Assembly (NCBI GenBank): GCA_016932915.1
Contig: JAFGBY010000096.1
Span: forward strand, 1-46,698
Reading direction: 5' to 3'
From: Acidobacteriota bacterium
GTDB taxonomy: Bacteria; Acidobacteriota; DATKUA01; JAFGBY01
Length of the DNA: 46,698 nt
Shown in pieces: positions 1 to 46,698 of this stretch. How positions within the stretch are numbered: the stretch's first letter is position 1; the number at the start of each line of letters is the position of its first letter. The position numbers were made by a program, and so were the translations under genes. Below the pieces are notes generated by a model that was not told where the DNA came from, made no database searches, and was given only the letters and a program-made list of their open reading frames with translations.

Positions 1-295
1 ATTCACCTGGCCCGGCTCCCTGCCTGCCCCACTGCAGTAAATATTTTCCCTCAGGTGAATATTTCACTACTCTGTTATTTCCACAGTCAACTACATATAC
101 ATTGCCATTGCTGTCAGTCGCAAGGGCATTTGGATAATACAAGATGTACTTGTCATCATTTAGATCAATGTTTTTAGGGAAAAAACCTTTCAGTTCATAC
201 GGTTTTTCGAAAATCTGGCCGCTGCCTGATAATACAATTACCAAAGAGCTGATTATAGTTATAAATAGAACTGTACGTGACATTGAATGTTTCAT
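1..295 (-). CDS. NHL-repeat (beta-propeller) exported protein, N-terminal part
   Basis: This is the first ~98 codons of a gene that runs off the left edge. The N-terminus has a hydrophobic signal segment (residues about 7-25, TVLFITIISSLVIV). It is followed by one NHL-type blade: an LYYPNALATDSNGNVYVVD stretch, then NNRVVKYSPEGK and a QWG-x-GAGPGE ending. NHL blades form propellers used for protein or ligand binding, and such exported proteins are common in environmental bacteria. I chose the ATG at 295 because GGAG sits about 6 bases before it. An in-frame ATG at 307 has no ribosome binding site. The exact role is unknown. Confidence 0.75.
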   Translation of the reverse strand, partial: MKHSMSRTVLFITIISSLVIVLSGSGQIFEKPYELKGFFPKNIDLNDDKYILYYPNALATDSNGNVYVVDCGNNRVVKYSPEGKYLLQWGRQGAGPGE

Positions 296-323
296 TTGTG
301 TCTCCATAATTTGACTTATATGT

Positions 324-351
324 ATTATATGTGAAGAATAATTATTAGCAA
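324..351 (-). promoter_or_regulatory. Possible sigma-70 promoter of the NHL gene
   Basis: On the minus strand a perfect TATAAT (329-324) lies 16 bases after TTGCTA (351-346), a four-of-six match to the -35 consensus. It would start transcription about 20 bases before the NHL-protein start codon. The region 296-450 otherwise holds no gene. Confidence 0.4.
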
Positions 352-450
352 AGGTGAAATAAAGAGATTAAATAACTTATTGGCCGGAGATGATGAAATA
401 TTCAGGATTTTAAATACAATATGAAAATGATTAAATTTAAATATAATCTG

Positions 451-981
451 CTATTTTTTAGTATCTAATGTCCGGCCGAGGGTAAAGAAATAATCAGAGA
501 GGCGGTTGAAAAATTTCAGGAGGTTTTCGGGCAGCGGGTATTTTGAATGAACTGTTACCATCCTCCGTTCCGCTCTGCGGCAGACCGACCGGCACATATG
601 AGCGTATGCGGAAGACATCGTTCCGCCGGGGCTTATAAAATGTGAAAGTTCCGGTAGTTTCTCGTCCATCAGGTCGATCTCCACCTCAAGACGTTTTACA
701 TCAGCTTCAATCAGCCTCTGGATGTCCGGTATTGTGACATCCTTTTTGGTGCTTCTCATGGAGAATGCGATGTTAGAATTAGAAACGTACAATTTCTCCT
801 GTATCCAGCGGAGCATATCGCGAGCGCTTTTATCTTTCAGCGAAGAATAGAGAATGCCGATTGTGGAATTCAGTTCGTCCACCGTGCCGAGAGTCTCTAT
901 AACTGGGTCGTTTTTGCTGAGCTCGGTTCCCCCGAGTATTGAGGTCGAGCCTTTGTCCCCTTTTTTTGTGTAAATTTTCAT
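451..981 (-). CDS. ATP:cob(I)alamin adenosyltransferase, PduO type
   Basis: The enzyme adenosylates cob(I)alamin to make coenzyme B12 (adenosylcobalamin) in the cytoplasm. The 176-residue protein has the family's usual length. Its N-terminus is MKIYTKKGDKGSTSILGG, the ATP-binding signature, followed by GTVDELNSTIG (about 32-42). The C-terminal half carries SPGGTMSSAYAH and the ATP/cobalamin motif RSVCRRAERR (about 129-138), then a NRLSDYFFTLGR helix. A GGAAG ribosome site precedes the ATG. It sits 57 bases downstream of NAD kinase on the same strand, so cotranscription is likely. Its presence implies at least one B12-dependent enzyme elsewhere in the genome, since none is visible here. Confidence 0.92.
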   Translation of the reverse strand: MKIYTKKGDKGSTSILGGTELSKNDPVIETLGTVDELNSTIGILYSSLKDKSARDMLRWIQEKLYVSNSNIAFSMRSTKKDVTIPDIQRLIEADVKRLEVEIDLMDEKLPELSHFISPGGTMSSAYAHMCRSVCRRAERRMVTVHSKYPLPENLLKFFNRLSDYFFTLGRTLDTKK

Positions 982-1038
982 GATGTTTTCTTCCGTATAA
1001 TTATTTATCGGGAAATTAGTCAGATATAAAAATTATCA

Positions 1039-1923
1039 TCAAGGATAATGCCGTCTGCCGCCCCACTGGAGTTTTTCATTGAGGATATGGAAATAGTCCT
1101 TCGTCTCGGACTGGATAAGCTTTAGATGGTACTTGCTCTCGGTTATCCTGATTTTATCTTTCGACATCAGTTTTACGCCCTTCTGCCCGTCAACTGTCAG
1201 GTAGGATTCACCCTCGGTGGCGTGCGTAATCAGCTCGATTACAGATTGACCGTTCACCACCAGCGGACGGTAGGTCATTGTGTGAGGACAGATCGGAGTG
1301 ACAACGAATGCATCCAGCCCGGGATGCAGGATAGGACCTCCTGCGGAGAGGTTATACGCTGTTGAACCGGTAGGGGAGGAGACTATCAGGCCGTCCGCGC
1401 GGAAACGGATTACAAATTCGTTATCAAGGAACACCTCGGTCTCAATCATCCTCGCTAGTTTTGTATTATCAAGGACGAAATCGTTGAGAGCCCGGTAACT
1501 TTCTATGACTTCGCAGTTACGGATCAGTTCGCCCTCAAGCAGTAGCCTTTCACTGATTTCATATTTACCCGCGATGATATTTTCGAGAGTCGTGTACATC
1601 TCCTTGGCGGTTACTTCTGCCAGGAACCCAAGATGCCCCATGTTGATTCCTACGAGCGGGATTCCGGCTTCAGCAGCTGCCGGGCCTACGCTCAAGATCG
1701 TACCGTCACCGCCGAGTACGATTATTATATCGCTTTCTCTGGGCAGGTCAGTCCGCGTGGGACCGTCCAGTTTTGGATCTAATGCCTTGGCGGTTGTTTC
1801 ACTTAATGTATAGTGTATCTCTCTTTCCTTCAGCCAGTTTATAAGCTCAGTTAGAATTTCTGCAAGCTTTGGGATTTTCGGTTTTGCTACTATTCCGACG
1901 GAACGGATTTTTTCTCCTGGCAT
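1039..1923 (-). CDS. nadK: NAD kinase
   Basis: It phosphorylates NAD to NADP using ATP. The family marker GGDGT is at residues 71-75, preceded by the hydrophobic strand DIIIVL. GINMGHLGFL (about 92-101), ALNDFVL (about 145-151) and the long RADGLIVSSPTGSTAYNLS block (about 175-193) are the expected NAD-binding and oligomer motifs. At 294 residues it is normal size. It follows tlyA by 65 bases on the same strand, and a tlyA-nadK pairing is common in bacteria. The start is the ATG that gives MPGEKIRSVGIVAK, which begins the first Rossmann strand where the family does. Confidence 0.95.
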   Translation of the reverse strand: MPGEKIRSVGIVAKPKIPKLAEILTELINWLKEREIHYTLSETTAKALDPKLDGPTRTDLPRESDIIIVLGGDGTILSVGPAAAEAGIPLVGINMGHLGFLAEVTAKEMYTTLENIIAGKYEISERLLLEGELIRNCEVIESYRALNDFVLDNTKLARMIETEVFLDNEFVIRFRADGLIVSSPTGSTAYNLSAGGPILHPGLDAFVVTPICPHTMTYRPLVVNGQSVIELITHATEGESYLTVDGQKGVKLMSKDKIRITESKYHLKLIQSETKDYFHILNEKLQWGGRRHYP

Positions 1924-1988
1924 GGAACAACCTTTTTAGTTATTTAACAATTATATGAGAAGGCGGGTTAATTTCCAGCTAACATTTA

Positions 1989-2801
1989 TTAAAAACCGGT
2001 TATTTCTTTGATTCTCTCCTGGCTTATCAGGTTTTCAGGCGCTCCGGGGGTGTATATAAAATGCAATATATATTCTGTATTTCCTTTCTGTCCTTTAATC
2101 CTGGACATGGTCAGTCCGGCGGCGCTAAAACCGTTTTGATTTCCGCAGGAAATTATCTTTTCTATCACAGCAATATGTTTTTTCCTGTCCCGGATTATTC
2201 CTCCTTTTTCGACTTCATTCTTGCCAACTTCGAACTGCGGTTTTACCAGCGGAAGGAATACAGCGTTTTCATTCATCAAGGGGGGCAGAACCGGGATAAT
2301 CAATTCGAGAGAAATAAAAGACACATCTGTTACCGCGATATCGATTTTTTCTCCGATGTCGTTGAATTCAAGAAAACGGGCGTTTTTATCCTCGATCAGT
2401 ATTACCCGTTTATCCTGACGGAGTTTGTAATCTATGAGATTACTGCCGACATCCACAGCATAAACTTTCGAAGCGCCGTGTTGGAGGAGGCAATCCGTGA
2501 AACCACCTGTGCTGCTGCCGATATCGAGCCCGGTTTTACCTGTGGGATCGATATTGAAATCGTGCAGTGCGCCTTCCAGTTTGAGTCCTCCACGGGATAC
2601 GTATGGATGATCCATTCCCTTGATAATGATTTCCGAATCAATCGGCACTCGAATACCCGGTTTATCCATCCGCTGAGTCCCGATAAGCACCTGGCCCGCC
2701 ATAATAAGAGCTTTCGCTTTCTCTCTCGAGTTGATTCCTTCGATCTGTGAGACAAGGATATCCAGCCGTTCTTTTTTGCTGGTTTTATCCGGAGAGGACA
2801 T
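1989..2801 (-). CDS. tlyA: TlyA-type rRNA 2'-O-methyltransferase (hemolysin A family)
   Basis: TlyA proteins methylate ribose 2'-OH groups of rRNA cytidines. The first ~65 residues form an S4 RNA-binding domain (RLDILVSQ, SREKAKALIMAGQVLI). Next comes YVSRGGLKLEGAL and the FtsJ-like fold with its SAM motif LDIGSSTGGFTDCLL (92-106). TDVSFISLELIIPVL and LVKPQFEVG, which holds the catalytic-type lysine, follow. Its 270 residues match the family. The start codon overlaps the stop of the upstream lipoprotein gene by one base (TAATG), so the two are translationally coupled. Despite the historical 'hemolysin' name, the domain content points to rRNA modification. Confidence 0.93.
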   Translation of the reverse strand: MSSPDKTSKKERLDILVSQIEGINSREKAKALIMAGQVLIGTQRMDKPGIRVPIDSEIIIKGMDHPYVSRGGLKLEGALHDFNIDPTGKTGLDIGSSTGGFTDCLLQHGASKVYAVDVGSNLIDYKLRQDKRVILIEDKNARFLEFNDIGEKIDIAVTDVSFISLELIIPVLPPLMNENAVFLPLVKPQFEVGKNEVEKGGIIRDRKKHIAVIEKIISCGNQNGFSAAGLTMSRIKGQKGNTEYILHFIYTPGAPENLISQERIKEITGF

Positions 2802-3667
2802 TAATTGTTATCCGTTACTATAAGAATGAAACTCATTAAAAAGGGAAAAGGTTTTTCATCAGATAATCTACTGGATACAAACAATGTGATTTTCCATCGG
2901 CCTTCACGGGCGATAAACATCCTTTCAATAGGCACTTTTTCACTGGCAAGGATTCTCTCTATTTTTGTGCTGCCCAGCATGGTAGGCATTATTGTTTGCT
3001 CGTCCAGGGGCTGAGCTGACCAGTCTACATCGATTTCATGAACTGGCTTATCGCAACCGTTAAATAATACCGCCACCAGTTCGACTTCATCTCCAGGTTC
3101 CGCTTTCTCGTAATCCATAATCTTATCTTTGCGTCCCAGTGATAATAACCGGAGCGAATTCAAGCATCGGCGGGTATAGTTGCTTCTCGCAGCTGCGGTA
3201 TACTCCCTGGCTTTTTCGAGATTTCTTTCCTTGTTTTCCTGTTTGCTCTCAACCTGGACGTTATAAAACACCAGGTTATTCCGCCTGTTCGCTTCGTATG
3301 TCTTCTCTTTCGGGTCGATGATGATGCTGATTTTATAGCTTGCCCCGGCAGGCAGAAGATTGAATGTCATTTTTGAAAAAACTTCAGGGTCTATTTGAGG
3401 GAGATATTTCGATGCGAGTTTTTTCCCTGCGGCATCACGTATCTCTATTACTGATGGAATTGAAGGAGCGCCACCGTTATTGGTTATCTTAATGGTTATT
3501 TTCCCTGCTTTTCCCTCGGTCATCGGGTTTGGAAATTGTTCGATACTGTCTATAGCCAGATCCGGGAATGGATTTTCCGGCCTGTTATTAACATTACATG
3601 AGTACATAAAAATGAATAGTGAAAATAGAATAACTGTAATTATAGAAATCCAATGATTTTGATTCAT
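2801..3667 (-). CDS. CARDB-domain lipoprotein
   Basis: This 288-residue protein has an N-terminal hydrophobic segment ending in FIFMYSC at residue 24, a relaxed lipobox, so it is probably membrane-anchored. Residues about 35-140 resemble a CARDB domain: PDLAIDSIEQFPNP, then ITIKITNNGGAPS, then a conserved EANRRNNLVFYNV ending, in which an asparagine pair typically closes the fold. CARDB domains are immunoglobulin-like adhesion modules found in exported bacterial proteins. The C-terminal half (about 180-280) looks like a second beta-rich domain that I do not recognise. It lies 8 bases after the aldehyde dehydrogenase gene and touches tlyA. Function unknown. Confidence 0.75.
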   Translation of the reverse strand: MNQNHWISIITVILFSLFIFMYSCNVNNRPENPFPDLAIDSIEQFPNPMTEGKAGKITIKITNNGGAPSIPSVIEIRDAAGKKLASKYLPQIDPEVFSKMTFNLLPAGASYKISIIIDPKEKTYEANRRNNLVFYNVQVESKQENKERNLEKAREYTAAARSNYTRRCLNSLRLLSLGRKDKIMDYEKAEPGDEVELVAVLFNGCDKPVHEIDVDWSAQPLDEQTIMPTMLGSTKIERILASEKVPIERMFIAREGRWKITLFVSSRLSDEKPFPFLMSFILIVTDNN

Positions 3668-3675
3668 TATTAGAT

Positions 3676-5103
3676 TTAATCTGTCTGAGTATCTATTACC
3701 AAAAGCCGAGGTTCGCTCATTTCTTCCATAGCGTATCTTATTCCTTCCCTCCCGAATCCAGAGTCCTTGACCCCGCCGTAAGGCATGTGGTCCAGCCTGA
3801 AAGTTGGGAAGTCGTTTATTATTACTCCTCCAACCTCAGTTTCATTATAAGCATACGCAATGCGCCCTATATCCCTTGTAAAATAACCAGCCTGTAAGCC
3901 GTATCGGGATTCATTAACTGTATTTACGGCATCCTCGAAATTCTCATATTTTTCGACCGTAATTACCGGGCCGAAAACCTCATGCGAATTAACCTTCATC
4001 TCAGGTTTCGTCTTCGTCAGTATTGTAGGATAAATGATATTACCCTCACGCTTGTTACCTGTTATAACTTCTGCGCCCTGTTCGATTGCCTCGTTTATCC
4101 ATTGTTCAACCCGGTCAGCCTCATCAGCGCTGATCATAGCAGTAATAAAATTATTTTTATCCAGCTGATCGCCTGCCTTAAGTTTCAGCGTCTCATCCTT
4201 CATTATACAGAGCGCTTCCTGGAAAACACTGCTATGCACCAGCACCCTTTGCACAGATATACATACCTGCCCGTTATAAACGAATCCGCCCATCACCGCT
4301 CTTTTGGCGGCATATTCGACATTGGCATCATTATGGATAACGAGTGCAGCATTACCTCCGAGTTCCAGGGTAACCTTCGCTCTCGGAGCAAGTTCTTTTA
4401 TTCTCCAACCGACTGCCGGAGAGCCGGTAAAAGTAATCTTTTTTATATGGGGGCAGGTCACCATATATTCGGTTTCCGCGCCCTTACAGGGGAGCACAAT
4501 GAATGCGCCTTTTGGTAAATCGGTATTTTCTATTACTTCTGCGAGCAGCATCATCGAAAATGGAGTCTGCGATGCGGGTTTGATTATAATACTGTTGCCC
4601 ATTGCCAGCGCCGGGCCGATCTTGTGACAGGTCAGGTTGAGTGGGAAATTGAACGGAGTAATTCCGAGGACAACTCCAAGCGGGAAACGACGGTTCAGGC
4701 CGATTTTATATTTACCGACCGGGTTGAGATCCATCAGTATTACTTCCCCACTTATCCGTTTTGCTTCCTCTGCTGCAACAACAAGCGTGGTTATGGCTCT
4801 TTTAACTTCGAGTTCGGCGGAGTTTATCGCTTTCCCAGCTTCGAGGGCGATTACCCTTGCGAATTCATCCTGCCTCTCCTGGATCCCCGAAACAATCTGC
4901 ATCAGGATTTCTGAGCGTTCTGCTGCCATCATACGTTTTGTAATCTCGAATGCATCCACCGCTCGTTCAGCTGCCATATCCATCTCAGCCTTACCGGCAA
5001 GGGAAACGGTACCTATTAATTCGGAATTATATGGATTCCGCACTTCCAGTTTTTCTTCAGTTTCAATCCACTTTCCACCAAAGTAACAGCCGTAATCCAT
5101 CAT
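3676..5103 (-). CDS. NAD(P)-dependent aldehyde dehydrogenase
   Basis: This is a 475-residue member of the ALDH superfamily, oxidising an aldehyde to a carboxylate. All the classical residues are visible: the TPFNFPLN motif with Asn152, cofactor Lys175 in IIIKPASQTP, the Rossmann FTGSPAVGWRI (about 225-235), general-base Glu247 in LELGGN, and nucleophile Cys281 in NGQVCIS. The C-terminal EEMSEPRLLVI ending resembles the lactaldehyde / non-phosphorylating glyceraldehyde-3-phosphate dehydrogenase branch, but the substrate cannot be read from the sequence. Its ATG overlaps the stop of the upstream gene by four bases, implying coupling. Confidence 0.92.
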   Translation of the reverse strand: MMDYGCYFGGKWIETEEKLEVRNPYNSELIGTVSLAGKAEMDMAAERAVDAFEITKRMMAAERSEILMQIVSGIQERQDEFARVIALEAGKAINSAELEVKRAITTLVVAAEEAKRISGEVILMDLNPVGKYKIGLNRRFPLGVVLGITPFNFPLNLTCHKIGPALAMGNSIIIKPASQTPFSMMLLAEVIENTDLPKGAFIVLPCKGAETEYMVTCPHIKKITFTGSPAVGWRIKELAPRAKVTLELGGNAALVIHNDANVEYAAKRAVMGGFVYNGQVCISVQRVLVHSSVFQEALCIMKDETLKLKAGDQLDKNNFITAMISADEADRVEQWINEAIEQGAEVITGNKREGNIIYPTILTKTKPEMKVNSHEVFGPVITVEKYENFEDAVNTVNESRYGLQAGYFTRDIGRIAYAYNETEVGGVIINDFPTFRLDHMPYGGVKDSGFGREGIRYAMEEMSEPRLLVIDTQTD

Positions 5104-6059
5104 TTTCCCACCTCATTTATACCCTCATCAAGAGGGGATGGTTCAAGTATGTTCAACCTGTCGAGGCCCAGGTATCTGCCTGTTCCCAGACAGTGTCTGC
5201 ATGGGCCTTTCCCTAGTTCATCATAACCAAGTACGCACCACGGGCAGTCATCACCTATCTTAAGAGTTTCGTCGTTCCATGCGCCGCTTTTTCCTGTACC
5301 ATTGCAATACGTACATACTATTACATTGGTCGTTGTAGAGAGTGGGGAGTTCCCCGTCCCTTTACAGATAGGGCAGATTCCACTGTATTCCCATTGAACG
5401 CCTCGTGCCATATCGATCAGTTCATCAAGTGTTATGGTAGCGGTATCGATACTTTCAACCGGTATTCCATGATCCGGGAAAATTGATTTTCCCGTTTTTA
5501 TTCGAAAAGAGCCATTTGATTTGACCGTTTTTTCAGGTGATTCTTGTTTTGTGGGTATAGTTTTTGTAGGTATATTTTTCTTGGTGATATCTTTTGGTGA
5601 ATCTGTAATTTCTCCAAGCTTTGTTGATGTTGTGTCTGTCTTGTTTTGATTTTCAACTTTAACCGGTTGTGAGGGTGGAGGTTCCGTTTTTGGCTTGATT
5701 ATTTCATTTTTGCTTTCTGTAACTGTAACAACTGGTGGGCTTTCCGTTTTTTCTACGATCTCAGGTTCATCAGCTTTCTGTACAGATGCCTCCTTCTGCA
5801 TCCGTTCTATTTTTTGTTTTCTTATCCTCTCGACGAGCGCTTTTGTTGCCTCATAGTCTATATCCTTCTTTTTGATATAGACCACCATATCATTGGGCAG
5901 GGTGACGTAAACGCCATTTTCTTTTTCTTCGAACGGTTTGTCAGAGTAAATTTTTCTTCCGCTTTTAAGGACTAGAATATACCCGGCGAAGGATGAAGAC
6001 ACGAACAGCAGCATAATCAAAAAGGCAAAGGCTTTAATTTTAAACTGCTGTCCGGTCAT
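5100..6059 (-). CDS. Exported protein with DnaJ-like CxxCxGxG zinc clusters
   Basis: This 319-residue protein has a signal peptide (residues about 8-25, ending SSSFA-G). A short beta-rich domain (about 27-66) with ILVLKSGRKIYSD follows. Then comes a Lys/Glu/Pro/Thr-rich low-complexity linker (about 85-190). The C-terminal domain carries four CxxC knuckles at 229-232, 249-252, 272-275 and 287-290. Three of them are followed by xGTG, exactly as in the DnaJ cysteine-rich domain, and the third (CPWCVLG) is degenerate. There is no J domain. DnaJ-type zinc fingers normally act in the cytoplasm on unfolded protein, so an exported version is unusual. It overlaps the ALDH gene by four bases. Function unknown. 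Confidence 0.8.
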   Translation of the reverse strand: MTGQQFKIKAFAFLIMLLFVSSSFAGYILVLKSGRKIYSDKPFEEKENGVYVTLPNDMVVYIKKKDIDYEATKALVERIRKQKIERMQKEASVQKADEPEIVEKTESPPVVTVTESKNEIIKPKTEPPPSQPVKVENQNKTDTTSTKLGEITDSPKDITKKNIPTKTIPTKQESPEKTVKSNGSFRIKTGKSIFPDHGIPVESIDTATITLDELIDMARGVQWEYSGICPICKGTGNSPLSTTTNVIVCTYCNGTGKSGAWNDETLKIGDDCPWCVLGYDELGKGPCRHCLGTGRYLGLDRLNILEPSPLDEGINEVGK

Positions 6060-6067
6060 ATCTCCGG

Positions 6068-6718
6068 TTATTTTTTCTTAAGGTTTTCGTGATCCTTAAG
6101 AAAGTTTTCAAGCCCGATATCTGTTAACGGGTGTTTAATTAGCTGTTTAATAACCTTAAACGGGATAGTCGCCACGTCTGAGCCCATCAGCGCGGCGCGC
6201 AGAACATGGTGCGGGTGGCGGATGGATGCGGTGAGTATCTGTGTTTCGAAGCCATAGTTATCGAAGATAATCCTGATTTCCTCGATAATCTGCATCCCGT
6301 CACGCCCGATGTCATCTATTCTACCGACGAACGGGCTTACGAATGTCGCTCCGGCTTTTGCCGCGAGCAATGCCTGTATCGGCTGGAACACCAGTGTAAC
6401 GTTCGTTTTTATTCCTGCTTCTGTACATGCCTTTGTGGCTTTTATACCATCCATCGTCATCGGGAGTTTGATTACAATATTTTTATGTAGGGCAGCGAGA
6501 TGTTTAGCTTCTTTCATCATACCGTCGAAATCGGTCGAAACTACTTCCGCGCTGATTGGCCCGTCCACGAGTTCACATATCTTTTTCATATGTGAATCAT
6601 GATCTGTTACTCCTTCCTTAGCTATAAGTGAAGGATTAGTCGTAACGCCGTCGATTAGCCCCATCTGAGAGGCTTCCTTGATCTCTTCAAGATTAGCTGT
6701 ATCTATAAAAAATTTCAT
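6068..6718 (-). CDS. tal: Transaldolase (small, TalC/Fsa-like family)
   Basis: This 216-residue TIM-barrel aldolase belongs to the small transaldolase / fructose-6-phosphate aldolase family. The Schiff-base lysine is Lys84 in [16 protein letters not shown] (about 24-32) and [12 protein letters not shown] (about 157-168) are family hallmarks. Two positions separate true transaldolases from fructose-6-phosphate aldolases: here residue 58 is Glu (ISAEVV) and residue 130 is Phe (SPFVGRID). E. coli FsaA has Gln59 and Tyr131, so transaldolase activity in the non-oxidative pentose phosphate pathway is favoured. It sits 25 bases from the symporter gene and 8 bases from the zinc-cluster gene. Confidence 0.92.
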
Positions 6719-6743
6719 CCTGGTCTCCTGAACTGTTTTCTAA

Positions 6744-8222
6744 CTATGCTTTAGCTTTTTTAGTAAAAAGAGCTTCATATTCTTTCGGGTCTGGTTTCTT
6801 GTCAAGTAAAGATACAATTACGAGGCTTCCAATTGATATTATCATAGCCGGATATATCAATGGGATACCCCACGGATCGCCGTCGATGACTTTTTCTGCT
6901 GGTAGTAAATAAGTCATTATTTTAAGAAATATTGATACTACAACACCGCTTGTAATCGATACCAGGCCACCGAGTTTAGTTACTCTTTTCCAGGAAAGAG
7001 CGGCTATAAGCGCTGGCGTAATCGCGACGCCGTAAATTGTATATGCGAAAAATGCCTGCTCAAGTACTGACTTCATATACATTGCCATAAAGAAGGCAAC
7101 TACGCCGAGGACTACAACAATAACTTTCTGCATCACGACGAGATTTCTCTGTTTTGTCTCTTTTTTGGAAAACCTCTGGTAGATATCACGCATAATATTT
7201 GTCGATGGAGATAAGAGGTAATTCATCGAGGTTGAGAGAACTACAACAACCGCGGCGGCAAGAAGAAGGATTCCAACCGGAGTCGGAACTGCATACCTGG
7301 CGGCGAGGAGCACAAGTTTTCCTCCGTCTTCAGGACCGGTAAGGTGTTTTTGAATCTCTGGTGAAGCATATGCGAACACAGCAATAACGACTACGACGGT
7401 CTCAACAATAACTGTACCGATAACCCACCAGATTACTGATTTTTTAGCTGCTTGGGGGGTTTTAGCGCTGTAAAATTTCTGGTACATACTCTGCACGCCG
7501 AGTAGGAGCAACATTGTAGCGAAGAAATAGCTCAGCGCTTTTAAAACAGGGTGAGCACCGAAGGAACTGTTAAACGCCTGGAAGTGCTCCGCGGGAAGCG
7601 TTGCTTCCGCTCCGGAAAGTCCCCCGGCAAACCCGACAACAAACGGTACTGCTATGCAGCAGGCAAGCAGGATAATAATCCCGTTCGGCAGGTCGGTATA
7701 AGCGACCGCCATCATACCGGCAAGTGCTGTGAATGTAATAACAAAAATGGCCGTAAGAATAGTTCCGAGCTGCGCGCTAATGCTTCCGTCAGTAATGACG
7801 TTTAATATAAAACCTCCAGCTTTAAACTGATAGGAAACTATAACTGTAAAACTGATGATAAGAGCGATTGCTCCGATTACCCTCGAAGCGGGACCAAAGC
7901 GGACTTCCAGGATATCTCCAATTGTGTATTGGCCGAAACTCCGGATTTTTGCGGCAAGGAAGTATATTATAATAATACCTACCCATGCTCCGGCAGCCAT
8001 CCACAATGCGCTGAATCCGGCTTTTGCGGCAAACTCGGCACCCGCAATAAATGTACCGCTTCCAATCCAAGTACAAACCAGAGTGAAAACCATAACGAAA
8101 GTTGAGAGTGAGCGCCCTGCAACCATGAAATCATCCTGGTTTTTAACCTTAAAGCTTCTGTAAAAGTTGAAACCCATCAATACCAGCAGGTATGCCAGTA
8201 TGATAAAGAGATAAATTCCCAT
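6744..8222 (-). CDS. Sodium:solute symporter (SSS family)
   Basis: This 492-residue integral membrane protein has about 13 hydrophobic segments, the normal SSS size and layout. The N-terminus has YLLVLMGFNFYRS, then DDFMVAGRSLSTF, and TWIGSGTFIAGAEFA (about 52-66), which is the conserved SSS helix-1 region. GDILEVRFGP and AGMMAVAYTDLPNGII are also typical of PutP-like transporters. It imports an organic solute with Na+ across the inner membrane, but the substrate is not readable. It is 15 bases downstream of a putative Xaa-Pro peptidase. A proline or amino-acid substrate would fit that context, but this is only inference. Confidence 0.9.
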   Translation of the reverse strand: MGIYLFIILAYLLVLMGFNFYRSFKVKNQDDFMVAGRSLSTFVMVFTLVCTWIGSGTFIAGAEFAAKAGFSALWMAAGAWVGIIIIYFLAAKIRSFGQYTIGDILEVRFGPASRVIGAIALIISFTVIVSYQFKAGGFILNVITDGSISAQLGTILTAIFVITFTALAGMMAVAYTDLPNGIIILLACCIAVPFVVGFAGGLSGAEATLPAEHFQAFNSSFGAHPVLKALSYFFATMLLLLGVQSMYQKFYSAKTPQAAKKSVIWWVIGTVIVETVVVVIAVFAYASPEIQKHLTGPEDGGKLVLLAARYAVPTPVGILLLAAAVVVVLSTSMNYLLSPSTNIMRDIYQRFSKKETKQRNLVVMQKVIVVVLGVVAFFMAMYMKSVLEQAFFAYTIYGVAITPALIAALSWKRVTKLGGLVSITSGVVVSIFLKIMTYLLPAEKVIDGDPWGIPLIYPAMIISIGSLVIVSLLDKKPDPKEYEALFTKKAKA

Positions 8223-8237
8223 AATTAATTACTCCGG

Positions 8238-9425
8238 TTAACAGTCTATTATAATTATGTCTTCCTGTATTGGTCCCGTGACCTCTACCTTCCCCTCAGG
8301 CGTTATAAACACATCAACCTCGCTGCGTACGCCTATTCTTTCATCCGGCATGTATACCCCTGGTTCGACTGAGTGCAATATGCCTGGGACAATCTTTCTC
8401 TCATCCTTGGTTTCGAGGTTGTCTATATGAACGGCGTTTCCGTGCACTTCCCTGCCGATACTGTGCCCGGTTCTATGCACGAAGAACTGGTCAAATCCTT
8501 TGCCTTTTATATAATCGCGGCAGGCTTTATCAACTTCCCAGCCACCACATTCCTTGCCGGATTCGATTTTGTTTCTTTCGAATTCTATCGCGGCGTCTCT
8601 TCCGCCTTTTACGACTTCCCAGACTTCCTGGTAACGAGCCGGGATATCCTTACCAGCGTAACCCATCCAGGTTACGTCATAGTAGATACCGTCCGGGTCG
8701 TCCACCCTTGCCCAGAGATCAATAAGGACTATATCGCCTTTCTTGATTTCAACAGCGACCGCTGGTGTTGGATCGAAATGCGGGTCGGCTGCATGCTCAT
8801 TAACACCGACTATCGGGGGCATCTCATCACATGTCAGGCCATTCTCACCGAATTTTTTATCAATATACTGCTGAATATCATATTCAGTAATCTTTTTCCC
8901 CTCGCGCAGGCATCTGCCGATTTCCGCAAATGCTTCATCTTTAATTCTATGGATAATCTCGCCCGCTTTTTTATGGAGTTTGTATCCTTTTTCATCAACC
9001 ATCCCCTCGAACTGCTGGATCAGGTCTGCAGAAGATACTACTTCCACTCCTGTTGATTTGATCAATTCGACCGTTCCAGCATCCACCGTTGAAACATACG
9101 GGATGTTGTTCATCGGGCTGTACTGCATAGCTATTTTTTTAGCCTTACCAACTACATCTTTTAATAATGCATGCCGTTTTTCCCATTCAAGGTAGAAATT
9201 TTTCTTACCCGGAAGGCTATCCAGTTTTGTCGGTTCTACGGTGCTTACAATTTTCTGCGGTTCACCATCAGCGGGAATATAATAATACCAACGTCTTGAT
9301 GTATGTTTATGTTCATCAAGACCCAGAATCCTGTAGCTTATAACTTCTCTATTAGCGAAATCAAAAAGCAGCCATCCATCGAGGCCTGCTTCTTTAATAG
9401 CGGATTGTATTGCTTTTAAGTCCAT
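8238..9425 (-). CDS. M24-family metallopeptidase (Xaa-Pro aminopeptidase-like)
   Basis: This 395-residue protein has a creatinase-like N-terminal domain (about 1-145) and a pita-bread catalytic domain. The five expected metal ligands can be placed: Asp236 (VLIDLWAR), Asp250 (YYDVTW), His321 (HRTGHSIG), Glu354 (HSVEPGVY) and Glu369 (VRSEVDVF). HFDPTPA before the first aspartate also fits the family. It probably removes N-terminal residues, perhaps before proline, in the cytoplasm. An AAGGAG ribosome site precedes the ATG. It is the first gene of the minus-strand run that continues into the Na+ symporter, so uptake plus peptide breakdown is a reasonable reading. Confidence 0.9.
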   Translation of the reverse strand: MDLKAIQSAIKEAGLDGWLLFDFANREVISYRILGLDEHKHTSRRWYYYIPADGEPQKIVSTVEPTKLDSLPGKKNFYLEWEKRHALLKDVVGKAKKIAMQYSPMNNIPYVSTVDAGTVELIKSTGVEVVSSADLIQQFEGMVDEKGYKLHKKAGEIIHRIKDEAFAEIGRCLREGKKITEYDIQQYIDKKFGENGLTCDEMPPIVGVNEHAADPHFDPTPAVAVEIKKGDIVLIDLWARVDDPDGIYYDVTWMGYAGKDIPARYQEVWEVVKGGRDAAIEFERNKIESGKECGGWEVDKACRDYIKGKGFDQFFVHRTGHSIGREVHGNAVHIDNLETKDERKIVPGILHSVEPGVYMPDERIGVRSEVDVFITPEGKVEVTGPIQEDIIIIDC

Positions 9426-9578
9426 TCCTGACTCCTTATTAAGAATATAAAATTGGCTTCATGATGCAGATGATAATAGCATACCGGTATCGGCTTTTCA
9501 AACTATCTCATTGTGAGGAATATTTATAATTAGATGGTTTTAAATTGATTCTGATGATGATGTCATTATATTAAATTT

Positions 9579-9610
9579 GAAATCCTGAACTGTAAACAAT
9601 CCAGGATTTC
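9579..9610 (-). terminator. Hairpin after the HExxH gene, possible terminator
   Basis: A perfect 9-bp stem (9579-9587 with 9602-9610, GAAATCCTG/CAGGATTTC) and a 14-base loop lie just past the stop of the minus-strand gene at 9637. The following bases are AT-rich but not a clean T run, so intrinsic termination is only possible. The rest of 9426-9636 holds no gene. Confidence 0.35.
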
Positions 9611-9636
9611 TATGTGGCATTTTGTTAATAATCAGT

Positions 9637-10968
9637 TTATTTTAGTTTTACTATATAGGTTTTTCCATCCTGCGTGATATCGACATTGTTTAATTCCAGT
9701 TTCAAGGAATCAGTTGTTATCTTTAAGTTTGTATTCTGTTGTTCAAATGTTGGTTGTTTCTTGCCTAAATTAAACTCAGCTTTTGTGATTCCATAATACA
9801 GTGGGTGTTTATCTGTCCCTGTTGTAATTCCGGATGTGTTCAGCATCTCCAGGTTGCTGTTCTTATTTCCAAGTTTAAGGAACCTTTTATGGATTATCCG
9901 TTTTTTATCCACTGATATGATATTCATTGGATCAAAACCTTTAGGGAATAGGGGATTTGCAGAAGAATCGACGATAATTTTATATTCATCCGGATCTTCG
10001 AATGATTTCAGATAACTCTTTATTTCAGTATTAATTTTTACGATCTGATTTTTCGTTAATTCTGTATATTCCTTTTTAACGCTTTCAGGTATTGCGTTAG
10101 AGGATTTATGATTTTTCAGGAATGCAGATATTAACTGATCGGGATAACTCCCTTCTATACAATCCAGTTTTTTTAAACCATCGGGATTGTATTTATGCCA
10201 TAATGAGATAAGAAGATAACCGGTAGTGTATGCCCGTTTTCTGGTTTCCGTCGGTTCGAATGAAGGAACGTCATCCGTTTGGATTAGTGGATTATTTGTA
10301 GCTATGTGTTCAATATAAGTAGCCGAGCCCTCAACTAGTTCCACCCGGCGTTCATAATTCGAGAATTCTGGAGAGATTGATTCATACCTCTGTGAACGAA
10401 GATCGATCGCCTGTCTCAACCAATCGAGGGATTCCTTTTTGCCTTTGGCTTTAAATGCTTTAACAAGGGCGTAAAGTTCCATCTTGCGAAGAAGAATATT
10501 TTCCTCTTCTCTGTATGGATACATAAACAGTACCGCTTCGTTCGTTCCCCATCCCGGATACTTCTCGGCTTGGTATACGTGGAATTTCTCATGAAGAATC
10601 AAACCGGCATTTTTGAGGATATAATCTTTTTCCATGGATAAATCTCTAAGCATCACCACAGCTATACTGATATCATTCAATTTAATTGAGGTATTTGCCC
10701 TTACCGCTGGATATAACCCTGTGTATACCATCCAGGTTTCGTTCTCATGTTCCATAAAATCCTTCGGTGGGTTCGGATGATTAACCAGGTAAGTATTCGT
10801 GCCATCGAAAACAACTAAAGGTATTGATTGAGGGTCGAATCCATCCCACAGGTTTTTATGAGAAAGCAATTTTTCCTGTTCTACGATTTTATGAACAACA
10901 TCGTAATCCGCTGATACGAATACAACAAATATAATTAACAATAAATGTGTTAAAGTTTGAATTTTCAA
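9637..10968 (-). CDS. Secreted HExxH protein, putative zinc metallopeptidase
   Basis: I do not recognise the family. The frame has no ATG near its start. I chose the TTG at 10968 (443 residues) because AAAGGA sits 6 bases before it; a TTG at 10983 lacks such a site. The N-terminus is a signal peptide ending near FVVFVSA. HEKFHVYQ gives a HExxH zincin motif (His126, Glu127, His130). VELVEGSATYIEH about 80 residues later offers Glu213 or Glu220 as a third ligand, as in gluzincins. KYPGWGTNEA and an arginine-rich helical stretch lie between. The C-terminal ~120 residues look beta-rich. It diverges from the CARDB gene at 11164 across 195 bases. Confidence 0.7.
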   Translation of the reverse strand: MKIQTLTHLLLIIFVVFVSADYDVVHKIVEQEKLLSHKNLWDGFDPQSIPLVVFDGTNTYLVNHPNPPKDFMEHENETWMVYTGLYPAVRANTSIKLNDISIAVVMLRDLSMEKDYILKNAGLILHEKFHVYQAEKYPGWGTNEAVLFMYPYREEENILLRKMELYALVKAFKAKGKKESLDWLRQAIDLRSQRYESISPEFSNYERRVELVEGSATYIEHIATNNPLIQTDDVPSFEPTETRKRAYTTGYLLISLWHKYNPDGLKKLDCIEGSYPDQLISAFLKNHKSSNAIPESVKKEYTELTKNQIVKINTEIKSYLKSFEDPDEYKIIVDSSANPLFPKGFDPMNIISVDKKRIIHKRFLKLGNKNSNLEMLNTSGITTGTDKHPLYYGITKAEFNLGKKQPTFEQQNTNLKITTDSLKLELNNVDITQDGKTYIVKLK

Positions 10969-11163
10969 GATTAATCCTTTCAACTTGTTTGCTTTTTAAA
11001 CGAAAGAATTTGTAAATGGTTCAATGTGTGAAAATTACGAGTGTTGGATATCTCATAATTATCTTTACAATGAATGAAATGTAATATACTTAACATTAAT
11101 AACTATTTTTTGTGATAGAAAAAAAGCAGCCAATTTATACAAATAAGTTTTGGGAGGAGAGAA

Positions 11164-12828
11164 ATGAGAAACATGAAGAGATGTATAGTGCTATCTACTG
11201 TAATCCTGATACTGTTGAGTAGTTCTTTATTTGCAGCAAGCTGGATTAAAGTAATGGCGCCGAGGAAAAATGATACGACTGGTAAAACAGGAGAGACTTT
11301 TACTTTTCGATTTGGTTCGGAGATTGTCAGGAACGCAAAGAGCTTTCTGATAGTTGGTGGAATAGAGGGAGAATCTAAACTTTATTATAATAAGGTGTTA
11401 CCAACCTGGCCTGGGAGTGTTGACAATTACCCTCAATTTGATTGGACACCTCAAAATGCAGGTACATATACAGTATACTTCGAATCTGATCCTAATAATG
11501 CACAAGGCTTGAAGGAAAAAGTAACGCTTGTAGTTACTATTACTGGTGGAACTACTGCACCGGGTAAATCTATTGGTATGCAGATGGCTAATGCTGATAT
11601 GTCGCTTGATGATGTTATCGTGAAACCGGATGTAATTGCAAAGGGAAGCAAAGTTACTGTCGAGTTTAAAATTTTAAACGTAGGTAATGTGCAAATTAAT
11701 CCACCGATTGAGGTGAAACTGGAAGAGAATGGAACCGAGAGATGCAGTGTATCCAGTCAAAACTTTCTTCCTGTTGGAGGTGTCGGCGGTTCTCTGAAAT
11801 GTTCTTTTATTGCTGATCATGTCGGTGATTATTACCTCATTGCGAAACTTAATCCTGATAAAAAAGTATTCGAAAACAATTATCTTAATAATGAAAAAAA
11901 AGTTCAGTTTAAGGTTTATGAGAATGCAGCTATCAATATCTCACCCAATCAGGTGACGTCTTTCCAGGGGAACTCTCTCCAGGGTGATATGCTGGCTGAT
12001 CATAAGGTTGAGGTTTATGACTGGAATTTCCTGGATAATCAGGGTAAACCGATAACGACATTCAGCCTGAATGACACAAAAACAGTATTAAAATTCAGGC
12101 TCATCAATAGAGGTAAGGATAAATATAACGGTATGATTACCTCCGTGGAATTTTTTATGGATGATGCTCCTGATTTAAAATCCTTTGAAATCAAAGCTCA
12201 AAAACCGGTCACAAACCTTAGTAAAAGGCCTGCTGAGTTCATCGTCCCCAATATTTTAGTCAAGGATATACTTTCAAGGAATGCGGATAACCATTTCGGA
12301 CAGAGGATTAAAATTAAGATCCATATTACTCCAGGATTTCCGGTTAGTAGCCAGGCACAGAAGTACAACTGGCAATTACCTGATTTGACTATCATTCCTA
12401 AATCATTTGAGGTGAAGTGTTCTCCTCAGAGGTATATTAAAATTACTTATGAGGTTGAAAGCAAACATTACTCAATCCCAAGTGGTGAAAAAGTTGAGGT
12501 TGAATATTATTATGTTGATTGGCCTGAATTAGGATCGAAAAACGATATATATTTAAAACGTGAATTCAATGGACCATTCTCAAAGTTGACATTTGAGACT
12601 CCAAAAATAACAAAGACTATGTATCACGCGCCAGTACCGCATACGCTTTTCTGCCAGGCAGTTGATCCCAGGAATAAAATAAAGGAATTAAATGAAGATA
12701 ATAATGTTAATTGCGTTTATGGTAATTACTCTCTTTCCAGAGAAGAAAAATGCCTGGAAAGGACAGGCAATTTTGATCCTAAAGATATCTGGAGTTACGA
12801 TGGCTTAAAAGATAAATTTGGTAAATAA
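11164..12828 (+). CDS. Exported CARDB-domain protein
   Basis: This 554-residue protein has a signal peptide (VILILLSSSLFA-A, cut near residue 24) and is built of beta-rich modules. Residues about 25-130 look like an immunoglobulin-like domain ending in GTYTVYFES. Residues about 145-255 match CARDB (VKPDVIAKGSKVTVEFKILN, then FENNYLNNEKKVQFKV). A second CARDB-like unit at about 400-525 (LPDLTIIPKSFEV, then LNEDNNVNCVYG) repeats the closing asparagine-rich turn. GGGAGGAGAG before the ATG is one of the strongest ribosome sites in the window. It is followed directly by a terminator hairpin, so it is probably monocistronic. A structural or adhesive cell-surface role is likely but unproven. Confidence 0.75.
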   Translation: MRNMKRCIVLSTVILILLSSSLFAASWIKVMAPRKNDTTGKTGETFTFRFGSEIVRNAKSFLIVGGIEGESKLYYNKVLPTWPGSVDNYPQFDWTPQNAGTYTVYFESDPNNAQGLKEKVTLVVTITGGTTAPGKSIGMQMANADMSLDDVIVKPDVIAKGSKVTVEFKILNVGNVQINPPIEVKLEENGTERCSVSSQNFLPVGGVGGSLKCSFIADHVGDYYLIAKLNPDKKVFENNYLNNEKKVQFKVYENAAINISPNQVTSFQGNSLQGDMLADHKVEVYDWNFLDNQGKPITTFSLNDTKTVLKFRLINRGKDKYNGMITSVEFFMDDAPDLKSFEIKAQKPVTNLSKRPAEFIVPNILVKDILSRNADNHFGQRIKIKIHITPGFPVSSQAQKYNWQLPDLTIIPKSFEVKCSPQRYIKITYEVESKHYSIPSGEKVEVEYYYVDWPELGSKNDIYLKREFNGPFSKLTFETPKITKTMYHAPVPHTLFCQAVDPRNKIKELNEDNNVNCVYGNYSLSREEKCLERTGNFDPKDIWSYDGLKDKFGK

Positions 12829-12842
12829 AACCTGTAATCTGG

Positions 12843-12872
12843 CTGCGGATAATTTTGTCCGCAGTCAGTTTT
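12843..12872 (+). terminator. Intrinsic terminator between convergent genes
   Basis: CTGCGGA (12843-12849) pairs perfectly with TCCGCAG (12858-12864) around an 8-base loop, and a T-rich stretch (TCAGTTTTT) follows. It closes the plus-strand CARDB gene. The hairpin also sits immediately after the stop codon of the convergent KamA-like gene. Confidence 0.65.
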
Positions 12873-14019
12873 TATATTCTGATACCCTATTCTGTAAAGC
12901 TATATCATCCCGATAATAGTTATCAAGATCATCTAACCATGCTGCTTCATCATTGAGAGGTTTGACCATAATCTTTCCGATTAGTTCTCGTTCTTTTGCC
13001 TGATGATACTGAAGGATGATGTTTCCGTCTCGGCGCCCGATGATCTCAATTTTTCCTGTACGATGTGACATTGCATAACGGAAAGATTTGGATGGCCCAT
13101 CCAGATTTCTCTTCACATTTTTGATAAGAGGAATAGATTCAGCAAATGGTATCTGGAAATGATGCTTAACTCCCTTTACCGGCCTGCATTGGAAAAGATA
13201 ATAAGGTACGATGCCGACGCTCCTGAGTTTGGTCATCAGTGATATGAGAGTATTCTCATTGTCGTTTACACCCCGCATCAATACAGCCTGGTTATTGATA
13301 ACAATACCTGCCTCCCTTAGCACTTTTATCGCTTCTTTTGCTTCAGTGGTTATTTCTTTTGGGTGATTGAAGTGGCTTATAATGTAGATCATTTTTTTTC
13401 GTGCTGTAACTTTCTGAAGAAGGTTTATCAGCCTGTCATCCAGAAGGATTCTCTGTGGAAGCGCTGCCAGGATTCGTGTCCCTATCCGGATATAGCTTAG
13501 ATGTGGAATATTGATAAGTTCTGAAAGCATTTTTTCGAGAATGTCTGTTGGGAGAGCAAAAGGATCACCGCCGCTGATGAGTACATTACGGATTTCCGGA
13601 TGTTCTTTGACGTAATCAGCTGAATCTTCAAAATGTGTGATAATTTCGTTATCAGTGAGCCCAACCATTCTTTTTCTGAAACAAAAACGACAATATGCAG
13701 TGCAGCGATGTGTAGAGAGTATAAGGGCTGTTTCTTTATATTTATGTTGCAGACCCATAAATTTTGTGTTTTCTTTTTCCCCGCTAGTGTCATAAGAGCC
13801 ATCGGTCGAAAGTTCGAATATGGAAGGAATCATCATTTTTTTTAAAGGATCCTCTGGATCAGACCAGTCTATCAGTTTTGCGTAATATTCAGTAATCCTC
13901 ATCGGATGGATTTTTAACAACTCTCGAAGTCTTTCTTCTTCAGCCGTTGAGATCGTGCCGAATTTTTTTAATTCCTCCACGGTTGTGATACTTTTATCTA
14001 ATAATTTTTGCCAATTCAT
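12865..14019 (-). CDS. KamA-family radical SAM protein (lysine 2,3-aminomutase-like)
   Basis: The radical SAM cluster motif CTAYCRFC (Cys106, Cys110, Cys113) is followed by FRKR. Upstream are DPLKKMMIPS and HKYKETALI, which are specific for the KamA/EpmB group. ISGGDPFALP (about 149-158), RIGTRI and VNNQAVLMRGVNDN complete the barrel signature. A lysine in SHRTGKIEI (about 320) is in the right area to bind pyridoxal phosphate. KamA enzymes move an amino group on lysine, and EpmB acts on a lysine of elongation factor P. At 384 residues the protein is shorter than clostridial KamA, and no efp, epmA or lysine-fermentation gene is near, so the substrate is unknown. An AGGTAGG ribosome site precedes the ATG. 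Confidence 0.85.
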   Translation of the reverse strand: MNWQKLLDKSITTVEELKKFGTISTAEEERLRELLKIHPMRITEYYAKLIDWSDPEDPLKKMMIPSIFELSTDGSYDTSGEKENTKFMGLQHKYKETALILSTHRCTAYCRFCFRKRMVGLTDNEIITHFEDSADYVKEHPEIRNVLISGGDPFALPTDILEKMLSELINIPHLSYIRIGTRILAALPQRILLDDRLINLLQKVTARKKMIYIISHFNHPKEITTEAKEAIKVLREAGIVINNQAVLMRGVNDNENTLISLMTKLRSVGIVPYYLFQCRPVKGVKHHFQIPFAESIPLIKNVKRNLDGPSKSFRYAMSHRTGKIEIIGRRDGNIILQYHQAKERELIGKIMVKPLNDEAAWLDDLDNYYRDDIALQNRVSEYKN

Positions 14020-14316
14020 GGCGAACCTACCTTTACACAGTTTTATAATGTTTTAATGCAATATTTAATTTAGTAATCAATTCGTAAAAGAATTAATCAT
14101 TTGGCTGCGTCAGGAATTTACATTGTTCATGTATTGATTAATAAATAAATACGCAGCTAGAATTACATTGTGAATTACATTATAGCACAAAAAGTTATTT
14201 TGAAAAAGTGATTCAGGAAGGAGTTAGAATTTTTTCTGTTAGTTTTAATTAGAAAACCAGTAAAGGTTGTTAAAGCTATGAAAATCAAAAAATGAAGGGG
14301 AGTTGATGTGAAATTC
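14020..14316. other. Gene-free AT-rich interval with short repeats
   Basis: No open frame or RNA gene is evident. The interval contains a 7-bp inverted repeat GCTGCGT/ACGCAGC (14104-14110 and 14151-14157). It also has three near copies of GAATTACATT beginning near 14113, 14160 and 14172. The part next to 14019 should hold the KamA-like gene's minus-strand promoter, but no convincing -35/-10 pair stands out. Confidence 0.5.
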
Positions 14317-15063
14317 TTATTGGTGAGGTTTTTGTGCGATTGTGATTAATGAGACTCCGAATGGGAGATTAATACCAGTTAATAAATATTTCTCTGAGGC
14401 GAAAATATTCTTGAACAGGGAATTCGTCAATTTTCCAACTTTAGGGAGGTAATACTCAGTTTGTTCTTTTCTGAATATCTTCTCATAAAACCTGCGCGCA
14501 GCCGCCAGGGGAAAGAGGAAAAAATTATAATAGCTCAGTTTTTTAATCGTAAACCCGGAAGATAATAATATTTTTTTAAGAGATTTCCGCGTGTATCTTC
14601 TTTTATGCCAGTTGACGTCATCAAATGAACTCCACAAAAACTCATATGCCGGTACGGTGAGCACGATGTATCCGCCAGGTTTAAGAACCCTGAAAACTTC
14701 ATTTAATCCTTTTTGGTCATCTTCGAGATGTTCAACAATATCAAAACCAAAGACAAAATCGAAACTACTGTCAATTGTTGGCAGAAATTGAGCATCGGCG
14801 CTAATAAGATTTTTTAGCTTACGCTGGCTGCAGAAAATCAGGGCATCGTGTGAAAAATCAAGAGACACGATTTCACCTTTATCTTTGAAAGTCTCACTTA
14901 GTATCCCGGTGCCGCACCCGATGTTTAATATCTTCAGATTTCCCCTTTTTCCAGACATCTCAATAAGGGGGTCAATGAGATGCTTCAGGATTTCTTTCCT
15001 GGCGGTATACCACCAGTAGGTCTGCTCATGTTCAAATGTTATCTGGTAAGAATGTTGTTCCAT
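14317..15063 (-). CDS. Class I SAM-dependent methyltransferase
   Basis: This 248-residue protein has a Rossmann-like methyltransferase fold. Motif I is LNIGCGTGILSETF (about 46-59), the acidic motif II region is IVSLDFSHDAL, and FDFVFGFDIVEHLEDD (about 101-116) with VLKPGGYIVLTVPAYEFLW matches the Methyltransf_11/UbiE-like group. The C-terminal ~70 residues contain hydrophobic and basic segments that may touch the membrane. It is 10 bases downstream of a family 2 glycosyltransferase on the same strand. The pair may modify a polyprenyl-linked or surface glycan, but the substrate is not readable. Confidence 0.85.
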   Translation of the reverse strand: MEQHSYQITFEHEQTYWWYTARKEILKHLIDPLIEMSGKRGNLKILNIGCGTGILSETFKDKGEIVSLDFSHDALIFCSQRKLKNLISADAQFLPTIDSSFDFVFGFDIVEHLEDDQKGLNEVFRVLKPGGYIVLTVPAYEFLWSSFDDVNWHKRRYTRKSLKKILLSSGFTIKKLSYYNFFLFPLAAARRFYEKIFRKEQTEYYLPKVGKLTNSLFKNIFASEKYLLTGINLPFGVSLITIAQKPHQ

Positions 15064-15073
15064 CTTGACCGTT

Positions 15074-15826
15074 TTATGCGGTAAGTTCTTTTCTGCGTTG
15101 TTTGATGGATTTTCTTTCCCGTCTGGCGAATGCTATTAGAGATTTATAATATCTTATGCTATCTCGTAATACTTTTACGGTTGTCTTCTTTTCTTCATTT
15201 CGCAGGTATAAAACAGGCACCTGGAAGAAGGTCAACCCGGAAAGATGTGACCAGGCAACAAGCTCTGTGCTCCAGAACCAGTGTGTATCCCTGCATTTTT
15301 CAAGTATCGGTAGTATAGTTACTTTTTTAAAGAATTTATACCCTGTTTCAGTGTCGTTGAGATATTTAACACCAATCTTTAATTTCACCATTTGGAGATA
15401 AACCCAGTGAGTTAGATACCTGAAAGCTCCGGAGAGTTTAACCTTATAAATTCTCATACCAATGACAATATCATGGCCTTCACGAACCCGGTCGACACAG
15501 TAGGGTATGTAAACGGGAGATACTTCAAGGTCGACATCTATATAGCCCACTATTTCCGCTTTTGCATTTTTTATACCAGTTGTAACAGCTCCACCTCTTC
15601 CTGTATTTTTTTCATGAAAGACATATCGGCACTGTGGATATTCTTTGACCAGATCTTTTATTATTTTCCTTGTTTTATCGGAACTCTGGTCATCCACCAT
15701 GATAATTTCGTATGTGAGTCTTGAGAGGTCGAGTGTTGTAATAATATCCCTGATACTCTTACGAAGGTGTGAATCTTCATTATAACATGCTAATATTAAG
15801 GAGAAATCAGGTTTGTTGTTAGGCAT
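15074..15826 (-). CDS. Glycosyltransferase family 2 (dolichyl-phosphate glucosyltransferase-like)
   Basis: This 250-residue GT-A enzyme starts with FSLILACYNEDSHLRKSI, the family's nucleotide-sugar-binding beginning. It then shows IIMVDDQSSDKT (about 41-52), NTGRGGAVTTGIKNA and the metal-binding acidic motif YIDVDLEVSP (about 94-103). The DTETGYKFF and WSTELVAWS segments resemble polyprenyl-phosphate glycosyltransferases. No C-terminal membrane helices are present, so it is probably a peripheral membrane enzyme. It sits upstream of the methyltransferase gene. The acceptor is unknown. Confidence 0.88.
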   Translation of the reverse strand: MPNNKPDFSLILACYNEDSHLRKSIRDIITTLDLSRLTYEIIMVDDQSSDKTRKIIKDLVKEYPQCRYVFHEKNTGRGGAVTTGIKNAKAEIVGYIDVDLEVSPVYIPYCVDRVREGHDIVIGMRIYKVKLSGAFRYLTHWVYLQMVKLKIGVKYLNDTETGYKFFKKVTILPILEKCRDTHWFWSTELVAWSHLSGLTFFQVPVLYLRNEEKKTTVKVLRDSIRYYKSLIAFARRERKSIKQRRKELTA

Positions 15827-15846
15827 CTATTACTCCAGTCGACTTG

Positions 15847-15874
15847 AATTTAACAGAGTGAAAAGTAATGTCAA
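15847..15874 (-). promoter_or_regulatory. Possible promoter of the glycosyltransferase gene
   Basis: On the minus strand a perfect TTGACA (15874-15869) is followed after 16 bases by TAAATT (15852-15847), a four-of-six -10 match. It lies in the divergent interval between the glycosyltransferase and greA. Confidence 0.4.
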
Positions 15875-15926
15875 CTCTTCTAAAAAAACTATTTAAAATT
15901 CACTACAACTCTATTAGAATAATAAC

Positions 15927-16403
15927 ATGAAAAAAGTACTTGAAGAAAAACTGATGAACGAGATTCGAAAGATCGAGCGCGAATTGACAGTAGATTTACC
16001 AAAGGAAATTCATGCTGCAGCTTCGCTCGGTGATTTGAGCGAAAATGCGGAATACCAGGCTGCCCTTGAAAGACAAAGCTATTTGCAGAACAGACTTGGT
16101 TCACTTAAAAAGCAAGCTGCGACGATTGCGCTTATCAGTGAACAGACTATACCTAAGGATAAGGTTGCTCTAGGCTCGACTGTTTATCTGAGGAATCTTG
16201 ATACAGACGAAGAAAAAGTGTTTCATATAGTACTTGGCGATATTGCAGAACCTGAAAGAGGAGAAATATCTCCATCTTCACCAATCGGGAGGGCATTACT
16301 AAATAAAGAATTGGGTGAAGAAATCGAGGTCAGGACTCCCTCAGGTATTGTGGAGTATGAAATCACTAATCTAAAAACAGTTTTTGATAAGATAGACAAA
16401 TAA
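15927..16403 (+). CDS. greA: Transcription elongation factor GreA
   Basis: GreA rescues backtracked RNA polymerase by stimulating transcript cleavage. Its 158 residues are the family length. The N-terminal coiled coil carries the invariant tip GDLSENAEYQAA (about 33-44), with the acidic Asp and Glu that coordinate the polymerase magnesium. The C-terminal FKBP-like domain has PSSPIGRALLNKELGEEIEV (about 113-132), which is diagnostic. It opens the long plus-strand run ending at 28403. GreB is the alternative, but the overall sequence reads as the GreA type. Confidence 0.94.
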   Translation: MKKVLEEKLMNEIRKIERELTVDLPKEIHAAASLGDLSENAEYQAALERQSYLQNRLGSLKKQAATIALISEQTIPKDKVALGSTVYLRNLDTDEEKVFHIVLGDIAEPERGEISPSSPIGRALLNKELGEEIEVRTPSGIVEYEITNLKTVFDKIDK

Positions 16404-16427
16404 CAATTAAATCAATTCTCTCGGACT

Positions 16428-16994
16428 ATGTTTAAAACAAAGTATAGAACTCTGGCGGACGAATTAGAACGTTATATCAAGAGGTACGAGGTACTTCTTG
16501 AAAGGATGTATAACGTCGGAGATATCCTCACCAGTGACGAGATTCAGTGGATGAAGGATTTCCATAATCCTGAACGTCACATTCAGGGTATATACTATCA
16601 GTTGAGACGAGTAGATGATTCATATATTGATATGATACTTCAGAAATTCGATTCATTGAAACGTAAAGAACACGGCTTGAAAAGAGTACAAGCAGTAAGA
16701 GAGAATTATTCACGGCCTGCTGGACAGGGTGGTGAACCCACTGGTGATGGTAACTATATTGAATTTTATGCAAATTCACACAGAGATGTCGATACGTTAG
16801 TGAATGATCTTGTGTTAGCTATTCATAAAAAAACAGGCGGAATCAATCCAAGTACAATGGATAGGTATGTGAAGCAGATCAGAAATCGGGTACAGACTGT
16901 TAAGAATGAAAATGTAGATTCCAGTATAGAAGTAAAGGCTGTGATCAACCGAAGCACAAACCAGATTGAAATAAAGGTTAATAAGAAAAGCTGA
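16428..16994 (+). CDS. Protein of unknown function, 188 residues
   Basis: I do not recognise this protein. There is no signal peptide or membrane segment. The first ~85 residues are strongly helical and charged (ADELERYIKRYEVLLERMYN). A glycine-rich turn follows (PAGQGGEPTGDGN), then a mixed C-terminal part with repeated basic patches (VKQIRNRVQTVKN). The codon pattern and 24-base spacing to greA and 19-base spacing to the next gene support a real gene in the operon. No clear ribosome site precedes the ATG. A cytoplasmic nucleic-acid or protein partner role is possible, but nothing in the sequence decides it. Confidence 0.65.
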   Translation: MFKTKYRTLADELERYIKRYEVLLERMYNVGDILTSDEIQWMKDFHNPERHIQGIYYQLRRVDDSYIDMILQKFDSLKRKEHGLKRVQAVRENYSRPAGQGGEPTGDGNYIEFYANSHRDVDTLVNDLVLAIHKKTGGINPSTMDRYVKQIRNRVQTVKNENVDSSIEVKAVINRSTNQIEIKVNKKS

Positions 16995-17013
16995 GCTCAG
17001 CGTCTCAAATAAT

Positions 17014-18042
17014 ATGAAAATGAATATATTTAAAGCTGGAAATAATAATGTCCTGCCAGTTTTCACGATGTTACTGGCATTAATATTGCTATCTGTTTCT
17101 TGCGGAGGAGATAGTGAACAAGGACAGGATATCGAGGAAGAAGAGTTTATAATTACCCGGAATATTGCAAGCGTTCGTGGAGAAATTGTCAAACTATCAG
17201 AATACCTTGATTATCTTAAGTATGAGGTCGATCCCGATCTGCAGCCTGACCTGGATAATGAGTTGAAGTCTTATTATCTTGAAAGGTTACTCGAAAGGGT
17301 AGCGCTTCTTAAAGAAGCTCAAAAAGCAAGTATTACGATAGTCCAGAAGGAACTGAACGACAGGATTGAGGAATTGAAGAGTCAACTCAGTGATGAAATT
17401 ATCAAAGATGAAGAGATTAGAAATCTTTTTTCTGATCCGGGATGGGTCAGCCATCTTGAGAAATCTATGGTAATTCAGAAATATGTTGACCTGGTTATCA
17501 CTTCCACTGTCGTAGTTTCACAGAACGAAGAAGAAGACTATTATAATAAAAATTACAGCCGGCAAACCTCTTCAAGGATGTATTCTTTAAGCCAGATTAT
17601 CGTAGCAGACAGGGCGACTGCGCAGAGTATAAAAGACGAACTTAAGAAAAATAAGGCTAAATTTCAGGAACTTGCAAAACAGTATTCAACCTCACCTGAT
17701 GGTAAAAATGGTGGAGATATAGGTTGGTATTCAAGCGAACAGCTCCCTGAATCGATACTTAATGCAATACGTAAATTAAATGTTAATGATATAAGTGATA
17801 TCATTGAGACTGATGCGGGTTTGGTGATAATCAAATTGGATCAGGTAAAAAACAGCGAGAGAAAAAGTTTTTATGAAATGAAGGAAGTTATTCAGCAGGA
17901 GCTTCTTGAAAAAAAGAGGGAAATAAAGCTGAACGAACATATTGATAAAATATGGAGTGAAAAGAAAACTAAAACAACGGGAATTGAAATTTTCCCGGAT
18001 AATTTAAATTTTATTTACACACCGATGAGGAATAGAGGATAG
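17014..18042 (+). CDS. Parvulin-type peptidyl-prolyl isomerase lipoprotein
   Basis: This 342-residue exported folding factor begins with a lipoprotein-type signal peptide (LLALILLSVSC, Cys at about 30) and an acidic stretch. A SurA/PrsA-like helical N-domain (about 50-180) precedes one parvulin rotamase domain at about 190-285 (YSLSQIIVADR, FQELAKQYSTSPDGKNGGDIGWYS, then AGLVIIKLDQV). A Lys/Glu-rich helix follows. Such proteins help outer-membrane or secreted proteins fold by isomerising prolyl bonds. The next gene, 3 bases on, is a second member of the same family, so the two probably work together in the envelope. Confidence 0.88.
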   Translation: MKMNIFKAGNNNVLPVFTMLLALILLSVSCGGDSEQGQDIEEEEFIITRNIASVRGEIVKLSEYLDYLKYEVDPDLQPDLDNELKSYYLERLLERVALLKEAQKASITIVQKELNDRIEELKSQLSDEIIKDEEIRNLFSDPGWVSHLEKSMVIQKYVDLVITSTVVVSQNEEEDYYNKNYSRQTSSRMYSLSQIIVADRATAQSIKDELKKNKAKFQELAKQYSTSPDGKNGGDIGWYSSEQLPESILNAIRKLNVNDISDIIETDAGLVIIKLDQVKNSERKSFYEMKEVIQQELLEKKREIKLNEHIDKIWSEKKTKTTGIEIFPDNLNFIYTPMRNRG

Positions 18043-18045
18043 GTT

Positions 18046-19068
18046 ATGAAAAAAGTGACAAGTTTTATACTTTTTATATCGATGGTTCTGCTTCTACTGA
18101 TCAATATTAACCCGGTATTTGCGCAAGGACAGGAAGAAAAAGATGTCGAACATATTATAGCAAAGATTAATAACGTAGTAATTACTTCTTCAGATCTGGA
18201 TACCGCTATTGAAGAGTTTAAAAAATCAAGTCGTACACCAATGAGTGATAAAGAGCTGAAGATGAAAGCGTACGAAGGTCTTATGCTTTCAAGGTTAGTG
18301 ACATCCATTTCGGATCTTCTCCAGTATAAAGTGGATGATGAGGCAATTAACAATCGTATAGAACAGATTAAAAAGGAAAATGGGATAGAATCCGATGAGA
18401 TGTTTTCAGAGATGTTGAAGAAAGAAGGCCTTTCTATACAATGGCTTAAAGAAAGGCTTGAACAATCCTTCAGATACCAGGTTGTTATTACCCGGAATGT
18501 CCTTGCCACAATCAAAATAACCGATGAAGAAATCAAAGATTATTATAATCGTAATATTCGGGATTTCAGTGAGCCGGGCAATATTAGAATAAGCCAGGTA
18601 TTTATCTCCACAAGCGACAGAAGTGAAGAGGATGCCAAAAATTTAGCGAATGAAATATCAGCTAAGATAAAAGGTGGTTTAGGTTTCACAGAAGCTGTAA
18701 GGCTCTACTCCGATGACAAAACTAATGATGGTGACCTCGGGTTCTTTGCTGAAGGAGAATTAATAAAAGAATTAAGCGATTCAGCATTTAAGATGAATGC
18801 TGGCGATGTTTCTGAAGTGATAAAAACTGATAATGGTTATCATATAATACAGGTAACTGAGAAAAAAATTGCTAAAACAATTCCTCTTAAAGATGTTAGA
18901 GCACAGATTGTTGATAAATTAAGATTTCAACGTTTGCCCGAAGCTGAAAAAGAATATATAAAGACTCTTCAAAAAGAGTTTTATGTCGAAATACTTGATC
19001 CGGAATTAAAAGCGCTGTACGAGGAACAGGAAAAAAAAGAAGGAGATAATGAGTCCAAACAGCAGTAA
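18046..19068 (+). CDS. SurA-like periplasmic peptidyl-prolyl isomerase
   Basis: This 340-residue protein has a cleavable signal peptide (about 6-27, ending NPVFA-Q). A SurA N-terminal domain (about 35-165) starts with IIAKINNVVITSSDLD, the usual SurA opening. One parvulin domain (about 180-280) contains IRISQVFIST, FTEAVRLYSDDKTNDGDLGFF and NGYHIIQVTEKK. E. coli SurA has two parvulin domains, so this is the shorter single-domain form. Its last 20 bases overlap the next gene. It probably chaperones outer-membrane proteins, in tandem with the preceding lipoprotein. Confidence 0.9.
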   Translation: MKKVTSFILFISMVLLLLININPVFAQGQEEKDVEHIIAKINNVVITSSDLDTAIEEFKKSSRTPMSDKELKMKAYEGLMLSRLVTSISDLLQYKVDDEAINNRIEQIKKENGIESDEMFSEMLKKEGLSIQWLKERLEQSFRYQVVITRNVLATIKITDEEIKDYYNRNIRDFSEPGNIRISQVFISTSDRSEEDAKNLANEISAKIKGGLGFTEAVRLYSDDKTNDGDLGFFAEGELIKELSDSAFKMNAGDVSEVIKTDNGYHIIQVTEKKIAKTIPLKDVRAQIVDKLRFQRLPEAEKEYIKTLQKEFYVEILDPELKALYEEQEKKEGDNESKQQ

Positions 19069-20044
19069 ACAGTTTATATCTGACCTTGAAGAAGGTCAGA
19101 ATGTAGAATCGGTTTTCCTGGTTATTAATAAAGAACTCAGGCCAAAGAAAAACGGAGGAAAGTACCTCCGTCTTATTCTTGCAGATAAAACGGGTCAGGT
19201 TATCTGTAATATGTGGGATAACTTTGAATCCGCTTTTCCTCTGTTCCAGATTGACGATTACGTCATGATTAAGGGTATGGCAAAAATGTTCCAACAGAAA
19301 ATACAGCTTCACCTTCTCAGCATCCAGAAAGTCGATGCGGATGAAATCAATCATGACGATTTTCATAAAACCTCAGAGAAAGATGCCGGAGAGATGTGGA
19401 ACGAATTTTCAGGGCTTATCGACAGTATAGAAGATTCATATCTTAAAACACTGTTACAAAATATATATGAAAAACCGGAGATCAAGGACAGGTTTTTGTC
19501 TTCTCCCGCAGCAAAAGCGATGCATCATTCATATCAAAGCGGCTTGCTCGAACACACCCTATCCCTCGCAAAACTTTGTATGAAAATAGTGGAGCATTAT
19601 TCCACGATTCCGCTTAACCGCGATCTTATGCTTGCCGGGGCGATGTTGCACGATTATGGCAAAATATTTGAGTTGACGTACGAGAGAGGTTATAACTATA
19701 CGGATGAGGGCCGTCTGCTTGGCCATATTTCTATTGAAGCGATTGAGATACAGAAGGAAATTGACAAAATAGAGGGTTTTCCCTCAGAAACCAGGTTGCA
19801 GCTCCTTCATATGATTCTTTCTCATCATGGAGTGCATGAATATGGCTCTCCAAAGCGTCCAAAAACACTCGAAGCCTTGATACTATATTATTTAGATGAT
19901 CTTGATGCTAAGATAGATTCAATGTATCGATTTATAACAGAAAATGCAGCTGATGGTAAATGGGCCGGATTTGAAAGCAAACAGTTTGAACGTTTTATTT
20001 ACAAAGGCTCACTTATCACACCTGAGGATAACTACGAAGAATAA
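19049..20044 (+). CDS. YhaM-like 3'-5' exoribonuclease (OB fold plus HD domain)
   Basis: This 331-residue protein starts with an OB-fold nucleic-acid domain (about 15-95: VFLVINKELRPKKNGGKYLR, then ADKTGQVICNMWDN). An HD phosphohydrolase domain follows at about 160-300, with HHSYQSGLLEHTLSLAKL, the metal pair in AMLHDYGKIFEL and ILSHHGVHEYGS. This domain order matches Bacillus YhaM, a 3'-5' exonuclease. AGAAGGAG lies just before the ATG at 19049, inside the end of the preceding gene, which supports this overlapping start. YhaM is best known in Firmicutes, but wider homologues exist. Confidence 0.87.
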   Translation: MSPNSSKQFISDLEEGQNVESVFLVINKELRPKKNGGKYLRLILADKTGQVICNMWDNFESAFPLFQIDDYVMIKGMAKMFQQKIQLHLLSIQKVDADEINHDDFHKTSEKDAGEMWNEFSGLIDSIEDSYLKTLLQNIYEKPEIKDRFLSSPAAKAMHHSYQSGLLEHTLSLAKLCMKIVEHYSTIPLNRDLMLAGAMLHDYGKIFELTYERGYNYTDEGRLLGHISIEAIEIQKEIDKIEGFPSETRLQLLHMILSHHGVHEYGSPKRPKTLEALILYYLDDLDAKIDSMYRFITENAADGKWAGFESKQFERFIYKGSLITPEDNYEE

Positions 20045-20052
20045 TCCTGTTT

Positions 20053-21063
20053 ATGGATTTACCCCTTATAAAAAAAATACCTGAACTTAAGATAGGTAAC
20101 ATTGAAATCTATCCGCCTCTGCTTCTTGCACCCCTGGCGGAGATTACGGATGTCTATCTTCGCCCCATTTTAAAAAAAATGGGGGGAGTAGGACTCGCTG
20201 TAACCGAAATGGTCTCCTCAGAGGGATTGACCAGGGGTAATAAACAAACAATTGAGATGCTAGATTTCAAGGATGAAGAAAGGCCTATCTCGGTACAGAT
20301 TTACGGTGCAAACCCCGTCAGAATGGCAGATGCTGCCGCTATGGCTGAAGAAGCGGGCGCAGATATTATCGATATAAATTTCGGTTGCCCCGCGAAGAAA
20401 ATAATCAGGGGTAAAAGCGGTGTTGCATTGATGAAGGATACTAATCTTGCTGAGAATATCATAAAGGATGTGGTAAAAGCCGTTAAGGTTCCTGTAACGG
20501 TTAAAACAAGGTTGGGATGGAACAGTACTGACCTGAATTATATTGAATTTGGTAAAATGGCGGAAAATGCTGGAGCAGCGATGATCACTCTTCATGCTCG
20601 AACAGGGAAACAGCATTACAGTTTCGAGCCAAAACGTGAAGCCTGGGACGAACTTGCTAAAGCTGTAAAGATTCCAGTAATTGCTAATGGTGATATTAAA
20701 ATCCCAGAGGATGTTCAATGGGTATTTGAAAACACAGAATGCCGGGGAGCTATGATAGGCAGGGCTGCGCTTAAAAATCCATTCATTTTCAGGATTATTT
20801 ATGCGAAAATTATTGGAGAAATTTATAGACCTACAAAGAAAGATATAGGAAAATACTTTTTAGAATATTATGAATCAATTAAGGCAAACCCGGATCAGAA
20901 GTTCGTTATTCACAAACTGAGGATTATGGGTGGGTGGTTAAGTCACGGTTTTAAAAATGGAAATCAATTCAGAAGGAGAATCAGTTCTCTTACGGAGGAT
21001 GCGTCCTTCATTGATGCTATACTTGAATTCTTCGAACTTGAGGAATTGGATGTGGCGGAATAA
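20053..21063 (+). CDS. dusB: tRNA-dihydrouridine synthase (DusB-like)
   Basis: This 336-residue FMN enzyme reduces uridines in tRNA to dihydrouridine. The TIM barrel begins PPLLLAPLAEITD. The catalytic cysteine is in INFGCPAKKI (about 110-119), and GSGVALMKD-like spacing is kept as GKSGVALMKD. VKTRLGWN (about 150), ITLHARTGKQHYSFEP and IPVIANGDIK bind FMN and tRNA. A C-terminal helical domain completes the usual length. It lies 8 bases after the YhaM-like gene. Assignment to DusB rather than another Dus subgroup rests on overall resemblance. Confidence 0.93.
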   Translation: MDLPLIKKIPELKIGNIEIYPPLLLAPLAEITDVYLRPILKKMGGVGLAVTEMVSSEGLTRGNKQTIEMLDFKDEERPISVQIYGANPVRMADAAAMAEEAGADIIDINFGCPAKKIIRGKSGVALMKDTNLAENIIKDVVKAVKVPVTVKTRLGWNSTDLNYIEFGKMAENAGAAMITLHARTGKQHYSFEPKREAWDELAKAVKIPVIANGDIKIPEDVQWVFENTECRGAMIGRAALKNPFIFRIIYAKIIGEIYRPTKKDIGKYFLEYYESIKANPDQKFVIHKLRIMGGWLSHGFKNGNQFRRRISSLTEDASFIDAILEFFELEELDVAE

Positions 21064-21080
21064 AGGAATTTATATCGAAC

Positions 21081-22049
21081 ATGTATAAATTTGTTCTGGA
21101 AACGGATGATCTTCAGAAGGTTTTTGGAAGCCAGGATAAAAACCTGAAGGCGCTGGAGAAACATTTTGGTGTCGAGATCGCTGCAAGGGGATCCAGTATC
21201 ATGGTGGCGGGAGAACTTCGTCTTGGTAAAGCTATAGAGAAAATACTTCGCGATTACGCAGAACTACTGGAAAGCGGCCACAGCCCGGGTAATGGGGATT
21301 TTGATACTGTTTTTCGCCTGTATGAACAGAATGCAGAAGCTGATGTTAAAGATTATTTCAAAGGCAATGGGATATCTCTGCCCGGGGGTAAGAGCGTCAG
21401 GCCCAAAAGCGCCAACCAAAAGCGTTATGTCGATTTGATAAGGAATCATGATATCGTTTTTGCGATAGGGCCAGCCGGGACCGGGAAAACATATATCGCG
21501 ATGGCGATGGCTCTTGAAAGGCTGAGGAGTGGGAGCATTAAGCGGATTGTCCTCTGCAGGCCTGCGCTGGAAGCTGGGGAAAAACTGGGTTTCCTGCCCG
21601 GAGACCTGGTCGAAAAGGTGAATCCTTACCTCAGGCCGCTGTACGATGCGCTCTATGACCTTACGAGTACCGAGATAGCACAGCGGTATATCGATGACCA
21701 GATTCTGGAAATAGCTCCGCTTGCATTTATGCGGGGGAGGACTCTGGCGCATAGTTTTATCATTCTTGATGAGGCGCAAAATACTACATCGGAACAGATG
21801 AAAATGTTCCTCACACGCATTGGTATTGGTTCAAACGCTGTTATTACCGGCGATATTACGCAGATCGACCTTGAAAAAAATGTTACTTCAGGCTTAGTGG
21901 AAGCAGAAATGTTGTTTCAAAAGATGGAGGATATTGCAATTGCAAGGTTCGATGAGACTGATGTCGTACGACATCCGCTTGTGAGGAAGATAATTAAGAT
22001 TTACGAGGAAAATCGGGCAAGAAACGGTAAAGACCGGGAATCCCGATAA
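21081..22049 (+). CDS. PhoH-family ATPase
   Basis: This 322-residue protein has a KH-like N-terminal region (about 1-70) and a P-loop domain. The Walker A motif is GPAGTGKTYIAMAMA (about 133-147). CRPALEAGEKLGFLPGDL (about 163-180) and Walker B SFIILDEAQNTT (about 226-237) are PhoH hallmarks, followed by ITGDITQIDL. PhoH proteins are RNA-linked ATPases whose genes usually sit beside ybeY. That gene follows here after the 7TM-HD gene, which supports an RNA or ribosome maturation role. Confidence 0.94.
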   Translation: MYKFVLETDDLQKVFGSQDKNLKALEKHFGVEIAARGSSIMVAGELRLGKAIEKILRDYAELLESGHSPGNGDFDTVFRLYEQNAEADVKDYFKGNGISLPGGKSVRPKSANQKRYVDLIRNHDIVFAIGPAGTGKTYIAMAMALERLRSGSIKRIVLCRPALEAGEKLGFLPGDLVEKVNPYLRPLYDALYDLTSTEIAQRYIDDQILEIAPLAFMRGRTLAHSFIILDEAQNTTSEQMKMFLTRIGIGSNAVITGDITQIDLEKNVTSGLVEAEMLFQKMEDIAIARFDETDVVRHPLVRKIIKIYEENRARNGKDRESR

Positions 22050-22055
22050 AAAATT

Positions 22056-24446
22056 ATGGTAGAAAAATTAAAATCAAAACCCGAATCGGTTTTTAAAAAG
22101 AAATCTTTCCTTGAAAAAAAGGTGGAACAATTTAAAACCAGGGTGATTACAAATGATACTGTTTGGGCTGTAACGACTGTATTATTGCTTCTGATTTTCA
22201 TGGGGCCCGAGATTATAAGGACTCCGTATCAGTATAAACTAGGCGATATCGCTCAATCCACAATAAAAGTTCCCACTGATATTACTGTCGCGGACGATTC
22301 AGGTATAGAACAGAGAAGGCTGGATGCTGTAGAAAAGACTCTTCTGATTTACGATAAGATACCTGACAGCGGTGACCTGGTTAAAAAATCTATCTCGAGA
22401 TTTTTCGAAAAAGGCAGGGCGATTTTAAGTGGTTTTATGAGGGAGAAAAATATAACCAGCTATCAGGACCTTGCACAGAGCAGCAGGTTTAAAACTGCCC
22501 GTGAACAGATCATCAATCGGTTGAAGGATTCATTCGAGATTAATGCAGATACGGAGCTTGTCAAATTTTTAATCAGTATTAATTTCAATAAACCTTTCGA
22601 AGAAAGCTCGCTCATTCTGGCTGACAGACTTTCAAAATACGACATTCTAAAATCCAGAGAAGAAATCGAGAACCTCAGTGGACGCGGCTTTCTGCTTCGC
22701 CGCCTTGGCAGTAATAATGAAGAGATAAAAACCGAGAGGATTGAAGACCTGTCGGGATATAGATCGATGGATGATATACCATCAATACTTTACCGGGAAT
22801 CACTTTCGCTCAATCTCGATACGATGGCTAAATTATATGCCCGTCGATTTGTCGGCCTTGAGATAAAGCCAAATATAGAGTTTAACAGCTCCCGGACAGA
22901 GGAAGCGCGCGCCAGGGCGGTCCTGGATGTCGAGCCGGTCTATTACAGTCTTAAAAAGGGTGAAGTAATAGTCCGTGAGGGAGATATCATCGATGAAACG
23001 GACTTGATAAAAATCTTCGGCTTGCAGCAACAGAGCCGGAAATTGAATTTTTATCTCAACCTTGTCGGATTGTTCATCATCCTTGTCTGTTTTATTGTCG
23101 CGATCCGTAAATATACAGAGTTCTTCCTCAAGAGATATCTTAAAGTAGCTAACCTGTTTATTCTTTTAAGCTCGATTCTGATATTACAGGTAGCATTGAT
23201 GAAGTTTTCTCTCTTTATATCCGAATCGATGGTGGATCATTTCCTTTTGAGCCCGTTGAATAAGATTGAATCATATTATTATATGATTCCGTTTGCGGCC
23301 GGTGCGATGTTGCTCACATCCCTTGTTAATCAGCAGATAGCCATTATCCTGGCAGTCGCAGTATCCATCTTCAGTGGATTAATGACCGCCGGTAATTTCT
23401 ATGTCGGATTCTTCGCGCTCTGCAGCAGCCTTGCTGCGATCTACGGCATCCGTCACTACCGTGAACGCGCGGCTATATTAAAAGCGGCAATGATAGTCTC
23501 TCTTGTAAATATCATTTTTGTGGCTGCGATCAACCTCTTCATGGTGAAGGTCGAAGCGGTAGTCTTCCTGTTCGAGATTTTTGCAGCGTTTATTGGCGGA
23601 TTTGTTGTAGCGTTTTTTGTTCAGTTCCTTCTGCCTATCCTGGAATCCGCGTTTGGTATTGCCACGGATATCAAACTTCTCGAACTTTCAAGTATGGACC
23701 GTGAACTTCTCAGGAGGCTTTCCGTGGAAACTCCCGGCACATATCAGCACTCCGTTATGGTTGGAATGCTCGCTGAGGCCGCGGCAAACGAAATAGCCGC
23801 CAACCCGCTTTTCTGCAGGGTCGCGACTCTTTACCATGATGTAGGTAAATTGCTTAAACCCGATTATTTTGTCGAGAACAATTCCGGTGCGCCGAAACTG
23901 CACAGGAAGCAGAAACCGAACATGAGCGCGCTTATCCTTGTGAACCACGTCAAGAAAGGTATCCAGATTGCCAGGGATAACAAGATACCTCAATCCATTA
24001 TCGATATTATCCCGCAGCATCACGGGACGCGGTTGATAAGTAACTTCTATGAACAGGCGAAAGAACTCGCCGACCCGGATATCGATGAAGTAAAAGAAGA
24101 TGATTTCAGGTATCCCGGCCCGAAGCCGCAGACAAAGGAAGCTGCTATTATTATGGTTGCGGATTCAATAGAAGCGGCATCAAGAACGTTAAAAAATCCT
24201 TCCCCTCAGAAGATCAGGGGAATGGTCGATGAGATTATAAATAATATTTTCATGGACGGACAGTTTGATGAATGTCAGCTGACTATGATTGACCTGCGGA
24301 AGATATCGGATGCGATTTCACGGAAGTTGACGACGATATTCCATGGCAGGGTTGAGTACCCTCAGTTCCAGTTCAACCGTCCGGAAGAGAGTAAAAGCGA
24401 GAATGTAAAGGATAAGGATTCCACAGCTAAAAATGAAAAAGAATAA
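22056..24446 (+). CDS. 7TM-HD membrane phosphodiesterase (PgpH/YqfF-like)
   Basis: This 796-residue protein has the architecture of PgpH, a cyclic-di-AMP phosphodiesterase. It has one N-terminal membrane helix (about 28-48, WAVTTVLLLLIFMG) and an extracytoplasmic 7TMR-HDED domain (about 50-325) with VEPVYYSLKKGEVIVREGD. About seven membrane helices follow at 330-540. A cytoplasmic HD domain lies at about 560-740, with GTYQHSVMVG, TLYHDVGKLLKPDYF (His-Asp near 590), IIPQHHGT and MVADSIEAAS. The catalytic residues appear intact. Hydrolysis of c-di-AMP is established for relatives. Its 3' end overlaps ybeY by 14 bases. Confidence 0.93.
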   Translation: MVEKLKSKPESVFKKKSFLEKKVEQFKTRVITNDTVWAVTTVLLLLIFMGPEIIRTPYQYKLGDIAQSTIKVPTDITVADDSGIEQRRLDAVEKTLLIYDKIPDSGDLVKKSISRFFEKGRAILSGFMREKNITSYQDLAQSSRFKTAREQIINRLKDSFEINADTELVKFLISINFNKPFEESSLILADRLSKYDILKSREEIENLSGRGFLLRRLGSNNEEIKTERIEDLSGYRSMDDIPSILYRESLSLNLDTMAKLYARRFVGLEIKPNIEFNSSRTEEARARAVLDVEPVYYSLKKGEVIVREGDIIDETDLIKIFGLQQQSRKLNFYLNLVGLFIILVCFIVAIRKYTEFFLKRYLKVANLFILLSSILILQVALMKFSLFISESMVDHFLLSPLNKIESYYYMIPFAAGAMLLTSLVNQQIAIILAVAVSIFSGLMTAGNFYVGFFALCSSLAAIYGIRHYRERAAILKAAMIVSLVNIIFVAAINLFMVKVEAVVFLFEIFAAFIGGFVVAFFVQFLLPILESAFGIATDIKLLELSSMDRELLRRLSVETPGTYQHSVMVGMLAEAAANEIAANPLFCRVATLYHDVGKLLKPDYFVENNSGAPKLHRKQKPNMSALILVNHVKKGIQIARDNKIPQSIIDIIPQHHGTRLISNFYEQAKELADPDIDEVKEDDFRYPGPKPQTKEAAIIMVADSIEAASRTLKNPSPQKIRGMVDEIINNIFMDGQFDECQLTMIDLRKISDAISRKLTTIFHGRVEYPQFQFNRPEESKSENVKDKDSTAKNEKE

Positions 24447-24882
24447 TAAAATATCGGTCACAGTTGCCGTTTACCACGAACATCCAGATTTACCGGAAGA
24501 ATGGGTGGAAGAGGAGCTGTTGACAATAATGAATCTGCTGGAGGTCGATGCCGATGAAGTATCGATAGCTCTGGTGGATGATAAACAGATGAAAGAATAT
24601 AATAAATCGTACCGTGGGATAGACAGCCCTACGGATGTCCTCTCGTTTGCTTATAATGAGATCAACGAAGAAGGTAAATACAACCTGGGAGATATCGTCA
24701 TCTCTGTGGAGACCGCTGAGGCACAGGCTGCCGAGATGGGGCACAGCTTGAGAGATGAATGCACTGTCCTGATGGCGCATGCGGCACTTCACCTGCTGGG
24801 ATTTGATCATGAGAAGGATTCAGGAGAGATGTCCAAGAAACAGGAGGAACTGCTGGGTAAGATGAAAGCTGGCAGGGACTAG
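24433..24882 (+). CDS. ybeY: Endoribonuclease YbeY, rRNA maturation factor
   Basis: The zinc motif HAALHLLGFDHEKD (about 115-128) gives the three histidines of the UPF0054 family. SYRGIDSPTDVLSFAY (about 55-70) and GDIVISVETAEAQA are also conserved. The 149-residue length is normal. YbeY acts in 16S rRNA 3'-end maturation and ribosome quality control. It overlaps the 7TM-HD gene and is followed 4 bases later by the CorC/TlyC gene, the common phoH-ybeY-corC-era neighbourhood. Confidence 0.95.
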   Translation: MKKNNKISVTVAVYHEHPDLPEEWVEEELLTIMNLLEVDADEVSIALVDDKQMKEYNKSYRGIDSPTDVLSFAYNEINEEGKYNLGDIVISVETAEAQAAEMGHSLRDECTVLMAHAALHLLGFDHEKDSGEMSKKQEELLGKMKAGRD

Positions 24883-24886
24883 AAAA

Positions 24887-26152
24887 ATGGAAAGCACATC
24901 TGTCCAATTTTTGTTGTTTATAATTTCATATATTTTTTTCCTTCTGACCTCGGCAAGCGAGTACCATTTTACGGTTTCAGATAGTATCTCTCTCCGCAAA
25001 TATCTCGGTGAGGATGACGACAGGAAGCATAAACGGATAAAATCAGCGCTGAAAGAGACTTATCTTCTAGTCCGCTCAACTATTTTTACGAAGATAACAT
25101 TCTTTCTGGTCTCGTTTATACTCATGGCTGCGATGCTGGATATACACGGCCTGATGTTAACAAGCCGGTTTTATATCCCGCTTCTTGTGTATTTTGCCTA
25201 TATTTATATAGCAGGATTTGCCGTACCGACCCTCGTTACAGGTTTCCGTAATCCGAAATTTGTTGTTTTCCTGCTCAGTTACATCTCGCTTGCACATAAA
25301 ATTGTTAAGCCTATTCTCTCGCCGATTAACTATATTATGGGGCTCATCAAGTTTGAGGAACTCTCGCATGAAGCGCAGAGCGAGAACGAACGTTCGGAAC
25401 ACGCAAGGGCGTACATAGAAGACGGTAAGGCGAAAGGTTTCTTCGTGAGCGATGAAGAGGAATTGCTCCATTCGGTCGTTGAGTTCACGGATACAATTGT
25501 CAAAGAAGTTATGACCCCGCGTGTCGATATGGTCTATGTACACAAAAATACACCGGTCGATGATATGGTGAAAATTATCAAGGAGCATAATCACTCTCGT
25601 TATCCTGTATATGATAAAAATATTGATGATATAGTCGGTGTCCTGAATATCCAGGAGCTGTTCTCATTCTGGGGCAGCAAGAAGAAAGAAAACACGATAA
25701 AGAATCTTTATACAAAGCCCCATTTCGTGCCGGAGACCAAGCGGGTGGGCGACCTGCTGAAAGAAATGCAGGGGAGTCACCTGCAGATGTGCATCGTCGT
25801 GGATGAATACGGCGGTACAGCGGGCCTGGCGACAGTTGAAGACCTGCTCGAAGAGCTCGTGGGCGAGATACAGGATGAATACGAAGAGCCGGAAACGGAT
25901 ATTATAAAAAACCCGGATGGTACTTACACCGTGCTGGGTAAAATGGATATAGATGAGCTGGAGGAGTTCCTGCAGGTTCCGCTGGATGATGAATCCTACG
26001 AATCGGTTGCCGGTATGATTTTCAGCGAGCTGGGGCGTGTGCCTAAGCCGGAGGAGACCATAACGGTCAGGGGACTTCACATTACGATTGAAGAAGTGAA
26101 TGGACGGAAGATTGAACGGGTCAGGGTGAGGTTGGAAAATGAGCAAATTTAA
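24887..26152 (+). CDS. CorC/TlyC-type CBS-domain membrane protein
   Basis: This 421-residue protein has about four N-terminal hydrophobic helices (1-155). Two CBS domains follow: [14 protein letters not shown] (from about 207) with [20 protein letters not shown], and a second at about 270-330 with [27 protein letters not shown]. The CorC_HlyC domain (about 340-415) holds [17 protein letters not shown]. Relatives are magnesium/cobalt efflux or gating proteins; the 'hemolysin C' name is historical. The N-terminal membrane part is divergent from the typical DUF21 domain, so that assignment is less certain. It overlaps era by 14 bases. Confidence 0.88.
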
Positions 26153-27029
26153 ATCAGGTTATGTATCGATTATCGGGCGCCCGAATATGGGCAAATCGAC
26201 GCTTTTGAACAATATAATCGGCGAAAAGGTCGCAATCGTTTCGGATAAACCGCAGACTACACGCAACCGCATACAGGCGGTGAAGAATTACCCGGATGCG
26301 CAGGTTATTTTCCTGGATACGCCGGGTATCCATAAACCGCAGCACCGGATGAACCAGTATATGCTGAAGACGGCGCTTGGCACACTCTCAGGGATTGACA
26401 TCATCCTGGTAATGATGGATGTGACGCAGGAGCCGGGGAAGGGCGATCAGTTTGTAATTGACGTCCTGCCGAAGGGGCATGAGAAGAAATTCTGCCTTAT
26501 AAATAAAGTGGACCTTGTGAAAAAACATAAGGTTCTCGCAGCAATCGCGCATTATAACGAGATGTTTGAATTCGACGAGATTATACCTATTTCCGCTCTG
26601 AAGGGCGATAATGTGCAGAAGGTCGAGCAACTTATCCTCGAAAACCTGCCGGAAGGCGCGAAATATTTCGAAGGCTCGGAGACTACAGAGTATTCGGATA
26701 ATTTCCTCGTCTCGGAGATAATCCGTGAGCGGATCCTGCACCACACAAAAGAAGAACTGCCTTACTCTGTTGCCGTGATGATCGAATCATGGGAAGAGGG
26801 AAAAAAGACCGATCATATAAATGCCGTGATCTACGTCAGCAAGCCGAACCATAAAAAAATGGTAATCGGTAAGGGCGGGGAGAAGCTGAAAAAAGTCGGC
26901 ACAGAGGCGCGAGCCGAGATCGAGCGGATTTACGGTGTAAATGTTTACCTCGAACTCTGGGTGAAGGTCAAAGAGAAATGGCGCGATGATGAGCGCCTGC
27001 TCAAGGAAATGGGCTTCTCGGAGGACTAA
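26139..27029 (+). CDS. era: GTPase Era
   Basis: Era binds 16S rRNA and assists small-subunit assembly. The GTPase motifs are G1 GRPNMGKST (about 12-20; most Era proteins have Val where this has Met), G3 DTPGIHKP (about 59-66) and G4 NKVD (about 121-124). The C-terminal KH domain (about 200-285) contains VIGKGGEKLKKVGTEARAEIE and the characteristic LELWVKVKEKW. Its length of 296 residues is normal. The gene starts inside the CorC/TlyC gene, so translation is probably coupled. Confidence 0.96.
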   Translation: MSKFKSGYVSIIGRPNMGKSTLLNNIIGEKVAIVSDKPQTTRNRIQAVKNYPDAQVIFLDTPGIHKPQHRMNQYMLKTALGTLSGIDIILVMMDVTQEPGKGDQFVIDVLPKGHEKKFCLINKVDLVKKHKVLAAIAHYNEMFEFDEIIPISALKGDNVQKVEQLILENLPEGAKYFEGSETTEYSDNFLVSEIIRERILHHTKEELPYSVAVMIESWEEGKKTDHINAVIYVSKPNHKKMVIGKGGEKLKKVGTEARAEIERIYGVNVYLELWVKVKEKWRDDERLLKEMGFSED

Positions 27030-27047
27030 GGGGGCAGGGAACACCGG

Positions 27048-28403
27048 ATGGTCACAGCGGGTAAGGAGAAGCTGCTTGTAATTGGCGGCGGTGCGGCGGG
27101 AATGTCGGCGGCTTCGCGGGCAAGACGGCTCCGCCCGGGGATGGATATCACGGTGCTGGAATCCACCGGGTATGTCTCCACGGCGCTCTGCGGCATCCCT
27201 TTTTACCTTGCGGGAAAGGCAAATTTCGAACAGCTGATCCACTACACCCCGGAATTCTTCACGTGCGAGAGAAATATCGAAATCCTTTTAAATACTTCCG
27301 TTACCGAAATTAACCGGTCCGCTTCTGTCATTAAGTATGAAAATATCCTCACCAGCGGAGCAGGCGAGATGCCTTATGATTATCTTCTCATCGCTTCCGG
27401 AGGGAAAGCCGCATGGCCGAATATAAAGTTCCCTAGGGAAGCCAAAAACCTGTTCACGGTGAGAAGTCTGGATGACGCGCGGAATCTTAAAAATTATATT
27501 GAAAAGAATAATCCAAAATCAGCGGTTATAATAGGAATAGGCGCGCACGGGATCGCGCTTGCTGAGGCCCTCCTGGAGCGAAATATCAAGGTGACAATGA
27601 TAGATTCCGCAACGCCTTTTGGATATCTCAGCGATGAACAGCGGGGATTCCTGTTCGATAAGATGTTGGAAAAGGGGATTGAAATCCTGACCTGTGAGCG
27701 GATACTGGGCGCTCATGGGGATACGACACTCGAAGGGTTGGATACCGATTCGGGAAAAATCATTGGCGATATATTTATTCTCGCTGCCGGGTACAGATCC
27801 GACGGCGCTCTGGCCGAAGACGCCGGGCTGGAGATGCTTCACGGCGCGGCGATAAAGGTGGATGATTTTCAGCGGACATCGGACTTCAATATCTTCGCCG
27901 CGGGTGACTGCGCCGGTGTGAGGTGCATGCTAACGGGCGAACGGATAATCCATTCCACCGCTGCAGTGGCGAACAAGACCGGTTACGCGGCGGGGGGTAA
28001 TATCTGTGACGAGAAGACGAGGTTCCCCGGGACGGTGAGGACAAAGATATTCACCTTTGCCGATGCCGTTGTCGGCTCGGTGGGCCTCAGCGAATCTGAA
28101 GCGCATGGTTTTGGCTTTCCGTATAGTTCTGTTTTTGTAAAAGCCCAGGAGAAGCCCGGCTACGCCGGAGGAGGGGATATGCTCCTGCAGATGATATTTA
28201 ACACTAAGACCGGAAAAATCCTCGGCGTCCAGGCAGCAGGCAGCGCGGGAACCCACGCCCTGGTCGATACTGCCATTGCAGTAATCACTACGGGTATGAA
28301 ACTGGATGAACTATCAAATCTCGACCTTTCTTATAATCCGGCTGTATCAAACGCCTACAGCCCCCTCCACTACGCCGCCCGAAAAGCTTTAAAAAATTTG
28401 TAG
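27048..28403 (+). CDS. FAD/NAD(P)H disulfide oxidoreductase, CoA-disulfide reductase-like
   Basis: This 451-residue flavoprotein has an N-terminal FAD fold LLVIGGGAAGMSAASRARR (about 7-25). A single redox cysteine is placed as in CoA-disulfide reductase and NADH oxidase (VSTALCGIPFYLAG, Cys at about 47). An NAD(P)H Rossmann fold follows (SAVIIGIGAHGIALAEALLE, about 166-185), then FAD motif FNIFAAGDCAG (about 282-292) and a dimerisation domain ending in YNPAVSNAYSPLHYAA. It probably reduces disulfides or polysulfides, or consumes oxygen. It begins 18 bases after era and is richer in G+C than its downstream neighbours. Confidence 0.9.
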   Translation: MVTAGKEKLLVIGGGAAGMSAASRARRLRPGMDITVLESTGYVSTALCGIPFYLAGKANFEQLIHYTPEFFTCERNIEILLNTSVTEINRSASVIKYENILTSGAGEMPYDYLLIASGGKAAWPNIKFPREAKNLFTVRSLDDARNLKNYIEKNNPKSAVIIGIGAHGIALAEALLERNIKVTMIDSATPFGYLSDEQRGFLFDKMLEKGIEILTCERILGAHGDTTLEGLDTDSGKIIGDIFILAAGYRSDGALAEDAGLEMLHGAAIKVDDFQRTSDFNIFAAGDCAGVRCMLTGERIIHSTAAVANKTGYAAGGNICDEKTRFPGTVRTKIFTFADAVVGSVGLSESEAHGFGFPYSSVFVKAQEKPGYAGGGDMLLQMIFNTKTGKILGVQAAGSAGTHALVDTAIAVITTGMKLDELSNLDLSYNPAVSNAYSPLHYAARKALKNL

Positions 28404-28470
28404 CCCAATACAACTTTTGAAATAAATTTCGAAAATTCAGCTACTTTAGGTATTGATTGAGATGAACTTT

Positions 28471-28495
28471 GTCACCCCGGACTTGATCCGGGGTC
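28471..28495. repeat. Palindromic intergenic repeat (CCCCGGA type)
   Basis: ACCCCGGA (28474-28481) pairs perfectly with TCCGGGGT (28487-28494) around a 5-base loop, within GTCACCCCGGACTTGATCCG. Repeats of this form are scattered between genes in many bacterial genomes. No T run follows, so it is not a canonical terminator. The rest of 28404-28681 is AT-rich with no supported gene. Confidence 0.7.
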
Positions 28496-28681
28496 TTAAA
28501 GAACTTAAGTATCTCTTAGAAGAAAAAAGTAACCCTATTTCCTCTGCAAGTACGATATGCGAGGATTTTCCAACAAAACAAGGCGCTCTAATGATAGGAG
28601 ATATTATTAACTATTTTCGGTGGTAAACAATATATCCGGAATGGATATAAAGAATTTTTAATAGATAAAAAAATCTAATCG

Positions 28682-29818
28682 CTAGAAACCTTCTTCATTA
28701 TTACCACTTAAGAAATCAACTAGCTGCTTGATTCTTTCAAATAGTTCATCATAAGTTATTATTTCAATCCCATGCAAATGTGATCGAAATAACTCAAACG
28801 AACTTGATTGTTCCTTTGAAATTATCTGATTTCTATAATTCCCAGCAATAATTACACAATTAGGTTCAAATGATTTAAATTCATTCTCACTCTTTGCTAA
28901 TATTGAGTGGTACTCTTTCTGAAGTGTATCTTTGTAGTTTATTATTTGAGCAATAGCACCTGATAATTCAGATGAGATAGGATTGACATTTCTATATTCT
29001 CCACCTAATAGTTTTGTAGCAGGTGTTTTAATTTCTAATAAGACAATATTGTTACTTATTTCATTTTTTAGAACAAAGTCGACATTCTTTCCACCTTCAT
29101 TTGAAATAGATTTGCCTCCTAAATATGCTCTTTCTCCGAAAATAATTACTGGGGAAGCAAATACCTGTGATAGAACAAATGAGTATTTAGTAAAAAAGTT
29201 TTGCCAAAATGATTCATTATTATTATGCGTATTTTTTTTCCATTCATTAAGAACAATGTTAAATGTCTGAATCCCAATTACGCTGTTTAATTGTTGCAGA
29301 TTATTTATATCCAGTTGCTGCAATAATTTAACAGACTCAATTGGATCATCTGCTTTTGAGATCCAAGTTAATAGCTTGCTAAGAAGTTTAGAACCGTTTT
29401 GAGGATTGTTATCTAATAATTTAATAAGTTCATAATCGTTGGAATTCAATAAAGATTGTAATCCCTCATCTATCGGAATGTATGTCGTTGTTCCTCGCGG
29501 TATTCCTTCTTGTTCATATAGTTCATATAATGTCCTCAAATTGTTATATAAATTTCTAAGCTCACTACCTTTTAAAATGAGTTTTACTCCTTCACCAGCC
29601 TTTAACTTAGATAAATTGATATTTGGAGAATCTTCCCATTCTTCATTTTTTCCCTTACGTTGGTAAATAAAAACACCCTTAACTGAAGCGTTGATATCTT
29701 TCTGATTTGTAATTATTAACGGTCTAAATATAAGGCGTGTTGTATCTTTTTCACGTAAAATAATATCATCTGTTTCAGCTGAGTTTTTAGAGGTTGGTCT
29801 TACTTTTAATTCTTTCAT
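28682..29818 (-). CDS. sduA: Shedu-family (DUF4263) anti-phage nuclease
   Basis: The C-terminal third matches the Shedu nuclease: NVDFVLKNE, then VLLEIKTPATKLL, then EYRNVNPISSELSGAIAQI. This gives a PD-(D/E)xK-like site (Asp247, Glu262, Lys264) with Gln291 in the following helix, and CVIIAGNY closes the fold. Shedu is a known single-gene phage-defence system; the N-terminal ~200 residues are the variable sensing part. I chose the ATG at 29818 (378 residues, AGGAAG upstream) over a GTG at 29848 without a ribosome site. The gene is strikingly AT-rich compared with the genes on both sides, which suggests transfer. An unrecognised zinc-ribbon gene lies upstream on the same strand. Confidence 0.85.
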   Translation of the reverse strand: MKELKVRPTSKNSAETDDIILREKDTTRLIFRPLIITNQKDINASVKGVFIYQRKGKNEEWEDSPNINLSKLKAGEGVKLILKGSELRNLYNNLRTLYELYEQEGIPRGTTTYIPIDEGLQSLLNSNDYELIKLLDNNPQNGSKLLSKLLTWISKADDPIESVKLLQQLDINNLQQLNSVIGIQTFNIVLNEWKKNTHNNNESFWQNFFTKYSFVLSQVFASPVIIFGERAYLGGKSISNEGGKNVDFVLKNEISNNIVLLEIKTPATKLLGGEYRNVNPISSELSGAIAQIINYKDTLQKEYHSILAKSENEFKSFEPNCVIIAGNYRNQIISKEQSSSFELFRSHLHGIEIITYDELFERIKQLVDFLSGNNEEGF

Positions 29819-29846
29819 TGGAGATATCTTCCTGTTTGGTTTAATC

Positions 29847-29899
29847 ACAAATTATGATGTCTAATGAGATGAACCCTAATATTAAATGTCATAATTTGT
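29847..29899. promoter_or_regulatory. 11-bp inverted repeat upstream of the Shedu gene
   Basis: ACAAATTATGA (29847-29857) and TCATAATTTGT (29889-29899) are perfect inverted copies separated by 31 bases. They lie 29 to 81 bases before the chosen Shedu start codon. The arrangement could be paired operator half-sites or a messenger hairpin; which one cannot be told from sequence. Confidence 0.45.
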
Positions 29900-29922
29900 T
29901 TTTATTATTTACATCTATCCTT

Positions 29923-29994
29923 TCAGGGTTTAGTAACTTTATAGCACTTCAGGCCTTGATATTTAACACCAATAATTTTTTGCTCAATCTTCAT
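29923..29994 (-). CDS. Possible 23-residue peptide gene or gene remnant
   Basis: The frame begins with ATG at 29994 after a good GAGGAAAG ribosome site and encodes a peptide starting MKIEQKIIGVKYQG and ending KVTKP before TGA. The composition is lysine- and isoleucine-rich. It could be a small peptide, a leader, or the surviving 5' end of a lost gene. With 23 codons, chance is a serious alternative. Confidence 0.2.
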   Translation of the reverse strand: MKIEQKIIGVKYQGLKCYKVTKP

Positions 29995-30120
29995 GATCTT
30001 TCCTCATTCTTTTATGATGAGTTAATTTAAAATTTTCAGAGGTTTTTGAAAACTGTAATTTTTGATTTATTGAAAATTAAACCTCATTCAAATAAATTTT
30101 CTTTAATTGGTCGCTAATTT

Positions 30121-30591
30121 TCAGTGTATATCCACGAGTGGATACATAGAAAAGAAATTTCGATTCCAACCTTCGATTTTAGATGCATCATCTAAAAAAC
30201 GTTCTGATTCTTCAGGGCTGTTAAATTTCCATCTGCCTCCGGCTACGGGGGCACCATAACTCAAGAAAGGAATAGACCCTCCACGTTTATCCATCCAGTT
30301 TTGATACCATTCTGCATAACCTTCAATATCTACATTCGGTCTGAAGTATGTATACCTAGCAAATTCAAACATTCTGAATGAATTATGTACTTTGTGATAT
30401 TCTCTTTTAAAAATTGCTCCACAAGCGCAGAATTTGTCTTCAAATCGGGAAACTTCTTCATTCGTATCACCTAAAATAGCTTGATTAGGTGAAAAAACTT
30501 TTTGGCAATTTGGACACCTGTATTTATATGTAACAATACATTTTCCATCTTTAAACTCAATTGGTGTATGCTCAAGCGTGACTTCAATCAT
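30121..30591 (-). CDS. Unrecognised zinc-ribbon protein beside the Shedu gene
   Basis: I do not recognise this family. I chose the ATG at 30591 (156 residues) because GGAG precedes it; an upstream start at 30630 would add 13 residues with no ribosome site. A zinc ribbon is formed by CPNC (about 26-29) and CAC (about 54-56). The remaining ~95 residues are rich in aromatic residues (FRMFEFARYTYFRP, YAEWYQNWMDKRGG) with a GAPVAGGRWKF segment. There is no signal peptide. It shares the strand and the AT-rich composition of the Shedu gene, so both probably arrived together. A regulatory or defence-accessory role is only a guess. Confidence 0.65.
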   Translation of the reverse strand: MIEVTLEHTPIEFKDGKCIVTYKYRCPNCQKVFSPNQAILGDTNEEVSRFEDKFCACGAIFKREYHKVHNSFRMFEFARYTYFRPNVDIEGYAEWYQNWMDKRGGSIPFLSYGAPVAGGRWKFNSPEESERFLDDASKIEGWNRNFFSMYPLVDIH

Positions 30592-30705
30592 TTGGGGATC
30601 TCCATAGAAAAATATAAATACATATACCATACAATTCGAAGTATTGATAGATAAAATTAGATTTATTTTATGTGTTGATTACATACTGTTAACCATTATT
30701 CTGAT

Positions 30706-30733
30706 TTGACATAGCGGTGGTTTGTCTTAATAT
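30706..30733 (+). promoter_or_regulatory. Sigma-70-type promoter of the polyferredoxin gene
   Basis: A perfect TTGACA (30706-30711) is followed after 16 bases by TAATAT (30728-30733), a four-of-six match to the -10 box. It lies about 27 bases before the TTG start codon of the downstream gene. Confidence 0.5.
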
Positions 30734-30759
30734 AAGCTTATAAGTGAACAGGTATAAAA

Positions 30760-32430
30760 TTGACGGTAATCCTTTCAAGAAAGGGGGATAGAACCATCAA
30801 ACTTAAAAGAGCACGACAAATCGTTCAGATACTGGCGATCCTGCTTTTCTTTTTCCTTATAATCCAGACCGAATACAGGGGGACTAACCAGCTCCAGTAC
30901 CCTGTAAGGATATTCCTTGATTTCGACCCGCTTATCCTGGTCTCCACTCTGCTGAGCGCGCGGGGTATCCCAACCGGCTTACCGGCTGCGATGGGGCTTT
31001 CGCTTGTCCTGGTGGCGGTGACCGCCCTGATGGGGAGGGTGTTCTGCGGATGGGTCTGCCCGTTCGGGATAATCAATCATTTCGTCGGCTGGCTCAAACG
31101 GAAGAGAAAAGCTAAGAAAAAAGATTTTCTGGAAAAAGACCGCTACAGCGCCTGGCAGAAGTGGAAATACTGGCTGCTCACAGGGCTGCTGGTGGCTTCT
31201 CTGTTCTCGGTGCAGGTGACCGGGATATTCGATCCGCTTTCACTGGTGATACGCTCCTTCGCGGTCGCCGTGAACCCGGCGATCAACTTCATGCTGAGGG
31301 CTTTCTTCGACGCGGTTTATTTCCTCGGTATAGATTTCCTCACCGGCATCACCGAGCCGGTTTACGACCTGCTTAAAGATTCATACCTCTCGTTCAACCA
31401 GCCGCATTTTTCGTACACGGTTTTGATAGGCCTGATCTTCGTGGGGATTCTGCTGCTTAATCTCATCCGTTTCCGCTTCTGGTGCAGGTATATCTGCCCG
31501 CTGGGTGCTTTGCTCGGTGTGATCGGCAGGAGGAGCGCGCTGCAACTGAAGGTCTCGGATAAATGCACCGGCTGCAATAACTGCGTCACCCAATGCCCGG
31601 CGGCTGCTGAGCCTCAGGCGAAGAAGGGCGGGAAGGATCATGACTGGCGGCCTTCCGAGTGTATCTACTGCTGGAACTGTGTCGCCGAGTGCCCGACGAA
31701 TGCCCTGTCGTTCAAGTGGACTCTTCCGTTCAAGAGGGCAAAAACCACCGGAGTCGACCTTTCGAGAAGAGAGTTTGTGGCTTCAAGCGTCGCCGGGTTG
31801 CTGGCCGTCCCCGTGCTGCGTACCGGCACAAGGTACAAAGACCATTATGCCGACCCTTCTCTCATACGGCCACCGGGCTCGCTCATTGAGAAAGAATTCC
31901 TGCAGAGGTGCGTGCGCTGCGGCGAGTGCATGAAGGTCTGTCTCACAAATGTAATCCAGCCGGTATTTACCGAAGCCGGGCTGGAGGCGATGTTCACACC
32001 GAAGCTGGATATGAAAGCCGGTTACTGTGAATATAACTGCACCCTCTGCGGCCAGGTCTGCCCGACCGGCGCCATCAGGGAACTGAGGGAAGAAGAGCGG
32101 AGCGAGATAAAGATCGGCACCGCGTTTATAGATAAAAACCGCTGCATTCCTTACCAGATGGGCAATGACTGTATTGTATGCGAGGAGCACTGCCCGACCC
32201 CGGAAAAGGCGATATGGTTCGAGTATAAAGAGATGCTGAATGATTACGGGGAGAGAAAGGTAATCAAACTTCCGCGCGTTAACATGAAAAACTGCATAGG
32301 CTGCGGAATCTGTGAAAATAAATGCCCGGTTGTGGATATTCCTGCGATAAGAGTTACTTCGGTAGGCGAGACGAGAGACCCGAACCACCAGATGCTGCTG
32401 GAAGTATCAGCATCTGACAGTTACTATTAA
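30760..32430 (+). CDS. NapH/NapG-like membrane polyferredoxin fusion
   Basis: This 556-residue electron-transfer protein joins two parts. The first ~250 residues are a NapH-like membrane domain (about four helices) with the CGWVCPFG and CRYICPLGA motifs, followed by two 4Fe-4S motifs, CTGCNNCVTQCP and CIYCWNCVAECP. A twin-arginine-like SRREFVASSVAGLLAV starts at residue 335. A NapG-like part then carries four more clusters: CVRCGECMKVC, CTLCGQVCP, CIVCEEHCP and CIGCGICENKCP. Relatives pass electrons from quinol to periplasmic reductases, but no reductase gene is near. The start is TTG at 30760 with a weak AGG site. The gene is visibly GC-rich compared with the preceding insert. Confidence 0.87.
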   Translation: MTVILSRKGDRTIKLKRARQIVQILAILLFFFLIIQTEYRGTNQLQYPVRIFLDFDPLILVSTLLSARGIPTGLPAAMGLSLVLVAVTALMGRVFCGWVCPFGIINHFVGWLKRKRKAKKKDFLEKDRYSAWQKWKYWLLTGLLVASLFSVQVTGIFDPLSLVIRSFAVAVNPAINFMLRAFFDAVYFLGIDFLTGITEPVYDLLKDSYLSFNQPHFSYTVLIGLIFVGILLLNLIRFRFWCRYICPLGALLGVIGRRSALQLKVSDKCTGCNNCVTQCPAAAEPQAKKGGKDHDWRPSECIYCWNCVAECPTNALSFKWTLPFKRAKTTGVDLSRREFVASSVAGLLAVPVLRTGTRYKDHYADPSLIRPPGSLIEKEFLQRCVRCGECMKVCLTNVIQPVFTEAGLEAMFTPKLDMKAGYCEYNCTLCGQVCPTGAIRELREEERSEIKIGTAFIDKNRCIPYQMGNDCIVCEEHCPTPEKAIWFEYKEMLNDYGERKVIKLPRVNMKNCIGCGICENKCPVVDIPAIRVTSVGETRDPNHQMLLEVSASDSYY

Positions 32431-32459
32431 ACCTTATAAAAAAAATCGGAGGTTCTTTT

Positions 32460-33482
32460 ATGCAACAAGAAATGACCCTGATTCGGCACATCATGCATGG
32501 GCAGTCCAAGCATCCGGAAGCCAAGGGTAATTTTTCCAATATATTAAACCAGATTGCGCTGGCAGCGAAGATAATCGGCTCGCGCGTGAATATGGCTGGT
32601 ATTACGCATTTGCTGGGCCTTGCCGGGGATAAAAACATACACGGCGAATCCCAACAGAAGCTTGATGTATTCGCGGATGCAGTATTTTATGATGTTCTGG
32701 ATCATACAGGCCTTATAGCAGGAATGGTTTCAGAAGAGGATGTGGATATAAAACAGATCCCGGAGAAATACGATGTGGGGGATTATGTGATCACTTATGA
32801 TCCCCTGGATGGCTCCTCGAATATCGATGCTAATGTAAGCATCGGTACTATTTTTGGGATATTCAAAAGGATTTCCACCGGTGATCGTGCTATAGAATCA
32901 GATTTTCTTCAAGCAGGACGAAAACTCGAGGGCGCAGGATATGCAATATATGGATCCAGTACGATGCTGGTCTATTCAGCAGGGCATGGTGTCCATGGCT
33001 TTACGCTCGACCCGGCAATCGGGGAGTTTATCCTCTCGCATGAGAACATCCAGATGCCGGATAAGTGCAAGAACCTGAGCGTGAATGAAAGCAACAAGAT
33101 GAATTGGGATAAATGGACTCATAAGTATGTAGAGGATCTGATTGGAAGGAATACCGAGACAGAGAGGTTTATCTCGAGCCGTTATATTGGTTCCCTTGTA
33201 GCGGATTTTCACAGGAACCTCCTGAAAGGCGGAGTCTTTCTCTATCCTGCAGATAAAAGGCAAAAAGAGGGCCGCCTTCGCCTGTTATACGAAGCCCAGC
33301 CGTTGGCATTCCTTGCTGAGGAGGCAGGCGGTAAAGCATCTGACGGTTTTAAGAATATTCTCGATATTGAACCGAAGGGATTGCACCAGAGGACACCGTT
33401 GATAATCGGAAATACTGCTGAAGTAGAGATGGCTGAGGAATATGTGAAAAAATACTCCCAAGCTCAAAAGGAAGAGGAATAG
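32460..33482 (+). CDS. fbp: Fructose-1,6-bisphosphatase, class I
   Basis: It dephosphorylates fructose-1,6-bisphosphate in gluconeogenesis. The class I signature is clear: metal motif VITYDPLDGSSNIDANVSIG (about 109-128), SEEDVD (about 91-96), YGSSTMLVY (about 164-172) and the sugar-phosphate site RYIGSLVADFHRNLLKGG (about 240-257). The 340-residue length is standard. A CGGAGG-type ribosome site precedes the ATG, which lies 29 bases after the polyferredoxin gene. It ends before the repeat cluster and a strong terminator. Confidence 0.96.
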   Translation: MQQEMTLIRHIMHGQSKHPEAKGNFSNILNQIALAAKIIGSRVNMAGITHLLGLAGDKNIHGESQQKLDVFADAVFYDVLDHTGLIAGMVSEEDVDIKQIPEKYDVGDYVITYDPLDGSSNIDANVSIGTIFGIFKRISTGDRAIESDFLQAGRKLEGAGYAIYGSSTMLVYSAGHGVHGFTLDPAIGEFILSHENIQMPDKCKNLSVNESNKMNWDKWTHKYVEDLIGRNTETERFISSRYIGSLVADFHRNLLKGGVFLYPADKRQKEGRLRLLYEAQPLAFLAEEAGGKASDGFKNILDIEPKGLHQRTPLIIGNTAEVEMAEEYVKKYSQAQKEEE

Positions 33483-33542
33483 AGACTTACAACCGAAGGA
33501 TATGGACAGGTATTTCTGGTAATTGGGATTTTATAAAATTGT

Positions 33543-33570
33543 TGGGGCGCGATAACATATCACGCCCTAC
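33543..33570. repeat. Palindromic repeat, GGGGCGCGAT type
   Basis: GGGCGCGATA (33545-33554) pairs with TATCACGCCC (33558-33567) with one mismatch and a 3-base loop. It is the first of three different palindromic units packed between fbp and rpsT. Confidence 0.6.
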
Positions 33571-33584
33571 ATTTTTAAATACAG

Positions 33585-33612
33585 ATTGCTTTGTTGCACT
33601 CGCAATGACGAA
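33585..33612. repeat. Repeat unit, TTGCACTCGCAATGACG type
   Basis: ATTGC (33585-33589) pairs with GCAAT (33602-33606). TTGCACTCGCAATGACG resembles intergenic repeat units seen in many bacteria. It lies between the two other palindromes. Confidence 0.4.
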
Positions 33613-33629
33613 TAGCATTTAAACGGAAG

Positions 33630-33652
33630 ATTCCCGCCTTCGCGGGAATGAC
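33630..33652. repeat. Palindromic repeat, TTCCCGCCTTCGCGGGAA type
   Basis: ATTCCCGC (33630-33637) pairs perfectly with GCGGGAAT (33642-33649) around a 4-base loop, followed by GAC. Units of this form are dispersed intergenic palindromes in many bacterial genomes. Confidence 0.6.
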
Positions 33653-33664
33653 TATCATCTGATA

Positions 33665-33699
33665 TAAAAAAAGCGCCGTTTAAAACGGCGCTTTTTTTT
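33665..33699. terminator. Bidirectional intrinsic terminator between fbp and rpsT
   Basis: AGCGCCG (33672-33678) pairs with CGGCGCT (33686-33692), flanked by seven A on the left and eight T on the right. It can terminate both the plus-strand fbp transcript and the minus-strand rpsT transcript. Confidence 0.88.
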
Positions 33700-33711
33700 A
33701 ATATCTGTTAA

Positions 33712-34044
33712 TTATTCTGCTTTTTCTTCAGCAGTTTCTTTTTTAGCTGTTTTTGCCGGTTTTACTTCTTTACCGAGTTCTGCGGCCAGCTTGTTGTACG
33801 CTTTTGTTATTTTGCTTTTTAATCTGTCGGCTGTTTTAGTATGTAATACGCCGTGTTTTATGCCTTTATCGATTATCGCCAACGATTCGTTCAGCATAGA
33901 GGTTGCTGCTTCAAAATCTTTCTCAGCGATAGCTTTTCTGATTTTTTTAACCTGTGTGCGTACTTTTCCTTTGTTATCTCTGTTGATGAGTCTTCTTTTC
34001 TCATCGTGTCTCATTTTCTTCTTTGCTGATTTTTGATGCGGCAT
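33712..34044 (-). CDS. rpsT: Ribosomal protein S20
   Basis: S20 binds 16S rRNA in the small subunit. The N-terminus MPHQKSAKKKMRHDEKRR and the three-helix pattern (RTQVKKIRKAIAEKDFEAA, KGVLH-type motif as KGIKHGVLHTKTADRLKSKI) are diagnostic. At 110 residues it is longer than the usual ~85-90, because of a Lys/Glu/Ala-rich tail beyond about residue 88. A GGAGG ribosome site, a strong promoter and a terminator make it a single-gene unit at the end of the minus-strand block. Confidence 0.95.
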   Translation of the reverse strand: MPHQKSAKKKMRHDEKRRLINRDNKGKVRTQVKKIRKAIAEKDFEAATSMLNESLAIIDKGIKHGVLHTKTADRLKSKITKAYNKLAAELGKEVKPAKTAKKETAEEKAE

Positions 34045-34085
34045 CTAAATCCTCCGTTCTGCATTCAATATCAATACGAAAGCGC

Positions 34086-34114
34086 ATGATAGGAATTTTG
34101 TTCTTTTATGTCAA
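34086..34114 (-). promoter_or_regulatory. Strong sigma-70 promoter of rpsT
   Basis: On the minus strand TTGACA (34114-34109) and TATCAT (34091-34086) are separated by exactly 17 bases. This is the best consensus promoter in the window and lies about 40 bases before the rpsT start. Confidence 0.75.
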
Positions 34115-34158
34115 GAAAAAAGATTTATTACTTGAATGTTAAGCCTTACACGGTTTTG

Positions 34159-34563
34159 TCACCAGGTGCTGTAGATTGAACCATCCAGGGCTTTATCATC
34201 CGAGCCGGAATGTACGTCCCAAATACCGGGCTGTTCTTCTTCATCTACCTGGCTGAATTCAGCCATGATCGGCCTCCAGCTGCTGGATGAATTTGTGATG
34301 GGGTCAATCGGCATTTTCCTGAGGTATCCCTCGATTACAAGGTCATTAAATTCATAGGGATATTTACCCTTATCGGCATAATACTGGTCGATAACATCCC
34401 GCATATGGAAAAGGGAATCTTTTAAAACAGATTCTTTTGTTTTAATCAATGAATACCTGTAGCTTGGAACTGCCATCGAAGCAAGTATCCCGATGATTGA
34501 TAAAACAATGACCATTTCAAGCAGGGAAAAACCCCTTTGGCTTTTAATTATCTTTAAAAACAT
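34159..34563 (-). CDS. GspG-like type II pseudopilin
   Basis: This 134-residue protein has a prepilin leader cleaved at QRG|FSLLEMVIVLSIIGILA, with the invariant Glu at +5. A GspG-like C-terminal domain follows (DVIDQYYADKGKYPYEFNDLV, then GYLRKMPIDPIT, then GIWDVHSGSDDKALDG). Major pseudopilins of this group assemble the short periplasmic filament that works with the secretin. It is the last gene of the secretion operon, 3 bases after the other pseudopilin. There is no clear terminator before the rpsT promoter. Confidence 0.92.
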   Translation of the reverse strand: MFLKIIKSQRGFSLLEMVIVLSIIGILASMAVPSYRYSLIKTKESVLKDSLFHMRDVIDQYYADKGKYPYEFNDLVIEGYLRKMPIDPITNSSSSWRPIMAEFSQVDEEEQPGIWDVHSGSDDKALDGSIYSTW

Positions 34564-34566
34564 TTT

Positions 34567-35049
34567 TTACCAGTCCTTATATTCACTGCCATCAAGCGCT
34601 GTGCTGTTATAAAGCGAATAAACATCGAATACATTTTCTTCGCCCCATGAGGTTGAATCATAATCATCCTGCAGGGAACGAAATCCCCATTCCCGCTCAC
34701 CGGTAAATGGATTTTTTGGGATTCGCCTGAGTATTTTTATCTTCTTCTGTGTATCCTCTTTCAAAGGTATCCCCTCGACCAATATTTCAAGATTCGGCGG
34801 ATAACCCATTTCATCGAGTTTTGATTCGATCTTACCTTCATCCACAAGGTCTTTGTATTTATCTATCGCATCCCGCATGATCCGCAGAGCCCGCTGAAGT
34901 TCGATCTCTTTGGTGCGTTTTACAGTCATCCTGGCTACCGGTATCACCGCAACCGCGAGGATGGAGAGAATGACCGCCGCGATCATTAATTCTGCGACAG
35001 TTAATCCCGCTTTGCTGGAGATAAAGTTCTTGTGGAATCTTTTTATCAT
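34567..35049 (-). CDS. Second type II pseudopilin
   Basis: This 160-residue prepilin-like protein has the leader SSKAG|LTVAELMIAAVILSILAVA: Leu instead of Phe/Met at +1, but the key Glu at +5 is kept. The C-terminal part (DAIDKYKDLVDEGKI, RRIPKNPFTGEREWGFRS, FDVYSLYNSTALDGSEYKDW) resembles GspG but is longer. The shared ALDGS-Y-W ending in both pseudopilins suggests gene duplication. It is one base from the secretin gene and probably a minor or partner pseudopilin. Confidence 0.88.
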   Translation of the reverse strand: MIKRFHKNFISSKAGLTVAELMIAAVILSILAVAVIPVARMTVKRTKEIELQRALRIMRDAIDKYKDLVDEGKIESKLDEMGYPPNLEILVEGIPLKEDTQKKIKILRRIPKNPFTGEREWGFRSLQDDYDSTSWGEENVFDVYSLYNSTALDGSEYKDW

Positions 35050-35050
35050 T

Positions 35051-37375
35051 TTAGTCTATTTTTATTTCCGATGTCAGACATTCAACAGGGATATCCTCGG
35101 CTCGTGGATTCTTTACATTACATTTGCTGAAGGAAAGGTAAGTCAGGCCTTTTTCCTTCGCTTTAAAGCTGATCACCGCCAGGACGCCTGTGCCGTTTAC
35201 ACCTTCGACGGTCCCAAGGCGTGACAGACCCACACGTACTTCCCCTGTGGCATTGTTGATATTGTGCATGAAGCTGACCTGTTTACCATCCTGACCGAGG
35301 AATCCGCCTTCAGATATATTGATTACTTCAAGATATGCGGGGTCATACATCAGATAAAATGGGGTATGCGAGACATTCTCGGCATCCTGAATGACGATCT
35401 GTACACTGAACTGATTGTCGGCAATTGTGGAAACAAGTGCCGGCTGGATATTGATCTGCGCTGTTCCACCGCTGCTCAGCGGCGCAGTATCTTCCATTTG
35501 TTCATCTGGTTGCAGTTCCATATCTGAAGAAGGAATGGGAGGCCTCCTGTCTTCTATCGAAGGTCTTGGCCTGTCATCCCCACCTGTGGATTCCGGTATA
35601 TCTTCATCTTTTACCAGGGCGTCAATCTTTTCATTATCGATTACAACAGTCTGGTCTTCTCCTCCTTCGTCTTCCTTTTTCAGGATTTCTGCAAGTGAGA
35701 GGCCCAGTGAATTTTCGGTGCCAACCATTAAACTCTTCAAATCATCTGACGTTAACTCTGCCGAGCGGATGATATAAGGTGTTATAGTAATGATAGTATC
35801 CTGGGTCAAGGTCTTTGTATAATCATTTGAGAAGAGATTTCCAATTAACGGAATATCGCTCAACCCGGCTATACCTGTTATCGTCGTCTGGGTTTCTTCT
35901 TTAACAAGGCCGGCGATCATCTTGGTTTCACCGTCGTTTAGACGTATTACGGATTTAATCTGCTTGGTGCCGAATGTTGGAATACCATCTTCGTTTTCAT
36001 ATAGCTTAGTGCTGACCTCGATAGAAAGCGTCAATATCAACTCGAGCTGGTTATTGATTGTCGGCTCGAATTCGAGCTTAATACCGGTATCTTTATATGT
36101 GTATTGGTCCAGTGGTGTTACATTTCCACTCGCTGTTGTGTAATTATAAGTCGTGGACCTGACCGGTACTGCCTCACCAATATGCAGTGTAGACTTCTGT
36201 TTGTCGATCACGCTGATTCTCGGTTTGGCTATCAACTTTGTGTTGCTATCCTGCCGAAGGAAATTCATTGTCAGTGAAGGGACAGTGAGGAAGAGGTTCT
36301 GACTGCCAAGGTTTTTAAATTCAGCGAAACTAATATTGTTTGTGCCGAGTGTGTATGTTTCAGTTTCCGCATCGTATGTGGTCCCAAGTGTCGATTGTGT
36401 TACTGAAGAATCATCTCCCAGCAGCAGGCCGATGTTGTTCAGGTCATTTCTGCTGACTTCCAGTACTTCCACATCAAGGATGACTTCCGGCTGAGGCCGG
36501 TCAAGAATAGCTAGTAGTTTTTCCGCAGCTGCTATCAGCCCTGGGGAGCCCCGCAGTATTACCGCGTTGAGTTCATCGCTGTGTTGAAAACGGTTAAAAT
36601 TAAGCATGGTTCTGATGTACTCGCGTGCTGTCTTAGCAGCAAGATGTTCCAGGAAGAATACGCGGACGACCTGGCTTTCGTACTCCTTCCGCATCTGAGC
36701 AGTGTCAGGATAGATGAAAATACTAGTATCGTTAATGACTTTAATCGCATGGCGCTGCGCCATCGCGAATGTCTCAAGCGCCTCAAGGAAAGATACATCT
36801 TTTACCGTAAAACTTGTAAGGTTATTTTTTATGGTATCTTCGAAGAATACATTAACTCCGGCAAGCTTGCCCATTGCGACATATATTTCTTTAACCCGGC
36901 GATCATTGAAATCCAGCGTTATTAGTTTTGGCGATTGAATTTTAAGTTCAGGTACGCCGCTGGTCGTCAGCTGTCTGAGTTCATCTCGACGTTTTTTCCT
37001 CTCGGATTCTATTTTTTTCCTGTATTGATCCCTGCTCTGTTTGTATTGAAATTTAGCGTTCTCGTTTTCCGGATCAAGGTCTATTGCCAGCTTGAACTCA
37101 TTGAAAGATTCTATTTCTTTCTCCTGCTTGAACAGGTGCAGCGCCAGATTCAAATGAGCCCTTGATGCTTTTTTCCTTACATTATCCAGCCGGAGGCGGT
37201 ATGCAACGTTATCAGGATCGTGTTTAAGGGCTACCATATAATTAAAAATGGCATCATCCCAATTCTGATTATTTTCCGCTTCTATACCGTCTTTAAATGC
37301 CTTTTTTGCGGCGCATCCTGCCAGTAGCAATAAAATCATGGCAGCTAAGGTAACTTTTACGATACTTGAACGCAT
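35051..37375 (-). CDS. Secretin with TPR and C-terminal cohesin-like domain
   Basis: This 774-residue outer-membrane channel starts with a lipoprotein signal (LLLLAGC, Cys at about 21). TPR-like repeats follow at about 25-115 and a charged helix at about 115-135. N0/STN-type (about 150-230) and N1-type (about 235-300) domains precede the secretin core (about 305-555: VILDVEVLEVSR, IRLNDGETKMIAGLV, GLSDIPLIGNLF, then ITITPYII). An acidic, Pro-rich linker and a cohesin-like beta domain (about 640-774: AQINIQPALVSTIADNQFSV, FYLMYDPAYLEVINI, LAVISFKAKEKG) finish it. Cohesin modules bind dockerins or carbohydrate-linked partners, so the fusion may tether cargo at the pore. Confidence 0.9.
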   Translation of the reverse strand: MRSSIVKVTLAAMILLLLAGCAAKKAFKDGIEAENNQNWDDAIFNYMVALKHDPDNVAYRLRLDNVRKKASRAHLNLALHLFKQEKEIESFNEFKLAIDLDPENENAKFQYKQSRDQYRKKIESERKKRRDELRQLTTSGVPELKIQSPKLITLDFNDRRVKEIYVAMGKLAGVNVFFEDTIKNNLTSFTVKDVSFLEALETFAMAQRHAIKVINDTSIFIYPDTAQMRKEYESQVVRVFFLEHLAAKTAREYIRTMLNFNRFQHSDELNAVILRGSPGLIAAAEKLLAILDRPQPEVILDVEVLEVSRNDLNNIGLLLGDDSSVTQSTLGTTYDAETETYTLGTNNISFAEFKNLGSQNLFLTVPSLTMNFLRQDSNTKLIAKPRISVIDKQKSTLHIGEAVPVRSTTYNYTTASGNVTPLDQYTYKDTGIKLEFEPTINNQLELILTLSIEVSTKLYENEDGIPTFGTKQIKSVIRLNDGETKMIAGLVKEETQTTITGIAGLSDIPLIGNLFSNDYTKTLTQDTIITITPYIIRSAELTSDDLKSLMVGTENSLGLSLAEILKKEDEGGEDQTVVIDNEKIDALVKDEDIPESTGGDDRPRPSIEDRRPPIPSSDMELQPDEQMEDTAPLSSGGTAQINIQPALVSTIADNQFSVQIVIQDAENVSHTPFYLMYDPAYLEVINISEGGFLGQDGKQVSFMHNINNATGEVRVGLSRLGTVEGVNGTGVLAVISFKAKEKGLTYLSFSKCNVKNPRAEDIPVECLTSEIKID

Positions 37376-37385
37376 ATTTGTCTTC

Positions 37386-37964
37386 CTATTTCTTTCTTGA
37401 AATTTCTATTAATTCCTGGTTTACCGTGTTTTTAAGTACGATTTTTTTCTTCGTGATTTCCTCAACCTTATACTGTTTACTAAGGAAATACATACCGTTG
37501 CAAATTACATGAATCTTGTTGTCGCTTATACCCTGGATTATGGCAATATCCTTACCATCCGTCTGGGCGTAACCGACATAATCAAAAGGTGACCTTGGTT
37601 TGATGATTTCCGGCTGTTGGATGATCGGCGGTTTGTTTTCCTGGACAAGAGTTTTAGGTTTAACTATTTCAGGAGTTGTTTCTTTCTTGGCAAAATCACC
37701 GTATTTAAAAATATTTCTACTGATTGAACTGTCATAAGTATAAGAACGGCTTTTTAAGAGGTCGAGATTTATAATTGATAACTTTTCATCCTTTATTATT
37801 CCGTGTGCTCTTTGTTTCTGTTGTTCAATGAGCTCTTCACGAGGGCTGTCTCCCTTTTCATAAAGATTTCTTGGATCTTTGGATAAATTGTAAATAAGCG
37901 ATATAACGAATATAACAAAAAGCGATATCGCTAATAAGGTTTTGCTTTTTTCAGTAATTGCCAT
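37386..37964 (-). CDS. PilP/GspC-like inner-membrane protein
   Basis: This 192-residue protein has one N-terminal membrane helix (LLAISLFVIFVISLIYN, about 9-25). A linker with SRNIFKYG and many Pro/Lys/Ile follows, then a small beta domain (about 130-190: FDYVGYAQTDGKDIAIIQG, then EEITKKKIVLKN) resembling the GspC homology region or PilP. These domains contact the secretin N0 domain. The identification depends largely on size, layout and position between the PilO-like and secretin genes. Confidence 0.72.
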   Translation of the reverse strand: MAITEKSKTLLAISLFVIFVISLIYNLSKDPRNLYEKGDSPREELIEQQKQRAHGIIKDEKLSIINLDLLKSRSYTYDSSISRNIFKYGDFAKKETTPEIVKPKTLVQENKPPIIQQPEIIKPRSPFDYVGYAQTDGKDIAIIQGISDNKIHVICNGMYFLSKQYKVEEITKKKIVLKNTVNQELIEISRKK

Positions 37965-38510
37965 CTATGAATCCGCCTTTTTAAAATAGGTTGTGAGGGC
38001 TATTCTAAGATTTAAGTTATCGTCAGCCGCGGAGCTTGTCAACATAAGCTGTTCTATAACAAAGAAATGTTCCGAACGCTCAAGATTACTGATAAAATAC
38101 CGGATTCCACGGTAATCACCGTTAATCGAAAACTGTATCTTGATTTTCTCATAATTGTCATCGGTGATTTTTACGGTTGTATAATTAGTTTGCGTCCTCT
38201 CCAGCCTGAACCTGTAACAAAGGCCGTCTAGGGTTTTAAGTATCTTCTCTATTTTTTCTGATCGGTTTCCTATTATTTCATCATTAAAGACTGAAATCTG
38301 TTCTCCACTCATTCCCAGGGATTGTAATTCTCTTTTTAACTTCCGGTTTTCGGATGAAATCTTCGTGATATCACTTCGCAGGTCGGTAATCTCTGTTGAT
38401 AGGCCGGAAACACTCGATTGTTTAGGAGATACCATAAAAAAGAATACAAGAAGGTTGATTATAACAAACGCTGCTGCTATGTAGATTGTATATATGAGTT
38501 TCTTATTCAT
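37965..38510 (-). CDS. PilO/GspM-like protein
   Basis: This 181-residue protein has one N-terminal membrane helix (about 6-26) and a coiled-coil region (about 35-65, LSTEITDLRSDITKISSENRKL). A ferredoxin-like periplasmic domain follows (about 90-175, ending in FFVIEQLMLTSS and LRIALTTYFKK). This is the PilO/GspM layout, forming the inner-membrane platform with the PilN-like partner. The gene overlaps the PilN-like gene by 8 bases and abuts the next without a gap. Confidence 0.8.
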   Translation of the reverse strand: MNKKLIYTIYIAAAFVIINLLVFFFMVSPKQSSVSGLSTEITDLRSDITKISSENRKLKRELQSLGMSGEQISVFNDEIIGNRSEKIEKILKTLDGLCYRFRLERTQTNYTTVKITDDNYEKIKIQFSINGDYRGIRYFISNLERSEHFFVIEQLMLTSSAADDNLNLRIALTTYFKKADS

Positions 38511-39099
38511 TCAGCGCCTCCTCCTTCTTTTCGGATTTATGCGCTGTGTACTTCACGGAGAAATCCGATTCTATTTCGGTAGCTCCTTTATCTTTTACCT
38601 GTGATTCAGACATCGGCATTATTTCAGTGAACACTTTTGATTTATTCAGGTTCTTGATGAAAGCGAGAATTCCTTCGTATTCCCTTGTTTTTATTCCTAT
38701 TTTGATTCTCACTTCGTTTTTTTCTGTAATTGGGTTGATGGACTTAACGATGACATTGTCCGGTATAACTTTTTCGAGGTCATTCAGTAAGCCTGTCCAG
38801 CTAAACATTCGCATATCAATCATTGCATTTATCACATCCGCGTTTGCTGTTATTTTTGAACGGTCAAATTTGCTGATCTCGTTCTTCAGGTTTTCGCTCT
38901 CTTTTATTAACTTTTCTTTTTTGTCTTCGAGGAATGAAGTCTGGGGTGAAAGTTCCTCACGTTGTGATACATAACCTAAGTAGCCGCTAATGTTAATAAA
39001 TGTAAAAATAACTGCAATGAGTAACAAAGCTCCGAGGAGATAGTAATACTTTTTCGGATCAACAAACGGCCTGGTGGAATAGTTGAAATCAAGCATCAT
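38503..39099 (-). CDS. PilN-like protein
   Basis: This 198-residue protein starts with MMLDFNYSTRPF, similar to PilN N-termini that dock on PilM. One membrane helix (about 20-38, YYLLGALLLIAVIFTFINI), a coiled coil (about 45-80) and a periplasmic domain (about 95-180: WTGLLNDLEKVIPDNVIVKSI, then GILAFIKNLNKSKVF) follow. WTGLLNDLEKVIP is very typical of PilN/GspL C-domains. It overlaps the PilM-like gene by 4 bases. Confidence 0.83.
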   Translation of the reverse strand: MMLDFNYSTRPFVDPKKYYYLLGALLLIAVIFTFINISGYLGYVSQREELSPQTSFLEDKKEKLIKESENLKNEISKFDRSKITANADVINAMIDMRMFSWTGLLNDLEKVIPDNVIVKSINPITEKNEVRIKIGIKTREYEGILAFIKNLNKSKVFTEIMPMSESQVKDKGATEIESDFSVKYTAHKSEKKEEALNE

Positions 39100-40019
39100 A
39101 GGTAACTCCTCATCGAAGCGGCAACCGCGCCTAGGTATGATGGACGTTCTGGTCTCCTCTCATAGAAATTAATATCAGGAAGAATACGTCCATAATCGGC
39201 TTTTAAAATTTCAATATCATGATCCTCAATATTTATTTTCAGTTTTGATATATCATCAGTTGATTCAAGTATGATAACTGTAGGTGTTATTTTGCCCGAT
39301 AACCGATCGAACCAGTACATTACTGATTGTCGGATTTCGCGTTCTATCAGGGCTGTTCTGTTCTGTGCAGGTAGTGTTTTACTACGGTAAAGAAGGTATT
39401 CAGAATCATTTTCCAACAGAATGCTCATGTAATTATCACCGACTGAAAGATATAGCCGTGGGCTTTTATTATGGGATTCTAATGCATTGTAAAGGTTTAT
39501 CAGGTTATTTGATTTAATGTCTATCAACCCAAGGTCCAATCCGAGCTCTGCAAAAATCTCCTGGTATTGTTCTATAACCGGTTTATACATCACGCCAACC
39601 TGAAAATTATGTTTTCCCTCTGTGTTCTGGGCCCACTGGTAAGAAACCTGTGCCGAATCTATTTCGAAAGGTATTATCTTTTTCAATTTAAACTTGATAA
39701 GGTTTTCAAGGTCCACGCCTTTTGATGGCAGGTCATCAAAATCGAATATAAATAACCTGCTGACAGAATCGGGCAGAATTAGAGAAATCCTTTTCGATCT
39801 CACGTCGAGCTTCTTTAACGAGTATGTAATTGACTGCTTGAGAGTATCTGGTGAAGTAATATTGCGGACAGTGAATTCAGGGTGAAAAAGGTCTTCGGAG
39901 AATTCCTGTGTGTATACCTGCGCCAGGTTTTTCCTGGGGATATATGTCGCCAGTGAAAGGCCCTCGTTGTTCAGCGCTATAGCAGTTTTTGGATATTGTC
40001 TTTTAAAATCTAGTTTCAT
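39096..40019 (-). CDS. PilM/GspL-like actin-fold protein
   Basis: This 307-residue cytoplasmic protein has a PilM-like layout: LPDSVSRLFIFDFDDLP (about 82-98), LIKFKLKKIIPFEIDSAQVSYQ (about 107-128) and QEIFAELGLDLGLIDIKSNNLINL. The C-terminal ESTDDISKL and GAVAASMR segments also fit. The N-terminal phosphate loop of actin-like ATPases is degenerate, which suggests a scaffold more than an enzyme. It links the ATPase to the PilN-like protein. Its start overlaps the stop of the ATPase gene by 4 bases. Confidence 0.82.
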   Translation of the reverse strand: MKLDFKRQYPKTAIALNNEGLSLATYIPRKNLAQVYTQEFSEDLFHPEFTVRNITSPDTLKQSITYSLKKLDVRSKRISLILPDSVSRLFIFDFDDLPSKGVDLENLIKFKLKKIIPFEIDSAQVSYQWAQNTEGKHNFQVGVMYKPVIEQYQEIFAELGLDLGLIDIKSNNLINLYNALESHNKSPRLYLSVGDNYMSILLENDSEYLLYRSKTLPAQNRTALIEREIRQSVMYWFDRLSGKITPTVIILESTDDISKLKINIEDHDIEILKADYGRILPDINFYERRPERPSYLGAVAASMRSYL

Positions 40020-41650
40020 AAGTTCTTATATACCACGAAAGTAACTTTGTTTATTTCTTCAAGCGAGGTCATGCCGGATATGACTTTCTTTACAGCTGAT
40101 GTGCGTAATTCGCTCATACCTTCTTTTATAGCTTCTTTGCGTATTTCTGCACTGGGTTTTTTCTCAATTATCATTTCCCGCAATTTGTCGCTCATAACCA
40201 TTATTTCAGCGATAACGGTTCTTCCAGTGTAACCGGTCCCGCCGCATTCGATGCACCCTTCGGCACGATAAAACGGATAATCTTGATATTTACTGTAATT
40301 AATGCCGTTTTCCTTGGCAATTTTCTGAGTTATTGAATATTTATGTTTACATTTGCATAGTACCCTGACAAGCCTTTGCGCGAGGACGCAATTGAGGGCT
40401 GATACGAAGTTATAGGTTTCAACCTTCATGTTGAGGAATCTGCCGATAACATCTACAACGTTATTCGCATGCACGGTTGTAAAAACCAGGTGTCCGGTAA
40501 GGGCTGACTGTATAGCTATGGCTGCTGTTTCTTCATCTCTAATTTCACCGACCATGATTTTATCCGGGTCATGCCTGAGGATCGACCGCAATCCCCTTGA
40601 GAAAGTTAGTCCTTTCTTTTCATTAACCGGAACTTGTGTGATGCCGTCGATCTGGTATTCAACGGGGTCTTCGATAGTGATAATCTTGTCCTCTTCACTC
40701 CTGATTTCACTGAGAGCAGCATAAAGAGTGGTCGTTTTCCCCGAACCTGTAGGGCCTGTGACGAGGAACATCCCATAAGGTTCAGAGATAAATTTATGAA
40801 TAATTGCCAGGTCATGTTTTTCGAAACCGAGTATTTCGAGGTTCAAGTTTTTAAACTTTTTATTTATCAACTCCTTGTCAAGGATTCTTAGTACTGCATC
40901 CTCGCCATGGATATTCGGCATTATCGAGACCCTGAAGTCGACATTTCTCTTCTTGAATTTCATTTGGAAGCGGCCGTCCTGGGGTACACGTTTTTCGGTG
41001 ATATCGAGGTCGGACATTACCTTGATCCTGGATATGATCGTTGAATGATGTTTTTTGTCGATCGGGTCCATAGCAGGGTAGAGAATGCCGTCCACTCTGT
41101 ACTTGATCAGGACTTCCTTTTCCCTGGTCTCGATATGTATATCACTTGCACGCCGCTGTATAGCATTGAATATTGTGCTGTCGATGAGTTTAATCATCGG
41201 GCTGGATTCTTCTTCACCGCCCGGTATCAGAGAAATCTCTTCATCATCACCTTCAATGGTTTTTAATTTGAAGTCCTCTGTAGCTTCTTCAAGGATCCTC
41301 TGAGATGATTCACTTTTTTTCAGTATTTCCTGTATTGCCGAAGGGGTGGCAACTGAGACTGAGATCACTTTTCCCAGTATAACTTCCAATTCATCGATGA
41401 CCCTGAGATCAGATGGATCGGACATGGCAATAGTGATAATATCATTCTGCTGGCCCAGGGGGATGAAATTATACTTGAACATCAAGTCGACTGGTATCAT
41501 TTGAAACAGCGAAGAATCGACTTTATACTTTTCCAGGTTGACATACTGGAGTGAATACCGCGCCGATAAGGCCTTTGCCTCCTCGATCTCATCAAGCGCT
41601 TCATTATTATTAAAACTTCTGAACTTTATTATATCCTTGTTTTTGTTCAT
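40016..41650 (-). CDS. gspE: GspE/PilB-type secretion ATPase
   Basis: This 544-residue hexameric ATPase powers pseudopilus assembly. It has an N-terminal MshEN/T2SSE_N domain (about 20-115: IPLGQQNDIITIAMSDPSD) without the RLGxxL-type motif that binds c-di-GMP in MshE. The catalytic domain has Walker A VTGPTGSGKTTTLYAAL (about 299-315), the Asp box ITIEDPVEYQI, Walker B DKIMVGEIRDEETA and the His box TGHLVFTTVHANN. Zinc-type cysteines are in CKCK and CIECGGTGYTGR (about 455-500). It lies 68 bases downstream of gspF and overlaps the PilM-like gene by 4 bases. Confidence 0.95.
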   Translation of the reverse strand: MNKNKDIIKFRSFNNNEALDEIEEAKALSARYSLQYVNLEKYKVDSSLFQMIPVDLMFKYNFIPLGQQNDIITIAMSDPSDLRVIDELEVILGKVISVSVATPSAIQEILKKSESSQRILEEATEDFKLKTIEGDDEEISLIPGGEEESSPMIKLIDSTIFNAIQRRASDIHIETREKEVLIKYRVDGILYPAMDPIDKKHHSTIISRIKVMSDLDITEKRVPQDGRFQMKFKKRNVDFRVSIMPNIHGEDAVLRILDKELINKKFKNLNLEILGFEKHDLAIIHKFISEPYGMFLVTGPTGSGKTTTLYAALSEIRSEEDKIITIEDPVEYQIDGITQVPVNEKKGLTFSRGLRSILRHDPDKIMVGEIRDEETAAIAIQSALTGHLVFTTVHANNVVDVIGRFLNMKVETYNFVSALNCVLAQRLVRVLCKCKHKYSITQKIAKENGINYSKYQDYPFYRAEGCIECGGTGYTGRTVIAEIMVMSDKLREMIIEKKPSAEIRKEAIKEGMSELRTSAVKKVISGMTSLEEINKVTFVVYKNL

Positions 41651-41718
41651 CTATTTGCACCGAACCTATGATATGTCTATATAATTCAATAATTTACAGT
41701 CTCAGTTAATCCTCTTCA

Positions 41719-42924
41719 TTATGTACCACCTATAATAGCGCCAGCTTTGAAAATTGGCAGATACATAGCCAGCAACATACCTGCAATTATTATGCCCATG
41801 AGTATCAAGAAAATTGGTTCCAGGACTCGCATCAGCCGGTCTATTACAAGGTCAATATCTCTATCGTAAAAATCTGAAAGTTCTACAAGCATATCATCAA
41901 GCGAGCCGGTTTGTTCACCAACCTGGATCATCTCTATAGCAATATCGGTGAACATTCCTGTTCGCTCCAGTGATGCGTACAGGGTTTCGCCTTCGTTCAC
42001 CTCATCGATTATACTCTTGGTTTTCTCTACCATGTATTTATTTGTCATTGTCTTCATCGATACTGATAGTGAAGATATCAGGGGCAGGCCGGAATGAAGC
42101 ATTACTTCCAGCGAACGGCAGAATTGGTTGATGGAGTATTTGTGCCACACTGGTCCGACAAGAGGCAACCTAAACTTCATTTTATCTATTGCCAGTTCGC
42201 CCTTTCGAGTACTTTTAAAATACTGATAACCGATATATAGCAGTATCAAAACTGCAATAATGTATAAAATATTGGATGAGACAAAAGAGGATGTTGCCAT
42301 CAAAGCCCTTGTAATCATCGGAAGATCTTTTTCCGAGTTCTCATAGAAGCCGACAAATTTTGGAATCACATATGAAAGCATTACAAAAATAAGGATAATT
42401 GAGAGCATTATTAAAATTGCAGGGTATATTAACGCTGAAATAAGTTTTCGCTTCATTTCGTCAAACTTCTCGGCATAGATTAGGTAACGATCCAGGACTA
42501 ATGGGAGCTCACCGCTTTTTTCACCTGTTTCAACAAGGGATGTGAAAAGCGGTGAAAATTCCCTGTGTTGCCGGAAACTGTCCGCCAGGGAAGAACCGGA
42601 CTTTATACTATCCCTTATGCTTGCCAGTATTGCGTAAAAGTGCTTATCTTTTCTACGGCGATTCAGGATTTCGATTGATTGAGTTAAAGGTAGCCCGGCG
42701 CGGAGAAGAGCTATTAATTCTCTTACAAAAATTAAAAATTCCTGTCTGTTGATTTTTGCTTTTTTCCCCGGTGATAAAAATGAGAGGAGCCGCCGTGGTT
42801 TAAGGTCATAGATTATTATATTTTCTTTTTTGACCTGAATAAGAGCTGCGTCCTGTGTATCAGCGGTTATTATCCGTGTTTCAACTTTACCTTCTTCGGT
42901 ACCATATCTGCAAATGAACTGCAT
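41719..42924 (-). CDS. gspF: GspF/PilC-type inner-membrane platform protein
   Basis: This 401-residue protein has the T2SF domain twice: EFLIFVRELIALLRAGLPLTQ (about 61-81) with SLADSFRQH and FTSLVETGEKSGELP, and QFCRSLEVMLHSGLPLISSL (about 265-284) with EMIQVGEQTGSLDDML. Three membrane helices are placed as usual, the last near the C-terminus (ILMGIIIAGMLLAMYLPIF). It is the first gene of the minus-strand secretion operon. A CGAGG site lies about 12 bases before the ATG, a weak match, and 150 bases separate it from the divergent TPR/cNMP gene. Confidence 0.95.
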   Translation of the reverse strand: MQFICRYGTEEGKVETRIITADTQDAALIQVKKENIIIYDLKPRRLLSFLSPGKKAKINRQEFLIFVRELIALLRAGLPLTQSIEILNRRRKDKHFYAILASIRDSIKSGSSLADSFRQHREFSPLFTSLVETGEKSGELPLVLDRYLIYAEKFDEMKRKLISALIYPAILIMLSIILIFVMLSYVIPKFVGFYENSEKDLPMITRALMATSSFVSSNILYIIAVLILLYIGYQYFKSTRKGELAIDKMKFRLPLVGPVWHKYSINQFCRSLEVMLHSGLPLISSLSVSMKTMTNKYMVEKTKSIIDEVNEGETLYASLERTGMFTDIAIEMIQVGEQTGSLDDMLVELSDFYDRDIDLVIDRLMRVLEPIFLILMGIIIAGMLLAMYLPIFKAGAIIGGT

Positions 42925-43017
42925 AATAACTGCAAACCTCGTTATATATCGTATAATACTATGCTTTTATGATATCTTCCATAAAAGAATGTTAGCCGTT
43001 TGATAATGATAACGCAA

Positions 43018-43045
43018 TTGACAAATGGCATTTAATTCATATACT
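43018..43045 (+). promoter_or_regulatory. Promoter of the TPR/cNMP-binding gene
   Basis: TTGACA (43018-43023) and TATACT (43040-43045, five of six to consensus) are separated by 16 bases, about 30 bases before the ATG. The same intergenic interval must also hold the minus-strand promoter of the secretion operon. Confidence 0.6.
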
Positions 43046-43074
43046 TTATTTAATAATAATAGGATGGGATAGAA

Positions 43075-44181
43075 ATGGGAACAAAGGCAGATAAATTTCT
43101 CGCAAATGCCCGGGCGTTTATGGCAAAACGTAATTTTGATAAGGCAATTAAATCTTATCAATCTTATCTTGAGTTGAATCCTGATGATAATAGGATTCGG
43201 TATTTGCTCGCTGACGCCTATTCTTTCAACGGTGAAGAAAAAACCGCCATTGGTATTTATCTGGATGTGGCTCAGGTTCTTCGTGATACAGGATTTACCA
43301 TGAAAGCTATGGCTGTTTGTAAAAGAGTGTTAGCCCTCGAATTTGATAATCCAATCGCCAAAGAAATGCTTTCCGGATTGCATGAAAACAGTCAAGTTGG
43401 GGGACGAATCTCGGGTCTATCGACACCACCGACATCTGAGGATATTAAAAAAGGCGCAAAAATAGAGCTGATGCCCGATGTGGATTTGAGTAAGCAAATA
43501 GATAACAGCTATTCGCTGGATCAGGCAATTGAAAGTCTGAGAGGTGATGTTTACACCGAAGAAGATATTGAGAATGCATCGGCTGAATTGGCAGCTCAAC
43601 AAGCAGTACCAGTTCAGACAGCCCCTGTTCCAACAGCTCCAGCACAGGTACCTCAAGCAGCAACTCCTGTTCCTGCCCAAGCCCCGGCAATGGCACAGCA
43701 AGCGGCTCCTGGCGTTATTCCGAAGGAAACAACGAAAGAACTGCCGATTCTCAAAGCTAAAGACCTGTTATTTAATGATCTCACTCTGCAGGAATACCTT
43801 CAACTGCTGGATCGTATGGATATTCGGGTATTTCGCCCTGGTGAATTGATTGTTCAGGAGGGCGCAGAAGGTGATTCGATGTTTATTATTTGTAGCGGTG
43901 AAGTGCTTGTGAAAACGGCTGATAAAGGTGGAAAGCAGATTGACCTGGCGACATTGGATGAAGGTGAATTTTTCGGTGAGGTTTCATTGCTGACAGGAAA
44001 ACCGAGAACAGCGACTATATTTTCAAAAAATGTGACCGAACTGCTTGAACTGAAAAGAGATGTTATGCCGGAAATTGAGAATAAACATCCCAATATCCGG
44101 AAAAAACTTGAGAATTTTTATCACCGCCGCACATTGCATACAATAGAAACTATGATCGAAGCCCAGATGGCTACAGAGTAA
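43075..44181 (+). CDS. TPR plus cyclic-nucleotide-binding-domain protein
   Basis: This 368-residue cytoplasmic protein has TPR repeats at about 5-110 (FDKAIKSYQSYLELNPDDNRI, YLLADAYSFNGEEKTAI). An Ala/Pro/Gln-rich linker at about 175-220 follows, then a cNMP-binding domain at about 245-350 (RPGELIVQEGAEGDSMFIICSGEV, then FFGEVSLLTGKPRTATIF). The phosphate-binding cassette FGE-x-SLL-x(3)-PRTAT is well preserved, so nucleotide binding is plausible. There is no DNA-binding domain. It diverges from the secretion operon across 150 bases and may sense cAMP or a related nucleotide and act through protein contacts. An AGGATGG-type ribosome site precedes the ATG. Confidence 0.85.
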   Translation: MGTKADKFLANARAFMAKRNFDKAIKSYQSYLELNPDDNRIRYLLADAYSFNGEEKTAIGIYLDVAQVLRDTGFTMKAMAVCKRVLALEFDNPIAKEMLSGLHENSQVGGRISGLSTPPTSEDIKKGAKIELMPDVDLSKQIDNSYSLDQAIESLRGDVYTEEDIENASAELAAQQAVPVQTAPVPTAPAQVPQAATPVPAQAPAMAQQAAPGVIPKETTKELPILKAKDLLFNDLTLQEYLQLLDRMDIRVFRPGELIVQEGAEGDSMFIICSGEVLVKTADKGGKQIDLATLDEGEFFGEVSLLTGKPRTATIFSKNVTELLELKRDVMPEIENKHPNIRKKLENFYHRRTLHTIETMIEAQMATE

Positions 44182-44202
44182 AAACTTTAAGGCAGGAATT
44201 CG

Positions 44203-44721
44203 ATGTTAGATATAGTGCTTTACGGCGACGATGTACTTCGTCAGAAAGCGAAACCAATAGAAGAGGTAACCCCTAAAATCCGCAAACTCGCCGAAAATAT
44301 GTTGAACACTATGTATGAGAGCGAGGGAGTCGGCCTGGCAGGCCCACAAGTCGGGGAATCTTTAAGAATCGTCGTGATTGACACATCCGTAGGATTTGAT
44401 CCTGAGGCTAAATTAATCCTGTTAAATCCAGAGATCATTGAGGAATCAGGGGAACAGTATGAAGATGAGGGATGCCTTTCACTACCTCAACTATGGGCAA
44501 AGGTAAAACGACCTGCGAAAGTAACTGCAAGGTACACTGATATTGATGGTAACGAAAAAACTGTAACAGGTACAGGGATGCTGGCGAAAGCCCTGTCGCA
44601 TGAAATCGACCATCTTGACGGAATTTTATTTATAGATCACATTACAGGGCTGGAAAAGAAGTTTCTTATGAACAAACTTAAGAAACTCATGGAAGAAGAG
44701 CCCTGGACTAAAGCATCCTGA
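44203..44721 (+). CDS. def: Peptide deformylase
   Basis: It removes the formyl group from new N-terminal methionines. The three family motifs are clear: GVGLAGPQVG (about 44-53), EGCLSLP (about 91-97, metal Cys) and HEIDHLDG (about 134-141, two metal His and catalytic Glu). The 172-residue length is normal. An AGGCAGG site precedes the ATG. fmt follows 8 bases later, the classic pairing of formylation and deformylation. Confidence 0.97.
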   Translation: MLDIVLYGDDVLRQKAKPIEEVTPKIRKLAENMLNTMYESEGVGLAGPQVGESLRIVVIDTSVGFDPEAKLILLNPEIIEESGEQYEDEGCLSLPQLWAKVKRPAKVTARYTDIDGNEKTVTGTGMLAKALSHEIDHLDGILFIDHITGLEKKFLMNKLKKLMEEEPWTKAS

Positions 44722-44729
44722 TAAAGATA

Positions 44730-45668
44730 ATGAGAGTAATATTTATGGGTACAGCTGAATTTGCTGTACCTTCGCTTTATAAACTGGCCGATTCTGTAGA
44801 ACACCAGATTTCTGCTGTGATTACCCAACCAGATGCGAAAGCGGGCAGAGGACAAAAAATGCAAGCAACCCCTGTTAAACAAGCAGCATTAGAAAAGAAT
44901 CTGCTTGTTATTGAAGCCGGTAAGATTGGGACCAGTCAGTTTCGTTCGACCCTAAGAAATTTGGAAGCCGATATTATATATTGCTGTGCATATGGGAAAT
45001 TCCTTACTGAAAAAATCCTGAAACTGACGCCTTATGGCGCAGTGAATCTTCATCCATCACTTTTACCTAAATATCGAGGAGCTGCTCCGGTTCAACATAG
45101 TCTTATAAATGGAGAAAAGAAGACTGCAATAACTTTTTTCCGGATGGTCAGGGAGATGGATGCAGGTGATATTCTCTATCAGGAGATTATAGATATTAAA
45201 CCGGAGGAAACAGCTGGGAAGTTGCTAAAAAGGACGGCGGAGCTGGGAGCTGAACGATTACCAAGTTTATTATCGAAAATCGAAAAGTCAGAGGTGAATC
45301 CAATCCAACAGGATCATAAACAAGCTACTTTTGCTCCACCTCTTATAAAGGAAAACGGCAGAATAAACTGGAATGATCCCGCGGAAAAAATATTCAACTT
45401 ATGGAGAGGGCTAACACCGAAACCCGGAATATTTACCTTTCTTGATTCAAACAGGGTTAAGATTTGTTCCATTGGGAAGGAGTTTTCAGCTAATATCAAA
45501 GGTTTAAAACCTGGGGAACTTCGAACGACTGACTCGCGACTTTTCATTGGAACGGGTGAGAGTGGAGTACTTGAGATCCTGGAACTCCAGTTTGAGGGGA
45601 AAAAGAGCTGCCCGGCTTTCGATTTTATTAACGGTTACAAAGCTGACGGCCATTTTTTTAACGGCTGA
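44730..45668 (+). CDS. fmt: Methionyl-tRNA formyltransferase
   Basis: It formylates initiator Met-tRNA using 10-formyl-tetrahydrofolate. The N-terminus MRVIFMGTAEFAVPSLYKL, the catalytic block NLHPSLLPKYRGAAPVQHSL (about 109-128) and the active-site aspartate in MDAGDIL (about 146-152) are characteristic. The C-terminal OB-like domain is present (WRGLTPKPGIFTF), so the 312-residue protein is complete. It is coupled with def. Confidence 0.96.
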   Translation: MRVIFMGTAEFAVPSLYKLADSVEHQISAVITQPDAKAGRGQKMQATPVKQAALEKNLLVIEAGKIGTSQFRSTLRNLEADIIYCCAYGKFLTEKILKLTPYGAVNLHPSLLPKYRGAAPVQHSLINGEKKTAITFFRMVREMDAGDILYQEIIDIKPEETAGKLLKRTAELGAERLPSLLSKIEKSEVNPIQQDHKQATFAPPLIKENGRINWNDPAEKIFNLWRGLTPKPGIFTFLDSNRVKICSIGKEFSANIKGLKPGELRTTDSRLFIGTGESGVLEILELQFEGKKSCPAFDFINGYKADGHFFNG

Positions 45669-45690
45669 GACATTTCAGTCTGTTTTTTTT
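45665..45690 (+). terminator. Possible terminator after fmt
   Basis: A short hairpin (AGAC 45668-45671 with GTCT 45678-45681, or alternatively CTGA with TCAG) is followed by a run of eight T at 45683-45690. The stem is weak but the T run is good. Confidence 0.4.
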
Positions 45691-45770
45691 AAGATTTTAC
45701 CAGAATACCCTTATCTTCGTTTACTTTCCTGAACTATTGCCTTAAAATAATCTTATCTGAGGATTTAAAT

Positions 45771-46613
45771 ATGAATAAAAAAATCGGTTTCATCTTTATT
45801 GTATTTTTTATTTTGTTATCTTCGATTCTTTCAGCCCAGAATAAAATCAAGCTCCGTTTTTCTCCTGCTCCTGGCGAAACTCTTTCTTATAAGGTTGAAA
45901 GCCTTATAAAATCTGATGCAAGCAATCTGTTTGGTAATGATATGTCAATGAATGCATCCTCCTCAGGTGATATTAATCTTTTTGTGGAGCGTCTGACAGC
46001 GAATAATATTTATACCAAACTCACAAGCGATGATCTGCTTGTAACAATCCAGTCTCCCAGCAATACTTCAAGTTTCAATCTTGCAACAGTTGAAGGCAAG
46101 GCGGTGAATATAGTCTTTAACCGTACGGGAAAAGTTGATGAGATTAAAAACCTCAACGCGCTTAAAAAACAGAACCTGATGAATTTTTCGATAATCCAGG
46201 TGATAAGGAATTACTTCCCTACTTTTCCTGACAAACCGGTTGGCATTGGCGATTCTTGGAGCGACAATAACAGAATGTCGGTACCGTTTCAGGGTATGAA
46301 TGTCGAAGTCCTGTTAATTACTACCTATACACTCGATAGTATAGTAAATTCGCAGGCAGGCCAGGAAGCATCAGTCTCAGTTGAATATATAGTCAGCCTT
46401 CAAGGAACCAGACAATTTGGACAAGGCCGGGCAGAACTGAGTGGCAAGGGTTCTGGTAGCGGGTATCTACATTTTCTTGTCAGCAAGGGTTATTTTACTG
46501 AATATAATATTAGCTATGAAATTGAAGCAAGCGTAGATGTTAAAAGCAAAGACCAAACCGTGTTAAAAATCCCGGTTCAACTTAGTGCCACCGCTTCACT
46601 TCTAAAATACTGA
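45771..46613 (+). CDS. Exported protein of unknown function, beta-rich
   Basis: This 280-residue protein begins with a signal peptide (IGFIFIVFFILLSSILSA-Q, cut near residue 22). The rest is beta-rich and rather polar: KIKLRFSPAPGETLSYKVES, then a NLATVEGKAVNIVFNRTGKVDEI stretch, FPDKPVGIGDSWSDNN, and a GRAELSGKGSGSGYLHF hairpin near the end. The 'low-turn, GDSW' pattern resembles DUF6263-like exported proteins, but I am not certain. It could be a periplasmic or outer-membrane-associated protein. The next exported gene begins 7 bases later, suggesting a small operon. Confidence 0.7.
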   Translation: MNKKIGFIFIVFFILLSSILSAQNKIKLRFSPAPGETLSYKVESLIKSDASNLFGNDMSMNASSSGDINLFVERLTANNIYTKLTSDDLLVTIQSPSNTSSFNLATVEGKAVNIVFNRTGKVDEIKNLNALKKQNLMNFSIIQVIRNYFPTFPDKPVGIGDSWSDNNRMSVPFQGMNVEVLLITTYTLDSIVNSQAGQEASVSVEYIVSLQGTRQFGQGRAELSGKGSGSGYLHFLVSKGYFTEYNISYEIEASVDVKSKDQTVLKIPVQLSATASLLKY

Positions 46614-46620
46614 GAATAAT

Positions 46621-46698
46621 ATGGCAGGTAGAATAGTCTCGTTTTTAATTATACTTTTTATATCATACTCACCCATGCAATTTGCTCAAAAGGCAAAA
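46621..46698 (+). CDS. Start of an exported protein, truncated by the window edge
   Basis: The first 26 codons encode a signal peptide (VSFLIILFISYSPMQFA-Q). It begins 7 bases after the preceding exported protein, so it is probably cotranscribed. Nothing can be said about the mature protein. Confidence 0.55.
   Translation, partial: MAGRIVSFLIILFISYSPMQFAQKAK

What the first reader, a model, noticed from the sequence alone, without database searches (positions are those of the whole stretch)
28404..30759. AT-rich defence insert: a Shedu nuclease gene and an unknown zinc-ribbon gene between GC-rich core genes
The two minus-strand genes at 28682-30591 look much more AT-rich than the flavoprotein gene before them and the polyferredoxin gene after them. 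The first is recognisably Shedu (DUF4263, PD-(D/E)xK site D247/E262/K264), a known phage-defence nuclease family. A palindromic repeat lies at the left border. Together this looks like a small horizontally acquired defence cargo in a stable chromosomal slot, without any visible mobility gene.
Basis: partly seen in the sequence, partly recalled or inferred. Interest (0 to 1): 0.6.

Follow-up and report, generated by a model that had tools for sequence, protein, structure and literature searches.

The report
Ordinary Shedu anti-phage nuclease gene, AT-rich
A bacterial chromosome carries a foreign-looking, AT-rich pair of genes: one encodes a standard Shedu anti-phage nuclease, the other a small zinc-ribbon-like protein without known relatives, and there is no sign that the two work together.

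Summary
28404-30759 is 30.9% GC, lower than each of 1,235 equal-sized blocks from about 248 kb of the same genome plus the rest of the window. The gene at 28682-29818 (-) is an intact, full-length Shedu SduA: both Pfam SduA domains are above cut-off and it matches the solved SduA 8TI8 end to end. The D247/E262/K264 motif is present.

The second gene (30121-30591, -) is an apparent ORFan with four zinc-ribbon cysteines. No relative was found in any collection searched, nor beside six Shedu relatives, so no partnership can be claimed.

Acquisition by transfer is likely but not proven. This genome is the only one held from its order, so no empty site could be tested, and the flavoprotein/polyferredoxin junction was not found elsewhere in the phylum. 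The two flanking genes are themselves at the GC-rich extreme of the genome, which exaggerates the contrast. The left-border palindrome is one of about 14 dispersed copies, not an insertion mark.

Verdict: an ordinary new Shedu member beside a gene of unknown function.

The parts
28682..29818 (-). sduA, Shedu anti-phage nuclease, 378 aa; SduA_N plus SduA_C PD-(D/E)xK domain; D247, E262, K264, Q291
   Evidence: Pfam SduA_N 3.4e-37 and SduA_C 5.3e-28; PADLOC SduA 7e-129; PDB 8TI8 9.1e-75 over residues 4-372; residues counted; RBS-like AGGAAG upstream of ATG 29818
30121..30591 (-). 156-aa ORFan with CxxC (26, 29) and CxC (55, 57), zinc-ribbon-like N-terminal half; function unknown
   Evidence: sub-threshold Zn_ribbon_8 0.0015, FmdB-like 0.071; no relatives; GGAGAT ahead of ATG 30591
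28471..28495 (.). dispersed REP-like palindrome GTCACCCCGGACTTGATCCGGGGTC
   Evidence: 4 exact copies of the 21-nt core genome-wide, 14 copies of the looser family
29819..30120 (.). 302-base intergenic gap between the two genes, with an AT-rich inverted repeat ACAAATTATGA/TCATAATTTGT upstream of sduA (within 29842-29904); no Rfam match
   Evidence: the repeat finder I3, Rfam
27048..28403 (+). left flank: CoA-disulfide-reductase-like flavoprotein
   Evidence: TIGR03385 2.1e-91, below its curated cut-off
30760..32430 (+). right flank: NapH/NapG-like 4Fe-4S polyferredoxin
   Evidence: NCBIfam napH_ 1.1e-36, below cut-off; relatives up to 59% in the phylum

Best explanation
A probably horizontally acquired single-gene Shedu defence system sits between two chromosomal genes. 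The SduA protein (B. cereus type, with the SduA_N domain) most likely forms a homo-oligomer whose N-terminal part holds the C-terminal PD-(D/E)xK nuclease in check until invading DNA, probably linear ends, is engaged, whereupon it nicks or cuts that DNA. The neighbouring zinc-ribbon ORFan was probably carried in by the same or a separate acquisition and has no demonstrated link to Shedu. Shown here: homology, intact motif, anomalous composition, sporadic distribution. Inferred: acquisition, oligomerisation, trigger, DNA cleavage.
For: Both Shedu domains and full-length alignment to solved SduA 8TI8. Nuclease motif D/E/K conserved in six relatives; the 8TI9/8TIA construct carries Ala at the position of the motif Glu (alignment). 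Lowest-GC block sampled in the genome. Relatives scattered: 9 of 396 phylum genomes, plasmids of Priestia, Leptospira, Planktothrix. A Shedu relative in another genome of the phylum (G161) is likewise AT-rich (28.6%) near genes of 44-49% GC. DNA-end sensing by E. coli Shedu is summarised in PMC12904381.
Against: No empty site or close relative could be examined. The mechanistic data are for E. coli SduA, whose N-terminal part is not alignable to this one by sequence. No mobility gene, tRNA or convincing target-site duplication.
Confidence: 0.85

Rival explanations
1. Two-gene defence operon: the zinc-ribbon protein is an accessory sensor, regulator or immunity partner of Shedu.
For: Same strand, adjacent, both AT-rich.
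Against: 302-base gap; no zinc-ribbon homologue in the fetched surroundings of the G161, G232, G320, Priestia, Leptospira or Planktothrix Shedu genes.
Confidence: 0.07
2. Vertically inherited lineage-specific genes whose low GC reflects relaxed or local composition, not recent transfer.
For: No close relatives to test; the flanks are unusually GC-rich, which exaggerates contrast.
Against: GC3 of 0.21-0.26 is below every other gene of the window (next lowest 0.31); sporadic distribution.
Confidence: 0.1
3. The insert was moved by the palindromic repeat element at its left border (REP/MITE-like cargo).
For: Copies of the repeat family lie on both sides of a second AT-rich island (31.7% GC) with a GIY-YIG gene on contig C85.
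Against: Only one border here has a copy; copies on C34 and C170 border no AT-rich island.
Confidence: 0.05

Closest known systems
Shedu SduA, PDB 8TI8 (from memory: the Bacillus cereus protein)
   Same: Full-length alignment, both domains, nuclease motif
   Different: Diverged sequence; host and genomic context differ
E. coli-type Shedu effector (PDB 8PS4/8PS5; source organism from memory)
   Same: Nuclease half alignable (E 0.00099, residues 173-372)
   Different: N-terminal part not detectably related by sequence
FmdB/Zn_ribbon_8 zinc ribbons (for the second gene)
   Same: CxxC ... CxC arrangement, weak sub-threshold match
   Different: Below curated cut-offs; the remaining 100 residues match nothing

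Membership tests
Shedu (SduA, DUF4263) | SduA_C / DUF4263 domain above curated cut-off | tested here: met
   98.6 bits versus cut-off 27
Shedu (SduA, DUF4263) | Intact PD-(D/E)xK residues | tested here: met
   D247, E262, K264 present and conserved in six relatives
Shedu (SduA, DUF4263) | N-terminal sensor/regulatory domain | tested here: met
   SduA_N 127.1 bits versus 27
Shedu (SduA, DUF4263) | Anti-phage activity / DNA cleavage | not testable with these tools
   needs a bench assay
FmdB/Zn_ribbon_8 zinc ribbon (second gene) | Match above curated cut-off | tested here: not met
   19 bits versus 34.4 (Pfam); 13.2 versus 31.3 (NCBIfam)
Horizontally acquired insert | Empty site in close relatives | tested here: inconclusive
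   Only this genome of its order is held; junction absent in phylum relatives
Horizontally acquired insert | Composition unlike the host genome | tested here: met
   GC lower than all 1,235 sampled blocks

The most novel reading that the evidence does not exclude
The ORFan zinc-ribbon protein is a previously undescribed accessory or regulator of a B. cereus-type Shedu nuclease.
Probability: 0.05. Interest if true: 0.45.

Novelty: new member of a known kind. Interest (0 to 1): 0.2.

Why it matters
It extends B. cereus-type Shedu to a poorly sampled bacterial lineage (phylum probably Acidobacteriota) and shows that a similarly AT-rich Shedu gene occurs in a second genome of the phylum. Otherwise it is one more instance of a known defence gene.

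Tried and rejected
Structure prediction of the zinc-ribbon ORF from a single sequence: mean pLDDT 47, too poor for a fold search, so none was run. Searches for its relatives in the phylum, plasmids, phages, viral contigs and genome contigs: nothing. Genome-contig and viral-contig searches with Shedu: nothing confirmed; these use exact short peptide patterns and reach only close relatives. PDB hits of the zinc-ribbon ORF all at or above E 0.14. Rfam and tRNA searches: nothing. Promoter-like sites no more frequent than in shuffles. Direct and inverted repeats at the borders (D4, I8) are short and AT-rich; I regard them as chance in 30% GC DNA but did not test this. Sampling another phylum through a plasmid record was not possible.

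Full report
Observation. The segment 28404-30759 has 30.9% GC, while 1,235 overlapping blocks of the same size from about 248 kb of the same genome plus the rest of the window average 42.0% (sd 3.5, minimum 34.4%); none is as low. Tetranucleotide deviation is also extreme (0.414 against 0.226 +/- 0.040; two blocks higher, both GC-rich). The contrast with the immediate neighbours is, however, enhanced by the neighbours: the flavoprotein (52.4%) and polyferredoxin (53.3%) genes are at or above the 99.8th percentile of the sampled blocks.

The Shedu gene. The ORF at 28682-29818 (-) has an ATG with an RBS-like AGGAAG upstream and encodes 378 residues with Pfam SduA_N and SduA_C far above cut-off, PADLOC SduA 7e-129 and a full-length match to PDB 8TI8. 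D247, E262, K264 and Q291 are present; D, E and K are conserved in six relatives. It is the only SduA_C match in the genome. In 396 genomes of the phylum only nine, this one included, have any match, and only three others have full-length relatives (38-44% identity). One of these (G161) is likewise very AT-rich (28.6%) near genes of 44-49% GC (43% identity). Relatives also lie on plasmids of Priestia, Leptospira and Planktothrix.

The second gene. The 156-residue ORF at 30121-30591 has a GGAGAT ahead of its ATG and cysteines at 26, 29, 55 and 57. Zinc-ribbon models match only below their cut-offs. No relative was found in 396 phylum genomes, plasmids, phages, viral contigs or genome contigs (the last two searches reach close relatives only). 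No significant homologue lies in the fetched surroundings of six Shedu relatives. It is therefore an ORFan that shares the low GC of Shedu; a functional link is not supported. It is separated from sduA by 302 bases without a known RNA family.

Setting. The surroundings are ordinary chromosomal genes (greA, phoH-like, ybeY, corC-like, era, fbp, rpsT, type II secretion/pilus genes, def, fmt; named from the translations by knowledge, not by search). No tRNA and no recognised mobility gene. The order contains only this genome in the held set, so the empty-site test could not be made. In phylum relatives the polyferredoxin is found with up to 59% identity but without the flavoprotein, era or fbp nearby (in G059 an rpsT match lies about 6 kb away), and the flavoprotein's best relatives are only 36% identical. 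The 'stable slot' is thus untested. The phylum is probably Acidobacteriota: a genome of the same phylum (G232) carries DNA about 80% identical to plasmids of Granulicella and Acidisarcina.

Palindrome. GTCACCCCGGACTTGATCCGGGGTC at 28471-28495 belongs to a dispersed family: four exact copies of the core and 14 of a looser form, clustering on some contigs. On C85, copies flank another AT-rich island (31.7%) holding a GIY-YIG gene, but copies on C34 and C170 do not border such islands. It does not show how this insert arrived.

Mechanism. A review describes E. [quoted passage not shown] The nuclease half here is homologous; the N-terminal part is of the 8TI8 type, so the trigger may differ. This part is inference.

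Verdict. A well-supported, ordinary new member of a known defence family in probably acquired DNA; the neighbour remains an orphan of unknown function.

Noticed in passing
G000 contig C85 about 23298-24768 (L065 13299-14769): A second AT-rich island (31.7% GC) between GC-rich core genes (pyrB-like and mqnC-like by eye), with a 245-aa gene (27% GC) and a GIY-YIG gene, flanked on both sides by copies of the same REP-like palindrome family.
   Followed up: partly
window 27048-28403 and 30760-32430: The flavoprotein and polyferredoxin genes lie at the very top of the sampled GC distribution and have GC3 0.59-0.68, so they are compositional outliers too.
   Followed up: partly
L036 (G161 C85) 6623-9758: AT-rich Shedu relative (28.6% GC) followed by a 380-aa gene of unknown role and a small gene, inside another AT-rich stretch near genes of 44-49% GC.
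   Followed up: no
window 29842-29904: Inverted repeat with perfect 11-nt arms ACAAATTATGA/TCATAATTTGT just upstream of sduA; could be an operator, or chance in AT-rich DNA.
   Followed up: no
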